Assembly (NCBI GenBank): GCA_013003075.1
Contig: JABDLJ010000007.1
Coordinates: 1-64,000 of the forward strand
Reading direction: 5' to 3'
Source: Paracoccaceae bacterium
GTDB taxonomy: Bacteria; Pseudomonadota; Alphaproteobacteria; Rhodobacterales; Rhodobacteraceae
DNA length: 64,000 bases
The position numbers were made by a program, and so were the translations under genes. A model generated the notes under the pieces. That model saw only the letters and a list, made by a program, of their open reading frames with translations. It was not told the DNA's origin and did not search any database. This document shows, piece after piece, positions 1 to 64,000 of this stretch (the stretch's first letter is position 1; the number at the start of each line of letters is the position of its first letter).

Positions 1-519
1 GCCTGGGCCTACTCGGCCGAGCCGGTGCGCCTGAAGCGGTCGGGCTGGTGGGGTCCGGGGCTGGTCGGGCTGTGCTACGAGGGCCTGCCGTGGTTTACCG
101 GCGCCGCCGTTTTGTCGGCGGGCGCGCCGCCTATGCCGGTGATCACGATGGCTGCGCTTTATGCCATCGGCGCACACGGGATCATGACCCTGAACGACTT
201 CAAGGCGCTGGAAGGCGACCGGCAGACCGGCGTGCGCTCTTTGCCGGTGGTGCTGGGACCCGAGGTGGCCGCGAAGATCGCCTGCATCGGCATGGCGCTG
301 CCGCAAACTCTTGTAATCACGATGCTTTTCATCTGGGGGCGCCCATGGCACGCCTTGGTGGTCGGCGTCCTTCTGCTGGCCCAGTTCGCCGCCATGCGGG
401 TTCTCTTGCGCGATCCCAAGGGCAAGGCGCCCTGGTACAATGCGACAGGCGTGTCGCTTTACGTCGCCGGTATGATGGTAACGGCTTTCGCGATCCGCGG
501 TCTCGAGGTGATGCCATGA
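1..519 (+). CDS. bchG: Bacteriochlorophyll synthase BchG (C-terminal part)
   Basis: The gene is open from the first base and ends in TGA at 517-519, so only about 172 C-terminal residues are present. BchG is the membrane prenyltransferase that esterifies bacteriochlorophyllide a with geranylgeranyl or phytyl diphosphate. The visible part has the conserved CYEGLPWFTGAAV stretch, the second aspartate-rich motif NDFKALEGD, and several hydrophobic membrane segments. Its stop overlaps the start of the next gene (ATGA), so the two are probably co-translated. It opens the bchG / PucC-like / bchP / idi operon on the + strand. Confidence 0.95.
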   Translation, partial: AWAYSAEPVRLKRSGWWGPGLVGLCYEGLPWFTGAAVLSAGAPPMPVITMAALYAIGAHGIMTLNDFKALEGDRQTGVRSLPVVLGPEVAAKIACIGMALPQTLVITMLFIWGRPWHALVVGVLLLAQFAAMRVLLRDPKGKAPWYNATGVSLYVAGMMVTAFAIRGLEVMP

Positions 520-1814
520 CCCTGTCATGGTTCAATATCGTTCGTCTGGGCCTTGTTCAAATGGCGCTCGGCTCGATCGTGGTACTGACGACCGCCACCA
601 TGAACCGGGTCATGGTGGTCGAGCTTGCCTTGCCCGCGATCCTGCCCGGGCTGCTGGTCTCGCTTTACTACGGCACGCAGTTCCTGCGACCGCGCTTTGG
701 CCACGATGCCGATCAGGGCGGGCGGCGCACGCCTTGGATCATCGGCGGGGTTCTCCTTCTGGCGCTCGGTGCGCTGTCGGCCGCGGGCGCGGTCTGGCTG
801 ATGGGCGCAAGCGCGCCCTTGGGTATTGCCGCAGCCGTTCCGGCCTTTTTGTTGATCGGCCTCGGGATCGGCGCTGCGGGCACCAATCTTCTGGCGCTCC
901 TGGCGGCGCGGGTGGACAACGCGCGTCAGGCCGCAGCGGGAAGCGCCGTCTGGATCATGATGATCGTCGGCCTTGTGGCGACAGCCATAACCGCCGGTAT
1001 ACTGCTCGATCCCTACTCTCCCGCCCGGCTCGTTGCAGTCACCGGCGGCGTCTGCGCCATCGCTATCGCCTTGTCGTTGATCGGCGTCGCAGGGCAAGAG
1101 CGCGGCCCGGCCCGCCCGGCGCCCAAGCGTGAGGCCAAATTTACCGAGATCGCGGCAGAGCTTTGGGGCGACACCCGTGTGCGCGCGTTCACGATTTTCG
1201 TCTTCGCCTCGATGCTGGCCTACAACCTGCAGGACCTGATCCTAGAGCCCTTCGCCGGCCACGTCTTCGGCATGACGGTCGGCGAAAGCACGCAGCTTGG
1301 CGGGCAGCACCACGCCGGCGCGCTGACGGGCATGATCCTCGTCCTTCTGACCGGCAGCGTTCTGCGCCGCTGGCTGACGGTCCCGACCCGGGTCTGGATC
1401 ATCGGCGGGTGTCTCTTGTCAGGTATCAGCCTCGTGGCGCTCGGGCTGGGCGGCCAGCAGGCCGCGACCTGGCCGATCGCCGCCAATGTCTTCGCGGTGG
1501 GTCTGGCCAACGGAGCGTTCGCCGTTGCAGCCATCGGCGCGATGATGGGGCTTGCGCGCGAAGGCGACGAGGCCCGCGAAGGCGCCCGCATGGGGCTCTT
1601 CGGCGCGGCGCAGGCCATCGCCTTCGGATTGGGCGCGTTTCTCGGCACCGCCGCCGTCGACGTGATGCGCGCCATCGTCGAAAGCGACGCGGTCGCCTAC
1701 GGCACGGTCTTTATTGTCGAGGGCGCGATCTTCCTGGTGGCGGCCACGCTCGCTCTTCGGATCACGGCGCCCAGGAAAGATATGCACAGCACACAGATGG
1801 TTCCGGGAGAATGA
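516..1814 (+). CDS. PucC-family (BCD) transporter-like protein, orf428/Bch2 type
   Basis: This is a 432-residue, strongly hydrophobic protein with about 12 predicted membrane segments. It belongs to the PucC/LhaA family of photosynthetic-complex assembly factors within the major facilitator superfamily. It occupies the place of the R. capsulatus ORF428 (often called bch2) between bchG and bchP. The start ATG at 516 overlaps the bchG stop, and its own TGA overlaps the bchP start. Longer upstream reading in this frame only runs antiparallel to sense inside bchG and is not needed. The likely role, by family and context, is delivery or assembly of bacteriochlorophyll into complexes; the exact activity is unproven. 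Confidence 0.88.
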   Translation: MTLSWFNIVRLGLVQMALGSIVVLTTATMNRVMVVELALPAILPGLLVSLYYGTQFLRPRFGHDADQGGRRTPWIIGGVLLLALGALSAAGAVWLMGASAPLGIAAAVPAFLLIGLGIGAAGTNLLALLAARVDNARQAAAGSAVWIMMIVGLVATAITAGILLDPYSPARLVAVTGGVCAIAIALSLIGVAGQERGPARPAPKREAKFTEIAAELWGDTRVRAFTIFVFASMLAYNLQDLILEPFAGHVFGMTVGESTQLGGQHHAGALTGMILVLLTGSVLRRWLTVPTRVWIIGGCLLSGISLVALGLGGQQAATWPIAANVFAVGLANGAFAVAAIGAMMGLAREGDEAREGARMGLFGAAQAIAFGLGAFLGTAAVDVMRAIVESDAVAYGTVFIVEGAIFLVAATLALRITAPRKDMHSTQMVPGE

Positions 1815-2998
1815 CGATGGAATATGATGTAGTTGTCGTGGGCGGGGGTCCATCGGGCGCCATCGCCGCCGAGGATCTGGCCAAGGCCGGCAAGCGCGTT
1901 GCCTTCATCGACCGGGCCGGGCGCATCAAACCTTGTGGCGGGGCGATCCCGCCGCGCCTCATTCGTGATTTCGACATTCCCGATAGCCAACTGGTCGCCA
2001 AGATCAGCACGGCGCGCATGATCTCGCCCACCCAGCGCTCGGTCGACATCCCGATCGAGAACGGGTTTGTCGGCATGGTCGACCGCGAGCATTTCGACGA
2101 ATACCTGCGTGTGCGTGCCGCCAAAGCCGGCGCCGAGCGCAATACCGGCACCTTCAAGCGCATCGAGCGCGATGCAGGCGGCACCCACGTCGTCTTTCGC
2201 GACAAGGTAAGCGGCAACGAGATGCGCCTGAAGACCAGGCTGGTGATCGGTGCGGATGGCGCTCGGTCAGACGTGGCGCGGCAGGAGGTGCCCGGCGGCG
2301 ACACTATCCCGTATGTGATCGCGTATCACGAGATCATCAAGGCGCCCGGTGCCGTGGGCGCCTACGATCCCCAGCGCTGCGACGTGATCTATGACGGCGC
2401 GATCTCGCCGGATTTTTACGGCTGGGTCTTTCCGCACGGCGCCTCGGCCTCGGTCGGTATGGGCACCGGCATCGAAGGGATCGACCTGAAGAAGGCGACC
2501 GCCGATCTGCGCCGTGCCAGCGGGCTGGAGGGATGCGAGACGATCCGCAAGGAAGGCGCGCCCATCCCGCTGAAGCCGCTCGACAAGTGGGACAACGGCA
2601 AGGATGTCGTGCTGGCCGGAGACGCCGCCGGCGTCGTTGCGCCCTCATCGGGCGAAGGCATCTATTACGCGATGGCGGGAGGCCGCGTTGCGGCGACCGC
2701 GGCGCAGGCCGCGCTTGCCTCGGGCCGTGCAAAGGATCTGGCGATCGCCCGGAAACTCTTCATGAAAGAGCACAAGATGGTCTTTCGCGTGCTGCGCACC
2801 ATGCAGGACGCCTATTACAAATCCGACGAGCGGCGCGAACGTTTCGTCTCGCTTTGCCACGATGTCGATGTGCAGCGGCTGACCTTCGAGGCTTACATGA
2901 ACAAGGAACTGGTCCGCGCGCGCCCGCTGGCGCATCTCAAGATCGGACTGAAGAACATCGCGCACCTGCTGCGCATCGTCCCGGAAGCCTACACATGA
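1811..2998 (+). CDS. bchP: Geranylgeranyl reductase BchP
   Basis: The 395-residue protein is a FAD-dependent reductase that saturates the geranylgeranyl tail of bacteriochlorophyll to phytyl. A Rossmann dinucleotide-binding motif, VVVVGGGPSGAIAAE, begins at about residue 6, followed by the family signature PCGGAIPPRL. A second FAD motif, AGDAAGVVAPSSGEGI, lies near residue 275. The ATG at 1811 overlaps the upstream stop; an in-frame ATG two codons later (1817) is an alternative start. The TGA overlaps the idi start, so this is a tightly coupled operon. Confidence 0.96.
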   Translation: MTMEYDVVVVGGGPSGAIAAEDLAKAGKRVAFIDRAGRIKPCGGAIPPRLIRDFDIPDSQLVAKISTARMISPTQRSVDIPIENGFVGMVDREHFDEYLRVRAAKAGAERNTGTFKRIERDAGGTHVVFRDKVSGNEMRLKTRLVIGADGARSDVARQEVPGGDTIPYVIAYHEIIKAPGAVGAYDPQRCDVIYDGAISPDFYGWVFPHGASASVGMGTGIEGIDLKKATADLRRASGLEGCETIRKEGAPIPLKPLDKWDNGKDVVLAGDAAGVVAPSSGEGIYYAMAGGRVAATAAQAALASGRAKDLAIARKLFMKEHKMVFRVLRTMQDAYYKSDERRERFVSLCHDVDVQRLTFEAYMNKELVRARPLAHLKIGLKNIAHLLRIVPEAYT

Positions 2999-3525
2999 CC
3001 GATATGATCCCCGCATGGGTGGATGGCAAACTGGCGCCCGTGGAGAAGCTTGAAGTGCATCGGCGCGGATTGCGCCACAAGGCGGTGTCGGTCTTCGTGA
3101 TGTCGCGCGGCAAGGTGCTGATCCAGCAACGCGCGCTGTCCAAATACCACACGCCCGGGCTTTGGGCGAATACCTGCTGCACTCATCCCGGCTGGGACGA
3201 AGCACCGGTGGACTGCGCGATACGGCGCCTGAACGAAGAGCTTGGGATCACCGGGCTTTACCCCTCGCATCGCGACCGGATCGAATACCGCGCCGAGGTC
3301 GGCGGCGGACTGATCGAGCATGAGGTGGTCGATCTCTTTCTAGCGACGGCCGATCCCGGTCTGCCGGTCACGCCGAACCCCGACGAAGTGGCGCAGGCAC
3401 GCTGGACGGACATCTACGATCTGACGGCGAAGGTCAGCCGGCAGCCCGAGCTTTTCACGCCCTGGCTGCGCATCTACCTTGATGAGCACAAGGACCGGAT
3501 CTTCGGAACGCTGGTAGGCGCCTGA
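2995..3525 (+). CDS. idi: Isopentenyl-diphosphate delta-isomerase, type 1
   Basis: The 176-residue Nudix-fold enzyme interconverts IPP and DMAPP. The NTCCTHPGW motif carries the catalytic cysteine and a metal-binding histidine, and it is followed by the Nudix-like segment AIRRLNEELGI. The length matches the ORF176 product at the same place in the R. capsulatus cluster. The start overlaps the bchP stop by ATGA. The gene converges on dxs with only three bases between the two stop codons. Together with dxs and crtE it supplies precursor for phytyl tails and carotenoids. Confidence 0.96.
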   Translation: MTDMIPAWVDGKLAPVEKLEVHRRGLRHKAVSVFVMSRGKVLIQQRALSKYHTPGLWANTCCTHPGWDEAPVDCAIRRLNEELGITGLYPSHRDRIEYRAEVGGGLIEHEVVDLFLATADPGLPVTPNPDEVAQARWTDIYDLTAKVSRQPELFTPWLRIYLDEHKDRIFGTLVGA

Positions 3526-3528
3526 TCT

Positions 3529-5448
3529 TCAGGCGCGCACCTGGCCGAACGGCGCGATCACCACCCCCAAGGCTTCGATCGCCGTCCTGGAGATATCGGC
3601 CGATGTCAGTCCGGCATCGGCATACATCTCGGCCGGGCTTGCTTGGTCGATGAACCGGTCCGGCAGCGTCATCGTCCGCACTTTCAGGCCGCGATCGAGC
3701 GCGCCGCGGTTCGCCAGATGGTGCAGAACATGCGCCCCGAAGCCGCCGCACGCGCCCTGCTCGACCGTGACAAGCGCACCGTGATGGCGCGCCAATTGGC
3801 CGACAAGTTGCGTATCGAGCGGCTTTGCGAACCGGGCGTCGGCGACGGTTGCGGATATCCCCATCTGCTCCAGTTCCTCGGCGGCCGACAGACACTCGGA
3901 CAGATGCGCCCCGAAGGACAAAAGTGCCACACCAGTGCCTTCGCGCACGATACGGCCCTTGCCGATCTCCATTGGCTCGCCTTGGGCCGGCATGTCGACC
4001 CCGACGCCCTCTCCGCGCGGATAGCGAACCGCGATGGGTCCGTCGTCATGGGCGGCGGCCGTTGCGACCATATGCACCAGCTCTGCCTCGTCGCCGGCAG
4101 CCATCACGGTCATGTTCGGCAGGTTCGTCAGGTAGCCGATGTCGAACGCGCCGGCGTGGGTTGCGCCATCGGCGCCGACCAGCCCGGCCCGGTCGATCGC
4201 GAACCGCACCGGCAAGTTCTGAAGTGCCACATCGTGGACGATCTGATCATAGCCGCGCTGCAGGAAGGTGGAGTAGATCGCGCAGAACGGGCGCAACCCG
4301 CTGGCCGCCATGCCGGCGGCGAAGGTCACGCCATGCTGCTCGGCGATACCGACATCGAAGACGCGCGCCGGGAAGCGGTCGGCGAGAATATCAAGCCCGG
4401 TACCCGATGGCATTGCGGCGGTCACCGCCACCACGCGCGGGTCGCGCTCTGCCTCGGCGGTCAGGGCCTTGCCGAAGACGCTGGTATAGCTTGGCGCATT
4501 GGACTTGGATTTCTTCTGCGTGCCCGAAATCACGTCGAACTTGGACACGCCGTGGTACTTGTCGGCGCTTGTCTCGGCCGGCGCATAGCCTTTGCCCTTG
4601 ACGGTGCAGCAATGGATCAGCACTGGCCCGGTTGCGCGGGTCCGTGCGGCGCGCAGAACCGGCAGAAGCTGGCTCATGTCGTGGCCGTCGATTGGGCCGA
4701 TGTAGGAAAAACCAAGCTCTTCGAACAGCGTGCCGCCGCCGGGAAACCCTGTCACCAGCTGGCGGGCGCGCCGCGCACCTTCGCGAAGCGGGCCGGGCAG
4801 CGCGGCCTCGAACCCCTCGGCCATCTTCTCGAACGCGGCGCCTTGCGGGCTGGCATAAAGACCCGAGAGGTATTTCGACATGGCGCCCACCGGCGGAGCA
4901 ATCGACATCTCATTGTCATTGAGGATGACGAACATGCGGCGGCCTTCGTGACCGGCGTTGTTCATCGCCTCGTAGGCCATACCGGCGCTGATCGAGCCAT
5001 CGCCTATCACCGCAATACTGTCGCCTGTCGCTTGCCCCATGTCGCGGCCCACGGCAAAACCGAGCGCAGCGGAAATCGAGGTCGACGAATGGGCGGCGCC
5101 AAAGGGGTCGTATTCGGATTCCGATCGCTTGGTGAAGCCCGACAGCCCGTCCTTCTGGCGCAGGGTGCGAATGCGGCTTCGGCGCCCGGTCAGAACCTTG
5201 TGCGGATAGCATTGATGGCCGACGTCCCAGACTAACTTGTCGAACGGCGTGTTGAAAACCGCGTGGATCGCGACCGACAGCTCGACCACGCCCAGCGAAG
5301 AGCCCAGGTGCCCGCCGGTTTCGGATACTGCCGAGATCACCTCGTCGCGCAGCTCATCGGCCAGCGCTGCCAGTTCAGCGTCGCCGAGCGCGCGCAGGTC
5401 GGCCGGGCCGGCGACCCGGTCAAGTGTGGGCGTGTTGGGACGTGTCAT
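3529..5448 (-). CDS. dxs: 1-deoxy-D-xylulose-5-phosphate synthase (photosynthesis-cluster copy)
   Basis: The 639-residue thiamine-diphosphate enzyme condenses pyruvate with glyceraldehyde 3-phosphate, the first step of the MEP pathway. The ThDP motif begins at [15 protein letters not shown] (about residue 147), and the pyrimidine-domain signature [13 protein letters not shown] is present. The gene follows the puf operon on the same strand but lies beyond a strong terminator, so it probably has its own promoter. A second full dxs occurs at 58121-60049, which makes this the dedicated photosynthesis copy, equivalent to ORF641 of R. capsulatus. That division of labour is inferred. Confidence 0.96.
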
Positions 5449-5470
5449 GGCAATCTCCGAGGGCGAGGAT

Positions 5471-5506
5471 AAAAAGGCGCCGTGAGGGGAAGCCCCACAC
5501 GGCGCC
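5471..5506 (-). terminator. Rho-independent terminator of the puf operon
   Basis: GGCGCCGTG (5476-5484) pairs with CACGGCGCC (5498-5506). An inner GGGG/CCCC pair extends the stem. On the minus strand a run of five T follows (5471-5475). It lies about 110 bases beyond the pufX stop and just before dxs, so it should end puf transcripts. Confidence 0.8.
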
Positions 5507-5591
5507 AGGTTCCTGTAGCCAACAGGAAGGGAACCGGGGTGTGGAGGCCCCGTGGATCAGGCACGCCATGGCGCCCGAACCCGGCGAGGGA

Positions 5592-5613
5592 TATGGCGGA
5601 AGGATCCGCCATA
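5592..5613 (-). other. Hairpin directly after pufX
   Basis: TATGGCGGA (5592-5600) and TCCGCCATA (5605-5613) form a perfect 9-bp stem with a four-base loop, two bases past the pufX stop. No T run follows, so it may protect the 3' end of the puf mRNA rather than terminate transcription. Confidence 0.6.
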
Positions 5614-5615
5614 CC

Positions 5616-5822
5616 TCAGACTATTGCGCTGAGCGCGGGGGCCAGGGCCGCGAAAGGATCTTCCGGAAGCAGGAACGACACTGCATAGATGATCAGGATC
5701 ACCGCGATTACCCCGAAAAACACCACGGCCGCATAGACCGCCCCCAGTGTCATCTGGGTGAAGATCCAACCGCGCAGGCTTGGCTTGTGGCTTTTCAGAT
5801 ACCACTCGTCGTTGTCAGACAT
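5616..5822 (-). CDS. pufX: Core-complex protein PufX
   Basis: This 68-residue protein has one hydrophobic helix (about residues 26-50) and lies five bases after pufM, the position of pufX in Rhodobacter. Similarity to known PufX is low overall but the pattern fits. A WIFTQM segment precedes the helix, a GAVYAAVVFFG stretch lies within it, and LLPE follows with an Ala/Pro-rich tail. PufX interrupts the LH1 ring, allows quinone exchange and in some species makes core dimers. It is shorter than the roughly 78-82 residues of the classical proteins. The Shine-Dalgarno sequence GGAGT lies at the pufM stop. Confidence 0.82.
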   Translation of the reverse strand: MSDNDEWYLKSHKPSLRGWIFTQMTLGAVYAAVVFFGVIAVILIIYAVSFLLPEDPFAALAPALSAIV

Positions 5823-5827
5823 CGGCT

Positions 5828-6808
5828 TTACTCCTCAAGTGGCAGGTAGGGCAGGAAGTCTTCCGGCGTCGCTGCGGGAATATAGTTCGACGCCGCGCCG
5901 TAGCCGTGCTGTTGCGCCCAGGTGAACCAGTCATCCACGACCGTGCCGGTCAGCAGGATCCCGATACCGCCGGTCAGCGTGCACAGGACCGCAAACCACC
6001 ACGCCCAGCGGTGAATGCCTTCCATCGTGGCGTTGAAGCCCATCGTCCAGCGCCAGAAGAGACCGGCCCGCTCCGAGGCGGTGCCCCGGTCGTAGATCTG
6101 CTCCAGCTCGCGATCCCCGCCGAAGCGCGACACCGCCAGAATGGTCGCGCCATGCATCGCAAAGAGCAGGGTCGAGCCATAAAGGAACACGATCGAAAGC
6201 GCGTGGAAGGGGTTGTAGAAGAGATTGCCGTAGCTGAGCGAGAAGAGGTTCGTCCAGTCAAGATGCGGGAAGACACCGTAAGGCACCGCTTCGCTCCACG
6301 ATCCCATCAGGATTGGCCGGATCAGGCCCAGCACCAAAAAGAGCCAGATCGCCGAGGCAAAGGCGTAGCAGACATGCTTGCCCATCCCCAGCTGGTTGGC
6401 CAGGACCCACGACCGCATCCACCAGCTGATGACCGAGACCAGAAGGAAGAAAGACGCAATCAGCCACAAGCCACCTTCCCACAGCGGCGCAAAGCCAAGC
6501 CCGTAAGACGGCGCAGGCGGCTCGAGCGCCATGTAGAAAAGATCACGGAAAAAGACGCCCGGGCTGAAGCCGGCCTGCACCCAGAAGCTGATACCGACCA
6601 TCACGAACCACGTGACACCCGAGGCCAGCGACAGAACGCCGTAGGGTCCAAGATAGAACGGCCCAAGCTGCGCGTTGCCGAACCAGCCCAGAAGCGCCGA
6701 GAACCTCGCGCCGTTGGTGCGTTCCCGCAAGTCGGCGTTCTCGACCATGCCCATCTCGGCAGGTCCCTGTACCTGGACCTGCGAGAAGATGTTTTGATAC
6801 TCAGCCAT
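5828..6808 (-). CDS. pufM: Photosynthetic reaction centre M subunit
   Basis: The 326-residue protein is the M chain of the type II reaction centre. It has five transmembrane helices and, with L, binds the special-pair bacteriochlorophylls, bacteriopheophytins, quinones and iron. The N-terminus [20 protein letters not shown] is typical of the family. The start overlaps the pufL stop by eight bases. The downstream gene is pufX, not the cytochrome gene pufC, which limits the likely relatives to the PufX-bearing Rhodobacteraceae. Confidence 0.98.
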
Positions 6809-7649
6809 TGACGCCTCCCGGAGTGTCGGCCCACCAGGGCAGTTGGATGTACCAATCCCACCAGACGATCCACTGGTCGAACCAGACGGTACCGGAAATC
6901 ACGATGCAGACCGCGCTCCAGAAACCGGCGTTCAGTGCCAGCAGAAGCCCCAGACGGTGGATGCCCAATGGCCCGATCGAGTAGCCGATGAAGTCACGGA
7001 AGAACGTGTCTTCATGCTCGGGCGAGCGGACCTCCTTGTCCTTTTCGGGATTGGCAGCCGACAGGATCAGCGAGCCGTGCAGCGCCAGCGCCAGCGTCGT
7101 CGTGAAGAACAGGCTGACCGCAAGCATATGGGCAGGATTGTAGTGGAAGTTGCCATATAGGTAGCCGGTGTAGCTGACCCAATCGAGATGGCTCCAGATG
7201 CCATAGGGGAAGGCATGCCCCCATGCGCCCATCAAGACCGGGCGGATCACCACCAGGGTCGTGTAGGCGAGGATTGCAAAGCCGAAGGCCACCGGGACAT
7301 GAAAGCCCATGCCTAGTTTTCGGCAGATCTCCACCTCGCGCAGCGCCCAGCTTATGAACGCGCCATGTGCGCAGATCGTGATGATCTGCCAAAGGCCGCC
7401 TTCATCCAGCGGTGCCGCGCCCAGCCCGTAGGACAGAGGTGGCGGATTGATCGAGATAAGCCAGGGATTCCATGTTCCCTGCAATGTGGCCCCGTAGAAG
7501 ATCAGTATCGTCCCAAGACCCGCGAAAAATACCGTCGTGACCCCGAAGAAACCGACAAAGAACGGGCCGACCCAGAAATCGAAAAGATCTCCGCCGACCA
7601 GCGTCCCTCCGGGCACGCGGTATTTTCGTTCGAAGCTGCGCAAAGCCAT
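6801..7649 (-). CDS. pufL: Photosynthetic reaction centre L subunit
   Basis: The 282-residue L chain has five membrane helices and starts [20 protein letters not shown], almost invariant in purple bacteria. It provides half of the special pair and the QB site. It is separated from pufA by 135 bases containing a stem-loop, as in other puf operons, where unequal mRNA stability makes LH1 more abundant than the reaction centre. It overlaps pufM at its 3' end. Confidence 0.98.
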
Positions 7650-7715
7650 ACTTCTTACTCCGTTTCAGGCGGCGAAGCGCGTATCGCGGGTGCCGTCGTT
7701 CCATCGTTGTTTGCC

Positions 7716-7741
7716 GCGGGCGAAACAGGCGCCCCGCCCGC
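7716..7741 (-). other. pufA-pufL intercistronic stem-loop
   Basis: GCGGGCG (7716-7722) pairs with CGCCCGC (7735-7741) around a 12-base loop. It sits between pufA and pufL. In Rhodobacter, hairpins here shield the pufBA segment from 3' decay. That role is inferred from position and is not visible directly. Confidence 0.6.
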
Positions 7742-7784
7742 AGCTTTCGTTGCTCTACAAACTGGGAAAGTCCCGGCCCGCGAC

Positions 7785-7934
7785 TTACATCGCGGCCAGT
7801 TCAAACCAGTTGTAGTGATCCGTGCTGAGCAGAACGAGGTGAATCATTGCTGCCAGCAGGAAGAGGAAGACTCCCTGCGCCACGAAGACGCGACGCGGAT
7901 CGAAGATGAGCCAGATCTTGTAAAACTTAGCCAT
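7785..7934 (-). CDS. pufA: Light-harvesting 1 alpha chain
   Basis: The 49-residue antenna polypeptide is clearly LH1 alpha. It has [19 protein letters not shown] at the N-terminus, one membrane helix with the bacteriochlorophyll-binding histidine in MIHLVLL, and the tryptophan of YNWFEL. It ends at FELAAM, roughly nine residues before the C-terminus of the R. sphaeroides protein as I recall it, so the tail is short. It is 13 bases downstream of pufB and has a GGGAG ribosome site. The ORF was read directly, being too short for ordinary gene finders. Confidence 0.95.
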
Positions 7935-7947
7935 GCTTCATTCTCCC

Positions 7948-8097
7948 TCAGAACCACGGACGCCAGATGAACACTGCCAAGTGAGCAACCACGGCCACGG
8001 CCGTGAAGAGCCAAAGCCCGCTCATGTAGACAGAGTGCAATTCTTGCGCCTGCTCGTCGGTTAGACCTGTAAAGGACAGGTCGGTTCTATCAGCCAT
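7948..8097 (-). CDS. pufB: Light-harvesting 1 beta chain
   Basis: The 49-residue LH1 beta polypeptide has an acidic N-terminus containing [13 protein letters not shown], a single helix with the pigment-binding histidine in VVAHLAV, and the conserved end IWRPWF. The ribosome site GGAGG lies seven bases before ATG. It sits immediately upstream of pufA, and a GC-rich hairpin separates it from pufQ. It forms the outer wall of the LH1 ring together with PufA. Confidence 0.96.
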
Positions 8098-8179
8098 AGT
8101 ATCCTCCGGATCGTCAGACTGACGCCGCGTCCCCCGCGGCCGGGTTTCCCTCGGGGCGTCATGCCCTTTGGGTTTTCAT

Positions 8180-8192
8180 CCCCCCGGGGGGG
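8180..8192 (-). other. GC palindrome in the pufQ-pufB spacer
   Basis: CCCCCCGGGGGGG is a perfect GC palindrome in the 121-base gap before pufB. A second stem, GCCGCG/GCGGC, lies at about 8123-8139. In Rhodobacter this spacer is a processing region for the pufQBALMX transcript. Function here is inferred. Confidence 0.4.
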
Positions 8193-8218
8193 AGGGACAA
8201 AAGCGTGCCTCGTGCCTG

Positions 8219-8455
8219 TCAGGGCGCCGAGAAGATCATCGGGGTGATGATCCGCGCCTGGGTCCAGGCACGGGCAATCGGCCCCTTTTTCGGAATGCCG
8301 CCCTTCTTGATCGCCGCCAGCGCCCAGGTCAGGGTCGACAGCGGCAGGGTGGCCAGGAAGATGATGCCGAAATAGACGTAGAACTCGGTCGTGGGCCGCT
8401 TGTGCGCAGTCCTCGGTGTGGCCAGCGGGGCCATATCCGTTGTCTGATCCGTCAT
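8219..8455 (-). CDS. pufQ: PufQ, cytochrome-subunit-like bacteriochlorophyll factor
   Basis: The 78-residue membrane protein has a polar N-terminus, the conserved TEFYVYF entry to one hydrophobic helix (about residues 25-48), and a basic tail ending [12 protein letters not shown]. This matches PufQ, which in Rhodobacter stimulates bacteriochlorophyll synthesis. The start overlaps the bchZ stop by four bases, so the puf operon is joined to bchCXYZ as a superoperon, the known arrangement in R. capsulatus. Confidence 0.9.
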
Positions 8456-9930
8456 TGCGATTCTCCTTGTTTGGTCTCGGCTATTACGGGCTGTAATGCC
8501 TCGACGGTTTCCTTCACCACGCGTTCGGCGCCAGCTTCGAGCGCCGCTTTCTCAGCGGCGTCGCGCAGCGTCCTGGCGGCCGAGATGCGGGTGAGAATGG
8601 GGTGGGTCTCGACGATCCTGTCGAGCGCGGCTTGCGCGTCGGCATCCCAGGGGAAGTCGCGGCGCAGAGTGGTTGGCGTTGCCTCGGCGGCGTCCATTTC
8701 CGATCCGAGCGGCAGGATATGAAAGAGCGCATCGAAGAGACCGTTGCAGACCTCTTGCACCATGTAGGTGGCGCCCGCGTAGCCCATAAAGGGCGTGCCT
8801 GTGGCGCGGCGGATCGCGGCGCCGGGAAAGCTTGCCGGAATGAAGGCCGGCGCAGGCCCGTGACCGGATCTCAGCTCGGCCAGATACATCTTTTCGTTGA
8901 TGGATCCCATCACGATCAGCGGCCGTTTGGACGCCATCATGCTGCGCACTTCATCGTTGTTGGTTTTCTTGCCGGCGCTGCGGGCCACCGCGAAGGCGCA
9001 GGGTAGCCCCAGGTCGTTTTCAAGGAAATTTCGTACGCCGCGGGCGTAGGTTTCGTTCGCGACGATGGCGAAGCTGGCGGTGGCGAAGAAGTCCTGCGTG
9101 ACCGAACGCCAGAGATCCCAGACCGGCTTGATGGTGGAATGCTTTTCCCGCTCGATAAAGGGCTCGGGGTCGAGACCCAGAAGATTTCCCAGCGTGCGCA
9201 GGAACCTGGTGGTGCTCTCGATGCCGATTGGCGCCTGCAGGTAGGGCTTGCCCAGCACCTCGCATAGCCCGCGGCCAAACTCACGATACATGCAAATGTT
9301 GACGTCCGCGTTCACCAGCGAACGCATCTCGGCGACATGCGCGCCCAGCGGCATTACCATGTTCACTTCTGCGCCGATGCCTTCGACAAGGCGGCGGATC
9401 TCGGCCAGATCGGAAGGCATGTTAAAGGTGCCGTACATCGGGCCGAGGATATTCACACGCGGCTTGGCGACGTCCAAGCGCTTGGATTCGCGGGGCATTC
9501 TGCCCTTGGTCATGCCGAACTCGGTAAAGATCCAGGTCATCGCGCGGTCGGCGGCTTCCCATTGATCCTCGTCGATGGTGCGGGGCAAAAAGCGTTGGAT
9601 ATTCGTGCCTTGCGGGGTCACGCCGCCGCCGATCATCTCGGCGATCGAACCTGTCACCACAACTGCCGGCAGGGCCGGATCAAGCGTGCCCCAGGCGCGT
9701 TTCATCGCGCCTTCGGTGCCGTCGCGGCCAAGCTCTTCCTCGGCCAAGCCCGTGACGACTATGGGCAATTCATGGGGCGGCAAGGCATCGGTGTAATGCA
9801 GTACCGAGGTCACCGGCAGGTTCTCGCACCCGACCGGCCCGTCGATCACGCACTGCAATCCCTTGACGGCGCAGAACGCATAGACAGCGCCCCAGTAGCC
9901 GCCCGCGCGGTCGTGGTCCTGCACTAGCAT
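8452..9930 (-). CDS. bchZ: Chlorophyllide a reductase subunit BchZ
   Basis: The 492-residue protein is the nitrogenase-like BchZ subunit that, with BchY and the BchX iron protein, reduces the B ring of chlorophyllide a. Its start [17 protein letters not shown] is typical. Conserved cysteines such as that in GPVGCENLP take part in cluster binding with BchY. I chose ATG at 9930 rather than the longer frame to 9966 because GGAGGTG lies just upstream and family members begin there. The stop overlaps pufQ. Confidence 0.96.
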
Positions 9931-10039
9931 GAGGCACCTCCGGAGGCCGGAATCGGCTGTCTGCAAGGCGTCCGCCGTCTGGCTGCCTTTTGGCGGACCC
10001 CTGCGCGCGCATCGGTCGCGATATGTGCAACTGCGCGGC

Positions 10040-11635
10040 TCATATCATCTGCTCGGCTTTTGCGGCGCGGGCCTGCTTGTCGAGTTTCTTTTGATGCATC
10101 GCTCGGAAATCGGGGCGCAGCTTTGGATCGCCTTCCCAGACACCTGCGGTATCGCCCGCGCCGACACCTTCGAAAAACTCGCGCATGTGATCCATGCGCT
10201 CCTTGTTGCCGATGGCGGCGTTCACCACCTGCGCAAGACTGCCAGCCCCGGCGGGGCCCATCAGCGGGCGGGCGGAAATGAGGTTGGTGAAGTAGAGCCC
10301 CGGCACACCGAGTTCCTTGACCTTCTGCACGACCGGCGTGGTGCCGATGGCCAGATCGGGTTTGATCGCCTCCATCGCGGCGCAGTCGTCTTCCAGGCTG
10401 GCGCGGTACTTGACGGTGACGCCCCGCGCCTGAAGCCAGTCGCGATCCCAGTCGGACTGCGGCGTCTTCGGGCAGGCGGTGCCGACGTAAGGAACATCCG
10501 CGCCGCTTTCGATCAGCAGACGAGCGACCAAAAGCTCCGAGCCTTCGTAGCCCGAAAGCGTCACCGTGCCCTTGATCGGGGCCTGCGCCAAAGCGCCCTT
10601 GATGGCGGGCAGGAACTGGTTTTGCGCCTGCGCGACCTTGTCCGCCGCAATCCCGAAGACGTCGCCGATCTGCGCCAGCCAGTTGGCGGTTCCGTCATGG
10701 CCCACGGGCGCGCTGCCCACGATGGGGCGGCCGGCGGCGGTGAACTCTCGCATGGCGGCGGTGTAGAAGGGATGGATCGCGGCGACAGCGCCGCAATCGA
10801 GCGCGGCGTAAAGCTCGCGCCATTCACGGCAGGGCACGACCGGGCCGGCGGCCAGACCCATCGGGTCCAGCATCGCGCCGATCATCATCGGATCTGCGGG
10901 GAACATCTCGCCCAGCAGGCTGACCGTCGGGCGGTCGGATTTGCCTGACGCCGGGGCCTGCACCGGGCCGGCTTTGATTTCTTCGCGGGCGTATTTCAGC
11001 ATCGCGCCGGCGAGCACGTCCTTGGCTTCGGCGTGGGTCGGGATGCCGAAGCCCGGCACGTCGATGCCGACGATCCGCACGCCGTCGATTTCGGACGGCA
11101 ACAGGCGTAGGGGGACGCCCGATGCCGTTGGGACGCAGAGGTTGGTGACCACGATCGCGTCATAGCGATCGGGGTCGGCCATCTGGTGTACCGCTTCGCG
11201 GATATCTTCGAACAGCTTGCCGGTGACGAGCGTTTCGGAGTTGAAGGGCACGTATCCCACCGACCGCCGCGCCCCGTAAAAATGCGACACGAAAGTCAGC
11301 CCATAAACACAGCAGGCCGAGCCTGACAAAACGGTGGCCACACGCCGCATCCTGAGCCCGACACGAAGCGAGCCGAAGGCCGGGCACATCGATTGCGGCT
11401 TGTCGTGCGGGCCTTGCGGATAGTCCGCGGCGTATTGGTCGAGGATCTCGGATTTGCCGGCCATCCGGGCGGCGGCCTCCATCTCGGCGGCCCCGGCGTG
11501 GCAGCCCATGCCGTCGCCCTGCGAAGGCGCCTCTGAGGCGTGACCCTGAAGCTGTGCCGCGTCCTCGGCGGCGTTGGAGGCGCCCATCGTTACCTCGGTC
11601 TCGCCAGCGGCGTCATATGTGATCTCGGTGCTCAT
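10040..11635 (-). CDS. bchY: Chlorophyllide a reductase subunit BchY
   Basis: The 531-residue BchY protein is the second subunit of the catalytic NB-like component of chlorophyllide a reductase. The conserved segments [19 protein letters not shown] and [18 protein letters not shown] contain the cysteines expected to hold the [4Fe-4S] cluster. The first 35 or so residues are variable and acidic. The start overlaps the bchX stop (ATGA). About 110 bases separate it from bchZ, the widest spacing in this sub-operon. Confidence 0.96.
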
Positions 11636-12633
11636 GCGTCGTCGTAGATCACTTCAAGGGATTCCCTGGGCTTGGCGTTCTTGCCGCGCATGTCCATGTC
11701 GGTCGCCGGCTCCAGCACGACGTCGCCGCCGGTTTCCGAGGCATCGAACAGGCCCAGCAATCCGTCCTGGTCCAGCGGCGCGGGACGCACCGGCGGCGCT
11801 TCGGCGACATTATCGCCGAGACCGGCGAACAGAGCGCCCCATTCGCTTTGGGCAGTGCCGACGATCTGGTAGTTGGCCGACTTCTTGCGCAAGTCGTCGT
11901 TCTGCGGGATCGAGGCCAGGATCGGGATATCCACCGCCTTTGCGAAAGCGGCGGCCTCTCCGGTGCCGTCATCCTTGTTGATGACAAGCCCGGCGACGCC
12001 GACATTGCCGCCCAGCTTGCGGAAATATTCCACCGCCGAGCAGACGTTGTTGGCGACATAAAGCGACTGCAAATCGTTCGAGGCGACAAGGATCACCTTT
12101 TGCGCCATGTCGCGCGCGATGGGCAGGCCGAAGCCGCCGCAGACAACGTCGCCCAAAAAGTCGAGCAGCACATAGTCGAAGTCCCAGTCGTGAAAGCCCA
12201 ACTTTTCCAGAAGCTCGAAGCCGTGGATGATGCCGCGTCCGCCGCAGCCGCGCCCCACTTCGGGGCCGCCCAGTTCCATCGCGAAGACGCCGCCGCGCTT
12301 GAAGCAGACATCGCCGATCTTCACTTCCTCGCCGGCGAGTTTCTTGCGGGTGCTGGTTTCGATGATCGTCGGGCAAGCCTTGCCGCCGAACAGAAGGCTG
12401 GTGGTGTCGGACTTGGGATCGCAGCCGATCAGAAGCACGCGCTTGCCCTGCTCGGCCATCATGTGGCTGAGGTTCGCCAGCGTGAAGGATTTGCCGATGC
12501 CGCCCTTGCCATAGATCGCGATGATCTGGGTCTTGGAGCTCGGCTCTTCGGTCACCAGATCGGCGAGGTCTTCATGCGCCTCGTCGCGCAGGCGCTGGTC
12601 GAAGTCCTTCAGGTTCGGGACGTCCAGGGTCAT
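11632..12633 (-). CDS. bchX: Chlorophyllide a reductase iron protein BchX
   Basis: The 333-residue ATPase resembles nitrogenase NifH and donates electrons to BchYZ. The P-loop [11 protein letters not shown] lies near residue 40. The two cluster cysteines are in GRGCGGRG and [13 protein letters not shown] at 12633 was preferred over an upstream extension because it overlaps the bchC TGA by four bases and gives the usual N-terminus [13 protein letters not shown]. Cotranscribed in bchCXYZ-puf. Confidence 0.97.
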
Positions 12634-13568
12634 GCGTCGCTCCAATCGAGTATCATTTTCAGGCAGGCAGGATCGGTAAAGGCGGCCTCGTAGGCCGCGG
12701 CCGCATCCCGGGCGTGCCGGGTTTCGGTAATCAGGCCCGAAAGCGAGAGCGCGCCACTTTCCACCAGGGCGCGGGTGGCGATCAGATCGCCCGGCTGCCA
12801 CTCGGCGGCGATACGCAGGCGGGCCTCTTTCATGAAGGCGGGCGGGAAGGCGAAACTGATGGCATCGGTATAGAACCCGGCCAGCACGACCTCGCCGCCC
12901 TTGGCGATACGGCCGATGAGATCGTTCAGAAGCCCGGCATTGCCCGAGGCGTCATAGATCGAGGTGTAGTCGCGGCGCTCGTCATCGTCGGGGTGCGTGA
13001 CATCATATCCGCTGGCGCCGGTTTGGCGGGCGGGATCGATCTCCCAGACGGTGGGGGCCGGGGCGCCTGCGGCGATGGTGAGCCGCGCCAGAAGCCGGCC
13101 GAGCACGCCGTGGCCGACGATAAGATCCGGCGGCGTCTTGTCCATTCCGGCCATCGCGTGCCGCGCGGTCGCTGCAAGCGCCAGAAGCGCGCCTTCAGGG
13201 CCAAGCGACGAATCGATGGCGATGGCGCGCGAGGCGTCCGTCACCAGCCGGCGGGTTGCACCTCCGAAAAGGCCGAAGGCGCCATCGTAGCAATTGGCGC
13301 CCGGCACGAAGACATGATCGCCGGGCCTGAAGGGCGTGTCGGGTCCGGCCTCGACCACTTCACCGGCCGCCTCGTAGCCTGGCACAAGCGGATAGCCCAT
13401 CCCCGGAAAAGGGGGCATCTTGCCTGTCCAGAAGAGTTTTTCGGTGCCCGTGGAGATACCGGAGTGGGAGATATCAACGACCAGATCGCTGCGGCCGGGC
13501 GCCGTCAACGATACATCCGCAAGCCCAAGCTTGCGTGGTCCTTCGAGAATGACAGCGGTTGTGTCCAA
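12630..13568 (-). CDS. bchC: Bacteriochlorophyllide dehydrogenase BchC
   Basis: This 312-residue medium-chain dehydrogenase oxidises the 3-hydroxyethyl group of bacteriochlorophyllide to the acetyl group of bacteriochlorophyll a. It has an alcohol-dehydrogenase-type fold with the [12 protein letters not shown] segment and a nucleotide-binding region around [11 protein letters not shown]. It is first in the bchCXYZ-pufQBALMX superoperon. Two PpsR-type operators lie 75-118 bases upstream, so light and oxygen repression of the whole operon probably begins here. Confidence 0.94.
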
Positions 13569-13642
13569 AGTGTTCTCCCGGTTGCGCGCCCTGCCGGTCC
13601 AGGTAATTGAGAAGAGACTCGGTTGTGACAGGATGTCGCATG

Positions 13643-13660
13643 TGTCAGTCTAGCCTGACA
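13643..13660. promoter_or_regulatory. PpsR/CrtJ operator 1, bchC promoter
   Basis: The sequence TGTCAGTCTAGCCTGACA fits TGT-N12-ACA exactly and is an almost perfect dyad. It is one of a pair upstream of bchC. PpsR/CrtJ represses bch and crt genes under oxygen by binding two such sites. Confidence 0.85.
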
Positions 13661-13668
13661 GTCTGTGC

Positions 13669-13686
13669 TGTCAATCTAATTTGACA
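13669..13686. promoter_or_regulatory. PpsR/CrtJ operator 2, bchC promoter
   Basis: TGTCAATCTAATTTGACA is a second exact TGT-N12-ACA site, 26 bases from the first. The pair spacing suits cooperative binding. The site ends just before the crtF stop codon. Confidence 0.85.
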
Positions 13687-13690
13687 CAAA

Positions 13691-14836
13691 TCAAGTTTGC
13701 CTGCGCCGCGCCTCGACCACGCCGGTCACGAACGGGCGGTGTGTCTTGCGCTGGATGATCGCCTCGAAGCCAGCCTCTGCCAGCATCGCCGAGATCTGCG
13801 CGGCAGAGCGTGTGCGCCCGGTGCCCATCGCCATCGTGTAGACCGCGAAATAGGCGTCTGTGGCGCGGTTCGGCTGATCACCGCCCGACATCGGCTCTGA
13901 CACGATCAGGCGGCCACCGGGGGGCAGCGCATCGCGCGCTGCGCGCAATAGCGCCGCAACGGTGTCGTCGCCGTGATCGTATAGCACCCGCACCAGGCTG
14001 ATCGCATCGGCCCCGGCCGGCAGCGCGCCGTCCCGAAAGCTGCCCGGCACGATCGTTGTGCGCGCCGCAAGGCCAGCGCGTCCCAAGCGGTCCTGCGCGG
14101 CGGGTGCGACTTGCGGCAGATCGAAAAGCATGCCGCGAAGGTGCGGGTAGGCGACAAGCGCCGCTGCCAGAAACGCACCCGCGCCGCCGCCCACGTCAAG
14201 GAGCGTCTGAGCCTCTTTCAGCGAGACAACCGACAGGGTTTCCTCGGCGACAAGCCCTTGGCTGTCGGCCATCAGGTCTGAATAGGTTTGCGCAATATCA
14301 GGGTCTATGTCGCCCGAAGCGCCGAATACGTAGGGCCAGAAGTCGGCAAGTTCGGTGTTCTCTCCGCCGCGCAGGAACGCCACCGGATCTTCAAGGTCGC
14401 GGTAAAGCGCCCGGTGATGCAGGATCATCGCCTCAAGCCCCGGAACGCCCAGAAGCGCGGCACCGCGCCGGGCCAGAGCGAAGCGGCCATCGCGGCGCCG
14501 CTTCAGAAGGCCAAGCGCCGCGCCCGCCTGCAAAAGAACCGCCATGCGCGGCTCTGGCACCTCGCAGCGAAGAGCCAGCGCCGCGGTGCTGGCCGGCCCG
14601 TCCATCAGGATATGCAGGACCCGCAGCTCGATCAGGGCGTGCAGCATCTGGCTGTGTACGAAGCCGGCCACCAGATCGAAAAGCGCCTCGCCCTCGCGGC
14701 GCGCCAGCCCGCGGGTCAGCGGGAACCGGGCCGCCCAGCGCTGAAAGCCGCGCGAGGCGACAAGGCGGTTGCGCCAGCCTTTGGCTTTGCCGCGTGTGGG
14801 CGGGGCCATGCCCGGGCCCGCTTGGGCGTCACTCAC
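13691..14836 (-). CDS. crtF: Hydroxyneurosporene/demethylspheroidene O-methyltransferase CrtF
   Basis: The 381-residue class I methyltransferase adds the methoxy group at C-1 of hydroxyneurosporene or demethylspheroidene. The SAM-binding motif [12 protein letters not shown] is near residue 210, after an N-terminal dimerisation region with [14 protein letters not shown]. The start overlaps the end of crtE by eight bases, forming a crtEF unit. It stops only five bases before the second bchC operator, so read-through into bchC is possible. Confidence 0.93.
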
Positions 14837-15716
14837 CTGGGATGGTGCTGCGCGGTGCCTTGGCGGGGGTCATCGGGGTCAGCCGTTCGGCGGTCTTGCG
14901 GACCATGCCTGCCAGTTCAGCCTCGCCGGGGCAGGACGGGATCGAGGCGATCGCGCCGGCCAGGATGTTCTTCAGCCGCTCGACCGCGCCGTCGACGCCC
15001 AGAAGCGTCACGGCGTTGGGCCTAGCGTGCAGATCGTCCTGACCTGCCGGTTTGCCCAGTGTCGCCTCATCATAAAGCGCATCGCGCAGATCGTCGGCGA
15101 CCTGAAACGCCTCGCCGATGCGGGCGCCAAGCTCTTCCCAGGGCTCGGGGTCCTGGCCCGCCGCCAAAGCGCCCATTTGCGTGGCGGCAATGAACAGGGC
15201 GCCGGTCTTGGCCTGATGGTAGGCCGACAGATCGACGCTGGTCTCGCTTTCCCAGCCCTGGCCGGCGCAGATGCCGCCGGGCATCCCGGTGCGCGCCGAC
15301 AGGATCCGGATCAGCCCCAGCGCGCGGGCCGGATCGCTGTGCCCGGCGCGGGCGAGGATGTCGAACGCCATCACGATCAGGCTGTCGCCGGTCAAAAGCG
15401 CAAGCGGTTCGGAATACGCCCTGTGCACAGAGCGTTTGCCGCGCCGGATCTCGGCATCGTCGAAACAGGGCATGTCGTCATGGACAAGACTGGCGCAGTG
15501 GATCAGTTCCAGCGCGGCGGCAGCAGTGTCGGCCATTTGCGGCGCATCATCACCGCAGGCCAGCGCGACATTCATCAAGATGGTGGGCCGGATACGGGCG
15601 CCGCCGGGCGTGACCGCATAGTCTAGGGCCGATGCCAGCTTGGCTGGCACAGACCCCGCCTGCCCCTGCGCAATGGCGCGGGACAGGGCCGCCTCGATCC
15701 GGGTTTGAACAGTCAT
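14829..15716 (-). CDS. crtE: Geranylgeranyl diphosphate synthase CrtE
   Basis: The 295-residue trans-prenyltransferase makes GGPP for carotenoids and the phytyl tail. The first aspartate-rich motif is in [10 protein letters not shown] and the second in [12 protein letters not shown] chose ATG at 15716, behind a GGAG ribosome site. A longer start at 15737 would lie against the PpsR operator. Divergent from crtD. A separate farnesyl-type synthase gene (ispA) is at 60069-60941. Confidence 0.93.
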
Positions 15717-15738
15717 GGATGCGCTCCGGTTGGCCAAC

Positions 15739-15756
15739 TGTCAGTCTGACTTGACA
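15739..15756. promoter_or_regulatory. PpsR/CrtJ operator, crtE side of the crtE-crtD gap
   Basis: TGTCAGTCTGACTTGACA fits TGT-N12-ACA and is a strong dyad. It lies 23 bases before the crtE start. Confidence 0.85.
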
Positions 15757-15762
15757 GAATAT

Positions 15763-15780
15763 TGTAAATCATAGTGGACA
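15763..15780. promoter_or_regulatory. PpsR/CrtJ operator, crtD side of the crtE-crtD gap
   Basis: TGTAAATCATAGTGGACA matches TGT-N12-ACA with a weaker inner dyad. It lies 30 bases before the chosen crtD start and is 24 bases from its partner. Confidence 0.75.
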
Positions 15781-15809
15781 TATGGACCGGTCGAGTCAAC
15801 AATCCAGTC

Positions 15810-17336
15810 ATGACCTTGCAACCCGATAAGGTGGTGGTCGTCGGCGCGGGCGTTGGCGGTCTGGCCGCGGCGATGCGTCTTGCGCATGCCGGGCTGGAGG
15901 TCACGCTGGCCGATATGCACGCTGCGCCCGGCGGCAAGATGCGCACCCTTCCAAGCACCGCTGGGCCGGTGGATGCCGGGCCCACGGTACTGACGATGCG
16001 CAGTGTCTTCGACGCTCTGTTCGAAGATGTGGGCCGCAGCCTGAACCAGTATGTGACCCTAATTCGCCAAGAAACGCTGGCGCGCCATTTCTGGCCGGAT
16101 GGCGCGCAGCTTGATCTGCATGCCGATCCCGAGGCCAGCGCCGCCGCGATGCGCGGGTTTGCCGGCCCGCGCGCCGAGGCCGAATTCCGTGCGTTTTCGG
16201 ATCGTGCCGCAAGGCTCTTCAATGCCTTCGAGGCACCGGTGATGCAGGCCCCTGCCCCGACGCTTGGCGCGCTAAGCCGGCATGTCATGGCACAGCCGTC
16301 CCTGGCGCTGTCGATGGCGCCCTTCGCGTCACTGGCGCAGCTTTTGCGGCGCCAGTTCAGCGATCCGCGGCTGCGGCAGCTATTTGGGCGCTATGCTACC
16401 TATGTGGGTGGCTCGCCCGACCTGTCACCCGCGATCCTGGCGTTGATCTGGCATGCCGAAGCCTCTGGGGTCTGGCGCGTGAAGGGCGGGATGCACCGGC
16501 TTGCGCGTGCAATGGCCGATGTTGCGTCCGAACATGGCGCGACATTGCTTTTCGGGCAGAGGGCCACCCGCATCGAGATGCAGGATGGCCGCGCGGCGGG
16601 CGTTCACCTGGCCGATGGTACGCGACTGGCCTGCAATGCGGTGGTTTTTGCCGGCGATCCGCGCGCCCTGGCGACCGGCCAGCTTGGCGCATCGGCGGCG
16701 GGTGCCGCGCCGATTGCCGGCAAGGCGGGGCGCAGCCTTTCGGCGAATGTCTGGAGCTTTGCAGCCCGGATCGAGGGCCCCGAACTTGCGCATCACAATG
16801 TCTTTTTCGGCGCCGATCCGCGGTCGGAATTCAGTCCCCTCGAGGCTGGCGCGCTGCCCGAGGATCCGACGCTTTACATCTGCGCCGAGGACCGCGGAAC
16901 CGGGTCTAAGCCGCCGGAACTTGAACGTTTCGAGATAATCATGAATGCCCCGCCGCTTCCCGGCGGGCAGCCCAAGGATGCCTTTTCATGTCGGACACGC
17001 ACCTTCCCGATCCTTCGCAGTTTCGGCCTTTGCTTCGATCCAGAGCCGCCGGACAGCGCGCTGACGACCCCGGCGGGGTTCGAGGCGCTGTGCCCGGGCA
17101 GCCAAGGGTCTCTTTACGGGCAGAGCCCGCACGGGTTGATGGCGGCGTTCCAGCGGCCGGTGGCGCGCACGAAGATACCGGGGCTTTACCTGGCGGGGGG
17201 CGGCGCGCATCCGGGGGCTGGGGTCCCGATGGCAACCCTTTCCGGGCGGCACGCGGCCGAGGCGATCAGGACGGACCTTGCTTCAACCTCGACGTGCCGC
17301 CGGACGGCTATGCGTGGTGGTATGTCGACGGCGTAA
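15810..17336 (+). CDS. crtD: Methoxyneurosporene/hydroxyneurosporene desaturase CrtD
   Basis: The 508-residue FAD-dependent desaturase introduces the 3,4 double bond on the route to spheroidene. The dinucleotide motif VVVVGAGVGGLAAAMRLAHA starts at about residue 7, and the C-terminal FAD signature GLYLAGGGAHPGAGVPM is clear. ATG at 15810 is used because the longer frame from 15774 would begin inside the PpsR operator. The 3' end overlaps crtC by about 43 bases. Confidence 0.93.
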   Translation: MTLQPDKVVVVGAGVGGLAAAMRLAHAGLEVTLADMHAAPGGKMRTLPSTAGPVDAGPTVLTMRSVFDALFEDVGRSLNQYVTLIRQETLARHFWPDGAQLDLHADPEASAAAMRGFAGPRAEAEFRAFSDRAARLFNAFEAPVMQAPAPTLGALSRHVMAQPSLALSMAPFASLAQLLRRQFSDPRLRQLFGRYATYVGGSPDLSPAILALIWHAEASGVWRVKGGMHRLARAMADVASEHGATLLFGQRATRIEMQDGRAAGVHLADGTRLACNAVVFAGDPRALATGQLGASAAGAAPIAGKAGRSLSANVWSFAARIEGPELAHHNVFFGADPRSEFSPLEAGALPEDPTLYICAEDRGTGSKPPELERFEIIMNAPPLPGGQPKDAFSCRTRTFPILRSFGLCFDPEPPDSALTTPAGFEALCPGSQGSLYGQSPHGLMAAFQRPVARTKIPGLYLAGGGAHPGAGVPMATLSGRHAAEAIRTDLASTSTCRRTAMRGGMSTA

Positions 17337-18205
17337 GCGACGATGGCAGCCGCGCGATCAGCGTTATCGCGTTCATAGGGTCTGTTTTCTCGCCCTGGTA
17401 CCGCTGGTCTGGGCGCCGCAATCCGGCCAATCACGTGTGCATCAACGTCGCCACCTATGGGCGCGGGGGCCGGTTCACCATGACCGACCGCGGCACGGCG
17501 GCTTTGCGTCAAAGCAACGACACGTTTCAGGTCGGGCCCAGCCAGTTGCGCTGGCGCGGCGGCCGGCTGGAGATCGACGTGGACGAAGTGTCCAGCCTGC
17601 CGCTGGTCAGCCGGATCAAGGGACGGATCACGCTCACGCCCAGCGGGCTCAGCGATGTGGAGCTGCCGCTGCATCCCGAAGGCACGCATGTCTGGCGGCC
17701 GTTTGCGCCGACCGCGCGGATCGACGTTGATCTCAACCGCGGCTGGCAGTGGTCGGGTCACGGCTATTTCGACGCAAATTTCGGGACCCGCGCGCTGGAG
17801 GACGATTTCAGCTACTGGACCTGGGGGCGGTTTCCGTTGCAGGGCGGCTCGGCCTGTTTCTACGATGCCGCGCGGCGCGATGGTGGAACGCTCGCCGTTG
17901 GGGTCGAGTTTGACGAAAATGGCAATGTTAGACCCTTGGATCTGCCACCGCTGACGCGCTTTTCCCGCTCTCTTTGGGCGGTGCGGCGCGAAACTCGGGC
18001 CGATCCGGGGCACCGGCCGAGACAAGTCAAGTCGATGCTGGATGCGCCGTTCTACAGCAGGTCGGTGGTGCGCACCCAGATCAACGGGCGCCAGACGACG
18101 GGCGTGCACGAGGCGCTGGATCTCAACCGCTTTGCCTCGCCTCTTCTGAAGCCGATGCTGGCGGTGCGGGTGCCACGCCGTGCGGGCTGGAGGTTCGAGG
18201 ATTAG
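17294..18205 (+). CDS. crtC: Hydroxyneurosporene synthase CrtC (start uncertain)
   Basis: CrtC adds water across the 1,2 double bond of neurosporene or lycopene. The conserved GYAWWYVDGVSDDGSR and IAFIGSVFSPWY segments identify it. The frame is open far upstream inside crtD and has no ATG near the expected N-terminus. I propose GTG at 17294, giving 303 residues, close to the family's usual 280-300. No good ribosome site is visible, so translation may depend on crtD. The stop overlaps the convergent tspO by three bases. Confidence 0.88.
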   Translation: MPPDGYAWWYVDGVSDDGSRAISVIAFIGSVFSPWYRWSGRRNPANHVCINVATYGRGGRFTMTDRGTAALRQSNDTFQVGPSQLRWRGGRLEIDVDEVSSLPLVSRIKGRITLTPSGLSDVELPLHPEGTHVWRPFAPTARIDVDLNRGWQWSGHGYFDANFGTRALEDDFSYWTWGRFPLQGGSACFYDAARRDGGTLAVGVEFDENGNVRPLDLPPLTRFSRSLWAVRRETRADPGHRPRQVKSMLDAPFYSRSVVRTQINGRQTTGVHEALDLNRFASPLLKPMLAVRVPRRAGWRFED

Positions 18206-18669
18206 GCCTCTGCCGCAGCGGGCGGATTGCGGCGCCAGACCGAATAGTTAAGCGCCGTGGCGATCGTCACCCAGACCAGGTAGGGCACGAACAACAGCCC
18301 CGACAGCCAGTCGAGCTGCCAGAACGAGACGGTTGTCGCCGCGACCGCAAGCCAGAGACAGACGATGATCACCAGCCCCGCGCGCATCCGGCGCAAGCCG
18401 AAGAAAACCGGTGTCCAGAGCGTGTTGAGCGCGATCTGCACTGCGAAAAAGCCCATCGCATAGGCATTGCCGTCGATCAGAGCGATGCGCGCGCCGGAAA
18501 AGGCGATGAAGAGGTAGAGCACCGTCCAGGTCACCGGAAAAACCCAGTCGGGCGGTGTCCAGTCAGGTTTGTTCAGGCTTTTGTACCACTCGCCCGGCTG
18601 AAACATCGCACCGGTTGCGGCAGCGGCGCCGCAGGCGGCGAGGAAGATGAAAAAGAGCGTCCAGTCCAT
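18202..18669 (-). CDS. tspO: TspO/CrtK tryptophan-rich sensory protein
   Basis: The 155-residue protein has five hydrophobic helices and the tryptophan-rich features of the TspO/MBR family, such as WYKSLNKPDWTPPDWVFPV near residue 28. TspO binds tetrapyrroles and in R. sphaeroides tunes photosynthesis gene expression to oxygen. In this cluster type it is called crtK. It is seven bases after crtB and converges on crtC with overlapping stops. Confidence 0.94.
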   Translation of the reverse strand: MDWTLFFIFLAACGAAAATGAMFQPGEWYKSLNKPDWTPPDWVFPVTWTVLYLFIAFSGARIALIDGNAYAMGFFAVQIALNTLWTPVFFGLRRMRAGLVIIVCLWLAVAATTVSFWQLDWLSGLLFVPYLVWVTIATALNYSVWRRNPPAAAEA

Positions 18670-18675
18670 GTCTTC

Positions 18676-19734
18676 CTAAATAGACGATGCACCGGATTGG
18701 TCCATCACATTCTGACGGTCACGCGCCTCAAGCTGCGCCAGCACCGCCATCAAGGCGCCCGCCCGGCCATCGCCCCAGGATGTCGCGGCGGGCGTGCCGC
18801 ACGCCGCGGCGTCGACCAAAAAGCGTGTCTCTTCCAGCGGATTTGCATAGAGAACCGCCGATTTCGGCATGACCGCCGATGTCAGCGTGCGCAGCATCGA
18901 TAGGCTGAGCCAGCCCAGCTTTTGCGCCTTGTAGGTGTGGGCGCGGTACGAGATCGTATCGTAGGCGTTGCGCTGAATGGCGCCGCCGATGCCGGCATAG
19001 ATGTGCCGCGCGGCGAAGATCCCCGGGCGCGCCGCGAAAGGAAGCGCGGGGATGCCCGCCTCGGACCGGTAATAAAGCCGGTTGGCATCGTGCAGCAGGC
19101 GCCGGACCATGTGGCGGATGCGCGCGTCCGGCAGAGGGTCGGCGAAGATCGCCTCGGGGCTGAGACCGGCCTCATCTAGCCAGCTGAGCGGCAGGTAGAT
19201 GCGCCGGGCGCGGGCGTCCTCGCCCACATCGCGGGCGATGTTGGTAAGCTGCATCGCCACGCCCAGATCGCAGGCGCGGGCCAGCGCGTCGGCATCGCGG
19301 ACTCGCATCAAGACGCACATCATCGCGCCCACCGCCGACGCGACGCGCGCCGAATAGCTGTAAAGGTCGCTCAGCGTGCCATAGCGGCGGTCCATCGCGT
19401 CCCAGGCGAGCCCTTCCAGAAGCGCCTCTGGCAGCTCGCGCGGCATCTCAAACGTCTCTATTACACCGCAAAATGCGCGATCGGTGGGCGTGTTGCGGGG
19501 TTTTCCCTGATAGATGAGATCCAGCCGGTCGCGCAGCGTCAGGACGGCGGCGGGCTTTTCGTCGTTGAGATCCACCGCGTCATCGGCCAGCCGGCAGAAC
19601 GCGTAAAGCGCCAGCGCCGGATCGCGCACCCGGGCCGGCAAAAGCCGCGAGGCCGCGTGAAAGGACAGCGAGCCGTGGCGGATCGCCTCCTTGCAGGAAT
19701 CGAGATCGCTTTGAGGTGTGGCGGCGTGTGTCAT
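18676..19734 (-). CDS. crtB: Phytoene synthase CrtB
   Basis: The 352-residue squalene/phytoene synthase family enzyme condenses two GGPP molecules to phytoene. The first aspartate motif is in LADDAVDLND and the second in NIARDVGEDARARR; the following RIYLPLSWL is conserved. The start overlaps the crtI stop by four bases. It forms the crtI-crtB-tspO operon, under the operators upstream of crtI. Confidence 0.95.
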   Translation of the reverse strand: MTHAATPQSDLDSCKEAIRHGSLSFHAASRLLPARVRDPALALYAFCRLADDAVDLNDEKPAAVLTLRDRLDLIYQGKPRNTPTDRAFCGVIETFEMPRELPEALLEGLAWDAMDRRYGTLSDLYSYSARVASAVGAMMCVLMRVRDADALARACDLGVAMQLTNIARDVGEDARARRIYLPLSWLDEAGLSPEAIFADPLPDARIRHMVRRLLHDANRLYYRSEAGIPALPFAARPGIFAARHIYAGIGGAIQRNAYDTISYRAHTYKAQKLGWLSLSMLRTLTSAVMPKSAVLYANPLEETRFLVDAAACGTPAATSWGDGRAGALMAVLAQLEARDRQNVMDQSGASSI

Positions 19735-21290
19735 TCCGCGGCCAGGCTTTCGGCCGCCACGGCGCGCGGCGCATCGGGCACAAGCTGGGCCAGAACCTTC
19801 GCGCTGGAGACAACGCCGGGCAGACCCGCGCCGGGATGGGTGCCGGCGCCGACAAGGTAGAGCCCGCGCGCCTCTTCGCTGATATTATGGGGGCGGAACC
19901 AGGCGCTTTGCAGGATGCGCGGCTCGATCGAAAAGCCAGAGCCGAAGGGCGACAGGTACCGGTCGCGGAAATCGGGCGGTGTCATGATATGGCTGGCCGA
20001 CAGGCGCGTCTCAAATCCGGGGATCATCTTTTCCAGCTCGGCCGCGACCTTCTGGCGATAGGGCTCGGTCTCCTGCGCCCAATCCACCGGGTTGGTGTGG
20101 CCCAGATGCGGCACGGGCGAGAGCGCATAGAAGGTGTCATCGCCGTCTGGGGCGACACCGGGATCGGTGACCGAGGGCCGATGCAGGTAGATCGACATAT
20201 CGTCGGCCAGGTGCCCGCGGATGAAAATGTCCCGTAACAGACCCTCATATCGCGGCGCATTGCTGATCGTGTGGTGGCCGATATCGGGCCACATTCCGGC
20301 AGTACCCTTGGTACCGAAATACCAGACGAATAGCCCCATCGACCAGCGCCGTGCGTTCAGCTTGCGGTCGGTCCAGCGGCGCTTTTTGTGATTGCGCAAC
20401 AAGTTGGAATAGGTGTGCCCGGCATCGGCGTTGCTGACAACCAGCGGCGCGCACAGCGTCTCGCCGCCGGTCAGGCGGACACCCGTTGTCGCGCCGCCTT
20501 GCACCAGAATTTCGTCCACCTCGGCGCCGTGCCGAATGGTGCCGCCCTGCGCGCGCACCACATTCGCCATCGCATCGGCCATCGCCTGCACGCCGCCGAT
20601 GGCATAGTGCACGCCGTATGTCGCCTCGAGATGCGCGACCAGCGCATACATCGAGGTGACGTTCATCGGATCGCCGCCGATAAAAAGCGGGTGGAACGAC
20701 AGCGCCATCCGCAGGCGCGGATCCTTCACGCGGGTTTTGACGTGACCCAAGATCGACCGATCGGCCCTGAGCCGGGCGAATTCGGGCAGAACGCGGATCG
20801 TCTCCCACGCTTTGTGCATTGGCTTGGCGACCATGCCCTCGAAGCCGACAACATAGCGCCGATGGCTGTCTTTCAGGAACTTGCGGAAGCCAGGAAGATC
20901 AGACGGGCTCAGGCGCGCGACCTCGGCCTCCATCTTTTCAGGATCCTGCGAGGCGCGAAAGGCAGAGCCATCGGGCCAGCGGATCTCGTAGAAAGGCTCG
21001 AGCGGGCGCAGATCGACATCGGCGGAAAAATCCCGCCCGCAATCGGCCCATAGCTCTTCGAAAACCTGCGGCACGGTCACGATGGTCGGGCCAAGATCGA
21101 AGCGATGACCGTTCCGGGTAATGGACGAGGCCCGCCCGCCGGGCAGGTCAAGCCGGTCGAGCACCGTGACGCGATAGCCCTTTGCGCCAAGGCGCATCGC
21201 GGCGGCGAGGCCCCCAAGCCCGGCACCGATCACGATGGCGGCGGCCGGATCGGCGGCAGGGACTTGGCGATTGGCGAGTCTCTTCGTCAT
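19731..21290 (-). CDS. crtI: Phytoene desaturase CrtI
   Basis: The 519-residue FAD-dependent desaturase converts phytoene to neurosporene (three steps in Rhodobacter). It has the N-terminal motif VIGAGLGGLAAAMRLGAKG and the C-terminal signature LYLVGAGTHPGAGLPGV. ATG at 21290 is preferred; a GTG two codons earlier is possible. It diverges from crtA across a 135-base gap carrying two PpsR sites. Confidence 0.96.
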   Translation of the reverse strand: MTKRLANRQVPAADPAAAIVIGAGLGGLAAAMRLGAKGYRVTVLDRLDLPGGRASSITRNGHRFDLGPTIVTVPQVFEELWADCGRDFSADVDLRPLEPFYEIRWPDGSAFRASQDPEKMEAEVARLSPSDLPGFRKFLKDSHRRYVVGFEGMVAKPMHKAWETIRVLPEFARLRADRSILGHVKTRVKDPRLRMALSFHPLFIGGDPMNVTSMYALVAHLEATYGVHYAIGGVQAMADAMANVVRAQGGTIRHGAEVDEILVQGGATTGVRLTGGETLCAPLVVSNADAGHTYSNLLRNHKKRRWTDRKLNARRWSMGLFVWYFGTKGTAGMWPDIGHHTISNAPRYEGLLRDIFIRGHLADDMSIYLHRPSVTDPGVAPDGDDTFYALSPVPHLGHTNPVDWAQETEPYRQKVAAELEKMIPGFETRLSASHIMTPPDFRDRYLSPFGSGFSIEPRILQSAWFRPHNISEEARGLYLVGAGTHPGAGLPGVVSSAKVLAQLVPDAPRAVAAESLAAE

Positions 21291-21307
21291 AAGCACAAGG
21301 CTATCGC

Positions 21308-21325
21308 TGTCTAGTTTAATTTACA
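21308..21325. promoter_or_regulatory. PpsR/CrtJ operator, crtI side of the crtI-crtA gap
   Basis: TGTCTAGTTTAATTTACA fits TGT-N12-ACA. It lies 18 bases upstream of the crtI start, where binding would block initiation. Confidence 0.8.
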
Positions 21326-21384
21326 ATCTTATTGCGTTGTCCATATGAAGAAGGGTGTTACGGCTTTGCAGATGGCGCAAGATG

Positions 21385-21402
21385 TGTCAGACTTAGTTGA
21401 CA
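21385..21402. promoter_or_regulatory. PpsR/CrtJ operator, crtA side of the crtI-crtA gap
   Basis: TGTCAGACTTAGTTGACA fits TGT-N12-ACA. It lies 24 bases before the crtA GTG and 77 bases from its partner, a spacing that would need looping. Confidence 0.82.
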
Positions 21403-21425
21403 ATTAAGGGAGTCGGACAATCCAG

Positions 21426-22142
21426 GTGGTGACCCTCAGCCTGTTCCGTTTCGGATCGGCCCGCGCTCGGATCTGGGCGCTGGGGCAGATGGGTGCGGCC
21501 CGCCTGTCATTCATGGTGATGCGCGATGTCGGCTTCTGGAAGCTTTGCGGCTCGGGCACCGGCGAGGGGTTCACTCCGATCCCGAATACCGCGGTCTGGG
21601 CGATCCTTGCCACCTGGCCGGATGCCGAGACAGCCCGAAAACACGTGGAAGAGGCGCCGGTCTACCAGCGCTGGCGCAGACGGGCGAAAGAGGACTGGAC
21701 GGTGTACCTGACACCGACCTCGGCCCGCGGAAGCTGGTCGGGCACCGCACCGTTCGAGACGGATAGATCAGTGTCTAACACTGTGCAAAATGGCCCAATC
21801 GCTGCCCTGACCCGCGCGACGATCAAACCATCGATCCTGTTGAAGTTCTGGCGCCGCGTGCCGGACATCCAGAATGTCATCGGTGACGATCCGAACGTGG
21901 CGTTCAAGATCGGCATCGGCGAGATGCCGTGGCTGCACCAGGTGACCTTCTCGATCTGGCCGGACGCTGCCTCGATGGCCGCCTTCGCCCGTGCCGAGGG
22001 CCCCCACGCGCGCGCCATCCGCGCCGTGCGCGACGAAGACTGGTTCCGTGAAGAGCTTTACGCCCGTTTTGCCATCGCAGGCGACAGCGGGCTTTGGGGC
22101 GGGGTCAGCCCGCTCGCCAAACTGGAAAGGACCGCTGCATGA
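21426..22142 (+). CDS. crtA: Spheroidene monooxygenase CrtA
   Basis: The 238-residue enzyme oxidises spheroidene to spheroidenone, the aerobic end product. The beginning VTLSLFRFGSARARIWALGQ and the segment KIGIGEMPWLHQVTFSIWP are typical. It starts with one of two adjacent GTG codons (21426 or 21429), behind a weakly placed GGGAG. It carries an in-frame copy of the AGTGTCTA octamer at 21770. The stop overlaps the bchI ATG, so it heads a crtA-bchI-bchD-bchO operon. Confidence 0.94.
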   Translation: MVTLSLFRFGSARARIWALGQMGAARLSFMVMRDVGFWKLCGSGTGEGFTPIPNTAVWAILATWPDAETARKHVEEAPVYQRWRRRAKEDWTVYLTPTSARGSWSGTAPFETDRSVSNTVQNGPIAALTRATIKPSILLKFWRRVPDIQNVIGDDPNVAFKIGIGEMPWLHQVTFSIWPDAASMAAFARAEGPHARAIRAVRDEDWFREELYARFAIAGDSGLWGGVSPLAKLERTAA

Positions 22143-23164
22143 CACAGCCATTTCCGTTCTCTGCCATCGTCGGCCAGCAGGATATGAAGCTTGCGATGAT
22201 ACTGACGGCGATCGATCCGTCCATCGGCGGTGTCCTGGTGTTCGGGGATCGCGGCACCGGCAAGTCCACCGCGGTGCGGGCGCTGGCCGCCCTGCTGCCA
22301 CCGATCACCCAAATAGAGAGCTGCCCGGTCAATTCTGAAAATCGCTCTGATTGCCCTGATTGGGCACAGTTAGGGTCTGATAAAAGCGTGAAGCGGCCGA
22401 CGCCGGTGGTCGACCTGCCGCTTGGCGCGACCGAGGATCGGGTCGTCGGCGCGCTTGATATCGAGCGTGCGCTGACCCGCGGCGAAAAGGCGTTCGAGCC
22501 AGGACTGCTGGCGCGCGCCAATCGCGGATACCTTTACATCGACGAGGTGAACCTTCTGGAAGATCACATCGTCGACCTTCTGCTGGACGTGGCGCAATCC
22601 GGCGAGAACGTGGTCGAACGCGAAGGGCTGTCGATACGCCATCCGGCACGGTTCGTTCTGGTGGGATCGGGCAATCCCGAAGAGGGCGAACTGCGGCCGC
22701 AACTTCTGGATCGATTCGGGTTGTCGGTCGAGGTCAAAAGCCCAACCGATATCAAAGAACGGGTCGAAGTGATCCGCCGCCGCCAGAGCTACGAGACCGA
22801 AACCGCGGCCTTCATGAAGCGCTGGCGGGCCGCCGACACGCGGTTGCGCAAGAACATCCTTGCAGGCCGCGCGGCGCTGAATTCCACAAAAACGCCCGAT
22901 CAGACACTGATTGACTGCGCAGAGCTGTGTGTGGCGCTTGGCTCGGACGGGCTGCGCGGAGAGCTGACGCTGCTGAAAGCGGCGCGGGCGCTGGCGGCGT
23001 TCGAGGGCAGCGGCGAGGTCAGCCGCGCGCATCTGCGGCAGGCAGCTCCGATGGCGCTGCGGCACCGATTGCGCCGCGATCCGCTGGACGAGGCGGGATC
23101 TTCGACACGCGTCGCGCGAACCGTCAGCGAACTGTTCGGCGCCTTTCATACCGCGGCCGAGTGA
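22139..23164 (+). CDS. bchI: Magnesium chelatase subunit BchI
   Basis: The 341-residue AAA+ ATPase powers insertion of Mg2+ into protoporphyrin IX. Walker A is GDRGTGKST near residue 38 and Walker B is YLYIDEVNLLEDH near residue 142. It forms hexameric rings with BchD; BchH is outside this window. The start overlaps the crtA stop and the end overlaps the bchD start, a typical translationally coupled set. Confidence 0.97.
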   Translation: MTQPFPFSAIVGQQDMKLAMILTAIDPSIGGVLVFGDRGTGKSTAVRALAALLPPITQIESCPVNSENRSDCPDWAQLGSDKSVKRPTPVVDLPLGATEDRVVGALDIERALTRGEKAFEPGLLARANRGYLYIDEVNLLEDHIVDLLLDVAQSGENVVEREGLSIRHPARFVLVGSGNPEEGELRPQLLDRFGLSVEVKSPTDIKERVEVIRRRQSYETETAAFMKRWRAADTRLRKNILAGRAALNSTKTPDQTLIDCAELCVALGSDGLRGELTLLKAARALAAFEGSGEVSRAHLRQAAPMALRHRLRRDPLDEAGSSTRVARTVSELFGAFHTAAE

Positions 23165-24846
23165 CCGATTCCCCCGGCATAGATGGCGCCTGGGCGCGGG
23201 CGCGGCTGATCGCGACCTTGATGGCGGTCGATCCGGTGGGGCTTGGCGGTCTGTGGCTGCGGGCCCGGCCCGGCCCGGTGCGCGAGCGGTTTCTGGCGCT
23301 GCTCAGCGGCGGGCCACTGCCGGAGAAGACCTTGCATCCCGGCATCACCGACACACAGCTTTTTGGTGGCGTCGATCTTGCCGCAACGCTGTCCGCCGGG
23401 ACACTTACCCATACTTCGGGGCTTCTTGCGAAACCGGCGTTCCTGCGGATGACGATGGCCGAACGTTGCACACCGGGGCTTGCCGCGCGCCTGAGCCGGG
23501 TCCTGGATGCCGGACAGCATTGCGTTCTTGCAATCGACGAAGGCGCCGAGGCCGAAGAGCGCCCGCCCGAAGCCTTGACCGAGCGGCTTGGGCTGTTCCT
23601 GCACCTCGACGATATGGCGCATTCCGGCACCGACGATGCGCCGCTTGACCACGCGCTGATTGAAATTGCCCGGGCGCGCCTGGCGCGCGCGAAACTGGAT
23701 GAGACTGGCGAACGCGCCCTGGTGGAACTGGCTGCCCATTGCGGCATAGGTTCGTTTCGGCCGCCCCTGATCGCAATCGCGGCCGCACGTGCGATTGGCG
23801 CCCTCTTTGGGCGGATTAGACCCTTACCTGAAGATATCCAGTTGGCCGCAGAGCTGGTTTTCGCGCATCGCGCGACGGCATTCGAAGATCCAGCCCAACC
23901 TGCTCCGCCACCACTGCGTGACGAGGGACCGGACCCCGAAGGCGACCCGGACGGTGCCCGCGACATTGAGACCGAAATACCCGATGAAATTCTGGCGGCT
24001 GCCGTGGCCAGCGCCCTTCCGCGCGAGGTGTTGAAGATGCTGGCCGAGGGCCGCGGCACGCGCCGGGCGGCCGGCTCTGGTGCCGGTGCTACGCGTCGGG
24101 GAAACCGGCGCGGGCGGCCCTTGCCGTCACGGCCCGGCAAGCTGGACGGGCATGCCCGCATCGATCTTGTGGCCACCCTGCGCGTGGCGGCACCTTGGCA
24201 ATCGGTGCGGGCCTCAGCGGCGCCCGATCGGACAGGTCTTCATATCCGGCCCGCCGATATTCGTCTGAAGGTGTTCGCAGAGACGTCCGACCGGCTTTTG
24301 ATCTTCGCCGTGGATGCTTCCGGATCGGCCGCCGTGGCGCGGCTGGCAGAGGCGAAAGGTGCGATTGAGCTGCTGTTGTCCGAAGCCTATGCCCGGCGTG
24401 ATCACGTGGCCCTCGTTGCGTTTCGCGGCACGGCGGCAGAGCTTTTGTTGCCCCCGACACGTTCGCTTGTGCAAACCAAGCGGCGCCTGTCAGCCTTGCC
24501 GGGCGGGGGTGGAACGCCGCTTGCGTCGGGGCTGACGACCGCAATGCAAGTGTCTATTACAGCACAAAAGCGCGGCATGAGCCCGACACTGATCCTGCTG
24601 ACCGACGGGCGAGCCAATATCGCGCTGGATGGCTCGGTGAACCGGGACCAGGCCGCCGGCGACGCCACGAAGATAGCCAAGACATTGCGCCGGCTCGGCC
24701 ACGCGGCACTGGTCATCGACACAGGCAACCGCCCGCAACCCGGGCTCCAGACGCTGGCTGCAACGCTAGATGCGCCATACGTGCCGCTGCCGCGCGCCGA
24801 TGCACATCGTCTGTCCGCTGCCATATCCAGCACCCTGGACGGCTGA
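23161..24846 (+). CDS. bchD: Magnesium chelatase subunit BchD
   Basis: The 561-residue protein combines a degenerate AAA+ half, an acidic Pro-rich linker (about residues 240-275), and a C-terminal von Willebrand A domain with the metal-site motif VDASGSAA near residue 383. BchD is the platform on which BchI and BchH meet. It starts with GTG at 23161, overlapping the bchI stop by four bases. Two AGKGTCTA octamers lie inside, on opposite strands (23817 and 24549). Confidence 0.95.
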   Translation: MTDSPGIDGAWARARLIATLMAVDPVGLGGLWLRARPGPVRERFLALLSGGPLPEKTLHPGITDTQLFGGVDLAATLSAGTLTHTSGLLAKPAFLRMTMAERCTPGLAARLSRVLDAGQHCVLAIDEGAEAEERPPEALTERLGLFLHLDDMAHSGTDDAPLDHALIEIARARLARAKLDETGERALVELAAHCGIGSFRPPLIAIAAARAIGALFGRIRPLPEDIQLAAELVFAHRATAFEDPAQPAPPPLRDEGPDPEGDPDGARDIETEIPDEILAAAVASALPREVLKMLAEGRGTRRAAGSGAGATRRGNRRGRPLPSRPGKLDGHARIDLVATLRVAAPWQSVRASAAPDRTGLHIRPADIRLKVFAETSDRLLIFAVDASGSAAVARLAEAKGAIELLLSEAYARRDHVALVAFRGTAAELLLPPTRSLVQTKRRLSALPGGGGTPLASGLTTAMQVSITAQKRGMSPTLILLTDGRANIALDGSVNRDQAAGDATKIAKTLRRLGHAALVIDTGNRPQPGLQTLAATLDAPYVPLPRADAHRLSAAISSTLDG

Positions 24847-24849
24847 GAA

Positions 24850-25743
24850 ATGGACTGGACGGCGGCCAGTGGAACTTGGCCAAATAGTGTCTATTCCAGC
24901 TTCTTTAGGGTCCGCCCACATGATTGGCATGTCCAGATCGCGGGGACCGGGCCAACGGTTCTGCTTCTGCATGGTGCCGGCGGCGCGACGCAAAGCTGGC
25001 GCGGGATTTTCGAGCCGCTTACCTGTGATTTTCAGGTCATTGCGCCCGATCTGCCCGGCCAGGGGTTCACGAAAATGGGGACACGGCAGCGCTGCGGCCT
25101 AAGGCCAATGGCCGAGGATCTTGCTGCGCTTTGCAAGAAACAGAAGTGGGCGCCCGACCTGATCATTGGACATTCCGCCGGCGGCGCACTGGCGCTGGAA
25201 CTGGACCGGCTGCTTGCGCCGAAGGGAATAGTCGGGATCAACGCGGCGCTTGGGAAGTTTCAGGGAATTGCCGGATGGCTCTTTCCGATCATGGCAAAAG
25301 TAATGGCGCTCAGCCCGTTTGTGCCGGCGCTTTTCGCGCGTCTTTCGGGCAACGAGCGGCGGGTGCGCGAGCTGTTGGACTCTACCGGCTCGAAACTCGA
25401 TGATCGTGGAATTGGGCTATATCAGACACTGGTTTCAGATCGTGGGCACGTGGACGCGACGCTTGCGATGATGGCGCAGTGGCAGATCGATCCGCTGCTT
25501 GACGCCTTGCCGGGGATAACGACGCCGGCGCTTTTCATCACCGGCGCCGAAGATGGCGCTGTGCCGCCCGGCACCTCATCTGCGGCTGCCGCCAAGATGC
25601 CAAACGCCGAGGTGATCCAGCACGCGGGCTACGGCCACCTGATCCATGAAGAAGCGCCCGATACCGTCATTTCCGACATAACGTCCTTTGCGGCTCGGCT
25701 AAAGCTTTTGCCGCCCGGTCAGGCCGAACCCGGCGGCGCTTGA
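24850..25743 (+). CDS. bchO: BchO, alpha/beta-hydrolase associated with magnesium chelatase
   Basis: The 297-residue alpha/beta hydrolase has the nucleophile elbow IGHSAGGALALE near residue 102, an oxyanion-side LLLHGAGGATQSW, and a late catalytic histidine in YGHLIHEE. BchO follows bchID in many purple bacteria; its substrate is not established. It lies three bases after bchD and closes the photosynthesis cluster. The AGTGTCTA octamer at 24886 lies in codons 13-15 and uses codons such as AGT and TAT. Confidence 0.9.
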   Translation: MDWTAASGTWPNSVYSSFFRVRPHDWHVQIAGTGPTVLLLHGAGGATQSWRGIFEPLTCDFQVIAPDLPGQGFTKMGTRQRCGLRPMAEDLAALCKKQKWAPDLIIGHSAGGALALELDRLLAPKGIVGINAALGKFQGIAGWLFPIMAKVMALSPFVPALFARLSGNERRVRELLDSTGSKLDDRGIGLYQTLVSDRGHVDATLAMMAQWQIDPLLDALPGITTPALFITGAEDGAVPPGTSSAAAAKMPNAEVIQHAGYGHLIHEEAPDTVISDITSFAARLKLLPPGQAEPGGA

Positions 25744-25792
25744 CCCCGCACACCGATCGCTTAGGCTGCGCCGCATAATTCGGAGTGCCCCA

Positions 25793-26038
25793 ATGACCCA
25801 GCGCCTACATCTCGTTTTCGGCGGCGAGCTTGTGAACCCCTCCAGCACCGCGTTCAAGAACGTCGATGACATCCATGTCGTCGGGATCTTCCCCGACTAC
25901 CAGTCGGCCTATAACGCCTGGAAGTCCGAAGCGCAGCGCACGGTCGACAACGCCCATATGCGCTATTTCATTGCGCATCTGCACCGGTTGCGCGACGAGG
26001 AAGCCGCCGCATCCTCGACCGAGGAGTTGGGCGAATAG
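25793..26038 (+). CDS. DUF4170 small protein
   Basis: The 81-residue soluble protein begins MTQRLHLVFGGELVNP and contains VDDIHVVGIFPDYQSAYNAW, the recognisable core of DUF4170, a family common in alphaproteobacteria and often near lipid A genes. No enzyme motif is visible. It starts at ATG 25793 and is eight bases before the WaaA-like gene, so it is probably cotranscribed with waaA-like and lpxK. Function unknown. Confidence 0.85.
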   Translation: MTQRLHLVFGGELVNPSSTAFKNVDDIHVVGIFPDYQSAYNAWKSEAQRTVDNAHMRYFIAHLHRLRDEEAAASSTEELGE

Positions 26039-26046
26039 GCACCGCG

Positions 26047-27321
26047 ATGGACCTGACGGCAGGTCTGCGCGCTTATCTGTTTTTCGCGCGACGCGCCGAG
26101 CCGTGGGTCAAGCGGCGGCTGCTGCGCCAGCTCGATGACGGTGTAATCTCGCAAATCGAGGCCACGATGCGCCTGGGCGAAGGCTCTGCGCCGCGTCCAG
26201 AAGGCACCGTAATCTGGATAAATGTGGCTCTATCCCGTCCCGTTTCACCATTTTTGACGTTGGCCGAGCGCCTGATTGCCGCGCATGGCGATGCCACCGT
26301 GGTTCTGACGACAGAGACCGGGGCGCTTGGCGGCCGGGACCTGCCCGGCGATGTGACCCATGCGCTGCGCCCCTTTGATACCGGGCCGGGCGTGACCCGG
26401 TTTCTCGATCACTGGACGCCCGACGTCGTTGTGCTTAGCGGCAATGCGTTTTGGCCAATGGCTTTGTGCCTCAGCGCCGAGCGGGGCATTCCGGCGGTTG
26501 CGTCCGAGGCCACGCTGCACGGCGCAGACATGCGGGGGCTGATGCCGCGGGATCGGGCTGCGCTCATTTCAAGCATGGTGGCCGTTGCGCCTGCAACTGC
26601 CCCCGATGCAGCCCAATTTCGTCAGATCGGCGTGGAACAGACCCGCATTCCGACAGTCGGCCCGCTAGAGCAAGGCGGCCTGCCGCTGCCCTGCAACGAG
26701 GCTGAGCGGTCGACCCTGGCCGAGCTTCTCGCCGTCCGTCCGGTCTGGCTGGCAGCGCCGGTCCAGGGCGCAGAGGCGGACGCGGTCGCGCTGGCGCATC
26801 AGCGGGCGAGCCGGCTGTCACATCGCCTTTTGCTGATCCTCGTCCCCGACCAGATCGCCGACGGTCCGGCCTTGCACGATCAGTTCACCCAAACCGGCTG
26901 GCGCACCGGGCTGCGGTCCCAGGGGGACGAGCCGGAAGAAGACATCCAGGTCTATATTGCCGATACCGAGGGCGAGCTGGGCCTGTGGTACAGGCTGGCG
27001 CCGATCAGCTATATGGGGCGATCGCTGCTGCCGCCAGGCGGCGGGCATAACCCGTTCGAGCCTGCGGCCCTCGGCTCTGCGGTTCTCTTCGGTCCGCATG
27101 TCGGGCGGCACCGCAGCCGCTATGACCGGCTTGTCGCCGCCGGCGCGGCGCGGCAGGTTCTGACAGGCCAGGAACTGGGGGCCAATGTCGCCGAGCTTTT
27201 GTCACCCGAACGCGCTGCGATCATGGCCAATGCGGCCTGGAGCGTGACATCGGAAGGCGCCGAGGTCACAGACGGCACCGTAGAAATGGTTCTGGGCGCG
27301 TTGCGCAGGGATAGGGTCTGA
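26047..27321 (+). CDS. WaaA/KdtA-like glycosyltransferase, altered active site
   Basis: The 424-residue protein is related to 3-deoxy-D-manno-octulosonate transferase. The donor-domain signature GGGHNPFEPAALG and the following VLFGPH match WaaA well. In the acceptor domain, the segment normally reading like IWxHAxSxGE is here IWINVALSRP, so the conserved catalytic Gly-Glu seems replaced by Arg-Pro. Position between DUF4170 and lpxK supports a lipid A/Kdo role. It may be an inactive or re-purposed paralogue; the loss is judged by eye, not from an alignment. Confidence 0.78.
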   Translation: MDLTAGLRAYLFFARRAEPWVKRRLLRQLDDGVISQIEATMRLGEGSAPRPEGTVIWINVALSRPVSPFLTLAERLIAAHGDATVVLTTETGALGGRDLPGDVTHALRPFDTGPGVTRFLDHWTPDVVVLSGNAFWPMALCLSAERGIPAVASEATLHGADMRGLMPRDRAALISSMVAVAPATAPDAAQFRQIGVEQTRIPTVGPLEQGGLPLPCNEAERSTLAELLAVRPVWLAAPVQGAEADAVALAHQRASRLSHRLLLILVPDQIADGPALHDQFTQTGWRTGLRSQGDEPEEDIQVYIADTEGELGLWYRLAPISYMGRSLLPPGGGHNPFEPAALGSAVLFGPHVGRHRSRYDRLVAAGAARQVLTGQELGANVAELLSPERAAIMANAAWSVTSEGAEVTDGTVEMVLGALRRDRV

Positions 27322-27322
27322 T

Positions 27323-28318
27323 ATGAAAGCGCCAGCGTTCTGGTATGCGCCACCGTCTGCGCCCGGTTTGCGGGCGCGTCTGCTGGCCCCACTGGGCGCG
27401 CTTTACGCGTGGGGCACGGCGCGGCGCCTCGCTTCGACGACTGGCTACAGGGCGGGCGTTCCGGTGATCTGCATCGGCAATGTCAATGCGGGCGGCACCG
27501 GCAAGACCCCGACTGCGATCGCGATTGCCGAGTGGTTTGCCGAGAAGAAAATAGCGGCGCATGTCGTCACACGGGGCTATGGCGGCCGGCTGATGGGGCC
27601 TGTCGCGGTGGACACAGAGCAGCACGGCGCCGGTGATGTCGGCGACGAGCCCCTGCTGTTGGTGGCTTTCGCGCCGGTCTGGGTCGCCAAGGACCGCAAA
27701 GCCGGGGTCGAGGCGGCCGAAGCGGCAGGAGCAGAGATTATCTTGCTGGATGACGGGTTGCAAAACCCGGCGGTGCAAAAGGATTTGTCGATTGTGGTCG
27801 TCGACGCCGTCATGGGCTTTGGCAACGGCCGGGTGATCCCGGCGGGGCCGTTGCGGGAACCTCTGAAACAGGGTCTAACCCGCGCCGATTTTGTGCTTTC
27901 GATCGGAAATGAGGCGGCGCAGACGCTGTTTTCCAAAAGCTGGGGACATGCCGTCGACGCGCCGCACACGACCGCACATCTGGAGATCCTGGCCACCGGA
28001 ATGCCTTGGGCCGGGCTACGGGTACTGGCGTTCGCCGGGATCGGGTATCCCGAGAAATTCTTCGCCACATTGCGCGGGCTCGGCGCTGAACTTGTGCGCG
28101 CCGAGGCGCTGAGCGACCATCAACCGCTGACACCCGCACTCATGGCGCGGCTGGATCAAGAGGCCAAGACCTTGGGCGCGCAGCTTGTGACGACAGAAAA
28201 GGACGCTGTGCGGCTACCCGGCACCTTCCGGCAGAAAGTTCTGACATTACCGGTGCGCTTGAAGTTCGATGATCCGGGCTTGATCGACGCGCATCTTGCG
28301 CCGCTGATGAAAAGGTAG
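27323..28318 (+). CDS. lpxK: Tetraacyldisaccharide 4'-kinase LpxK
   Basis: The 331-residue P-loop kinase phosphorylates lipid A disaccharide at the 4' position in the inner membrane. The P-loop is in NVNAGGTGKTPTAIAI near residue 60, after a short N-terminal membrane-associated segment. The LLDDGLQNP motif, with the catalytic aspartates, lies near residue 141. It starts one base after the WaaA-like stop. An AGGGTCTG octamer lies at that junction (27313) and an AGGGTCTA inside (27870). Confidence 0.95.
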   Translation: MKAPAFWYAPPSAPGLRARLLAPLGALYAWGTARRLASTTGYRAGVPVICIGNVNAGGTGKTPTAIAIAEWFAEKKIAAHVVTRGYGGRLMGPVAVDTEQHGAGDVGDEPLLLVAFAPVWVAKDRKAGVEAAEAAGAEIILLDDGLQNPAVQKDLSIVVVDAVMGFGNGRVIPAGPLREPLKQGLTRADFVLSIGNEAAQTLFSKSWGHAVDAPHTTAHLEILATGMPWAGLRVLAFAGIGYPEKFFATLRGLGAELVRAEALSDHQPLTPALMARLDQEAKTLGAQLVTTEKDAVRLPGTFRQKVLTLPVRLKFDDPGLIDAHLAPLMKR

Positions 28319-28343
28319 ATCCGACCCGGGCCGTCGATTGCGG

Positions 28344-29015
28344 TCAGTTTGCCAGCTCTGCGTCGATCAGGCTGGAGAACTCGCTATAGGGCATGTTGGC
28401 GTGAAGCTTGCCGTTGATGATGAAGCTTGGCGTCGAGTTCACCCCGTCGGCCGCGGCGTTCTTTTGGTAAAGCGCGACCATCGCCTGCGCCTTCTCGCCA
28501 TCCGACAAACATGCCGTCACTTCCTCTTCGGACAGCCCGCCCTGGCGGCCAAGACGCTTCAGCGCCTGCGCGACGTCCGGCGGATCGCCGGCGCGGGCCC
28601 ATTCGCTTTGGGTGCTATAAAGCAGATCGGTAAAGCCGAAGTACCGCTCTGGCCCACCGCAGCGTGCGATCATTCCAGCCCAGAGACCGTAGCGGTCAAA
28701 GTAGACCTCGCGATAGACGAAATTGATCTTATCAGTGTCTATATAGTCGCTTTTAAGCTGCTTGAACGATCCGGCGTGGAAGTCGCGGCAATGCGGACAG
28801 GTGAAAGAGGCATACTCGATCACCGTCACCGGCGCATCGGGATTGCCCAATGTCATCTCCAGCACGCCAGAGGTGTCGATATCGGCCGCCGCCTGCGCCG
28901 AGACGGCACCGAAGCTGGCGCCCGGCGTCTGGGTCTGGGTCTGCGTGCCGGACCAGGCGAAATACCCGCCCAGCGCAACAAGCGCGACAGCGGCGATGGC
29001 GTAAATTCGGTTCAT
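28344..29015 (-). CDS. DsbA-family thioredoxin-like protein, exported
   Basis: The 223-residue protein has an N-terminal hydrophobic anchor or signal (residues 4-21), then a thioredoxin fold with the redox motif CPHC in YASFTCPHCRDFH (about residue 73). A cis-Pro loop is in NSTPSFIINGK. It resembles the DsbA/BdbD group of periplasmic thiol oxidants common in alphaproteobacteria. It runs convergent to lpxK and is 12 bases downstream of the DUF721 gene, so the two are likely cotranscribed. One AGTGTCTA octamer is in it at 28734. Confidence 0.88.
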   Translation of the reverse strand: MNRIYAIAAVALVALGGYFAWSGTQTQTQTPGASFGAVSAQAAADIDTSGVLEMTLGNPDAPVTVIEYASFTCPHCRDFHAGSFKQLKSDYIDTDKINFVYREVYFDRYGLWAGMIARCGGPERYFGFTDLLYSTQSEWARAGDPPDVAQALKRLGRQGGLSEEEVTACLSDGEKAQAMVALYQKNAAADGVNSTPSFIINGKLHANMPYSEFSSLIDAELAN

Positions 29016-29027
29016 ATCTTGGCCTCT

Positions 29028-29546
29028 TCAGGACTGTTTACGAGAGAATACGTTGGCGCCGAGCGCGGCAAGCGCGTCGCGCAGACCGGTGTCGGATACC
29101 GGCGCGGCGGTTTCGGCCGCCTTGCGGCTGGCGGCGGGATCCGGGCGCCGCTCGGCCTTTGGCGCAGGGGCAAAGCTGGCCTGGCCTTCCGCAAAGCCAG
29201 TCGCCGCAGTTTGCGTGATGCGAATGCGCGAGATCGCGGCATAGCCGTAGCAGGCGTTGATCTTGTCGCGCAGCGCCTCTTTCTGCATCTCGACCATCGG
29301 GGCATAGGCGCCGGTGGTCAGAACAGTCAGCGTCGCGCCGAAGCCCTGCCGGCCATAGCTGACCTCGACAGGGCGGGTGTGGGCCGCAATCTCGGCGCCG
29401 ACAATCTCGGCCCAGTGGGTCAAAAGCCGCGTGACTGGGAAACCGCGCGTCTCACCGACCTCGCGGATACGGCTCGACAGCACGCTGGCGGCGCGCTGGA
29501 ACCCTTTGCGGGCCGGTCGAGATGTCGCAGTGTTTTTCTGTGCCAT
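29028..29546 (-). CDS. DUF721 (DciA-like) protein
   Basis: The 172-residue protein has a DUF721 domain in its first 100 residues (RLLTHWAEIVG, ATLTVLTTGAYAPMVEMQ), followed by an Ala/Pro-rich tail. DciA, a helicase operator in bacteria without DnaC, carries this domain; whether this protein does the same job is not shown. ATG at 29546 is chosen, with an alternative three codons upstream (29555). Divergent from mutY with about 80 bases between. Confidence 0.8.
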   Translation of the reverse strand: MAQKNTATSRPARKGFQRAASVLSSRIREVGETRGFPVTRLLTHWAEIVGAEIAAHTRPVEVSYGRQGFGATLTVLTTGAYAPMVEMQKEALRDKINACYGYAAISRIRITQTAATGFAEGQASFAPAPKAERRPDPAASRKAAETAAPVSDTGLRDALAALGANVFSRKQS

Positions 29547-29628
29547 GGCTTTCAATTTCGTCGTCCAGACTATTTAAGTCCGTCGCGGCGCATGCGCCAC
29601 CCGATTCCAGCCAAGGCAGGCATAAACA

Positions 29629-30687
29629 TTGCGTGAGACCCCGATCTCTGACGAGCTTTTGGCATGGTATGACGCTCATGCCCGCGTGATGCCCTGGCGC
29701 GTGGGCCCGCAGGACCGGGCCGCCGGGCAGCGCCCCGATCCCTATGCAGTCTGGCTGTCAGAAGTGATGCTCCAGCAAACGACCGTTGCCGCGGTCAGGG
29801 ACTATTTCAGGGCTTTTTTGGCAAAATGGCCCACGGTCCGCGATCTGGCCGCCGCCGAGGACGCCGATGTGATGGCCGCCTGGGCAGGGCTTGGATATTA
29901 CGCGCGGGCGCGCAACCTGCTCAAATGTGCGCGGGTTGTCGCCGAGACGCATGGCGGCGTCTTTCCCGACACCTATGACGGGCTGATCGCCCTGCCCGGG
30001 ATCGGGCCATATACCGCCTCGGCGATTGCCGCGATCGCGTTCGAGCGGCCGGAAACGGTGGTGGACGGGAATGTCGAGCGCGTGATGGCGCGGCTTTTCG
30101 ACGTGGACACGCCCCTGCCAGCGGCCAAGCGTGAGCTGACCGGGCTGGCGGCGGGCCTGACCCCGCTGCAGCGACCGGGCGACTATGCGCAAGCGGTGAT
30201 GGATCTGGGCGCCACGATCTGCACGCCCAAATCGCCCGCCTGCGGGATCTGCCCGGCGTTGCGTCACTGCCGCGCCCGCGCCGCGGGCCGCGCAGACGAC
30301 TTGCCGCGCAAGACGCCAAAGGCCGCCAAGCCGGTGCGGCGCGGGTTTGTCTATGTCGCGCGACGCGGCGATGGCGCATGGCTTCTGGAGCGGCGCCCCG
30401 ACAAGGGGCTTCTGGGCGGCATGCTTGGGTTTCCCAGCTCCGACTGGTCCGATGCGCCTGCCGAAGCCCCGCCGCTGGATGCCGAGTGGCAAGCGCCCGG
30501 TCTGGAAGTGCGCCATACGTTTACGCATTTCCACCTGCTGCTAGAGCTGCGGACAACGCTTGTCTCTGCCGCTACGAAGCCGGATCGCGGCGGATTTGTG
30601 CCGCATATCGAGTTTCGCCCGGCCGATTTACCGACGCTGATGCGCAAGGCGTATGACCTTGCGTCCGGCGCCTTCGCCGAGAATTGA
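29629..30687 (+). CDS. mutY: Adenine DNA glycosylase MutY
   Basis: The 352-residue glycosylase removes adenine opposite 8-oxoguanine. It has the catalytic-helix region SEVMLQQTTVAAV, the helix-hairpin-helix LPGIGPYTASAIAA, the aspartate in VVDGNVERV, the iron-sulphur cysteines in CGICPALRHC, and a C-terminal Nudix-like domain that reads 8-oxoG. The only plausible start in frame is TTG at 29629, so either the start is weak or a short N-terminal part is mis-set. Its end overlaps longer frames of the AlkB gene. Confidence 0.95.
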   Translation: MRETPISDELLAWYDAHARVMPWRVGPQDRAAGQRPDPYAVWLSEVMLQQTTVAAVRDYFRAFLAKWPTVRDLAAAEDADVMAAWAGLGYYARARNLLKCARVVAETHGGVFPDTYDGLIALPGIGPYTASAIAAIAFERPETVVDGNVERVMARLFDVDTPLPAAKRELTGLAAGLTPLQRPGDYAQAVMDLGATICTPKSPACGICPALRHCRARAAGRADDLPRKTPKAAKPVRRGFVYVARRGDGAWLLERRPDKGLLGGMLGFPSSDWSDAPAEAPPLDAEWQAPGLEVRHTFTHFHLLLELRTTLVSAATKPDRGGFVPHIEFRPADLPTLMRKAYDLASGAFAEN

Positions 30688-30745
30688 GGCGCAAGCGAAA
30701 ATGGCTTATCCTTCCCCTCGGGGCGATTACAGAGCGGAACATTCG

Positions 30746-31879
30746 ATGAGCGCGAAGAAAGCCGGAACCGGCATCCTGACGGCGGCACCGTTCTGGGTGT
30801 CGCTGGGCCTGATCCCCATTCTTGCCTTTGCCGCGATCCAGGGGGGCTGGTCGGTCCTGCTGGTGCCTTTGGCGACCTGGTACCTCTTCACGGCGCTCGA
30901 TTTTGCGCTTGGGCTCGATGTGTCGAACCGCGATCCCGAGACACCGCATTCGCAGATCTTCTGGCATCGCCTGATCACGCTGGTCTGGCCGCCGCTGCAA
31001 TTCGTGACGCTCTTTGCGCTGATCGCCTATGCGACCCGCGCACAGCATCTGGGCGGGCTGGAGCTGATCGTGCTGTTCTTCGGGATGGGCATTCTCAGCG
31101 GCACGGTCGGGATCGTCTATGCGCATGAGTTGATGCACCAGCGGTCCAAGATCGAACGCTGGCTGGGCGATATCCTGATGGCGATGACGCTTTACGGGCA
31201 TTACCGGACCGAGCATCTTCGCGTCCACCACACTTATGTCGGCACGCCGCGCGATGGTGTGACCGCGCGTTACAATGAGAACTTCCATTCCTTCTTCTTT
31301 CGGGTGGTTCCGGGCGGATTAGTGTCTGCTTTTCGGGCCGAAGAAGCCATGCTGGCGCGCAAGGGCCTGCCCTGGTGGGACCGGTCGAACCCGTTCTGGC
31401 GCTATTTTGCATTGCAGACGGGCTTTGCGCTTCTGGCGTTGATCCTGGGCGGATGGCTTGGGCTTGGCCTGTTCATCTATCAGGCCATCGTCGCGATCTG
31501 GCAGTTGGAGCTTGTGAATTACATCGAGCACTACGGCATGGTGCGCAAGCATCTGGGCGGCGGCAAATACGAGCCCACGCGCCCGCATCACAGCTGGAAC
31601 GCCACGCACCGGGCCTCGAACTGGCTCTTGATCAATCTGCAGCGGCACGCAGATCATCATTCCAAGCCGGACCGGCCGTTTCCGCTTTTGCAGGCCAATG
31701 CCGGGCAAGAGGCGCCCCAGATGCCCTATGGCTATCCGATCATGACGGCGATGGCGATGATCCCGCCGATCTGGCGACGCGAGATGAACCCGCGGGTGCG
31801 CAAGTGGCGGGCAATGTATTATCCCGAGATCACCGATTGGACGCCGTACACGAACATGAGCAATCCGATGCCGCGCTAG
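30746..31879 (+). CDS. alkB: AlkB-type alkane 1-monooxygenase
   Basis: The 377-residue integral membrane di-iron hydroxylase has the histidine boxes HELMHQ, EHLRVHH and LQRHADHH plus the NYIEHYG motif, diagnostic of AlkB. It oxidises the terminal carbon of medium to long alkanes. About six hydrophobic helices are visible. No rubredoxin domain is fused and no rubredoxin gene is nearby, so electrons must come from elsewhere. ATG at 30746 is chosen; ATGs at 30701 and 30653 are in frame but the latter overlaps mutY. Confidence 0.92.
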   Translation: MSAKKAGTGILTAAPFWVSLGLIPILAFAAIQGGWSVLLVPLATWYLFTALDFALGLDVSNRDPETPHSQIFWHRLITLVWPPLQFVTLFALIAYATRAQHLGGLELIVLFFGMGILSGTVGIVYAHELMHQRSKIERWLGDILMAMTLYGHYRTEHLRVHHTYVGTPRDGVTARYNENFHSFFFRVVPGGLVSAFRAEEAMLARKGLPWWDRSNPFWRYFALQTGFALLALILGGWLGLGLFIYQAIVAIWQLELVNYIEHYGMVRKHLGGGKYEPTRPHHSWNATHRASNWLLINLQRHADHHSKPDRPFPLLQANAGQEAPQMPYGYPIMTAMAMIPPIWRREMNPRVRKWRAMYYPEITDWTPYTNMSNPMPR

Positions 31880-31890
31880 CCGGCCTTGCG

Positions 31891-32928
31891 TCAGGTCCAG
31901 TCCAGCACGATCTTGCCGGACGATCCGGCGCGCATGGTCTCAAACCCGTCCCGAAAGGCATCCGCCGGCATCCGGTGCGTGATCACCGCACGCACGTCCA
32001 GCCCGTTTTCCAGCATCGCGATCATCTTGTACCAGGTTTCGAATATCTCGCGGCCATAGACGCCTTTGATGGTGATCGCCTTGAAGACGATCCGCGACCA
32101 GTCGACCGGGCTTTTGCCCGGCGGGATGCCCAGAAGCGCGATGCGCCCGCCCATCACCAATGCCTCGACCATCTGGTCGAGCGCAACCTGGCTTCCGGAC
32201 ATCTCCAGCCCCACATCGAAGCCCTCTTTCATGCCCAGATGTGACACTATTTCAGCCAAACTCTGTCGTTTGGGGTTCACCGTCACGACATCGGCCACCT
32301 GTGCGGCAAGCGCCAGGCGGTCGTCGTTGAGATCGGTGATCACCACCCGGCGCGCGCCGACATGCCGCGCCACGGACGCGGCCATGATGCCGATCGGCCC
32401 GGCGCCGGTGACAAGAACGTCCTCGCCCACCAGGTCGAAGGACAAGGCAGTGTGGACCGCGTTGCCGAGCGGATCGAGAATCGCGCCGATCTCGTCGTCG
32501 ATGGCATCTGGCAGCGGAACCACGTTGAACGCCGGCAGGCGCAGGTATTCGGCGAAGGCGCCTGGCTCGTTCACGCCGATACCGCGCGTTGCGGGATCGA
32601 GGTGGAACTTGCCGGCGCGCGACTGCCGCGAGGTCTTGCCGATCAGATGCCCCTCGCCCGAGACGCGCTGGCCGATCGACAGCCCATCGACCTGGCGCCC
32701 CATATCGACGATCTCGCCAGCGAACTCGTGCCCGACGATCAGCCCGACCGGCACTGTCTTTTGCGCCCACTCGTCCCAGTTCCAGATATGAATGTCGGTG
32801 CCGCAGATCCCGGTCTTGCGCACGCGGATCAGCACATCATCGGGGCCGATCTCGGGGACCGGCCGATGTTCCATCCAGAGCCCGGGCTCGGGCCTGGCTT
32901 TCACCAGAGCCTTCATCTGGTTGCTCAT
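31891..32928 (-). CDS. tdh: L-threonine 3-dehydrogenase, structural zinc site lost
   Basis: The 345-residue zinc dehydrogenase oxidises threonine to 2-amino-3-ketobutyrate. Catalytic zinc ligands are in TGICGTDIH and VGHEFAGEI; the NAD site is [13 protein letters not shown]. The lobe that in E. coli TDH carries four structural-zinc cysteines reads [19 protein letters not shown] here and has none. ATG at 32928 follows AGGAGG. The usual partner kbl is not adjacent. Divergent from the thiolase gene. Confidence 0.9.
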
Positions 32929-33157
32929 GGCGCGCCTCCTGCGCAGCGTGGTGCCGTCTTGGCGCCCAGTCTGCCGCCCCGGGCCGAAAGCCGCCAGAGC
33001 AGAAACGACGCAACGTGACACATTCCGCCGGTTGAAGCTGGACGGCAGTCCGGGCAGGTCTAGGATAGTAACGAAGCCTGTTGGGTGCCGCGCCGCGTTT
33101 TTCGGCGGATCAGACACTCATAGAGAATGGGCGCGAGACATGAAGAGGGGAGATGAC

Positions 33158-34336
33158 ATGACGGATATCGTGATTTTGGATGGCGCCCGCAGCGCGATTG
33201 GCACTTTTGGCGGCTCGCTGTCTTCGGTCAGGCCGATCGATCTGGGGGCGCATGTCAGCCGTGCCGCTCTGGCGCGGGCGGGTGTCGAGGGTGCGCAGAT
33301 CGGGCACGTGGTCTTCGGTCATGTCATCAATACCGAGCCCAGGGACATGTATCTCAGCCGCGTCGCGGCAATGGAGGCCGGCGTGCCCGAAACGACACCG
33401 GCGATGAACGTGAACCGGCTTTGCGGATCGGGGGCGCAGGCCATCGTGTCGGCGGCGCAATCGCTGATGCTGGGGGATGCCGACTTTGCGCTTGCCGGCG
33501 GCTCGGAATGCATGAGCCGGTCGCCCTATATCGTTCCGGCGGCGCGGTGGGGCCAGAAGATGGGCGATGTGGCCTCGTCCGACATGATGCTGGGCGCGCT
33601 GAATTGCCCCTTCGGAACCGGCCATATGGGCGTGACGGCCGAGAACGTAGCGGCCGAGCATGACGTCTCGCGCGCCGATCAGGACGGCTTTGCGCTGGAA
33701 AGCCAGATGCGCGCGGCTGCGGCGATCAAGGCCGGGCATTTCACCAGCCAGATCGAGCCCATCGAAGTCCGAAAAGGCCGCGAAATGGTACAAATAGACA
33801 CTGATGAGCACCCCAAGGCCACCGACGCCGCCAAGCTTGCGTCGTTGCGGGCCGTGTTCCAGAAGGACGGCACCGTGACCGCCGGAAACGCGTCCGGCAT
33901 CAACGATGGCGCTGCGGCGATCGTGATGGCGCGGGCCGAGGCGGCCGAGGCGGCGGGGCTGAAGCCCAAGGCGCGGCTTCTGGGCTATGCGCATTCCGGC
34001 GTGCGGCCTGAAGTGATGGGCATCGGCCCGGTGCCGGCGGTCGAGGCGCTTTTGGAAAGGACCGGCCTCGCGGTCGCCGATTTCGACCTGATCGAAAGCA
34101 ACGAGGCCTTCGCGGCGCAGGCGCTGGCGGTGAACAAGGCGCTTGGGCTCGATCCGGTGCGGGTCAATCCCAATGGCGGCGCAATCGCTCTGGGCCACCC
34201 GGTGGGCGCGACGGGCGCGATCCTGACGGTGAAGGCGCTCTACGAGCTGGAGCGCACGGGCGGCCGGCGCGCCATCGTCACGATGTGCATCGGCGGCGGC
34301 CAGGGGATCGCCCTCGCTCTGGAGCGCATCGCCTGA
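33158..34336 (+). CDS. Acetyl-CoA C-acyltransferase (thiolase)
   Basis: The 392-residue type II thiolase begins [15 protein letters not shown]. It has the nucleophilic cysteine in [11 protein letters not shown] (about residue 89), the GHPVGATGA histidine motif and the second cysteine in MCIGGGQG. It joins or splits acyl-CoA, either in fatty-acid degradation or in polyhydroxyalkanoate/ethylmalonyl-CoA entry; the sequence does not decide. GAGGGGAG precedes the ATG. It carries TAGACACT at 33795. Stands alone between tdh and the histidine kinase. Confidence 0.93.
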
Positions 34337-34423
34337 TTTACGCTTTGGCCATCACGGTTAAGCACATCTTTACGACCCGGACGCATGGTCTGGTCTGTGA
34401 TTCACCACAGGCCGGAGGCAGAC

Positions 34424-37141
34424 ATGTTCGACGAAGACAGACTGGCGCAGGAACGCCGCGCGCGACTGGCAGCCGAACATTTCTACCAACAGAAAAAGTC
34501 CGAGCTTGTATCGGCCAATGACCAGATCGCGGCCCATGCCAAGACGCTGACCGACGAGATCATCGTCACACGAGAGCAGGCCAAGGCCGCCCGATCCGAG
34601 GCCGAGGCGATCAAGGGTGAGTTCACTCAGGTCCGTACCGATCTACACCAGGCGCAGGCAGCCGCCATCGTGGCCGAGCGGCGGCTGTGGGACTCGCTGG
34701 AAACCATCCAGGACGGCTTCGCTGTGTTCGATCGAAGCCGCACTTTAATAGTGTCTAACAACGCGTATTTGTCGGTATTCGAGGATCTCGAATGCGCCCG
34801 GCCCGGTGCAACCTATGCCGAACTTGTGCGGGTCGCCGTGGAAGAAGGCATCGTCGATACCGGAGATCTGCGGCCCCGCGAGTGGGTCGAGATGATGAAC
34901 GCGCGCTGGGAAGCCGAGATGATCGATCCGATCACCCTGCGGCTTTGGAACAACCAGTATGTGCGCATCATGGACCGGCGCACGCGGGACGGCGACACGG
35001 TGTCGCTGGCGCTGAACATCACCTCGTCGATGCGGCGCGAGGCGACGCTGACCAAGGCGCGCGAGAAGGCCGAGGCGGCAAGCCAGGCCAAGTCGTCCTT
35101 TCTTGCCAATATGAGCCACGAGATTCGGACCCCGATGAACGGCGTGGTCGCGATGGCGGACCTGCTGGCCGAAAGCGCGCTGGACGAAGAGCAAGGCCTT
35201 TACGTGGACACGATCCGAAACTCGGGCGAGGCGCTGCTGGTGATCATCAACGACATCCTCGACTACTCCAAGATCGAGGCCGGCAAGCTGGTGCTGAAGC
35301 ACAACCCCTTCGATCTGGAGCGGACGATCCACGATGTGCTGACGCTGGTACAGGCGACAGCCAAGGAAAAGGGGCTTGAGCTGATCGTCGACTACGACAT
35401 GTTCCTGCCCACCAAGTTCAGCAGCGATCCTGGCCGGTTCCGGCAAATCCTGACCAACCTGATCGGCAACGCGGTGAAGTTCACGCAAGAGGGCCACGTC
35501 CTGGTGCGGGTGATCGGTGTGCCGGTTCAGGGCGGAACCGGGCAGAAGATCCATATCACGGTCGAGGATACCGGGATCGGACTGGACGAAGACAAGAAGG
35601 ATCATGTCTTCGGAGAGTTCAACCAGGCCGAAAGCGACACCAAGCGGTCCTACGATGGCACCGGCCTGGGGCTTGCGATCACCCGGCGTCTGGTCGAGAT
35701 CATGGGCGGCGAGATCTGGGTCGACAGCGAACCGGGCGTCGGGTCGAGCTTTGGTTTATCGGTCACCCTTCCGATCGTGGAGCCTGCCGATATGGGCGGT
35801 GCGCGCACCCCCGACTGGATCGAGCGCGGCTTCGTGTTCGACGCCCGGCCGGCAAGCTGCCTTGTGCTGGAAAAGCAGATTGCCTCGCTTGGGCTGAAAC
35901 CGGTGCGGCTGGCCAACCTCGCCGATCTGGCCGAGCAAGAGCTGGCGCCGACCGATGTGGTCCTGGTGGCGAACGCAGATCACCGCGGCGACCGCGACAT
36001 GCTTCCGGCGGACATTCTTGGCGATACGCGGGCGCGCGGCGCCGTGATCCTCATACCGGCAATGCAATTGCTGGACACCAGCGTTGCCGGCCCGGCCGAA
36101 TACATCCCCACTCCGCTGTTGCGCCGCGATCTGCTGGAGCGGCTGGCCCGGCTGCCTGCGCCCGAACGGCTGGAACTGGAAGATGAGCTGGCAGGGACCG
36201 CCGAGGTTGTGGCAGAGGCCGAACATCCCCAGAAGTGTCCGTCGGATGCAGGCACTCACGGCGCCGCGACAGGGGCTCGGGTCGAGGCCGGTACCGCGCT
36301 TGCCACTCAGCCGCCGGACACCGCAGAGCTCGCCGACACCGCCAATACCGCCGCAGCGCCCGTTGAACCGGCTGACACCGCAGTCGTGGAAGCCGTCCCC
36401 TTGCCGGATACCCAAGAGGCACAGCCTGCGCCATTGGCATCCGATGTCCCGACGCCGGATGACCAGCAGGTCACCTCGGACGTCGTAGCGTCCGGGGATC
36501 CCGCGGAACCCGGACCTGCGCCCGCAGATCCTGCCGCGACACCGGTTGCCAGCCAGGAACCAGCACCGAGCCTGGAAACCGGGACCACCGCAGGCGGCGT
36601 ACCGGCAGGCACTGCCGAGATCGGCGCGGCCGCCGCGCCGCAGGCCGGTACGGCAGACAGACTACCCCCAGCGGCCGAAGCCCGCGCCCCGGCGCTGCGC
36701 GCGATGCGGGTCCTGGCCGCCGAGGACAACAAGACCAACCGGCTGGTACTGTCCAAGATGCTCAAGTCGCTCGACATCGACCTGATCTTTGCCGAGAACG
36801 GCCAGGAAGCGGTCGATGCCTTCAAAGCGCAGCGCCCCGATCTTTTCCTCACCGATATCTCGATGCCGGTGCTCGATGGCAAGGACGCCACGCGGGCGAT
36901 CCGCCAGATCGAGGACGACGAGAACATGGTGCGCCTGCCGATCGTGGCGATGACGGCCCATGCGATGGAGGGCGACCGAGAGGAGATCCTGCAAGCCGGG
37001 ATCGACTATTACCTGACCAAACCCCTCAAGAAGGCCGCGCTGATCGAGCATATCCTGGCCGCGCTGCCCGAGGGCGTGCGCCCGCCGGTGCCGGACGAGG
37101 CGCCAGTCGCGACACCCGAGGCGGCGCTTGCCGCGTCATAG
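34424..37141 (+). CDS. Hybrid histidine kinase with degenerate receiver, disordered linker and C-terminal receiver
   Basis: The 905-residue soluble kinase begins with a coiled coil (residues 1-85) and a PAS-like domain (about 88-200). HisKA follows with phospho-histidine H232 in [12 protein letters not shown], and an HATPase domain with [16 protein letters not shown] and GTGLGLAI. Next comes a receiver-like stretch (about 465-560) without an obvious phospho-aspartate, then about 190 residues rich in Ala, Pro, Thr and Asp, and a complete receiver (761-880) with D811 in [13 protein letters not shown]. It has no membrane segment and no adjacent regulator. GGAGG precedes ATG 34424. Confidence 0.9.
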
Positions 37142-37179
37142 AGTTTGCCGGCCACCAGCCGAAACGCTACGCTGGGGCC

Positions 37180-37644
37180 ATGTCAGACCAGCGGCAGTTC
37201 CGGCCCCGCGCCTTGGGGGAAATCGCCATTCGCTGCGCGGACATGGACGCGATGGCACGGTTTTACGGCAAGGTCATCGGGCTGGAGCATCTCAGCGGAA
37301 CGCCACAGGACGGCATCATCTTCTTCCGCATCGGTGAAGGTTTTGGCGGGCACACCTCTGTTCTGGCGCTCTTTCATCACGCGGCGACCGGTCGTCCCGG
37401 CCTGCACCCCAGCGGCGCCGGGACGCCGCAGACCGGCGCGCGCTCCTCGCTGCACCACATCGCGCTGTCACTGCCCTTTGCCGAGCAGGACGTGGTGATG
37501 GCCTGGTACGAAAAGCTGGGGCTCAGCTACCGGGTCCAGACCTTCGGCTGGATCGGCTGGCGCGGCATCTTCACCGAAGACCCCGAGGGCAACACGGTCG
37601 AGCTTGTGGCCTATGACGCTTCCTTGAAGGATGCCTCTGGGTAG
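37180..37644 (+). CDS. VOC (glyoxalase/dioxygenase-fold) protein
   Basis: The 154-residue protein has two beta-alpha-beta-beta-beta halves typical of the vicinal oxygen chelate superfamily. It begins with LGEIAIRCADMDAMARFYGKV and has a later SSLHHIALSLPF plus the metal-site glutamate region DPEGNTVELVAYD. The substrate cannot be told. It starts 38 bases after the kinase gene and its last 34 bases overlap the 3' end of the convergent yaaA. Confidence 0.85.
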   Translation: MSDQRQFRPRALGEIAIRCADMDAMARFYGKVIGLEHLSGTPQDGIIFFRIGEGFGGHTSVLALFHHAATGRPGLHPSGAGTPQTGARSSLHHIALSLPFAEQDVVMAWYEKLGLSYRVQTFGWIGWRGIFTEDPEGNTVELVAYDASLKDASG

Positions 37645-38402
37645 TCGCGGACGAAAACCATCTGATCGCCGCCAGAGCGGTCAGCATCGAAGCCGTAGCC
37701 GCCGATGGAAAAGCCGCGCAAATCGGCGGGGTCCGTTACCCGGTTCTCCACGATGTAACGCGCCATCGCCCCGCGGGCTTTCTTGGCAAAGAAGCTGACC
37801 GTCTTGGCGGCGCCGTTCCGATCTTCCAGGAAGGTCGGCGTGATGACCCGCAGGCCCAGCGCACCCGATTTGACGGCGCCGAAATATTCCTGGCTGGCGC
37901 AGTTGACCAGAACGTCCGTTCCAACCGTTGCGGCTTGCGCGCGCAGGGACTTCGCAATCCTCTCGCCCCAGAAATCGTACAGGGTGGTGCCGCGCCGGGT
38001 TTTCAGGCGGCTGCCCATTTCCAGCCGGTAGGGCTGGATCGCGTCAAGCGGACGCAGCACGCCGTAAAGGCCGGACAGAATGCGCAGATGATCCTGCGCC
38101 CAGCGCAAGGCGTCTTCATCGAGGCTCGCGGCCTCAAGCCCCTGGTAGGTGTCGCCTGCAAAGGCGAAGGCGGCGGCGCGGGTCTCTTGGGGCGCTGGCG
38201 CATCGGCATAGGCGCGGAACCGGTCCCGGTTGAGGCGCGCCAGATCGTCCGACAGCCCCATCAGCTTGCGCAAGCCTCCCAGCGTCAGTTGCCGCGCATG
38301 CCCTGCAAGCGTGCCTGCGTCCTTCAGAAATTCCGGTTCGGTTTGCGCGGCGACGGATCCGTCCCAATCGAGCCGCTTGGCCGGTGAAATCACCACGAGC
38401 AT
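37611..38402 (-). CDS. yaaA: YaaA family peroxide-stress protein
   Basis: The 263-residue protein begins MLVVISPAKRLDWD and has the conserved SGLYGVLRPLDAIQPYRLEM, the hallmark of YaaA (DUF328). In E. coli YaaA limits free iron and protects DNA during peroxide stress; it binds DNA. No operon partner is evident on this strand: recQ lies 70 bases further upstream. The 3' end overlaps the VOC gene. Confidence 0.93.
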   Translation of the reverse strand: MLVVISPAKRLDWDGSVAAQTEPEFLKDAGTLAGHARQLTLGGLRKLMGLSDDLARLNRDRFRAYADAPAPQETRAAAFAFAGDTYQGLEAASLDEDALRWAQDHLRILSGLYGVLRPLDAIQPYRLEMGSRLKTRRGTTLYDFWGERIAKSLRAQAATVGTDVLVNCASQEYFGAVKSGALGLRVITPTFLEDRNGAAKTVSFFAKKARGAMARYIVENRVTDPADLRGFSIGGYGFDADRSGGDQMVFVRDYPEASFKEAS

Positions 38403-38471
38403 GTCTTGTCCCCCATCAATCCTGAACGAGTGCGCTTTCGCCTTGACGATCTAGCGGGCGCGGCCCCGGTC

Positions 38472-40508
38472 TCAAGCCTCTTTCAGCACTTCCAGAAAGG
38501 CCGGGCCGAAGCGGTCCGCCCGGCGCGCGCCCAGAAGCTGGCCCAGCGCGCCTTCGTCGGTGGGGCGCAGCGTGGCGACCTTGGCCAGTAGCGAAGCCGA
38601 ACAGCTGAGCGGTTTGTCGGTCCCGGTCGCGCCGCGCGCGAGATCCGCCTGCACTTCCAGAAGCCGGTCATAAAGATCGCCCTGTGCGCGGCCGGCCAGC
38701 TTGCGACGGCTTGGGTGCATGTTTTCTGACAGATCCCCGGTGATCACTTCCAGAAAGCCCGCGCCGTAGCGCTCCAGCTTCTTGGCGCCGACGCCGCTGA
38801 TGCGGGCCATCTCATCCAGCGTGGCGGGCCGGGTCTCGGCCATCTCGATCAGCGTGCGGTCGGTGAAGATGACATAGGCCGGCACGCGCTGCGCCTCGGC
38901 CAGCGCACGGCGCTGTGCTTTCAGCGCCGACAAAAGCGGCGCGTCTTCTTCCGAGACAAGCGTTTTGGCGGGCGCGCGCCGGGCCGTGACCATTGTGTCG
39001 CGGCGCAGCGTGATCGCGGCCTCGTCGCGCAGGATCGGGCGCGCGGCATGGGTCATCCGCAGGGCGCCGTGCCGCTCGGGATCGGGGCGCACGAGGTCAT
39101 GGCCCATCATCTGGCGGAAGATCGCCTGCCATTCGCCCTTGGCGCGGTCCTTGCCGATCCCGAAGGTCGGCAAGTCCTGGTGGCCGCGCGCGCGCACCTT
39201 TTCGGTCTCGTTCCCGATCAGGATGTCGATCAGGTGCCCCGCGCCGAACCACTCGCCGGTGCGCAGGATCGCCGACAGCGCCATGCGCACCGGCTGGGTG
39301 CCGTCGAACGTGTCGGGCGGCGTGTCGCAAAGATCGCACTGGCCGCAGGTCACCTCGGTTTCGCCGAAATAGCCCAGAAGGCTGACCCGGCGGCAGGCAA
39401 GCGCCTCGGCCAGACCCAAAAGCGCGTTGAGCCGTCCGTGATCGGCGGCCTTGCGCTCTGCCGGGGCGAGACCTTCGTCGATCTGGGTGCGGCGCAGGCG
39501 AATATCGTCAGGCCCGAAAAGCGTCAGGGTCTCGGCTGGCGCGCCGTCGCGGCCCGCGCGGCCGATTTCCTGGTAATAGGCCTCGATCGACTTGGGCAGA
39601 TCGGCGTGGGCGACCCAGCGGATATCGGGCTTGTCGACGCCCATGCCGAACGCGACGGTGGCTACCACGATCAGCCCGTCCTCGGTCTGAAAGCGGGTTT
39701 CCACATCGCGGCGGTCCTGCGGGTCCATCCCACCATGATAGTGGCAGGCGGCGTGGCCGGCCTCGCGCAGCGCGGCTGCAATCGTCTCTGTCTTGGCGCG
39801 GGTTGCGCAATAGACGATGCCGGACTGGCCTTTGCGGGCGGCGGCGAAATCGAGGATCTGGCGCCGCGGGCCGCTTTTGACGGCGAAGGCCAGGTGGATG
39901 TTGGGCCGATCGAAGCCGCGCAGAAAGATGTCGGGCTGCGCGTCATCGAAAAGCCGGGTGACGATCTCGGCGCGGGTCTCTTCGTCGGCGGTTGCGGTGA
40001 ACGCGGCCAACGGCACATCCAGCGCGCGGCGCAAATCGCCGATCCGCAGATAGTCGGGGCGGAAATCGTGGCCCCACTGGCTGACGCAATGCGCCTCGTC
40101 CACCGCGATCAGGCTAATGCCGATGCGGCGCAGAAGGTTAAGTGTGCCGCCAGAGGCCAGGCGTTCGGGCGCCATGTAAAGCAGCTTCAGCCGTCCTTCA
40201 TCCAGCGCCTGGAAAACCGCGTTTGTCTCATCCTCGGTGTTGCCCGATGTCAGTGCGCCGGCCTCGACGCCCGCCTCGCGCAGCGCGCGAACCTGGTCGC
40301 GCATCAACGCGATCAGCGGCGAGATGACGACCGTGACCCCGTCACGGCACAGCGCGGGAAGCTGGAAGCACAGCGATTTGCCGCCGCCTGTCGGCATGAT
40401 CGCAAGCGTGTTGCGGCCCGCAAGCACGGCATCGACGATCTCTGCCTGTCCGGGACGGAAGGCATCGAAACCGAAGACCGAGGATAAAAGCGCGTCAGGA
40501 GACGGCAT
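38472..40508 (-). CDS. recQ: ATP-dependent DNA helicase RecQ
   Basis: The 678-residue helicase has Walker A MPTGGGKSLCFQ near residue 38, the DEAH box VDEAHCVSQWGHDFRPDY, the motif VI region QEIGRAGRDG, the zinc-binding cysteines of CGQCDLCDT, a winged-helix RQC region and a C-terminal HRDC domain (about residues 520-600). RecQ acts in recombination repair and fork processing. The gene seems monocistronic, with an ATG at 40508. Confidence 0.97.
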   Translation of the reverse strand: MPSPDALLSSVFGFDAFRPGQAEIVDAVLAGRNTLAIMPTGGGKSLCFQLPALCRDGVTVVISPLIALMRDQVRALREAGVEAGALTSGNTEDETNAVFQALDEGRLKLLYMAPERLASGGTLNLLRRIGISLIAVDEAHCVSQWGHDFRPDYLRIGDLRRALDVPLAAFTATADEETRAEIVTRLFDDAQPDIFLRGFDRPNIHLAFAVKSGPRRQILDFAAARKGQSGIVYCATRAKTETIAAALREAGHAACHYHGGMDPQDRRDVETRFQTEDGLIVVATVAFGMGVDKPDIRWVAHADLPKSIEAYYQEIGRAGRDGAPAETLTLFGPDDIRLRRTQIDEGLAPAERKAADHGRLNALLGLAEALACRRVSLLGYFGETEVTCGQCDLCDTPPDTFDGTQPVRMALSAILRTGEWFGAGHLIDILIGNETEKVRARGHQDLPTFGIGKDRAKGEWQAIFRQMMGHDLVRPDPERHGALRMTHAARPILRDEAAITLRRDTMVTARRAPAKTLVSEEDAPLLSALKAQRRALAEAQRVPAYVIFTDRTLIEMAETRPATLDEMARISGVGAKKLERYGAGFLEVITGDLSENMHPSRRKLAGRAQGDLYDRLLEVQADLARGATGTDKPLSCSASLLAKVATLRPTDEGALGQLLGARRADRFGPAFLEVLKEA

Positions 40509-40580
40509 GGACCTGTAGGATTTATGTCAAACTGCTCTTTGTCTGACTGTCCCACATGAGGAATCGGTGAACAAGACCCG

Positions 40581-40871
40581 TCAGAGCACCGCGCGCGCGA
40601 AATTCGGGATCAATATGTCGCGGGCGATGATAATCCCGATGAAAGCAACGAGGGGCGCGAGGTCCAGCGCGCCCGTGTTCGGCAGATAGCGGCGGATCGG
40701 CCGGTAGACCGGTTCCAGCAGTCGGGTCAGACCATCCCAGATCTGCCCGACGATCGGCTGATGCAGGTTCAGCACCTGAAAATTGATCAGCCAGCTCATG
40801 ATGATATGGGCGATCATGATAAAGAACGCCACGTCGAGCAGAAGCTGCAGAATCTGAAGGAGAGTAAGCAT
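40581..40871 (-). CDS. YggT family membrane protein
   Basis: The 96-residue protein has two hydrophobic helices, at residues 5-25 and 66-90. Between them is the family signature LLEPVYRPIRRYLPNTGALDL. YggT proteins are conserved in bacteria and sometimes sit near division or pilus genes; the function is unsettled. It runs on the minus strand, 72 bases before recQ and divergent from the thioesterase gene. Confidence 0.88.
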   Translation of the reverse strand: MLTLLQILQLLLDVAFFIMIAHIIMSWLINFQVLNLHQPIVGQIWDGLTRLLEPVYRPIRRYLPNTGALDLAPLVAFIGIIIARDILIPNFARAVL

Positions 40872-40962
40872 GGATCGGCCTTTTTGCTGGTTGAGGTGTC
40901 ACTTAGTCGGGCAAGTCTTCGCTGACAAGCAGGCCGCGGCGAAAGTTTACGCGACGCTCTGG

Positions 40963-40990
40963 TTGACGTTAACGTAAAGAAGATTAGATT
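40963..40990 (+). promoter_or_regulatory. Candidate sigma-70 promoter of the thioesterase gene
   Basis: TTGACG (40963-40968), a 16-base spacer and TAGATT (40985-40990) lie in an AT-rich stretch directly before the gene. The predicted start site would fall almost on the GTG codon, so the message may be nearly leaderless. Confidence 0.45.
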
Positions 40991-40993
40991 TTG

Positions 40994-41560
40994 GTGTATT
41001 GGAGGTCCCCGAAGTACCCGTATTTCCGCGCCGCCTATTCGCTTCTGACCGGCCATTTCAAACCCAAGGCCAAGCTTACCGACACCCTGGTCACCACGCA
41101 TCGCGCCTGGCCGTGGGATACCGACGTCTTCATGGAGCTTAACAACGGCCGCATCCTGACCCTTTTCGAGCTTGGCCGCTGGCCGACCGTGTTTCAGTTC
41201 GGGATCGCGCGGGCTCTGTGGAAATCGCGGATCGCCTTTGCCATCGCCGGCGTGTCGGTCCGCTATCGCAAGCGCATCCCACTGATGGCGAAATACACCA
41301 TGGTGACCAAGTTCGAATGCTGGGACGACCGGTTCATCTACGCCAACCAGACCATGTGGCTGGGCCGCGAATGCGCCAACCAGATGCTGATCCGGATCGC
41401 GCTGCGCAGCCCCCGGGGCACGATCACGCCGGACGCGTTTCTGGTGCAAGCGGGGATGCCGCAAAGCTCACCGCCGATGCCGGGCTGGATCGCCGCCTGG
41501 ATAGAGGCGGACAACGCACGTCCCTGGCCCCCCGAGGTTGATGTCGCAGTCGCCGCATAA
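40994..41560 (+). CDS. Hot-dog fold acyl-CoA thioesterase-like protein
   Basis: The 188-residue protein resembles 4-hydroxybenzoyl-CoA-type thioesterases. The key segment WPWDTDVFMELNNGR occupies the active-site position, followed by the long helix LTLFELGRWPTVFQFG. The first in-frame Met is at about residue 49, inside the domain, so GTG at 40994 is the likely start, with TTG at 40991 as an alternative. A promoter-like sequence lies immediately upstream. The substrate is unknown. Confidence 0.75.
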   Translation: MYWRSPKYPYFRAAYSLLTGHFKPKAKLTDTLVTTHRAWPWDTDVFMELNNGRILTLFELGRWPTVFQFGIARALWKSRIAFAIAGVSVRYRKRIPLMAKYTMVTKFECWDDRFIYANQTMWLGRECANQMLIRIALRSPRGTITPDAFLVQAGMPQSSPPMPGWIAAWIEADNARPWPPEVDVAVAA

Positions 41561-41618
41561 TCGTTGCGAAAGTGCCGCTTGCCTGTCTAAGTGCCTTAAA
41601 CGGGAATGATTTTCGAGC

Positions 41619-42980
41619 ATGGCACACCCAACGGCGCGGCAACGGATCTGGGGCTGGTTCTTTTTCGACTGGGCCAGCCAGCCATATAACACGCTGATCC
41701 TGACCTTTGTCTTCGGGCCTTACGTCACCGAGGTGCTGGGCGATGGCTCGGCAGCGCAAATCGCCTGGGGCGTCGGGATCGCGATATCGGGCATCCTGAT
41801 CGCGCTTCTTGCGCCGGTCCTGGGCGCGCTGGCCGATACCGGCGGCAGCCGCCTGCGTTGGATCTGGGGTTTTTCGCTGCTCTATGTCGTCGGCAGTTTC
41901 GGGCTTTGGGGCGCGGCGCCGGACGATTTCGACCTCGTCTCGACCCTGACCTTCTTCGTCATCGGGCTTTTGGGGATGGAGTTCGCGACGATCTTCACCA
42001 ACTCGATGCTGCCCGACCTGGGCAGCCGTGAAGAGATCGGCCGCATCTCGGGCAACGGCTGGGCCTTCGGCTATGTCGGCGGGCTCTTTGCGCTGGTCAT
42101 CATGCTGCTGTTTCTGGCCGAAAGCGCCGAGACCGGCAAAACCTTCATCGGGCTCGATCCGGCGCTGGGGCTGAATGCGGCTGCGCGCGAGGGCACCCGC
42201 GCAGTGGGTCCGCTGACCGCGATCTGGTTCATGCTGTTCATGGTGCCGTTCTTCCTGTTCGTGCGCGATCCCAAATCCGCCAAGGCCCCGCCGGGGGCTG
42301 TCAAAAAGGCGCTGACGGGGCTTCGGGACACGGTTCGGTCCCTGCCCAAAAGCCCTAGTCTCTTCGCCTATCTGGGATCGTCGATGTTCTACCGCGATGC
42401 GCTGAACGGCATGTATTCCTTTGGCGGCATCTACGCGGCCGGCGTTCTGGGCTGGAGCGTCGTGGATACCGGCATCTTCGGCATTCTGGCGATCGTCACC
42501 GGGGCGATATTCGCCTGGCTGGGCGGGCGGGCCGACATGCGATTTGGCCCCAAGCCGGTGATTGTGGTCTGCATCCTGGCGCTGACGATGGCGGCGATTT
42601 CAATCGTCCTGATCTCGCGCAGCTCGGTCTTCGGGATCCCGCTGGATGCATCCAGCACCCTGCCCGATATCGGCTTTTACATCATCGGCGCGGTGATCGG
42701 CGCGGCGGGCGGCGCACTGCAATCAGCCAGCCGCACCATGATGGTCCGCCAGGGCAACCCCGCCCGGATGACCGAGGCCTTCGGGCTTTACGCGCTGTCG
42801 GGCAAGGCGACCTCGTTTCTCGCGCCATCTCTGGTGGCTCTTGTCACCTGGGCCACAGGCAGCCAGCAATTGGGCGTGGTGCCGCTGATTTTCCTGTTCC
42901 TGATCGGGTTGATCTTGTTAGCATGGGTCAAACCAAACGGAGATCGAGCAGAATGGTCATCCGAACCTTTCAGCGTATAA
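41619..42980 (+). CDS. UMF1-family MFS transporter
   Basis: The 453-residue protein has about 12 membrane helices and the FFFDWASQPYNTLI N-terminus of the UMF1/Atg22-like branch of the major facilitator superfamily. A GALADTGGSRLRW loop corresponds to the usual MFS motif between helices 2 and 3. The substrate is not known. Its last 28 bases overlap the mepA start, and mepA overlaps the next gene in the same way, so the three are probably one operon. Confidence 0.88.
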   Translation: MAHPTARQRIWGWFFFDWASQPYNTLILTFVFGPYVTEVLGDGSAAQIAWGVGIAISGILIALLAPVLGALADTGGSRLRWIWGFSLLYVVGSFGLWGAAPDDFDLVSTLTFFVIGLLGMEFATIFTNSMLPDLGSREEIGRISGNGWAFGYVGGLFALVIMLLFLAESAETGKTFIGLDPALGLNAAAREGTRAVGPLTAIWFMLFMVPFFLFVRDPKSAKAPPGAVKKALTGLRDTVRSLPKSPSLFAYLGSSMFYRDALNGMYSFGGIYAAGVLGWSVVDTGIFGILAIVTGAIFAWLGGRADMRFGPKPVIVVCILALTMAAISIVLISRSSVFGIPLDASSTLPDIGFYIIGAVIGAAGGALQSASRTMMVRQGNPARMTEAFGLYALSGKATSFLAPSLVALVTWATGSQQLGVVPLIFLFLIGLILLAWVKPNGDRAEWSSEPFSV

Positions 42981-43828
42981 GTGCGGGTCTTGTTGCCAGC
43001 CTGGTCCTGGCGAGCTCAGGGGTTGCCGACACCCCTGCCAAGCAGCTTTTCGGTGCGCAGACCCGCGCATCCGAACATAGCCCCGCCGCCTATGGCAGCT
43101 ATGCCAAGGGTTGCATGGCCGGCGCGAAGCAATTGCCCGAGACCGGCCCGACCTGGCAGGCAATGCGCCTGTCGCGCAACCGCAACTGGGGCCACCCCGA
43201 AGCGATCGCCTTCATCCAGCGGCTGTCGAAGACCGCGGCCCGGCAGCGTGGCTGGAACGGGCTTTATATCGGCGACATCTCGCAACCGCGGGGCGGGCCG
43301 ATGCTGACCGGCCATGCCTCGCACCAGACCGGGCTGGATATCGACATCTGGATGCGGCCGCCGAAGGATCTGGGGCTGCCGGCCAGCGCGCGCGAAGAGC
43401 TGTCTTCTATCTCGATGCGGCGCGCCAAGGGCGCCTATGTCAACGAAAACTGGACCCGGGCGCATCACAACATCCTGAAGGCCGCGGCAAGCGATCCGGC
43501 CGTCGCGCGGATCTTCGTCTTTCCCGGCGCCAAGGTGCAGATGTGCAAGGACGCCAAGGGCGATCGGTCGTGGCTGCGCAAGATCCGGCCGTGGTGGGGG
43601 CATCACTACCATTTCCACGTCCGGCTGGCTTGCCCCAGGGGCGCGCGGGGCTGCGTCGATCAGGCCCCGCCCCCGGCGGGCGATGGCTGCGATGCGGCCG
43701 AAAAGTGGGTCTATGACATCCTGAACCCGCGTCCACCCGACCCCAATGCCAAACCGCGGCCCCCGAAACCCGAAATCGTGCTTTCCGATTTGCCCCAGCA
43801 ATGCGCCCGCGTTCTGTCGGGCAGCTAG
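42953..43828 (+). CDS. mepA: Penicillin-insensitive murein endopeptidase MepA
   Basis: The 291-residue LAS-type zinc peptidase cleaves D-Ala-mDAP cross-links in peptidoglycan. It has a signal peptide (residues 1-24, ending near SSGVADT), then GHASHQTGLDIDIW with zinc ligands and the second site in WWGHHYHFHVRL. The ATG lies inside the MFS gene behind GGAG at 42939. The C-terminal 40 residues are proline-rich. Confidence 0.94.
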   Translation: MVIRTFQRISAGLVASLVLASSGVADTPAKQLFGAQTRASEHSPAAYGSYAKGCMAGAKQLPETGPTWQAMRLSRNRNWGHPEAIAFIQRLSKTAARQRGWNGLYIGDISQPRGGPMLTGHASHQTGLDIDIWMRPPKDLGLPASAREELSSISMRRAKGAYVNENWTRAHHNILKAAASDPAVARIFVFPGAKVQMCKDAKGDRSWLRKIRPWWGHHYHFHVRLACPRGARGCVDQAPPPAGDGCDAAEKWVYDILNPRPPDPNAKPRPPKPEIVLSDLPQQCARVLSGS

Positions 43829-44691
43829 CCTGCGCGTTACTCCTTGCGCCCTGGTTGGCGCAGGCAGAGCCAGAGCATCTGGGCACCTTCACATGGCAGC
43901 GGCCAGAGCCGTATTTCGGCGGCCTGTCCGCGATCGAGATCGCCGAAGGGGGCATCGAGTTCCTTGTCATTGGCGACAGCGCACAAACCCTGCGCGGGCG
44001 TTTTGAGCGCAAGGAGGGTCTGATAACGGCCGCCAATGTCGGCTGGATCGGGGCGCTGAGGGGCTCTGGCGGGGTGCCGCTCTTTCAGGCGGGCGATCCC
44101 GATGTGACCGACAGCGAAGGGGTTGCCGGCAACGTGGATGGCCCGTTCTATGTCTCGTTCGAGATCCTGCCGCGCATCTGGCGCTATGACAGCGTCGACG
44201 GCCCGGCGATCCCGCTGCCGTTCTATCGCCCGCTGCTGCACTGGGCCGGCAATGGCGCGTTCGAGGCGCTTGCGGTTGATGCCGACGGCACGCTCTACAC
44301 GATCCCCGAGGGCCGGCGGTCGCGGCTGCGCGCCTTCCCGGTCTACCGCTTCAAGGATGGCGCCTGGGACAAGCCGTTCCAGATCGCCGCCAGTAATCGC
44401 TACTACCCGGTGGGCGCCGATATCGGTCCGGACGGGCGACTTTATCTGCTGGAGCGGCGCCATCACGGGTTTCTGCGCTTTTCAAGCCGCGTGCGCCGCT
44501 TCGATCTGGGTGCGGACGCGCTGACCGATGAGACGGTCATACTGCAGTCTAACGCAGGCCAATTCGACAATCTTGAAGGGATTGCCATCTGGGCAGAGCC
44601 TGGCGGCGCCCTGCGCATGACGCTGATCTCTGATGATAATTTCCTCGCGCTTCAGGAAACCCAGATCGTCGAATTCCGCTTGACCGACTAG
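43801..44691 (+). CDS. Exported esterase-like/phytase-like beta-propeller protein
   Basis: The 296-residue protein has a short signal peptide (residues 1-20, ending near AQAEPEHLG), then a beta-rich domain with GLSAIEIAEGGIEFLVIGD, GNGAFEALAVDADG and DNLEGIAIWAEPGGALRMTLISDDNF. These are features of the esterase-like activity of phytase family. The real substrate is unknown. It starts inside the end of mepA (28-base overlap) and carries an AGGGTCTG octamer at 44015. Confidence 0.82.
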   Translation: MRPRSVGQLACALLLAPWLAQAEPEHLGTFTWQRPEPYFGGLSAIEIAEGGIEFLVIGDSAQTLRGRFERKEGLITAANVGWIGALRGSGGVPLFQAGDPDVTDSEGVAGNVDGPFYVSFEILPRIWRYDSVDGPAIPLPFYRPLLHWAGNGAFEALAVDADGTLYTIPEGRRSRLRAFPVYRFKDGAWDKPFQIAASNRYYPVGADIGPDGRLYLLERRHHGFLRFSSRVRRFDLGADALTDETVILQSNAGQFDNLEGIAIWAEPGGALRMTLISDDNFLALQETQIVEFRLTD

Positions 44692-44770
44692 GCGCGCGCG
44701 CGTATCCCCCGCCCGTCTCGAAGCTTTCGGGGCCAAGTCTCCGCGACCTTGTCAAAACGGAAAAAAGCTC

Positions 44771-45391
44771 ATGACCCGCATCCTTCCCGGCATCCTTGCC
44801 ATGGCCGCCATCGTCGTGGCCTCGAATATCCTTGTGCAGTTCCTCTTCGGCCAGTGGCTGACCTGGGGCGCGTTCACCTATCCGCTGGCCTTTCTTGTCA
44901 CCGACGTGATGAACCGCGTCTACGGCCCGCAAATGGCACGGCGCGTTGTTTTTGCTGGCTTCTTGACCGGCGTGGCGTGCTCGCTGATCGGCACCCAGAT
45001 CGTGGGAGAGTTCGGGCCGCTGGTGACCTTGCGCATCGCGATCGGCTCTGGCGTGGCCTTTCTGACCGCGCAGCTTCTGGACGTGGCGATCTTCGACCGG
45101 CTGCGCGCGGGCGCATGGTGGCGGGCGCCGCTGGCCTCGACGCTGGTTGGATCGACCGTGGACACCGCGCTGTTCTTCACCATCGCGTTCAGCCAAACGC
45201 TCGTTTTCATTGAACCGTCCGGCGATGTCAGCTGGGCCGGAGAGATCCTGCCGATCCTGGGCATGGGCCCCGCGGCGCCGCTTTGGGTGTCGCTGGCGAT
45301 TGCCGACTGGGGTGTCAAACTTGCCCTGGCATTGATCGCTCTGGTGCCATTTCGCTTGATTGTGAAGCGCTTGCTGCCACAGGTTGCGTAA
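44771..45391 (+). CDS. yhhQ: Queuosine precursor transporter YhhQ
   Basis: The 206-residue membrane protein has six or seven helices and the conserved TYPLAFLVTDVMNRVYGP loop of the QPTR/YhhQ family, which imports preQ0/preQ1 for tRNA queuosine. It starts with ATG 44771 after a weak purine-rich site. I looked for a preQ1 riboswitch in the 79 bases upstream and saw no convincing one. It is followed within seven bases by the promoter of the micro-locus. Confidence 0.9.
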   Translation: MTRILPGILAMAAIVVASNILVQFLFGQWLTWGAFTYPLAFLVTDVMNRVYGPQMARRVVFAGFLTGVACSLIGTQIVGEFGPLVTLRIAIGSGVAFLTAQLLDVAIFDRLRAGAWWRAPLASTLVGSTVDTALFFTIAFSQTLVFIEPSGDVSWAGEILPILGMGPAAPLWVSLAIADWGVKLALALIALVPFRLIVKRLLPQVA

Positions 45392-45397
45392 AACCTT

Positions 45398-45427
45398 TTG
45401 ACAAACACAAAATCTGTGGCAGGCTAC
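45398..45427 (+). promoter_or_regulatory. Candidate sigma-70 promoter of the 45.4 kb micro-locus
   Basis: TTGACA (45398-45403) is a perfect -35 box. It is followed after 17-18 bases by AGGCTA/GGCTAC (about 45421-45427), an alphaproteobacterial-type -10. Transcription would begin near 45433, about 30 bases before the micro-ORF. Confidence 0.55.
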
Positions 45428-45446
45428 CCCTATCAGTTCACAAACG

Positions 45447-45460
45447 AAAGGAGGTGGTCC
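45447..45460 (+). promoter_or_regulatory. Unusually long Shine-Dalgarno sequence
   Basis: AAAGGAGGTGGTCC can pair along 14 bases with the 16S rRNA 3' tail (GGAUCACCUCCUUU), with a single G-U wobble. It ends two bases before the GTG at 45462. No other ribosome site seen here is as long. Confidence 0.7.
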
Positions 45461-45461
45461 A

Positions 45462-45518
45462 GTGTCTAGAGTGATATTGGAGAGAGGTGTCGGAACAGTC
45501 GGAGGAGCGATCGCCTGA
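45462..45518 (+). CDS. Putative 18-residue micro-ORF
   Basis: GTG at 45462, right after the extended Shine-Dalgarno sequence, opens an 18-codon frame reading MSRVILERGVGTVGGAIA and ending in TGA at 45516-45518. A second short frame, GTG 45487 to TAA 45537, reads MSEQSEERSPEGRPKG behind its own GGAG. It overlaps the first in another register. Promoter and terminator frame the pair into a transcript of about 185 bases. The peptide may be a leader, or the RNA itself may be the product. I do not recognise it. Confidence 0.45.
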   Translation: MSRVILERGVGTVGGAIA

Positions 45519-45585
45519 GGGCAGACCCAAAGGCTAACCCTTTCGATTGGGCTAAACCCTAACTGGCCCATCTCTAACAAACTCT

Positions 45586-45616
45586 GAGGGCCGCCGACAT
45601 CCGGCGGTCCTCTTAG
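45586..45616 (+). terminator. Rho-independent terminator of the micro-locus
   Basis: GAGGGCCGCCG (45586-45596) pairs with CGGCGGTCCTC (45602-45612) over 11 base pairs including one G-U, with a five-base loop. TTAGTATTT follows. It is about 70 bases after the micro-ORF and 147 bases before arfB. Confidence 0.75.
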
Positions 45617-45762
45617 TATTTGGGGCACGCGATATGCGGCCGGGACGCTGCCGCCAGTTGTACGCCCGGTACAGCCGCCGCACACGCGAATTCCAGGTTT
45701 GTACGTGAACCTGCCCCCCTGATTTGCCGTTCGTACAAAGGCCCACGGCCACAAGAAATCTC

Positions 45763-46191
45763 ATGCTGACCGTCACCGACACCATCACGATCGAAGACTG
45801 GGAGATCACCGAGCAGTTCATTCGCGCGGGCGGGCCCGGCGGGCAGAACGTGAACAAGGTGTCGACCGCGGTCGAGCTGCGCTTCGAGGCCGAGCGCAGC
45901 CCGAACCTGCCCGGCCCGGTCAAGTCCCGGCTGAAACGGCTGGCAGGTCAGCGCTGGACCAAGGACGGCGCTTTGGTGCTGCAGGTGTCGGACACGCGCA
46001 GCCAGGCGCAGAACCGCGAGATCGCGCGCAAGCGGCTGGCCGACCTGATCCGCCGCGCCACCGAAAAGCCGAAAAAGCGCATCCCGACCCGGCCGACGCT
46101 GGGATCGAAGAAGCGCCGGCTGAAGGCCAAGAAAGTGCGCGGCGAAGTGAAGGCGATGCGCGGCAAGGTTTCGGACGACGATAACGGCTGA
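45763..46191 (+). CDS. arfB: Peptidyl-tRNA hydrolase ArfB (ribosome rescue)
   Basis: The 142-residue protein has the GGQ motif in RAGGPGGQNVNKVST (about residue 25) and a lysine/arginine-rich C-terminal tail (KKRRLKAKK), the two marks of ArfB/YaeJ. It hydrolyses peptidyl-tRNA on ribosomes stalled at mRNA ends. The N-terminus MLTVTDTITIEDWEI gives the ATG at 45763; upstream frame extension has no support. It follows a non-coding or micro-ORF stretch of about 370 bases. Confidence 0.93.
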   Translation: MLTVTDTITIEDWEITEQFIRAGGPGGQNVNKVSTAVELRFEAERSPNLPGPVKSRLKRLAGQRWTKDGALVLQVSDTRSQAQNREIARKRLADLIRRATEKPKKRIPTRPTLGSKKRRLKAKKVRGEVKAMRGKVSDDDNG

Positions 46192-46274
46192 GACGCGACG
46201 CGGCTTTGGCGGTTGTGGGCGAACCGGTACCGGGACCGATGGCGAGACAGGTTTCAGCTGATCCGGGCGCTGCC

Positions 46275-46313
46275 AAAAAATGCGGCGCGCCCCGCGGGCG
46301 AGCGGGACGCGCC
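46275..46313 (-). terminator. Terminator of the pspA-yiaA operon
   Basis: GGCGCGCCCCGC (46284-46295) pairs with GCGGGACGCGCC (46302-46313) with one mismatch. On the minus strand six T follow (46275-46280). It lies just past the yiaA-like stop. Confidence 0.75.
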
Positions 46314-46329
46314 TTGGCGTTTTGGCGGT

Positions 46330-46614
46330 TCAGGCCGCCTTGTCGGTGACGAATTCTTCGAGCAATTTTTCGTTCTTGGCGTCTTCCAGCCGCTGCAGAC
46401 GATCCTCGCGCAGATGGTCATCGAAGCGGTACTTGACGAAATTCACCAACGAGAGCGTCAGCAGCAGGATGCCGATCCCCCAGAAGCCTTTCGTCGACAA
46501 GGGAACGTCGGGCGACATGTAAAGCGACAGCGCCAGCATCCCGTAGGCGACAAGCACGCCCACCGCGTTGAATAGGATGATCAGGCTGTTGTCGCCATAT
46601 CTGAGTTTGTTCAT
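46330..46614 (-). CDS. YiaA/YiaB-like two-helix inner membrane protein
   Basis: The 94-residue protein has two hydrophobic helices (about residues 11-32 and 43-60) separated by a short loop, SPDVPLSTKGFWG, as in the YiaAB family. A charged helical tail, rich in Glu, Lys and Arg, follows. It is 31 bases downstream of pspA on the same strand and shares its terminator, so the pair probably works together at the membrane. AGGGTCTA lies in the gap between them (46641). Confidence 0.75.
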   Translation of the reverse strand: MNKLRYGDNSLIILFNAVGVLVAYGMLALSLYMSPDVPLSTKGFWGIGILLLTLSLVNFVKYRFDDHLREDRLQRLEDAKNEKLLEEFVTDKAA

Positions 46615-46645
46615 CGGTCTGGTCCTTTCGGGTATGAAACAGGGT

Positions 46646-47332
46646 CTATTCAGGCTTGGCTTTGGATTTCAGGCGGCTGAGCACATCGGCCGTGGTGATC
46701 TTGGTGGCGTTGCCATAGCCGGCTTCGGCCATGCGGTCTGGCAAGTCGCTGTGGTCAAGCCCCCGGTCGATGTCTTGCAGGATCTGCGATTGCTCGAACG
46801 GGTCGTCCTCGGCCAGAATGTTTGCGATCAACTCTTCGGCCTGGGCCACGCTGCTGCGGCCCGAGAGGGTCGAGTTCAGGCGCTTTTGCGCGTGCTGCTC
46901 GGCGCGGATCGCCTTGGCGGTGATAGCGCCCTGCTTTAGGTCGATGATCCGCCGGTGCCCGGCCTCGATGGCGCTGCGCAGGCGGACGATCTTTTGCGCC
47001 AGCCGGTCGGCGGTGGCGGTGCGCACCGCGAGCTCGTTCTCGATCTGGGCCACGGCGCTTGCGGCCTCGGCGGCCATCGCCTCGTTTCCGTCATCCATCG
47101 CGGCCTGCGCGCGGGCCACCAGATCCCTGGTCTGGCGGGCCAATCCCTCGGCCAGCCGGTCTTCGGTGCGTTGGCGCTGGATCAGGCTGGCCAGCGTCGC
47201 CTTGGCGGCCTGCTGGCTGGCCTGCGCCTCGCGGATCTTCTGGTCGATCAATTCGATCGAGAACGCCTGGCGAACCCGGTCTTCGGCCCGCGCGTTGGCG
47301 CCGGCAAAGAGGGTCGTGATCGTTCTGAACAT
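46646..47332 (-). CDS. pspA: PspA/IM30 family membrane-stress protein
   Basis: The 228-residue protein is almost entirely alpha-helical coiled coil (heptad-rich from residue 20 to about 160), beginning MFRTITTLFAGANARAEDRV as in PspA/IM30. These proteins oligomerise on damaged inner membrane. No pspF, pspB or pspC is nearby. Three TGAAC-N3-GTTCA palindromes lie in the 87 bases upstream, and a TetR-type gene is adjacent. The C-terminus ends with LSRLKSKAKPE. Confidence 0.88.
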   Translation of the reverse strand: MFRTITTLFAGANARAEDRVRQAFSIELIDQKIREAQASQQAAKATLASLIQRQRTEDRLAEGLARQTRDLVARAQAAMDDGNEAMAAEAASAVAQIENELAVRTATADRLAQKIVRLRSAIEAGHRRIIDLKQGAITAKAIRAEQHAQKRLNSTLSGRSSVAQAEELIANILAEDDPFEQSQILQDIDRGLDHSDLPDRMAEAGYGNATKITTADVLSRLKSKAKPE

Positions 47333-47349
47333 CCCACATCTCCTTTTCT

Positions 47350-47362
47350 TGAACGGTGTTCA
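47350..47362. promoter_or_regulatory. Putative TetR operator O1
   Basis: TGAACGGTGTTCA, a five-base inverted repeat with a three-base spacer, 18 bases upstream of the pspA start. One of four identical-arm copies around this gene pair. Confidence 0.75.
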
Positions 47363-47384
47363 TGGGATGAATATGCGGCAAGCC

Positions 47385-47397
47385 TGAACGATGTTCA
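47385..47397. promoter_or_regulatory. Putative TetR operator O2
   Basis: TGAACGATGTTCA, same arms as O1. Its start is 35 bases from the start of O1. Confidence 0.75.
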
Positions 47398-47406
47398 AGA
47401 TAGAAA

Positions 47407-47419
47407 TGAACGATGTTCA
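47407..47419. promoter_or_regulatory. Putative TetR operator O3
   Basis: TGAACGATGTTCA, identical to O2 and 22 bases away, about two helical turns, on the same face of the DNA. It lies between pspA and the end of tetR. Confidence 0.75.
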
Positions 47420-47439
47420 AAACGATGGATTTCCAGAGA

Positions 47440-48036
47440 CTAAGGCCGGGTGAAGCGGCGCAACAGCAGCTCGATCATCGTCTCCAGATCTTTGACCGGC
47501 ACGGCCGAGATCCGCTTCTCCAGCCCCAGAAGGACGATGCCGTGGACCGACGAGAAGAGCGCGCGGGTCATCAGCGCGACCTGTTCCTCGCCCTGTTCGG
47601 GATAGAGCGTCTGCAGCGGCTCGAAGATCAGCGCGAAGACCCGCGACAGCTCGGCCATGTACCAGTCCGGCACGTCCTGATCGGTGGACATCTCAAGATC
47701 GAAAAGGGTGCGCCAGGCGTTGGTGTTGGCGGCGGCGAAGGCAAGATAGGCGCGGCCCATGATGACGAGGCGCTCGGTGGGGTCGGTGGCGTGGCTTTGC
47801 GTGACGGCCGCCGTCACCTCGGCGCCCAGCCGCCGGAACGTGCGCCCGTTCACCGCCATCACCACATGCTGGATATCATCGAACACGGTGTAGATCGCGC
47901 CCAGCGCGCAACCGGCCTCGGACGCAAGATCGCGCGCCTTGATCGCGTCGATACCATGCTCGACGATCCGCGCCTCGGCGATGTCGATCAGCCGCGCCCT
48001 AAGTGCCTCTCGTTTCTGCTGGACCTTGCCGGCCAT
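47440..48036 (-). CDS. TetR-family repressor (WHG-type C-terminus)
   Basis: The 198-residue regulator has an N-terminal helix-turn-helix (about residues 20-55: ARDLASEAGCALGAIYTVF) and a C-terminal ligand domain of the type often annotated TetR_C WHG. A TGAAC-N3-GTTCA site lies 17 bases before its start, and three more lie between it and pspA. It therefore probably represses both itself and pspA-yiaA. The inducer is unknown. It lies upstream of pspA on the same strand. Confidence 0.9.
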   Translation of the reverse strand: MAGKVQQKREALRARLIDIAEARIVEHGIDAIKARDLASEAGCALGAIYTVFDDIQHVVMAVNGRTFRRLGAEVTAAVTQSHATDPTERLVIMGRAYLAFAAANTNAWRTLFDLEMSTDQDVPDWYMAELSRVFALIFEPLQTLYPEQGEEQVALMTRALFSSVHGIVLLGLEKRISAVPVKDLETMIELLLRRFTRP

Positions 48037-48052
48037 GCCGCCATCCGATCTA

Positions 48053-48065
48053 TGAACCCCGTTCA
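48053..48065. promoter_or_regulatory. Putative TetR operator O4 (autoregulation)
   Basis: TGAACCCCGTTCA has the same arms as O1-O3 with a CCC spacer. It lies 17 bases upstream of the tetR start. Confidence 0.7.
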
Positions 48066-48087
48066 GGCCCGTTATATCGCGCGCCGG

Positions 48088-48843
48088 TCAAATAGGAAGG
48101 GGCGCGGGATCCGGCAGCTTCAGATCAAGCACCAGGGGCACATGATCGCTGAGCCCGGTCGCGATCCAGTCGTCGAAACCGCCGATCTCGAAATGCGTCA
48201 CGAAGGGCAGCCACCCGGCCGGCAGGAACGTGTAATCGAGATGGTAGGTCGGCCCGTCGCGGGTACGGTCGCGCCAGTACAGCGTCGGGGTTTGCTCGGC
48301 GCCATGCGGCTCTTCGGTGCGGGCGTGATAGGCGCTGGTCATGCCCAGCCGATCCATGATCGCGACCTTGGCCATGTGGTTGGTGCGCCAGCCGGGCTTG
48401 TCCCAGATCGCGTTGTTGTTGAGATCGCCGCCCAGGATCGTGCGGCCGCCTTCGAGGAAATCGCGATATCTCGACAGGCCCAGCCGCAGCGGGCCAAGCT
48501 GGTGTTTGCGGGTGATCCCGGCGCTGGCATTCTGCGCCCAGACGGCCATCAGGTTGAAGCTGGCCGGCCCGGTGACATGGACCGGCAAGAGGTATTGCAA
48601 GGTGGGATAAAACGGCGCGGCGCGGACCAGCCGGTAGCTGCCGAAGGCCAGCGCCGCAAGCCCCTTGTGGCGGTTCCGGCCGGTCCAGACACAGGTTTGG
48701 TCCGTCAGCCCGCCCACCCCGCGCTGCGCCAGCGTGCCGGGATCGGCGCATTCACCGATCACCGCGATGTCCGGGCGCAGCGCCATCAGCGCGTCCATCT
48801 TGCGGTGCAGCGCCATGTTGCAGTTCCAGAAGACAAGGCGCAT
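48088..48843 (-). CDS. Endonuclease/exonuclease/phosphatase family protein
   Basis: The 251-residue protein begins RLVFWNCNMALHRKMDAL and has the catalytic segments IAVIGECAD, GGDLNNNAIWD and the terminal LSDHVPLVLDL, as in the EEP superfamily of metal-dependent phosphoesterases. No signal peptide is seen. The ATG at 48843 is chosen because longer frames have no family support. The substrate (DNA, lipid or phosphoinositide) cannot be told. It is on the same strand as tetR, about 50 bases upstream. Confidence 0.82.
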   Translation of the reverse strand: MRLVFWNCNMALHRKMDALMALRPDIAVIGECADPGTLAQRGVGGLTDQTCVWTGRNRHKGLAALAFGSYRLVRAAPFYPTLQYLLPVHVTGPASFNLMAVWAQNASAGITRKHQLGPLRLGLSRYRDFLEGGRTILGGDLNNNAIWDKPGWRTNHMAKVAIMDRLGMTSAYHARTEEPHGAEQTPTLYWRDRTRDGPTYHLDYTFLPAGWLPFVTHFEIGGFDDWIATGLSDHVPLVLDLKLPDPAPLPI

Positions 48844-48933
48844 CGGCGGGGTCCTAAAGGTTTCGGGGCGCCCAGGGCTGTTTCGGCGGCGCCTCTTCCG
48901 GGCGCTGGTTCGGGGCTCCGCCCGTTCGTCGCT

Positions 48934-48958
48934 GAAAACGCTCCACCGGAGCGTTTTC
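48934..48958. terminator. Perfect hairpin, likely bidirectional terminator
   Basis: GAAAACGCTCC (48934-48944) and GGAGCGTTTTC (48948-48958) form an 11-bp stem with a three-base loop. T-rich ends lie on both strands. It sits between the winged-helix gene and the EEP gene. Confidence 0.6.
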
Positions 48959-48968
48959 CGGGCGCTCC

Positions 48969-49685
48969 TCACACCATGCGGATCACGTCCTTGTCGATGC
49001 TCAGCATATAGCCGCGGCGGGCGATCGTCTTGACCAGAAGTTCGGCCACCATCTGATTGCCCAAAGCGTCGCGCAGCCGCTTGATCCGGGTGGCCCCGGC
49101 CGCCTCGTCGCAATCGGCGGCATTGCGGCCCGAGATCACGCCCTCGATCTCGGCCCCGGACAGAACGTCATCGTCCATCCGCGCCTCGGCCAGAACCGAC
49201 AGCGTCTCGATCGCCGCCTCGGTCAGCTTGAATTCCATGTTGTTGAGGTAGACGGTGTTCTCATCGCGGCTGATCAGCAACGAGGCGACCTGGATGCCCT
49301 GGCGTTCGATCTCGCCCATGCGGCGGTTCAGCACGATGATGGTGACGACGAAGACCAGCGAGGCGACCAGAAGCGCGGTGGCGAAAAGCATCAGCACGAA
49401 GATCACCACCCGATAGCTTTTCAGCGTCTCGGAAAACGCGGTGCCGGACTGGGCGAGGATCTCCAGTAGCTTGATCTCGGCACCCGACGTCAGATCGCTT
49501 TCGACAAAAAGCTGCTCGACCCGCGCGTTGAACGCGTTGGCGTCCGGCAGGTTGATGAACAGAAAAATCGCCGCGACCGCAAGGATCGTGACGATGGCCA
49601 AGATACCAAGCGCGACGACACGGCCGCCCGCTGCCCGGTTGTCAGAAGCGGAGGAAGTACTCCCCAGCGCTGCCTTTCCTTTCAT
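48969..49685 (-). CDS. Membrane-anchored winged-helix protein
   Basis: The 238-residue protein has one helix at about residues 22-43, a periplasmic loop of about 50 residues, a second helix at about 88-112, and a cytoplasmic C-terminal domain. That domain resembles an OmpR/ToxR-type winged helix (LTEAAIETLSVL, ATRIKRLRDALG, KTIARRGYML). The topology suggests a one-component membrane regulator with the DNA-binding part at the C-terminus. ATG at 49685 is preferred; TTG at 49703 is an alternative. Its start overlaps the end of the small exported gene. Confidence 0.7.
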   Translation of the reverse strand: MKGKAALGSTSSASDNRAAGGRVVALGILAIVTILAVAAIFLFINLPDANAFNARVEQLFVESDLTSGAEIKLLEILAQSGTAFSETLKSYRVVIFVLMLFATALLVASLVFVVTIIVLNRRMGEIERQGIQVASLLISRDENTVYLNNMEFKLTEAAIETLSVLAEARMDDDVLSGAEIEGVISGRNAADCDEAAGATRIKRLRDALGNQMVAELLVKTIARRGYMLSIDKDVIRMV

Positions 49686-49938
49686 CGAGCCCGCCCTCGT
49701 CAAAGATCGACATTACGTTCAGCAGCGTCCATCCGCCCCGCGCGATACGGCGTTTGACCTCGCCCGCCGCGGCCCGCGTGTTGTTGCAGGCCGCCTCGTC
49801 AAGCTGGATCACCCCGTAATGCAGACGCAAGGGGTTATCCTGCTTGGCCTTGTAATCGGCAAAGCAAGCGGCGTCGGCCGCTCCGGCCATCAGGACTGCG
49901 GCTGCACACGCCGCGATAAAGGATGCTGACTTGTTCAT
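49642..49938 (-). CDS. Small exported protein of unknown function
   Basis: The 98-residue product has a signal peptide of about 23 residues (cleavage near GAADAACFADY), leaving a mature part of about 75 residues with two cysteines. It ends in a conserved-looking block including GWTLLNVMSIFDEGG and GEYFLRF. I do not recognise the family. Its stop lies 44 bases inside the winged-helix gene, so the two are translationally coupled and may form a sensor pair. Confidence 0.7.
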   Translation of the reverse strand: MNKSASFIAACAAAVLMAGAADAACFADYKAKQDNPLRLHYGVIQLDEAACNNTRAAAGEVKRRIARGGWTLLNVMSIFDEGGLDERKGSAGEYFLRF

Positions 49939-50119
49939 TGCGCCACCATGCCGCTGCACGCCCCGTTATTCAATAACGCCCCGGGTTTATACGGCTGATA
50001 TCGCATAACAGTGGCGAGATATTGTTTATCAGATGCATCCCGATCCACGTTTGTCCCAAGCGCACAACGCCTGACCCGGGCGGCGCAGGTAAAGACGAGT
50101 GATCAGAAAGGAACGGATT

Positions 50120-50656
50120 ATGATACGCCACATCGCAACAACGCTGGTCGCGGCCAGCCTGGCCTTCACGCCGCTAAGCGCACCCCAGGCGCAGGCCGCC
50201 GATGCAGAGGACATCATTGGCCTGGCCGTGATCCTTGGGGCGACCGCCCTTATCATCGACCGGGCCAAGGACAACGACAAGAAACGGGCGCAGTCGAGCC
50301 GACGCGCGACATCGCGCACGCTGGAGCGGCAGATACACGACCGCGAGCGCGCGCGCTACTACGACGACGACTATCGCTATAACCCGGGCCGCGGAAATGC
50401 CCGCGGCCACAGCAAGAACAAGAAACGCAGCCGCAAGGTTCTGCCCGCTGGCTGCATTCGCTACTTCGACACCCGCCGCGGTATGGTCCGCGCCTTTGGA
50501 GAGCGCTGCCTTGAGCGGAACATGCGCCGCGCCGACCGTCTGCCGTCGCGCTGCGAGCGCACGGTTCGTACGCGGCGCGGATCCCGTGACATCTATCTGC
50601 CCCGCTGCCTGCGGCGCGAGGGCTGGACAGTCGAGGCCAGGTACCGCGGCAACTAA
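50120..50656 (+). CDS. Exported arginine-rich hypothetical protein
   Basis: The 178-residue protein has a signal peptide (residues 1-27, cleavage near APQAQAADAEDI), a short hydrophobic stretch IIGLAVILGATALII, a very basic middle (SSRRATSRTLERQ, NKKRSRKV), and a C-terminal domain with spaced cysteines in GCIRYFDTRRG, ERCLERN, SRCERTV and PRCLRREG. The four Cys suggest disulphides. It starts at ATG 50120 behind AAGGAA. Function unknown. Confidence 0.75.
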   Translation: MIRHIATTLVAASLAFTPLSAPQAQAADAEDIIGLAVILGATALIIDRAKDNDKKRAQSSRRATSRTLERQIHDRERARYYDDDYRYNPGRGNARGHSKNKKRSRKVLPAGCIRYFDTRRGMVRAFGERCLERNMRRADRLPSRCERTVRTRRGSRDIYLPRCLRREGWTVEARYRGN

Positions 50657-50708
50657 GGCCCGGACCGGTCGAGCGCTGGCGTGATCATCCCGCATCTCAC
50701 ACGCCAGC

Positions 50709-50740
50709 GGGTCGGGGGCAGCTAGCCCCGCCCCCGACCC
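50709..50740. other. Very stable hairpin in the 50.66-50.87 kb gap
   Basis: GGGTCGGGGGC (50709-50719) pairs with GCCCCCGACCC (50730-50740) over 11 bp. No T run follows. It lies about 50 bases past the preceding stop and may be part of a small RNA or an mRNA 3' end. Confidence 0.5.
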
Positions 50741-50802
50741 ACCCAAGTTTAGCGAGTGGCGGCGGCGCGTATTGCCGTCGGAGAGTGGGGATACCAGTAC
50801 CC

Positions 50803-50835
50803 GGGGGACAGTGCGCGAGGCCTGTCCCCCTTTTT
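50803..50835 (+). terminator. Rho-independent terminator before rnhB
   Basis: GGGGGACAG (50803-50811), a 10-base loop and CTGTCCCCC (50822-50830) are followed by five T. It is about 150 bases after the previous gene, longer than needed for a simple 3' end. Confidence 0.8.
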
Positions 50836-50873
50836 GCTTGGCAAGCCGCGGCGCAGCGGGCATCCCTGATCGC

Positions 50874-51497
50874 ATGACACACCGTCCCGACTTTTCCCGC
50901 GAGGCCGGGCTTCTGGCCGCCGGCGCACAAGCCGTCGCCGGCGTTGACGAGGCCGGGCGCGGGCCGCTGGCCGGTCCGGTGGTGGCCGCCGCCGTGATCC
51001 TCGATCCCAACCGCATTCCCGGCGGGCTGAACGACAGCAAGAAGCTGACGGCCGCGCGGCGCGAGGTTCTGCTGGAGCTTCTGCCGCAGGTGGCCGAGGT
51101 TTCGGTGGGCATCGCCAGCGTGGCCGAGATCGACGAGATCAACATCCTGCGCGCCGCGCACCTGGCGATGCAGCGCGCGGTGACCGGGCTGGGCCGGCCG
51201 GTGCATGCGCTGATCGACGGCAACATGATCCCGCGCGGCCTGCACTGCCCGGCCGAGGCGATCGTGAAGGGCGATGCGCTATCACTGTCGATTGCGGCCG
51301 CGTCGATTGTTGCAAAATGCACACGCGACGCGATCATGGTGGATTTGGCGCAACAGCACCCCGGCTACGGCTGGGAGCAAAATGCCGCCTATCCGACGCC
51401 GGCGCATCTTCAGGCGCTTCGAAATCTCGGCCCGACCCCACATCATAGACGTTCGTTCAGGCCCGTCCACAACATCTTGTATCAAGAAAAAACCTAA
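50874..51497 (+). CDS. rnhB: Ribonuclease HII
   Basis: The 207-residue RNase HII cleaves RNA in RNA-DNA hybrids and single ribonucleotides in DNA. The active-site motif [15 protein letters not shown] lies near residue 23, and the KKLTAARRE and DGNMIPRGL segments are conserved. ATG 50874 lies 39 bases after a terminator, so the promoter must overlap it or transcription reads through. It is followed by ccrM, a common order in Rhodobacteraceae. Confidence 0.95.
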
Positions 51498-51503
51498 GTC
51501 CCT

Positions 51504-52695
<1,192 letters not shown>

Positions 52696-52748
52696 CACCC
52701 CTTCGATATACCGCCTGTGCCTGTGGCCTGACCACGGCACGCACCTTT

Positions 52749-52785
52749 GGCCTCGCTGGATTATGCAGCGAGGCCCATTTTTTTT
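52749..52785 (+). terminator. Terminator of ccrM
   Basis: GGCCTCGCTG (52749-52758) and CAGCGAGGCC (52766-52775) form a perfect 10-bp stem with a seven-base loop. CA and eight T follow. Confidence 0.9.
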
Positions 52786-52834
52786 GCGATATGCCGGTTT
52801 GGGGCAGGATTAGATACTGTTTTGGGCGCTGCGA

Positions 52835-53401
52835 TCAGGGGCCAGACTGCCACTCTATGATCGCGTCGATCGGGAAAAGCAGCATGATGACGTTCAGCGT
52901 CAGCCCGTCGCGGATGACAAAGGCGGTCAACACCTCGAAGCCGACGAAGATGGCGACGCTGACCCAGGCGGGAAGGATGCGCGCCAGCCAGAAGCCCACG
53001 AACATCGCCAGGATATCGAAGGCCGAGTTGATGACACTGTCGCCGAAATAGTTGAGCGAGATCGTCACCTCGCGGTAGCGCTCGATCACCGCGTCGGTGT
53101 TCTCCAGGATCTCCCAGGCGCATTCGACCAGCGTCGAGATGACAAGCCGCGTGCCCAAAGACATCTGCCGCGCCACAAGCCACAGCACGTAGTAGAACAG
53201 AAGCCCATGCAACAGATGCGACGGCGTGTACCAGTCAAGAAGGTGCTGCGAGCTTTCGCTGCTCATGGTCTCGCCGTGCCAAAGCTTTACATACCCGCAG
53301 GTGCAGATCGGAACGCGGCCCATCCACAGCAGGATGAGGACCGTCGCCAGAAGGATCAGCGCGCTGAGAATATAGGCCTGGCCAAGGCGGTGCTGAGTCA
53401 T
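52835..53401 (-). CDS. DUF2585 (UPF0314) membrane protein
   Basis: The 188-residue membrane protein has five or six helices and conserved blocks such as IPTCGYVKLWHG-like ICTCGYVKLWHGE, DWYTPSHLLHGLLFY, and ECAWEILENTD. These identify DUF2585. The function is unknown, and the well-conserved His, Glu and Asp residues in the membrane suggest an enzyme or metal-binding role, which is inference. Convergent with ccrM and divergent from the small gene at 53461. Confidence 0.85.
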   Translation of the reverse strand: MTQHRLGQAYILSALILLATVLILLWMGRVPICTCGYVKLWHGETMSSESSQHLLDWYTPSHLLHGLLFYYVLWLVARQMSLGTRLVISTLVECAWEILENTDAVIERYREVTISLNYFGDSVINSAFDILAMFVGFWLARILPAWVSVAIFVGFEVLTAFVIRDGLTLNVIMLLFPIDAIIEWQSGP

Positions 53402-53460
53402 GAAATGAACGAATCACAGGGGCAGGATGCTGTCCATCAAATTCACCGAAGGGATGTGCG

Positions 53461-53670
53461 ATGGCGAAATTCGGACCGAGCCGCAAAGAGATCAAGTTCC
53501 GCCTTGTCGCTTCGCTGGCGGGGCTGGCGCTTATGGTCTTTGCGCTGGTTTATCGCGGCGTACCGAAGGGACCGGCGATCGTCGAGGTCGTGGGCATCGC
53601 AGGCCTGTTCTTCGGCGGCACCGCGATCTGGTCGCTGATAAAGCTGCGCCAGCCAGACGATGACGAGTAA
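53461..53670 (+). CDS. Small two-helix membrane protein
   Basis: The 69-residue protein has a basic N-terminus (KFGPSRKEIKFR), two hydrophobic helices (about residues 14-30 and 37-57), and an acidic end (RQPDDDE). No family is recognised. It starts at ATG 53461. An AGGGTCTA octamer lies 17 bases after its stop. It appears monocistronic and converges on the phosphatase gene. Confidence 0.6.
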   Translation: MAKFGPSRKEIKFRLVASLAGLALMVFALVYRGVPKGPAIVEVVGIAGLFFGGTAIWSLIKLRQPDDDE

Positions 53671-53701
53671 CTCGCGGTCTCAAAACAGGGTCTAAACTGG
53701 C

Positions 53702-54466
53702 CTAGAGCGCAAGTTTTCCGTCGCCGTTGATCGGCTCCAGCGGGGTGCGGCCACCGGCGCCCAGGATCCAGACTCGGCGATCTTCGAACACCGCCGCCGT
53801 CAGCGCGCGGCCGAAGCCCGCCCCGGTGTCGAGGTTCACCCGGTTGCCGCAATGCATCGGCCTCTCGACCGGGGTGTGACCATGGACGATCAGCTTGCCG
53901 TGGTCGCGGGTATCATAGAGAAACTCGTCGCGGATCCAGATCAGGTCTTCCTCGATCTGGTCGCGCAGCGGCAGGCCGGGCCGGATCCCGGCATGCACGA
54001 AAACCAAATCGGGGGTCTCGTAGTAAAGCGGCAGGCTTTCCAGGAACGCGATGTGCTTTTCGGGCACGGCCTCGGCCGCATCGGCCTGTATCCGCGACTT
54101 GCGCCTGAATAGACCCTGATCCACACCATAAGAGGCCAGCGTCGTGGCGCCGCCAAGATGCGTGTTCAGCCAGTCCAGCCCGATGCGAAGCCGCTGGTCG
54201 GCATAGCTTGCGCTGCGCAGGAAATCGGTGAACATCTTGTCGTGGTTGCCGCGGATCACCGCCCAGGGCTCACCGGCCTCGATCCCTTCGATGAGATGCG
54301 CGATCACGGCATTGCTGTCGGGGCCGCGGTCGGTCAGATCGCCAAGGTGCACCACAAGCGCGTCGCGATCACCTGTCCGGACCCGATCGGCCTCGATCCG
54401 GTCATGCGCTTCCAGCAGCATCTCGTACTGCCCGTGGATATCGCCGATAGCATAGATCCGCATCAT
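53702..54466 (-). CDS. Calcineurin-like metallophosphoesterase
   Basis: The 254-residue protein contains the full metal-binding set GDIHGQ, HLGDLTDRGPDS, IRGNHDKMF and VHGHTPVE, as in serine/threonine protein phosphatases of the PrpA/PP1-like bacterial group. Diadenosine tetraphosphatase is another possibility. There is no membrane segment. Two ATGs (54466, 54463) could serve as start. It lies downstream of serA on the same strand and carries one octamer, TAGACCCT, at 54110. Confidence 0.87.
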   Translation of the reverse strand: MMRIYAIGDIHGQYEMLLEAHDRIEADRVRTGDRDALVVHLGDLTDRGPDSNAVIAHLIEGIEAGEPWAVIRGNHDKMFTDFLRSASYADQRLRIGLDWLNTHLGGATTLASYGVDQGLFRRKSRIQADAAEAVPEKHIAFLESLPLYYETPDLVFVHAGIRPGLPLRDQIEEDLIWIRDEFLYDTRDHGKLIVHGHTPVERPMHCGNRVNLDTGAGFGRALTAAVFEDRRVWILGAGGRTPLEPINGDGKLAL

Positions 54467-54526
54467 CCAAATCCCCCGCGCTGGCGCGATTTTGCGCCAG
54501 TCACGAGGGAAATGAAAGCCGCCGCG

Positions 54527-56122
54527 TCACGCGACATCGAATTCCAGATGCTTGACCGACTGGAAAAGGCCAGTGGCCGCCAGCTTGTCGGTGACTTCGG
54601 TTGGGATTGGCTCGTCCACGTACAAAAGCGCAATGGCATCCAAGCCGCGATCGGACCGGCCAAGGGTGAAGTTGGCGATGTTGACGCCGTTCTCGCCCAT
54701 GGTCTGACCCAGCGTGCCGATGATACCGGGCACGTCCTGGTTGGTCGTGTACAGCATGTGCCGCCCGATCTCTGCATCGATGGTGATGCCCTTGATCTGG
54801 ATGAACCGCGGTTTGCCGTCGCTGAAGACCGTCCCGGCGATCGAGCGTTCGCGCTTGTCGGTCATCACCGTCAGCTTGATATAGGCGTCGAACACGCCGG
54901 TCTTGCCTTGCGTCGTCGTCGACATGTCGATGCCGCGATCCTTGGCCATGATCGGCGCCGACACCATGTTCACGTCGGGGTTGGCTGCCTTCATCACACC
55001 GGCGATCGCTGCGGCGTTCAGGGCGGCGGTGTTCATCGTCGCCACGTTGCCGTTGTAGAGGATGTTGATCGCCTTGATCGGCTCGTCGGTCATCTGCCCG
55101 ACGAACGATCCTAGATGGCCCGCCAGCTGCACCCAGGGACCCATGACCTTGGCCTCTTCGGCGGTGACAGAGGGCATATTGAGCGCGTTAGACACTGCTC
55201 CGGTCAGCAAATAGTCCGACATCTGCTCGGCCACCTGCAGGGCGACGTTCTCTTGCGCCTCGGTCGTGGCAGCGCCGAGATGCGGCGTGACGACCACGTT
55301 GGGCAGCCCGAAAAGCGGCGAGGCAGTCGCGGGTTCTTCGGCGAAAACGTCGAAGGCGGCGCCGGCGACGCGGCCGTCTTTCAGCGCATGCGCCAGGGCA
55401 TCCTCGTCCACCAGCCCGCCGCGCGCGCAATTCACGATCCGCACGCCCGGCTTCAGCTTCGAGATCGCCTCGGCCGACAGGATATTGCGGGTCTTGTCGG
55501 TCAGCGGCACGTGGAAGGTGATGAAGTCCGAGCGGGCGTAAAGCTCGTCCAGTTCCACCTTCTCGACGCCCAGCTTGTCGGCGCGCTCTTCGCTGAGGAA
55601 GGGATCATAGGCGATCACCTTCATCTTCAGCCCGTGCGCCCGCTCGATCACTATAGATCCGATATTGCCGGCGCCGATCACGCCCAGCATCTTGGCCGTC
55701 AGCTCGACCCCCATGAAGCGCGATTTTTCCCACTTGCCGGAATGGGTGGAATGGCTGGCCTCGGGGATTTGCCGCGCAACGGCCATCATCATCGCGATGG
55801 CGTGCTCGGCGGTGGTGATCGAGTTGCCGAAGGGCGTGTTCATCACGATCACGCCCTGCTTGGAGGCGGCCGGGATATCGACGTTGTCAACGCCGATACC
55901 CGCGCGGCCGATGACCTTGAGGTTCGGGGCCGCCGCCAGCAGCTTCTCGGTGACCTTGGTGGCCGAGCGGATCGCAAGGCCGTCATAGGCGCCGATCGCT
56001 TCCAGAAGGCGGTCCTTGTCCTTGCCAAGTGTGGGGTCGAAGGTGACGTCGATACCGCGATCGCGGAAGATCTGAACGGCGGTTTCGGACAGCTTGTCGG
56101 AGACGAGCACTTTGGGGGCCAT
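54527..56122 (-). CDS. serA: D-3-phosphoglycerate dehydrogenase
   Basis: The 531-residue enzyme opens serine biosynthesis. The NAD site is VIGAGNIGSIVIERA (about residue 146), the catalytic histidine is in VVTPHLGAAT, and the long C-terminal part has an intervening ASB-like domain and an ACT domain for serine feedback. ATG 56122 follows GGAG. It lies 48 bases after serC, with AGTGTCTA in that gap (56145). Confidence 0.96.
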   Translation of the reverse strand: MAPKVLVSDKLSETAVQIFRDRGIDVTFDPTLGKDKDRLLEAIGAYDGLAIRSATKVTEKLLAAAPNLKVIGRAGIGVDNVDIPAASKQGVIVMNTPFGNSITTAEHAIAMMMAVARQIPEASHSTHSGKWEKSRFMGVELTAKMLGVIGAGNIGSIVIERAHGLKMKVIAYDPFLSEERADKLGVEKVELDELYARSDFITFHVPLTDKTRNILSAEAISKLKPGVRIVNCARGGLVDEDALAHALKDGRVAGAAFDVFAEEPATASPLFGLPNVVVTPHLGAATTEAQENVALQVAEQMSDYLLTGAVSNALNMPSVTAEEAKVMGPWVQLAGHLGSFVGQMTDEPIKAINILYNGNVATMNTAALNAAAIAGVMKAANPDVNMVSAPIMAKDRGIDMSTTTQGKTGVFDAYIKLTVMTDKRERSIAGTVFSDGKPRFIQIKGITIDAEIGRHMLYTTNQDVPGIIGTLGQTMGENGVNIANFTLGRSDRGLDAIALLYVDEPIPTEVTDKLAATGLFQSVKHLEFDVA

Positions 56123-56170
56123 TTCAGGCTCCTTTCGCATGAATAGTGTCTATTTTTGGCCTCAGGCGGC

Positions 56171-57316
56171 CTAGGTATGTGCCGCGATTTCGGTCTCGAA
56201 CGCCCAGCCGAGCCAGGGCAGCATCGCTGCGATGTCCGAGGTTTCGACGGTGCCGCCGCACCAGATGCGCAAGCCCGGCGGCGCGTCGCGATAGGCGCCG
56301 ATATCCAGCGCCACGCCCTCGGCTTCAAGCTGCTTGGCGACTGCCTTGGCGAAACCAGCGCCGTCCGTGATGCGCGGATCGGTGAATTTCAGACATACGC
56401 TGGTATTCGAGCGCGTCGCGGGGTCGTCGGCTAGAAAATCGATCCAGTCATGGGCGGCCACGAAAGACTCTATTTCAGCGGTATTGGCATCGGCGCGGGC
56501 GATCAGGCCGGCGAGGCCGCCAACACTGCGCGCCCAGTCGAGCGCTTGCAGATAATCCTCGACCGCCAGCATCGACGGCGTGTTGATCGTCGCCCCTTCG
56601 AAGATGCCCTCGATCAGCTTGCCGGCCTTGGTCAGGCGGAAGATCTTCGGCAGCGGCCAGGGCGGGGTGTAGCTTTCCAGCCGCTCGACCGCGCGGGGGT
56701 TGAGGATCAGCATTCCATGCGCCGCCTCGCCGCCCAGTACCTTCTGCCAGCTGAACGTGACGACATCCAGCGACTCCCATGGCAGCTCTGTCGCGAAGGC
56801 GGCCGAGGTTGCATCGCAAATCGTCAAACCGGCGCGATCTGGCGGAATAGACACTGATTTGGGCACCCGGACGCCGCTGGTGGTGCCGTTCCAGGTGAAG
56901 ACCACGTCCTTGTCGAAATCGACCTGAGCAAAATCGACGATCTGGCCGTAGCTGGCGGCACGGACGGTGGCGTCAAGGTCCAGCTGCTTGACCGCATCGG
57001 TCACCCAACCCGCGCCGAAGCTTTCCCAGGCCAGCATCTCGACCGGGCGCTGACCCAGCAGCGACCACATCGCCATCTCGACCGCGCCGGTATCGGAGGC
57101 CGGCACGATACCGATGCGATAGCCCTCGGGCACGCCGAGGATCTCGCGCGTGCCATCGATCGCGGCCTTCAGCTTAGCCTTGCCAACCGCGGCACGGTGC
57201 GAACGGCCCAGTGCTGCATCCGACAGTGCATCAAGCGAAAATGTGGGGGGTTTGGCGCAGGGGCCAGAGGAAAAACGCGGATTGGCCGGCCGCGCAGCCG
57301 GTTGCATGGTGCTCAT
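56171..57316 (-). CDS. serC: Phosphoserine aminotransferase
   Basis: The 381-residue PLP enzyme converts phosphohydroxypyruvate to phosphoserine. The PLP lysine is in [14 protein letters not shown] near residue 190, and [11 protein letters not shown] is the typical N-terminus of the alphaproteobacterial form. ATG 57316 is directly preceded by a structured leader in which the ribosome site is in a hairpin loop. It forms an operon with serA. Octamer TAGACACT at 56848. Confidence 0.95.
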
Positions 57317-57375
57317 CTGAGATATCCTTCCAGATATGTGCCCCTCGTTGGGGAGGGGTGTCCCACCGCTGGGCT
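57317..57375 (-). ncRNA. serC leader RNA motif candidate
   Basis: The minus-strand leader folds into three successive hairpins directly before serC. These are CCCA-gcgg-TGGG (57362-57373), CCCCTC/GAGGGG (57341-57358), and ATATC/GATAT (57322-57337), whose loop TGGAAG is part of the purine-rich ribosome site. This matches the placement of the serC RNA motif described upstream of serC in alphaproteobacteria; I cannot run a covariance search to confirm it. Confidence 0.6.
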
Positions 57376-57405
57376 TAGGGCGCGCGCAGTCGCCGCGCAA
57401 GCGCA

Positions 57406-57427
57406 AAATGCCGGGGCCGCGGCATTT
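57406..57427. terminator. Hairpin between the serC leader and the 57457 gene
   Basis: AAATGCC (57406-57412) pairs with GGCATTT (57421-57427) around GGGGCCGC. It lies 30 bases after the stop of the membrane gene read on the minus strand. The T-rich arm could end that transcript. Confidence 0.5.
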
Positions 57428-57456
57428 CGGCAGCCAAACGCGGCGGATCGGCGGGC

Positions 57457-58128
57457 TCAGCCGACAGGCGTCCCGCGCCGAAGCAGCCAGGTCAAAGCGA
57501 AGATGAGCAGCAAAAGCGCCGCCCCGGCGGCGGCGGCCTGGGCATAGAAGGCAAACCGTCCGGGCAGTTCGAGATCGTTGAGGAAGGGATAGGGCAGACC
57601 TTCGGTGATGCGCCCGATCGGGGTGTCGTTGGCCGGACCGACGAAAAGTTCCACCCAGGCGATATAGAGACTAACAAGGCCCAAAAGCGCCAAAAGCGAC
57701 CACCAGAGCCGGCGTATCGCGCCATAGACGAAAAGCGCGTCGAACCATTGCAGGGCCGGTCGCACGGCGTGAATATAGTAGTCCACGTAAGGCGGGTTTG
57801 GCGTGCCGATGCGGACAAGATCGTCCCCGGCAAGCTCCAGCCGCCAGAAGAGGACGACGACCATCCCATTAAGCGCCGCGACCACCGCAACCAGAACCGG
57901 CCAGTCCAGCTCAGAGCGCCGCTCGGTCAGCGCCAACATCCGGCTGGCCACGAAGAAACTCAGCAACAGCGCCCAGACCGTGAGATGGCGGAACGGACCG
58001 CCGGCGGGGGTATAGTCACCGTGGATCACGATCTGGCGCAGCACGAACCCCGCCGCCAGTAGAAACACCACCCAGCGATAGATCAGGACAGAACGGGCGT
58101 GCGGATCAAGCCGGTAGCGATCAGGCAC
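57457..58128 (-). CDS. Polytopic membrane protein of unknown function
   Basis: The 223-residue protein has about six hydrophobic helices and a few charged loops. I recognise no family; similar proteins lie next to dxs in related genomes, but I cannot confirm this. GTG at 58128 overlaps the dxs stop by eight bases and gives [14 protein letters not shown] longer ATG start at 58161 would overlap dxs by 41 bases. Likely cotranscribed with dxs, ispA and xseB. Confidence 0.65.
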
Positions 58129-60049
58129 GCTTGCCCGCAATTTGGGCAACGCCCAGAACATCGAGCACCTTGGCCTCGATATCCGAGGCGTTCAGGCGGG
58201 CGATTTCGTACATATCACGTGGGCTTGCCTGGTCGATGAACGTGTCGGGCAGCACCATCGAGCGGAACTTGATCCCGGCATCGAAGACGCCTTCTTCGGC
58301 CAGCAGCTGCGCGACATGGCTGCCGAACCCGCCCACCGCGCCCTCTTCGAGGGTGATCAGCGCGTCATGCGTGTCCGCCAGCTTCAGGATCAGGTCCCGG
58401 TCAAGCGGCTTTGCAAAGCGCGCATCGGCGATGGTGGGGGTGATGCCCTTGGCGGCCAGCGCATCGGCGGCGGCTTCGGTCTCGGCCAGCCGGGTGCCGA
58501 AGGACAAGAGCGCAACGCCCGCGCCGTCCCGGATGATCCGGCCCTTGCCGATCTCGATCGGCGCGCCGCGCTCTGGCATGTCGATGCCGACGCCCTCGCC
58601 GCGCGGGAAGCGGAAGGCGATCGGCCCCTCGTCATACGCCGCCGCGGTGGCGACCATGTGGACAAGCTCGGCCTCATCGGCGGCGGCCATCACCACGAAG
58701 TCCGGCAGGTTGGCAAGAAACGCGATGTCATAGGCGCCGGCATGGGTCGCGCCGTCGGCGCCCACCAATCCCGCGCGGTCGATGGCAAAGCGCACCGGCA
58801 GCCGCTGCAGCGCGACGTCATGCACCACCTGGTCATAGCCGCGCTGCAGGAAGGTGGAATAGATCGCGCAGAAGGGTTTCATCCCGCCTGCCGCGAGCCC
58901 GGCGCTGAAAGTCACGCCGTGCTGCTCGGCGATACCCACATCGAAACAGCGCGAGGGGTAGCGCTCGGCGAAAAGTTTCAGCCCCGTGCCGTCCGGCATC
59001 GCGGCGGTCACGGCACAGATCTTGTCGTCCTCGGCAGCCTCGGCCAGCAGGCTTTGTGCAAAGACGCTGGTGTAGGACGGCGCATTGGAGGGCGCTTTTT
59101 TCTGCTCGCCGGTGATCATGTCGAACTTCGAGACGCCGTGCCCCTTGTCGCGCGCCATCTCGGCCGGGCCGTATCCCTTGCCCTTCTGGGTGATCACGTG
59201 GATCAGCATCGGCCCGGTCGCGCGCGATTTGACGGTGCGCAGAACCGGCAGAAGCTGGTCCATGTCATGCCCGTCTATGGGGCCGAGATAGGAAAAGCCC
59301 AGCTCTTCGAACAGCGTGCCGCCCACCGTCATGTGCTTCAGCATGTCCTTGGCCCGGCGCGCACCTTCCTGGAACGGCTCGGGCAAGAGCGACACCGCGC
59401 CCTTGGCGGCGGCCTTCAGCTCTTGAAACGGCGCGCCGGCGTAGAGCCGCGACAGGTAGGACGACATCGCACCCACCGGCGGGGCGATCGACATCTCGTT
59501 GTCATTGAGGATCACGATCAGGCGCTTGCCCAGGTGCCCGGCATTGTTCATCGCCTCGAAGGCCATGCCCGCGCTCATCGCGCCATCGCCGATCACCGCG
59601 ATCGCATCGCCGATGCCGTGCTCGGGCGCGCCGCCCAGATCGCGCGCCACGGCAAAGCCCAGCGCGGCCGAGATCGAGGTCGAGGAATGCGCGGCCCCGA
59701 ACGGATCGTAGGCGCTTTCCGAACGCTTGGTGAAGCCCGACAGCCCGTCCTTCTGGCGCAGCGTCCGGATCCGATCGCGTCTTCCGGTGAGGATCTTGTG
59801 CGGATAGCATTGATGGCTGACATCCCAGATCAGCCGGTCCTTGGGCGCATCGAACACCGCATGCAGCGCCACGGTCAGCTCGACCACCCCCAGCCCGGCG
59901 CCAAGATGTCCGCCGGTTTCGGACACCGCCGAGATCGTCTCGGCGCGCAGTTCATCCGCAAGCTGGTGCAGGTCGGCATCGCTCAGCCCTTTCAGGTCGG
60001 CCGGCACCTTCGCGCGGTCAAGCAGCGGGGTCTGGGGTCGTGCACTCAT
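58121..60049 (-). CDS. dxs: 1-deoxy-D-xylulose-5-phosphate synthase (second copy)
   Basis: The 642-residue protein closely resembles the product at 3529-5448, including [29 protein letters not shown] and the conserved DGHDM and [12 protein letters not shown] segments. It starts with ATG 60049. With ispA and xseB upstream on the same strand it has the standard housekeeping order, so this is probably the growth-related copy. A 648-codon frame on the opposite strand is only a shadow of it. Confidence 0.95.
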
Positions 60050-60068
60050 GTCTCGCCTCTTGGCCGTC

Positions 60069-60941
60069 CTACAGGTTGCGGGAGATAACGAAGCGCGCCG
60101 CATCGCGCAAGTTCCGGGCCGCATCGCCGTATGGCGCCAGAGCCGTCTCGGCTTCCGCCACCAGTTCCGCCGCGCGGGCCTTGGCCGCCTCCAGCCCCAG
60201 CAGCGACACGAAGGTCGCCTTGCCGGCGCCCGCATCCTTGCCGACCCGTTTTCCGGTCGTGGCGGCATCGCCTTCTACATCCAAGATGTCGTCGGCGATC
60301 TGAAAGGCAAGCCCCAGCGCCGTGCTATAAACGCGCAGCGGTGCGCGATCGGCCTGCCCCAGAACCGCGCCGGCCTCTGCCGACCAGCGGATCAGCGCGC
60401 CGGTCTTGTTGGCCTGAAGCTCGGTGATTTCTTCCAGCGACAGCGTCCGCCCGGCGGTTTCGGCCGCGATGTCCTGCGCCTGGCCCAGCACCATACCGGC
60501 CGCGCCGGCGGCGTGCGACAGGCTGGCGATCAGCGCCACCCGCACGGCGGGGTCGGGATGGGCAGCCGCGCCGGCAAGCTGCTCAAAGGCAAGGCTTTGC
60601 AGCGCATCGCCCACCAGCACGGCCGTTGCCTCGTCCCATTTGACATGCACCGTGGGCTGGCCGCGGCGCAGATCGTCGTCGTCCATGCACGGCAGATCGT
60701 CATGGACAAGGCTGTAGGCGTGCAAGGCTTCGATAGCCGCCGCCGCGAAGACCGATTGCGCGGCCGGCACGCCAAACAGCGCCGCGCTTTCGATCACCAG
60801 AAACCCGCGCAGGCGTTTGCCGCCGTCAAGCGCGTGGCTCATCCCATCGCGAATATGGCCTTCGGGCAAAGCCGACAGCGCCGAGATCAGGCAAGTGCCG
60901 ATCTGCCCCGAGCGCTGCAGCAATGCGGCCTCGAAACTCAC
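60069..60941 (-). CDS. ispA: Farnesyl diphosphate synthase family (IspA)
   Basis: The 290-residue prenyltransferase has the first aspartate motif in [17 protein letters not shown] and the second in [11 protein letters not shown]. The short-chain type with bulky residues before DDxxxxD suggests a C15 product. The start GTG at 60941 overlaps the xseB TGA by four bases. It supplies farnesyl diphosphate for quinones and undecaprenol; crtE is the separate C20 enzyme. Confidence 0.92.
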
Positions 60942-61180
60942 GCGGGATCGACCGGCGTCGTCCCCTTGGGCTGGCCGGCCTCGTCGAGTGTAATGGCCGC
61001 CACCTTCTCTTCGGCGGCCTTCAGAACCGCCTCGCACTGCGCCTTCAGCGCCGCGCCGCGCTCGTAAAGCGCGATCGATTTTTCCAGCTCGACATTGCCC
61101 GATTCCAGCTGGCCGACAACCTGCTCAAGCTCGCGCATGGCCTCTTCGAAACTCATCTGCGCCACGGCTTTTTCGCTCAT
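60938..61180 (-). CDS. xseB: Exodeoxyribonuclease VII small subunit
   Basis: The 80-residue helical protein begins MSEKAVAQMSFEEAMRELEQ and contains LESGNVELEKSIALYERG, the signature of XseB. It binds several-fold to XseA. It starts inside the end of the upstream deacetylase-family gene (ATGA overlap) and overlaps ispA, the usual xseB-ispA-dxs order. Confidence 0.95.
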   Translation of the reverse strand: MSEKAVAQMSFEEAMRELEQVVGQLESGNVELEKSIALYERGAALKAQCEAVLKAAEEKVAAITLDEAGQPKGTTPVDPA

Positions 61181-62112
61181 GCCCCTGCCTCCATCAATAC
61201 GCCCACATGCGCGGCGACGCTCTCGCCGAGCGCAGTCAGATCATACCCGCCTTCCAGTGTCGAGACCACGCGGCCCGCCGAAGCCCGTGCCGCAAGCTGG
61301 CAGATCTCGCGGCTGAGCCAGGCGAAATCCTCGGTGTCCCAGTTGAGATTGGCCAGAGGATCGGCGCGGTGCGCATCGAAGCCTGCCGAGACGATCACCA
61401 GCTGAGGCTCGTAATCGGCCACCGCGGGAAGGACCTGCGCCTCGTAGACCCGGCGCATCTCGGCCCCGCCGGTTCCGGGCGCCAGCGGCACGTTCATCAC
61501 GTTGTCATGGGCGCCGGTTTCATGCACATCGCCGGTGCCCGGCCACAGCGGCATCTGGTGCGACGAGACAAACAGCGTGCGTGGCTCGTCCCACAGAAGA
61601 TCCTGCGTGCCGTTGCCGTGATGCACGTCGAAATCGAGGATCGCCACCCGCTCCAGCCCGTGCGCCTCAAGCGCATGGTTGGCCGCGATCGCGGCATTGC
61701 CGAAAAGGCAGAAGCCCATCGAGGTGCCGCGCTCGGCATGGTGGCCGGGCGGGCGGCAGGCCACAAAAGCGTTGGCGATCTCGCCCGCCATCACCGCGTC
61801 CACCGCCGCGCAGCACCCGCCGGCCGCGCGCAGCGCCGCCGTCACAGAGCCGGGCGACATGTAGGTATCGGCATCCAGCGACACGATCCCGTCCGCCGGC
61901 GCCAGCTCCTGCACCATCTTCACGTAATCGGCGTCATGCAGCGCCAGGACTTCCGCCAGATCGCCCAGCGGCGCCGCGCGCCGGTCAAGCGCGCCGAACG
62001 CGGCGCCGCTCAGGGCCGCTGCGATCGCCTCTAGCCGCGCCACCTGCTCGGGATGCCCCGGCGGCGTGACATGGGCAAGACAGTCTTGGTGTGTGTATAG
62101 CCCCGTGGTCAT
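61177..62112 (-). CDS. Histone deacetylase-family protein
   Basis: The 311-residue zinc amidohydrolase has RPPGHHAERGTSMGFCLFGN with the two catalytic histidines, the zinc ligand region LDFDVHHGNGTQD and the SAGFDAHRADPLANL aspartate. The active site appears complete. Bacterial members remove acetyl from polyamines, acetoin-related targets or small amides. Its 3' end overlaps xseB by four bases, so it heads the xseB-ispA-dxs operon. The true substrate is unknown. Confidence 0.9.
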   Translation of the reverse strand: MTTGLYTHQDCLAHVTPPGHPEQVARLEAIAAALSGAAFGALDRRAAPLGDLAEVLALHDADYVKMVQELAPADGIVSLDADTYMSPGSVTAALRAAGGCCAAVDAVMAGEIANAFVACRPPGHHAERGTSMGFCLFGNAAIAANHALEAHGLERVAILDFDVHHGNGTQDLLWDEPRTLFVSSHQMPLWPGTGDVHETGAHDNVMNVPLAPGTGGAEMRRVYEAQVLPAVADYEPQLVIVSAGFDAHRADPLANLNWDTEDFAWLSREICQLAARASAGRVVSTLEGGYDLTALGESVAAHVGVLMEAGA

Positions 62113-62163
62113 CTGGGCTCCTTTTCATCTGGCCTGAAATACCTTCGCCGAAGGCATGAAAAC

Positions 62164-62880
62164 TCAATCGGGCGCCAGCATGTATCCCGCGCCCCGCACG
62201 GTCTGCAAGTAGCGCGGCTGCTTGGGGTCGGCCTCGATCTTGCGGCGCAGCCGGGTGATCTGGACATCGACGGCCCGCTCTTGCGCGGTGCTGCCATCCT
62301 TGCCCGCGCCGCGGCCAAGATCCTCGACAAGCTTGGTGCGGCTCACCGGCTCTCCGGGACAGGCCGCGAAGATCCGCATCAGCTGGCTTTCGGTCGCGGT
62401 CAGCCGCACCGGATCGTCGCCCGACATCAGCGCGCCGCGCTCGACATCGTAGCGGATCGCGCCGAGATGCAGGATCTTCGGCCCGGTCGAGACCGGTTCG
62501 GTATGCGGCACCCGGCGCAGGATCGCGTTGATCCGAAGCAACAGCTCGCGCGGCTCGAAAGGCTTGGCCAGGTAATCATCGGCGCCCGCCTCCAGCCCGG
62601 CGATCCGGTCGCCGGTTTCGGTCTTGGCGGTCAGAAGCAGGATGGGGGTCGTCAGCGTCCCGCGCAGCGCGCGGGTCAGTCTGACGCCATCCTCACCCGG
62701 CATCATCACGTCCAGAACGATCAGGTCGAACTCCAGCCCGCCCAGCAGCCGGCGCGCCTGCGCGGCGTCCCTGGCGGCGGTCACCCAGAAGCCGTGCCGC
62801 ACCAGGAACTTCTGCAAGAGCCCGCGAATGCGCTCGTCATCATCGACGATCAGAAGGTGGACGTCGGGGTCCTGCATCAA
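62164..62880 (-). CDS. petR: OmpR-type response regulator PetR
   Basis: The 238-residue regulator has a receiver domain with phospho-aspartate D57 in LIVLDVMMPGEDG and a C-terminal winged helix (VDVQITRLRRKIE, VRGAGYML). It is preceded by a MarR-type gene with a four-base overlap, which matches the petP-petR pair described in R. capsulatus. There petR is needed for growth. No petABC genes follow here; the next gene on this strand is the deacetylase-family gene. No sensor kinase gene is adjacent. Confidence 0.85.
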   Translation of the reverse strand: MMQDPDVHLLIVDDDERIRGLLQKFLVRHGFWVTAARDAAQARRLLGGLEFDLIVLDVMMPGEDGVRLTRALRGTLTTPILLLTAKTETGDRIAGLEAGADDYLAKPFEPRELLLRINAILRRVPHTEPVSTGPKILHLGAIRYDVERGALMSGDDPVRLTATESQLMRIFAACPGEPVSRTKLVEDLGRGAGKDGSTAQERAVDVQITRLRRKIEADPKQPRYLQTVRGAGYMLAPD

Positions 62881-63386
62881 CTCTGCTCCTTCAGCGCCAC
62901 GTAATGCCGGCGCATCTCGGGATCCATCATCGCTTCCAGCACCGTGCGGAAGCCGGCGACAGCTTCGGGGCCAGCGGCGCGGAATGCAACCCGCATCCGG
63001 TCGCGCTGGGCGTCCGACAGCTCGCGCTCCAGCCGCCAGCCGGCCTCGGTCAGGTTGAGGTGCCGCTCGCGCTTGTCGCGGGTGCCGACCCGGCTTTCCA
63101 CCAGCCCGTCAGCGATCAGCGTTCTCAGCACCCGGTTCAGCGACTGCTTGGTCACGCCGAGGATCGACAGCAGGTTGTTCACCGTGGTGCCGGGCGAGCG
63201 GCCGATGAAATGGATCGCGCGGTGGTGCGCCCGCCCGTAGGCATAGTTCTCAAGGATGCGGTCGGGATCGGCGGTGAACCCGCGATAGGCAAAGAACATC
63301 GCCTCGATCCCCTTGCGTAATTGCTCGTCGGTCAGAAACAGCAGCGTCTCGCCGCCCGGACGTTTCGGTCCCGTACTCTCTGCCAT
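62877..63386 (-). CDS. petP: MarR-family regulator PetP
   Basis: The 169-residue protein has a MarR-type winged helix (about residues 60-120: GTTVNNLLSILGVTKQSLNRVLRTL, then the basic wing RVGTRDKRERHLNLT). The N-terminus is longer than in simple MarR proteins. It overlaps petR by ATGA. A dyad TGTCA-N7-TGACA lies 40 bases before its start and is a candidate operator. It is divergent from ilvE. Confidence 0.87.
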   Translation of the reverse strand: MAESTGPKRPGGETLLFLTDEQLRKGIEAMFFAYRGFTADPDRILENYAYGRAHHRAIHFIGRSPGTTVNNLLSILGVTKQSLNRVLRTLIADGLVESRVGTRDKRERHLNLTEAGWRLERELSDAQRDRMRVAFRAAGPEAVAGFRTVLEAMMDPEMRRHYVALKEQS

Positions 63387-63425
63387 CTTCGAACCTGCCG
63401 ATCACACTCATTTCAGCGCATTTTA

Positions 63426-63442
63426 TGTCAGCCTTGTTGACA
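63426..63442. promoter_or_regulatory. Dyad in the petP-ilvE gap, candidate MarR operator
   Basis: TGTCA-GCCTTGT-TGACA is a 17-bp inverted repeat 40 bases upstream of petP. It resembles PpsR sites but the arms are one base closer, so a MarR protein such as PetP is the more likely ligand. Confidence 0.5.
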
Positions 63443-63477
63443 TTCCAAGAATCAATTGGTAGCGATTGCCAGATTTG

Positions 63478-63513
63478 GCGCAATATTATGTCCGATGCGG
63501 ACATATTTTGCGC
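63478..63513. promoter_or_regulatory. Long imperfect palindrome upstream of ilvE
   Basis: GCGCAATATTATGTCC and GGACATATTTTGCGC (63478-63493 and 63499-63513) face each other around GATGC. The inner ATGTCC/GGACAT arms are perfect. It lies 46 bases before the ilvE start, where an operator or attenuating hairpin could control ilvE. Confidence 0.6.
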
Positions 63514-63559
63514 AACAAATGAAAATTCGCTTCGGCGATCCACCGGGAAGGAGACCGCA

Positions 63560-64000
63560 ATGGCAAGCGCATATGATGACCGCGACGGCATGATCTGGAT
63601 GGACGGCAAACTCGTTCCGTGGCGCGACGCCAATGTGCATATCCTGACCCATGCGATGCATTACGCCTCCAGCGTCTTCGAAGGAGAGCGCGCCTATGAC
63701 GGCAAGATCTTCGAAAGCCGCAAGCATTCAGAGCGCCTGCACGCCTCGGCCGGCATGATCGACTTCCAGATCCCCTGGACCGTGGACGAGATCGAGGCCG
63801 CCAAGTACGAGGTGCTGAAGGCCAACGGCATGACCGACGCCTACGTGCGCGCCGTGGCCTGGCGCGGCTCGGGCGAGGACATGGGCGTTGCCGCCAAGCG
63901 CAACCCGGTGCAGCTGGCCATCGCCGCTTGGGAATGGGGCGCCTATTACGGCGACTCCAAGTTCAAGGGCGCCAGGCTCGACATCTCGAAATGGAAGCGC
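63560..64000 (+). CDS. ilvE: Branched-chain amino acid aminotransferase (N-terminal part)
   Basis: The frame is open from ATG 63560 to the window edge, giving 147 residues of a class IV PLP aminotransferase. It starts MASAYDDRDGMIWMDGKLV and has the HAMHYASSVFEGERAY segment typical of IlvE, which makes Leu, Ile and Val from their keto acids. GGAAGGAG precedes the start. The PLP lysine lies beyond the window. Confidence 0.93.
   Translation, partial: MASAYDDRDGMIWMDGKLVPWRDANVHILTHAMHYASSVFEGERAYDGKIFESRKHSERLHASAGMIDFQIPWTVDEIEAAKYEVLKANGMTDAYVRAVAWRGSGEDMGVAAKRNPVQLAIAAWEWGAYYGDSKFKGARLDISKWKR

Follow-up and report, generated by a model that had tools for sequence, protein, structure and literature searches.

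Conserved TetR-type repressor and predicted operators before pspA suggest activation of PspA by membrane-lipid damage

Many marine bacteria share a TetR-type regulator together with its predicted operators before pspA, and in other places these sites precede phospholipid-repair genes, which suggests that PspA is switched on in these organisms by sensing damaged membrane lipids and not by the textbook PspF route. Judging from the sequence patterns described below, the regulator very probably represses both pspA-yiaA and its own gene. The complete explanation, comprising a TetR repressor, an inducer arising from lipid damage and the joint release of PspA and phospholipid-repair genes, is considered likely. 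Taken by itself, a lipid-derived inducer is slightly favoured, based on the phospholipid genes in the target set. The locus in the analysed window, i.e., the whole stretch of 64 kb of DNA under study, is the smallest form of this proposed membrane-lipid repair regulon. The features of the locus are as follows.

47440..48036, minus strand: tetR, encoding a TetR/AcrR-family repressor with a TetR_C_33 (WHG) C-terminal domain, 198 aa
46646..47332, minus strand: pspA, encoding a PspA/IM30 (ESCRT-III-like) membrane-repair protein, 228 aa
46330..46614, minus strand: yiaA-like gene, encoding a membrane protein of 94 aa with two helices and a charged tail conserved at the C-terminus
47407..47419: O1, predicted pspA-distal operator, TGAACATCGTTCA on the minus strand, exact in most relatives
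47385..47397: O2, predicted middle operator, overlapping the predicted -35 box TTGAAC
47350..47362: O3, predicted pspA-proximal operator, at the predicted transcription start, 34-35 bp from O2 in relatives
48053..48065: predicted operator of tetR immediately ahead of the gene start, reading TGAACGGGGTTCA on the minus strand, with a non-RNY centre
47370..47398, minus strand: predicted pspA promoter, with -35 TTGAAC (47398-47393), a 17 bp spacer and -10 CATATT (47375-47370)

Genes, operators and promoter of the locus

The gene set named in the original prediction, consisting of tetR, pspA and a two-helix YiaA-like gene, is present with all three genes on the minus strand. According to Pfam, the pspA product is a member of the PspA_IM30 family (PF04012; 5.1e-15, 56.1 bits, above the cut-off of 33.9). 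The tetR product matches TetR_C_33 (6e-12, 46.5 bits, cut-off 26.8) and TetR_N (8.9e-5), the latter with 22.6 bits slightly below the cut-off of 24. The yiaA-like product scores 19.7 bits against YiaAB (PF05360), which is below the cut-off of 26.6. This gene directly follows pspA, an arrangement kept in relatives. No sequence link was found between the PspA of the window and a solved PspA structure. Just upstream of tetR, an ORF on the minus strand (48088-48843) appears by eye to be of the endonuclease/exonuclease/phosphatase type, with no Pfam match at 1e-3. In addition, positions 45438-45610 of the plus strand resemble the Caulobacter sRNA CC2171 (RF01867; E 1.8e-4), with 33.9 bits lying below the gathering score of 75.

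Exact matching located TGAAC-N3-GTTCA exactly four times in the window (47350, 47385, 47407 and 48053), in agreement with the coordinates claimed earlier, while shuffling gives a chance expectation of 0.03. A chance origin of the palindromes was rejected, as four copies were reached in 0 of 100 shuffles and the control pattern occurred 0 times in the phylum-wide scan discussed below. The assembly of the window's own genome (2.47 Mb, 65% complete) contains one further exact copy. This fifth site was rejected as a member of the regulon, as it lies inside an mlaD-like coding sequence and its centre does not follow the purine-N-pyrimidine (RNY) pattern. The three sites before pspA are the only exact copies in this genome with an RNY centre, and no second target was seen in the 65% complete assembly. 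Sites with one mismatch were discarded because they carry no usable signal, with 22 sites (18 beyond the four operators) compared with 13 for the reversed pattern.

The promoter in the window was called by direct reading of the sequence, and its geometry recurs in relatives. Specifically, a T precedes the TGAAC of O2 in 49 of 50 loci, so that O2 begins one base into the -35 box, and a -10-like hexamer follows 16-17 bp beyond the -35 box in 44 of the 50. Ten aligned loci do not contain the middle palindrome; in these, the TTG of the -35 box is kept in all ten and TTGA in eight. With O2 on the -35 box and O3 where transcription is expected to start, a bound repressor is predicted to act by simply occluding RNA polymerase. 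The 22-base spacing between O2 and O3 of the original numbering (47385/47407, here O2 and O1) is correct for the window, and O1 lies 22 or 23 bp upstream of the middle operator in relatives. The associated proposal of binding on one face of the helix fits this pair, as 22-23 bp correspond to 2.1-2.2 turns, but not the 34-35 bp to O3, which correspond to 3.3 turns and thus to a different face. A single helical face was therefore dropped as the main cause of the spacing, which is better explained by promoter geometry.

A further inverted repeat, GGAAAC-N5-GTTTCC, abuts O1 in about ten loci with up to two mismatches (0.1 expected), among them L019, L050, L059, L069, L079, L083, L091, L096 and L098. 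The copy in the window (47418-47434, minus strand) has three mismatches. This repeat is possibly the site of a second regulator.

Conservation in Rhodobacteraceae and two kinds of operator centre

Orthologues of the window PspA are found in 57 of 394 genomes of the family (E<1e-20), including Thalassobius, Halocynthiibacter, Tropicimonas and Albidovulum. In nearly all of these relatives, tetR-pspA-yiaA is preserved with order and direction unchanged. The TetR is more widespread, occurring in 85 of the 394 genomes and in each of the 57 with a window-type PspA. Whether relatives that share the gene order also keep the palindromes had been set beforehand as a test, and they were indeed kept in about 60 Rhodobacteraceae loci. 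Exact operators precede pspA in 62 loci, with three copies in 46, two in 15 and one in a single locus, at spacings of 22-23 bp and 34-35 bp. The spacers between the operators vary freely, which indicates that the operators themselves are under selection. Furthermore, 55 of 61 orthologous tetR genes carry an operator of their own.

The two groups of sites differ in their centres. An RNY centre is present in 164 of 171 pspA operators versus 12 of 55 tetR operators (Fisher 7e-28, uncorrected for kinship), the latter share being at chance level. From this contrast we infer that the pspA sites are probably stronger and that the autoregulatory site of tetR is weak. Where the gene after tetR is not pspA or plsC, the tetR operator shows an RNY centre in seven of nine cases (noted for loci L191, L193 and L195-L199), a small sample that differs in this respect from the pspA-linked loci.

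Wider regulon, repressor structure and proposed inducer

A scan of the class for operator pairs, performed with no gene requirement, returned hits in 13 of 385 genomes. With RNY centres, the scan of the phylum gave hits in 30 of 398 genomes, compared with 0 for the reversed control. Among 30 loci from this phylum-wide scan, 15 adjoin pspA-yiaA and 12 adjoin LplT-PlsC-Aas or Aas; one of the remainder adjoins the recurrent membrane protein u141, and two adjoin genes for secreted proteins. The identity of LplT-Aas was assigned by an NCBIfam equivalog above cut-off, and the scan lands on the same TetR clade as that of the window. In three genomes (G622, G992 and G806), pspA-yiaA and LplT-Aas stand consecutively beside a divergent tetR, and in some genomes of one alphaproteobacterial family (G832 and G818) both targets are located at separate loci. 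Other operator-bearing genes encode a CDP-alcohol phosphatidyltransferase together with a hydrolase-methyltransferase, PlsC and CdsA (G575 and G629), a fatty-acid hydroxylase (G629, G039 and G307), and a fatty-acid desaturase and PlsC (G309). The circuit had originally been described as compact and self-regulated. Self-regulation is in line with the operator before tetR, but the circuit is not merely local, as the same operators are found in relatives before a larger group of genes, many of them for phospholipid repair.

Some members of the regulon have no obvious lipid role, namely a DUF2145 operon, a cytochrome c peroxidase-like protein, a DprE1-like oxidoreductase and a lipoprotein. Within Rhodobacteraceae, an operator recurs at the DUF2145 operon in six genera and at u141 in seven genera. 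The sites at these and the other additional genes named above were picked from lists, in part by visual choice with a preference for RNY centres, and their frequency is thus no measured rate. At the DUF2145 operon (L146, L159, L232, L233, L238 and L239), four of the six genera show an operator pair exactly 54 bp apart. In two further loci (L148:1575-1600 and L154:1510-1535), two operators directly adjoin each other, with no bases between them, ahead of a conserved protein predicted to be exported. A DUF2157/Lia membrane domain was considered for u141 and rejected, given no Pfam or NCBIfam match.

TetR genomes without a window-type PspA reveal further arrangements. Several contain a second, distant pspA-yiaA with three operators and a tetR in divergent orientation (L204, L206, L207, L209 and L210), and in two cases, G195 and G265 (loci L192 and L201), tetR is directly followed by PlsC-CdsA. 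In the remaining genomes the TetR is still present, in most cases preceded by an operator, and operator-bearing targets lie elsewhere. In the tree, the window TetR is sister to the PlsC-CdsA-linked TetR of G195 (support 96/79). Judged by these predicted sites, the operator is retained even as the target varies.

The AlphaFold2 model of the window TetR (pLDDT 87.6) has 3CJD as its nearest solved structure, with a TM-score of 0.93 and about 51% identity in the structure alignment (sequence E 3e-61). 3CJD is a crystal structure of YP_510936.1, a TetR regulator from Jannaschia sp. CCS1 that is termed putative in the entry title and is evidently an orthologue of the window TetR. No publication naming it was found in a literature search that was thin on subscription journals and preprints. 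The next nearest folds are Rv1816, 3ON2, FasR and KstR, the last two being binders of acyl-CoA compounds according to their entry titles. The likeness of the modelled fold to FasR and KstR is consistent with a lipid ligand, although identity to these lipid-family neighbours is a weak 15-22% and TetR folds are generally alike.

The repressor may alternatively be an ordinary drug or solvent sensor of the AcrR/TtgR type, bound directly by membrane-active compounds against which PspA and the lipid genes protect. TtgR and AcrR are among the sequence matches to the repressor profile, and multidrug TetR regulators are common neighbours of membrane-protection genes. However, the targets seen include no recurring efflux pump, and those that recur and are characterised are enzymes acting on lysophospholipids and phospholipids, so that this explanation is considered unlikely. 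More doubtful still is a role of PspA or the YiaA-like protein in holding and releasing the repressor, comparable to PspA and PspF, in which case the signal would be the state of the membrane with no small ligand involved. Enterobacterial PspA does restrain its own regulator, as described in PMC6003685 and PMC3128695, yet the same TetR clade and operators appear to control Aas/LplT with no pspA nearby, and the TetR persists with its operator in genomes where no linked pspA was found. Binding of the palindromes by a different regulator, with the neighbouring TetR being incidental, seems very improbable. The site accompanies the TetR in different families, whether the genes are arranged co-directionally or divergently, and the site before tetR itself recurs in nearly all orthologous loci (55/61).

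In the favoured explanation, the TetR-type protein would bind TGAAC-RNY-GTTCA as a repressor. Seated on the three pspA operators, i.e., upstream of the -35 box, over it and over the transcription start, it would keep pspA-yiaA off, and it would repress its own gene via a single operator whose centre is unselected and probably weaker. Upon damage to membrane lipids, a product, most likely a lysophospholipid, a free fatty acid or an acyl-CoA/ACP, would bind the repressor and release it from the DNA. PspA and its small membrane partner could then patch the membrane. In many relatives, the same repressor would also free genes for the re-acylation of lysophospholipids and the remaking of phospholipids, namely LplT-PlsC-Aas, PlsC, CdsA, the CDP-alcohol phosphatidyltransferase and the desaturase/hydroxylase. 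The lysophospholipids that phospholipases produce are recycled by LplT/Aas (PMC11416262), and a signalling role of lysophospholipids in E. coli has recently been proposed (PMC13170283).

A broader proposal is put forward tentatively. An undescribed clade of repressors in Alphaproteobacteria and other Pseudomonadota may sense breakdown products of membrane lipids and jointly control PspA-YiaA and lysophospholipid recycling, which would make PspA part of a lipid-repair regulon with a chemical trigger in place of PspF-PspBC. A two-strength operator code, with RNY at the targets and an unselected centre at tetR, may set the order of release. If true, a single regulator would link ESCRT-III-like membrane repair with the recycling of lysophospholipids, and the system would constitute a natural biosensor for membrane-lipid damage.

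Comparison with known systems

The switching of PspA outside enterobacteria is a long-standing gap. The circuit described here is a one-component system for which the structure of a repressor orthologue (3CJD) is solved and the operator is exact. Its targets point at one class of inducer, and the signal is therefore directly testable in vitro. The combination of TetR, PspA and YiaA, as well as the motif AACNNNGTT together with TetR, returned nothing relevant from a literature search covering few subscription journals and preprints. An earlier prediction of the motif, e.g., in regulon databases such as RegPrecise, is possible.

The enterobacterial PspFABC system shares the PspA/IM30 effector and a small membrane-protein partner, with induced expression presumed. 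In contrast to its sigma-54 and PspF, the window type has a sigma-70-like promoter under a TetR repressor, and the partner of PspA is YiaA-like. The original prediction that pspF and pspC are missing agrees with the survey of 12 module-bearing genomes. PspC was found in none of the 12, including the 65% complete window genome, with positive controls detected, and PspF (TIGR02974) above cut-off in 0 of the 12 compared with 1 of 14 control genomes. The LiaFSR, ClgR-controlled and HAAS-PadR variants of the phage-shock response likewise place PspA under a regulator other than PspF (PMC11237479, PMC9239133), whereas here a TetR carrying TetR_C_33 is the regulator and lipid-repair genes are targeted alongside PspA. 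Neither TetR nor YiaA was returned by word searches of the two large surveys.

The LplT/Aas pathway of lysophospholipid recycling is represented by several operator-bearing targets, which are LplT-PlsC-Aas fusions or Aas; a word search of PMC11416262 returned no mention of TetR or Psp. FasR and KstR, found among the nearest structures, have in common with the window TetR the fold and lipid-gene targets. The window TetR differs from them in its low identity (about 17-22%), the operator TGAAC-N3-GTTCA and the targeting of PspA. Two other lipid-responsive TetR regulators, DesT and PsrA, share the fold and lipid-gene targets as well, and the window TetR is set apart from both by the same three features.
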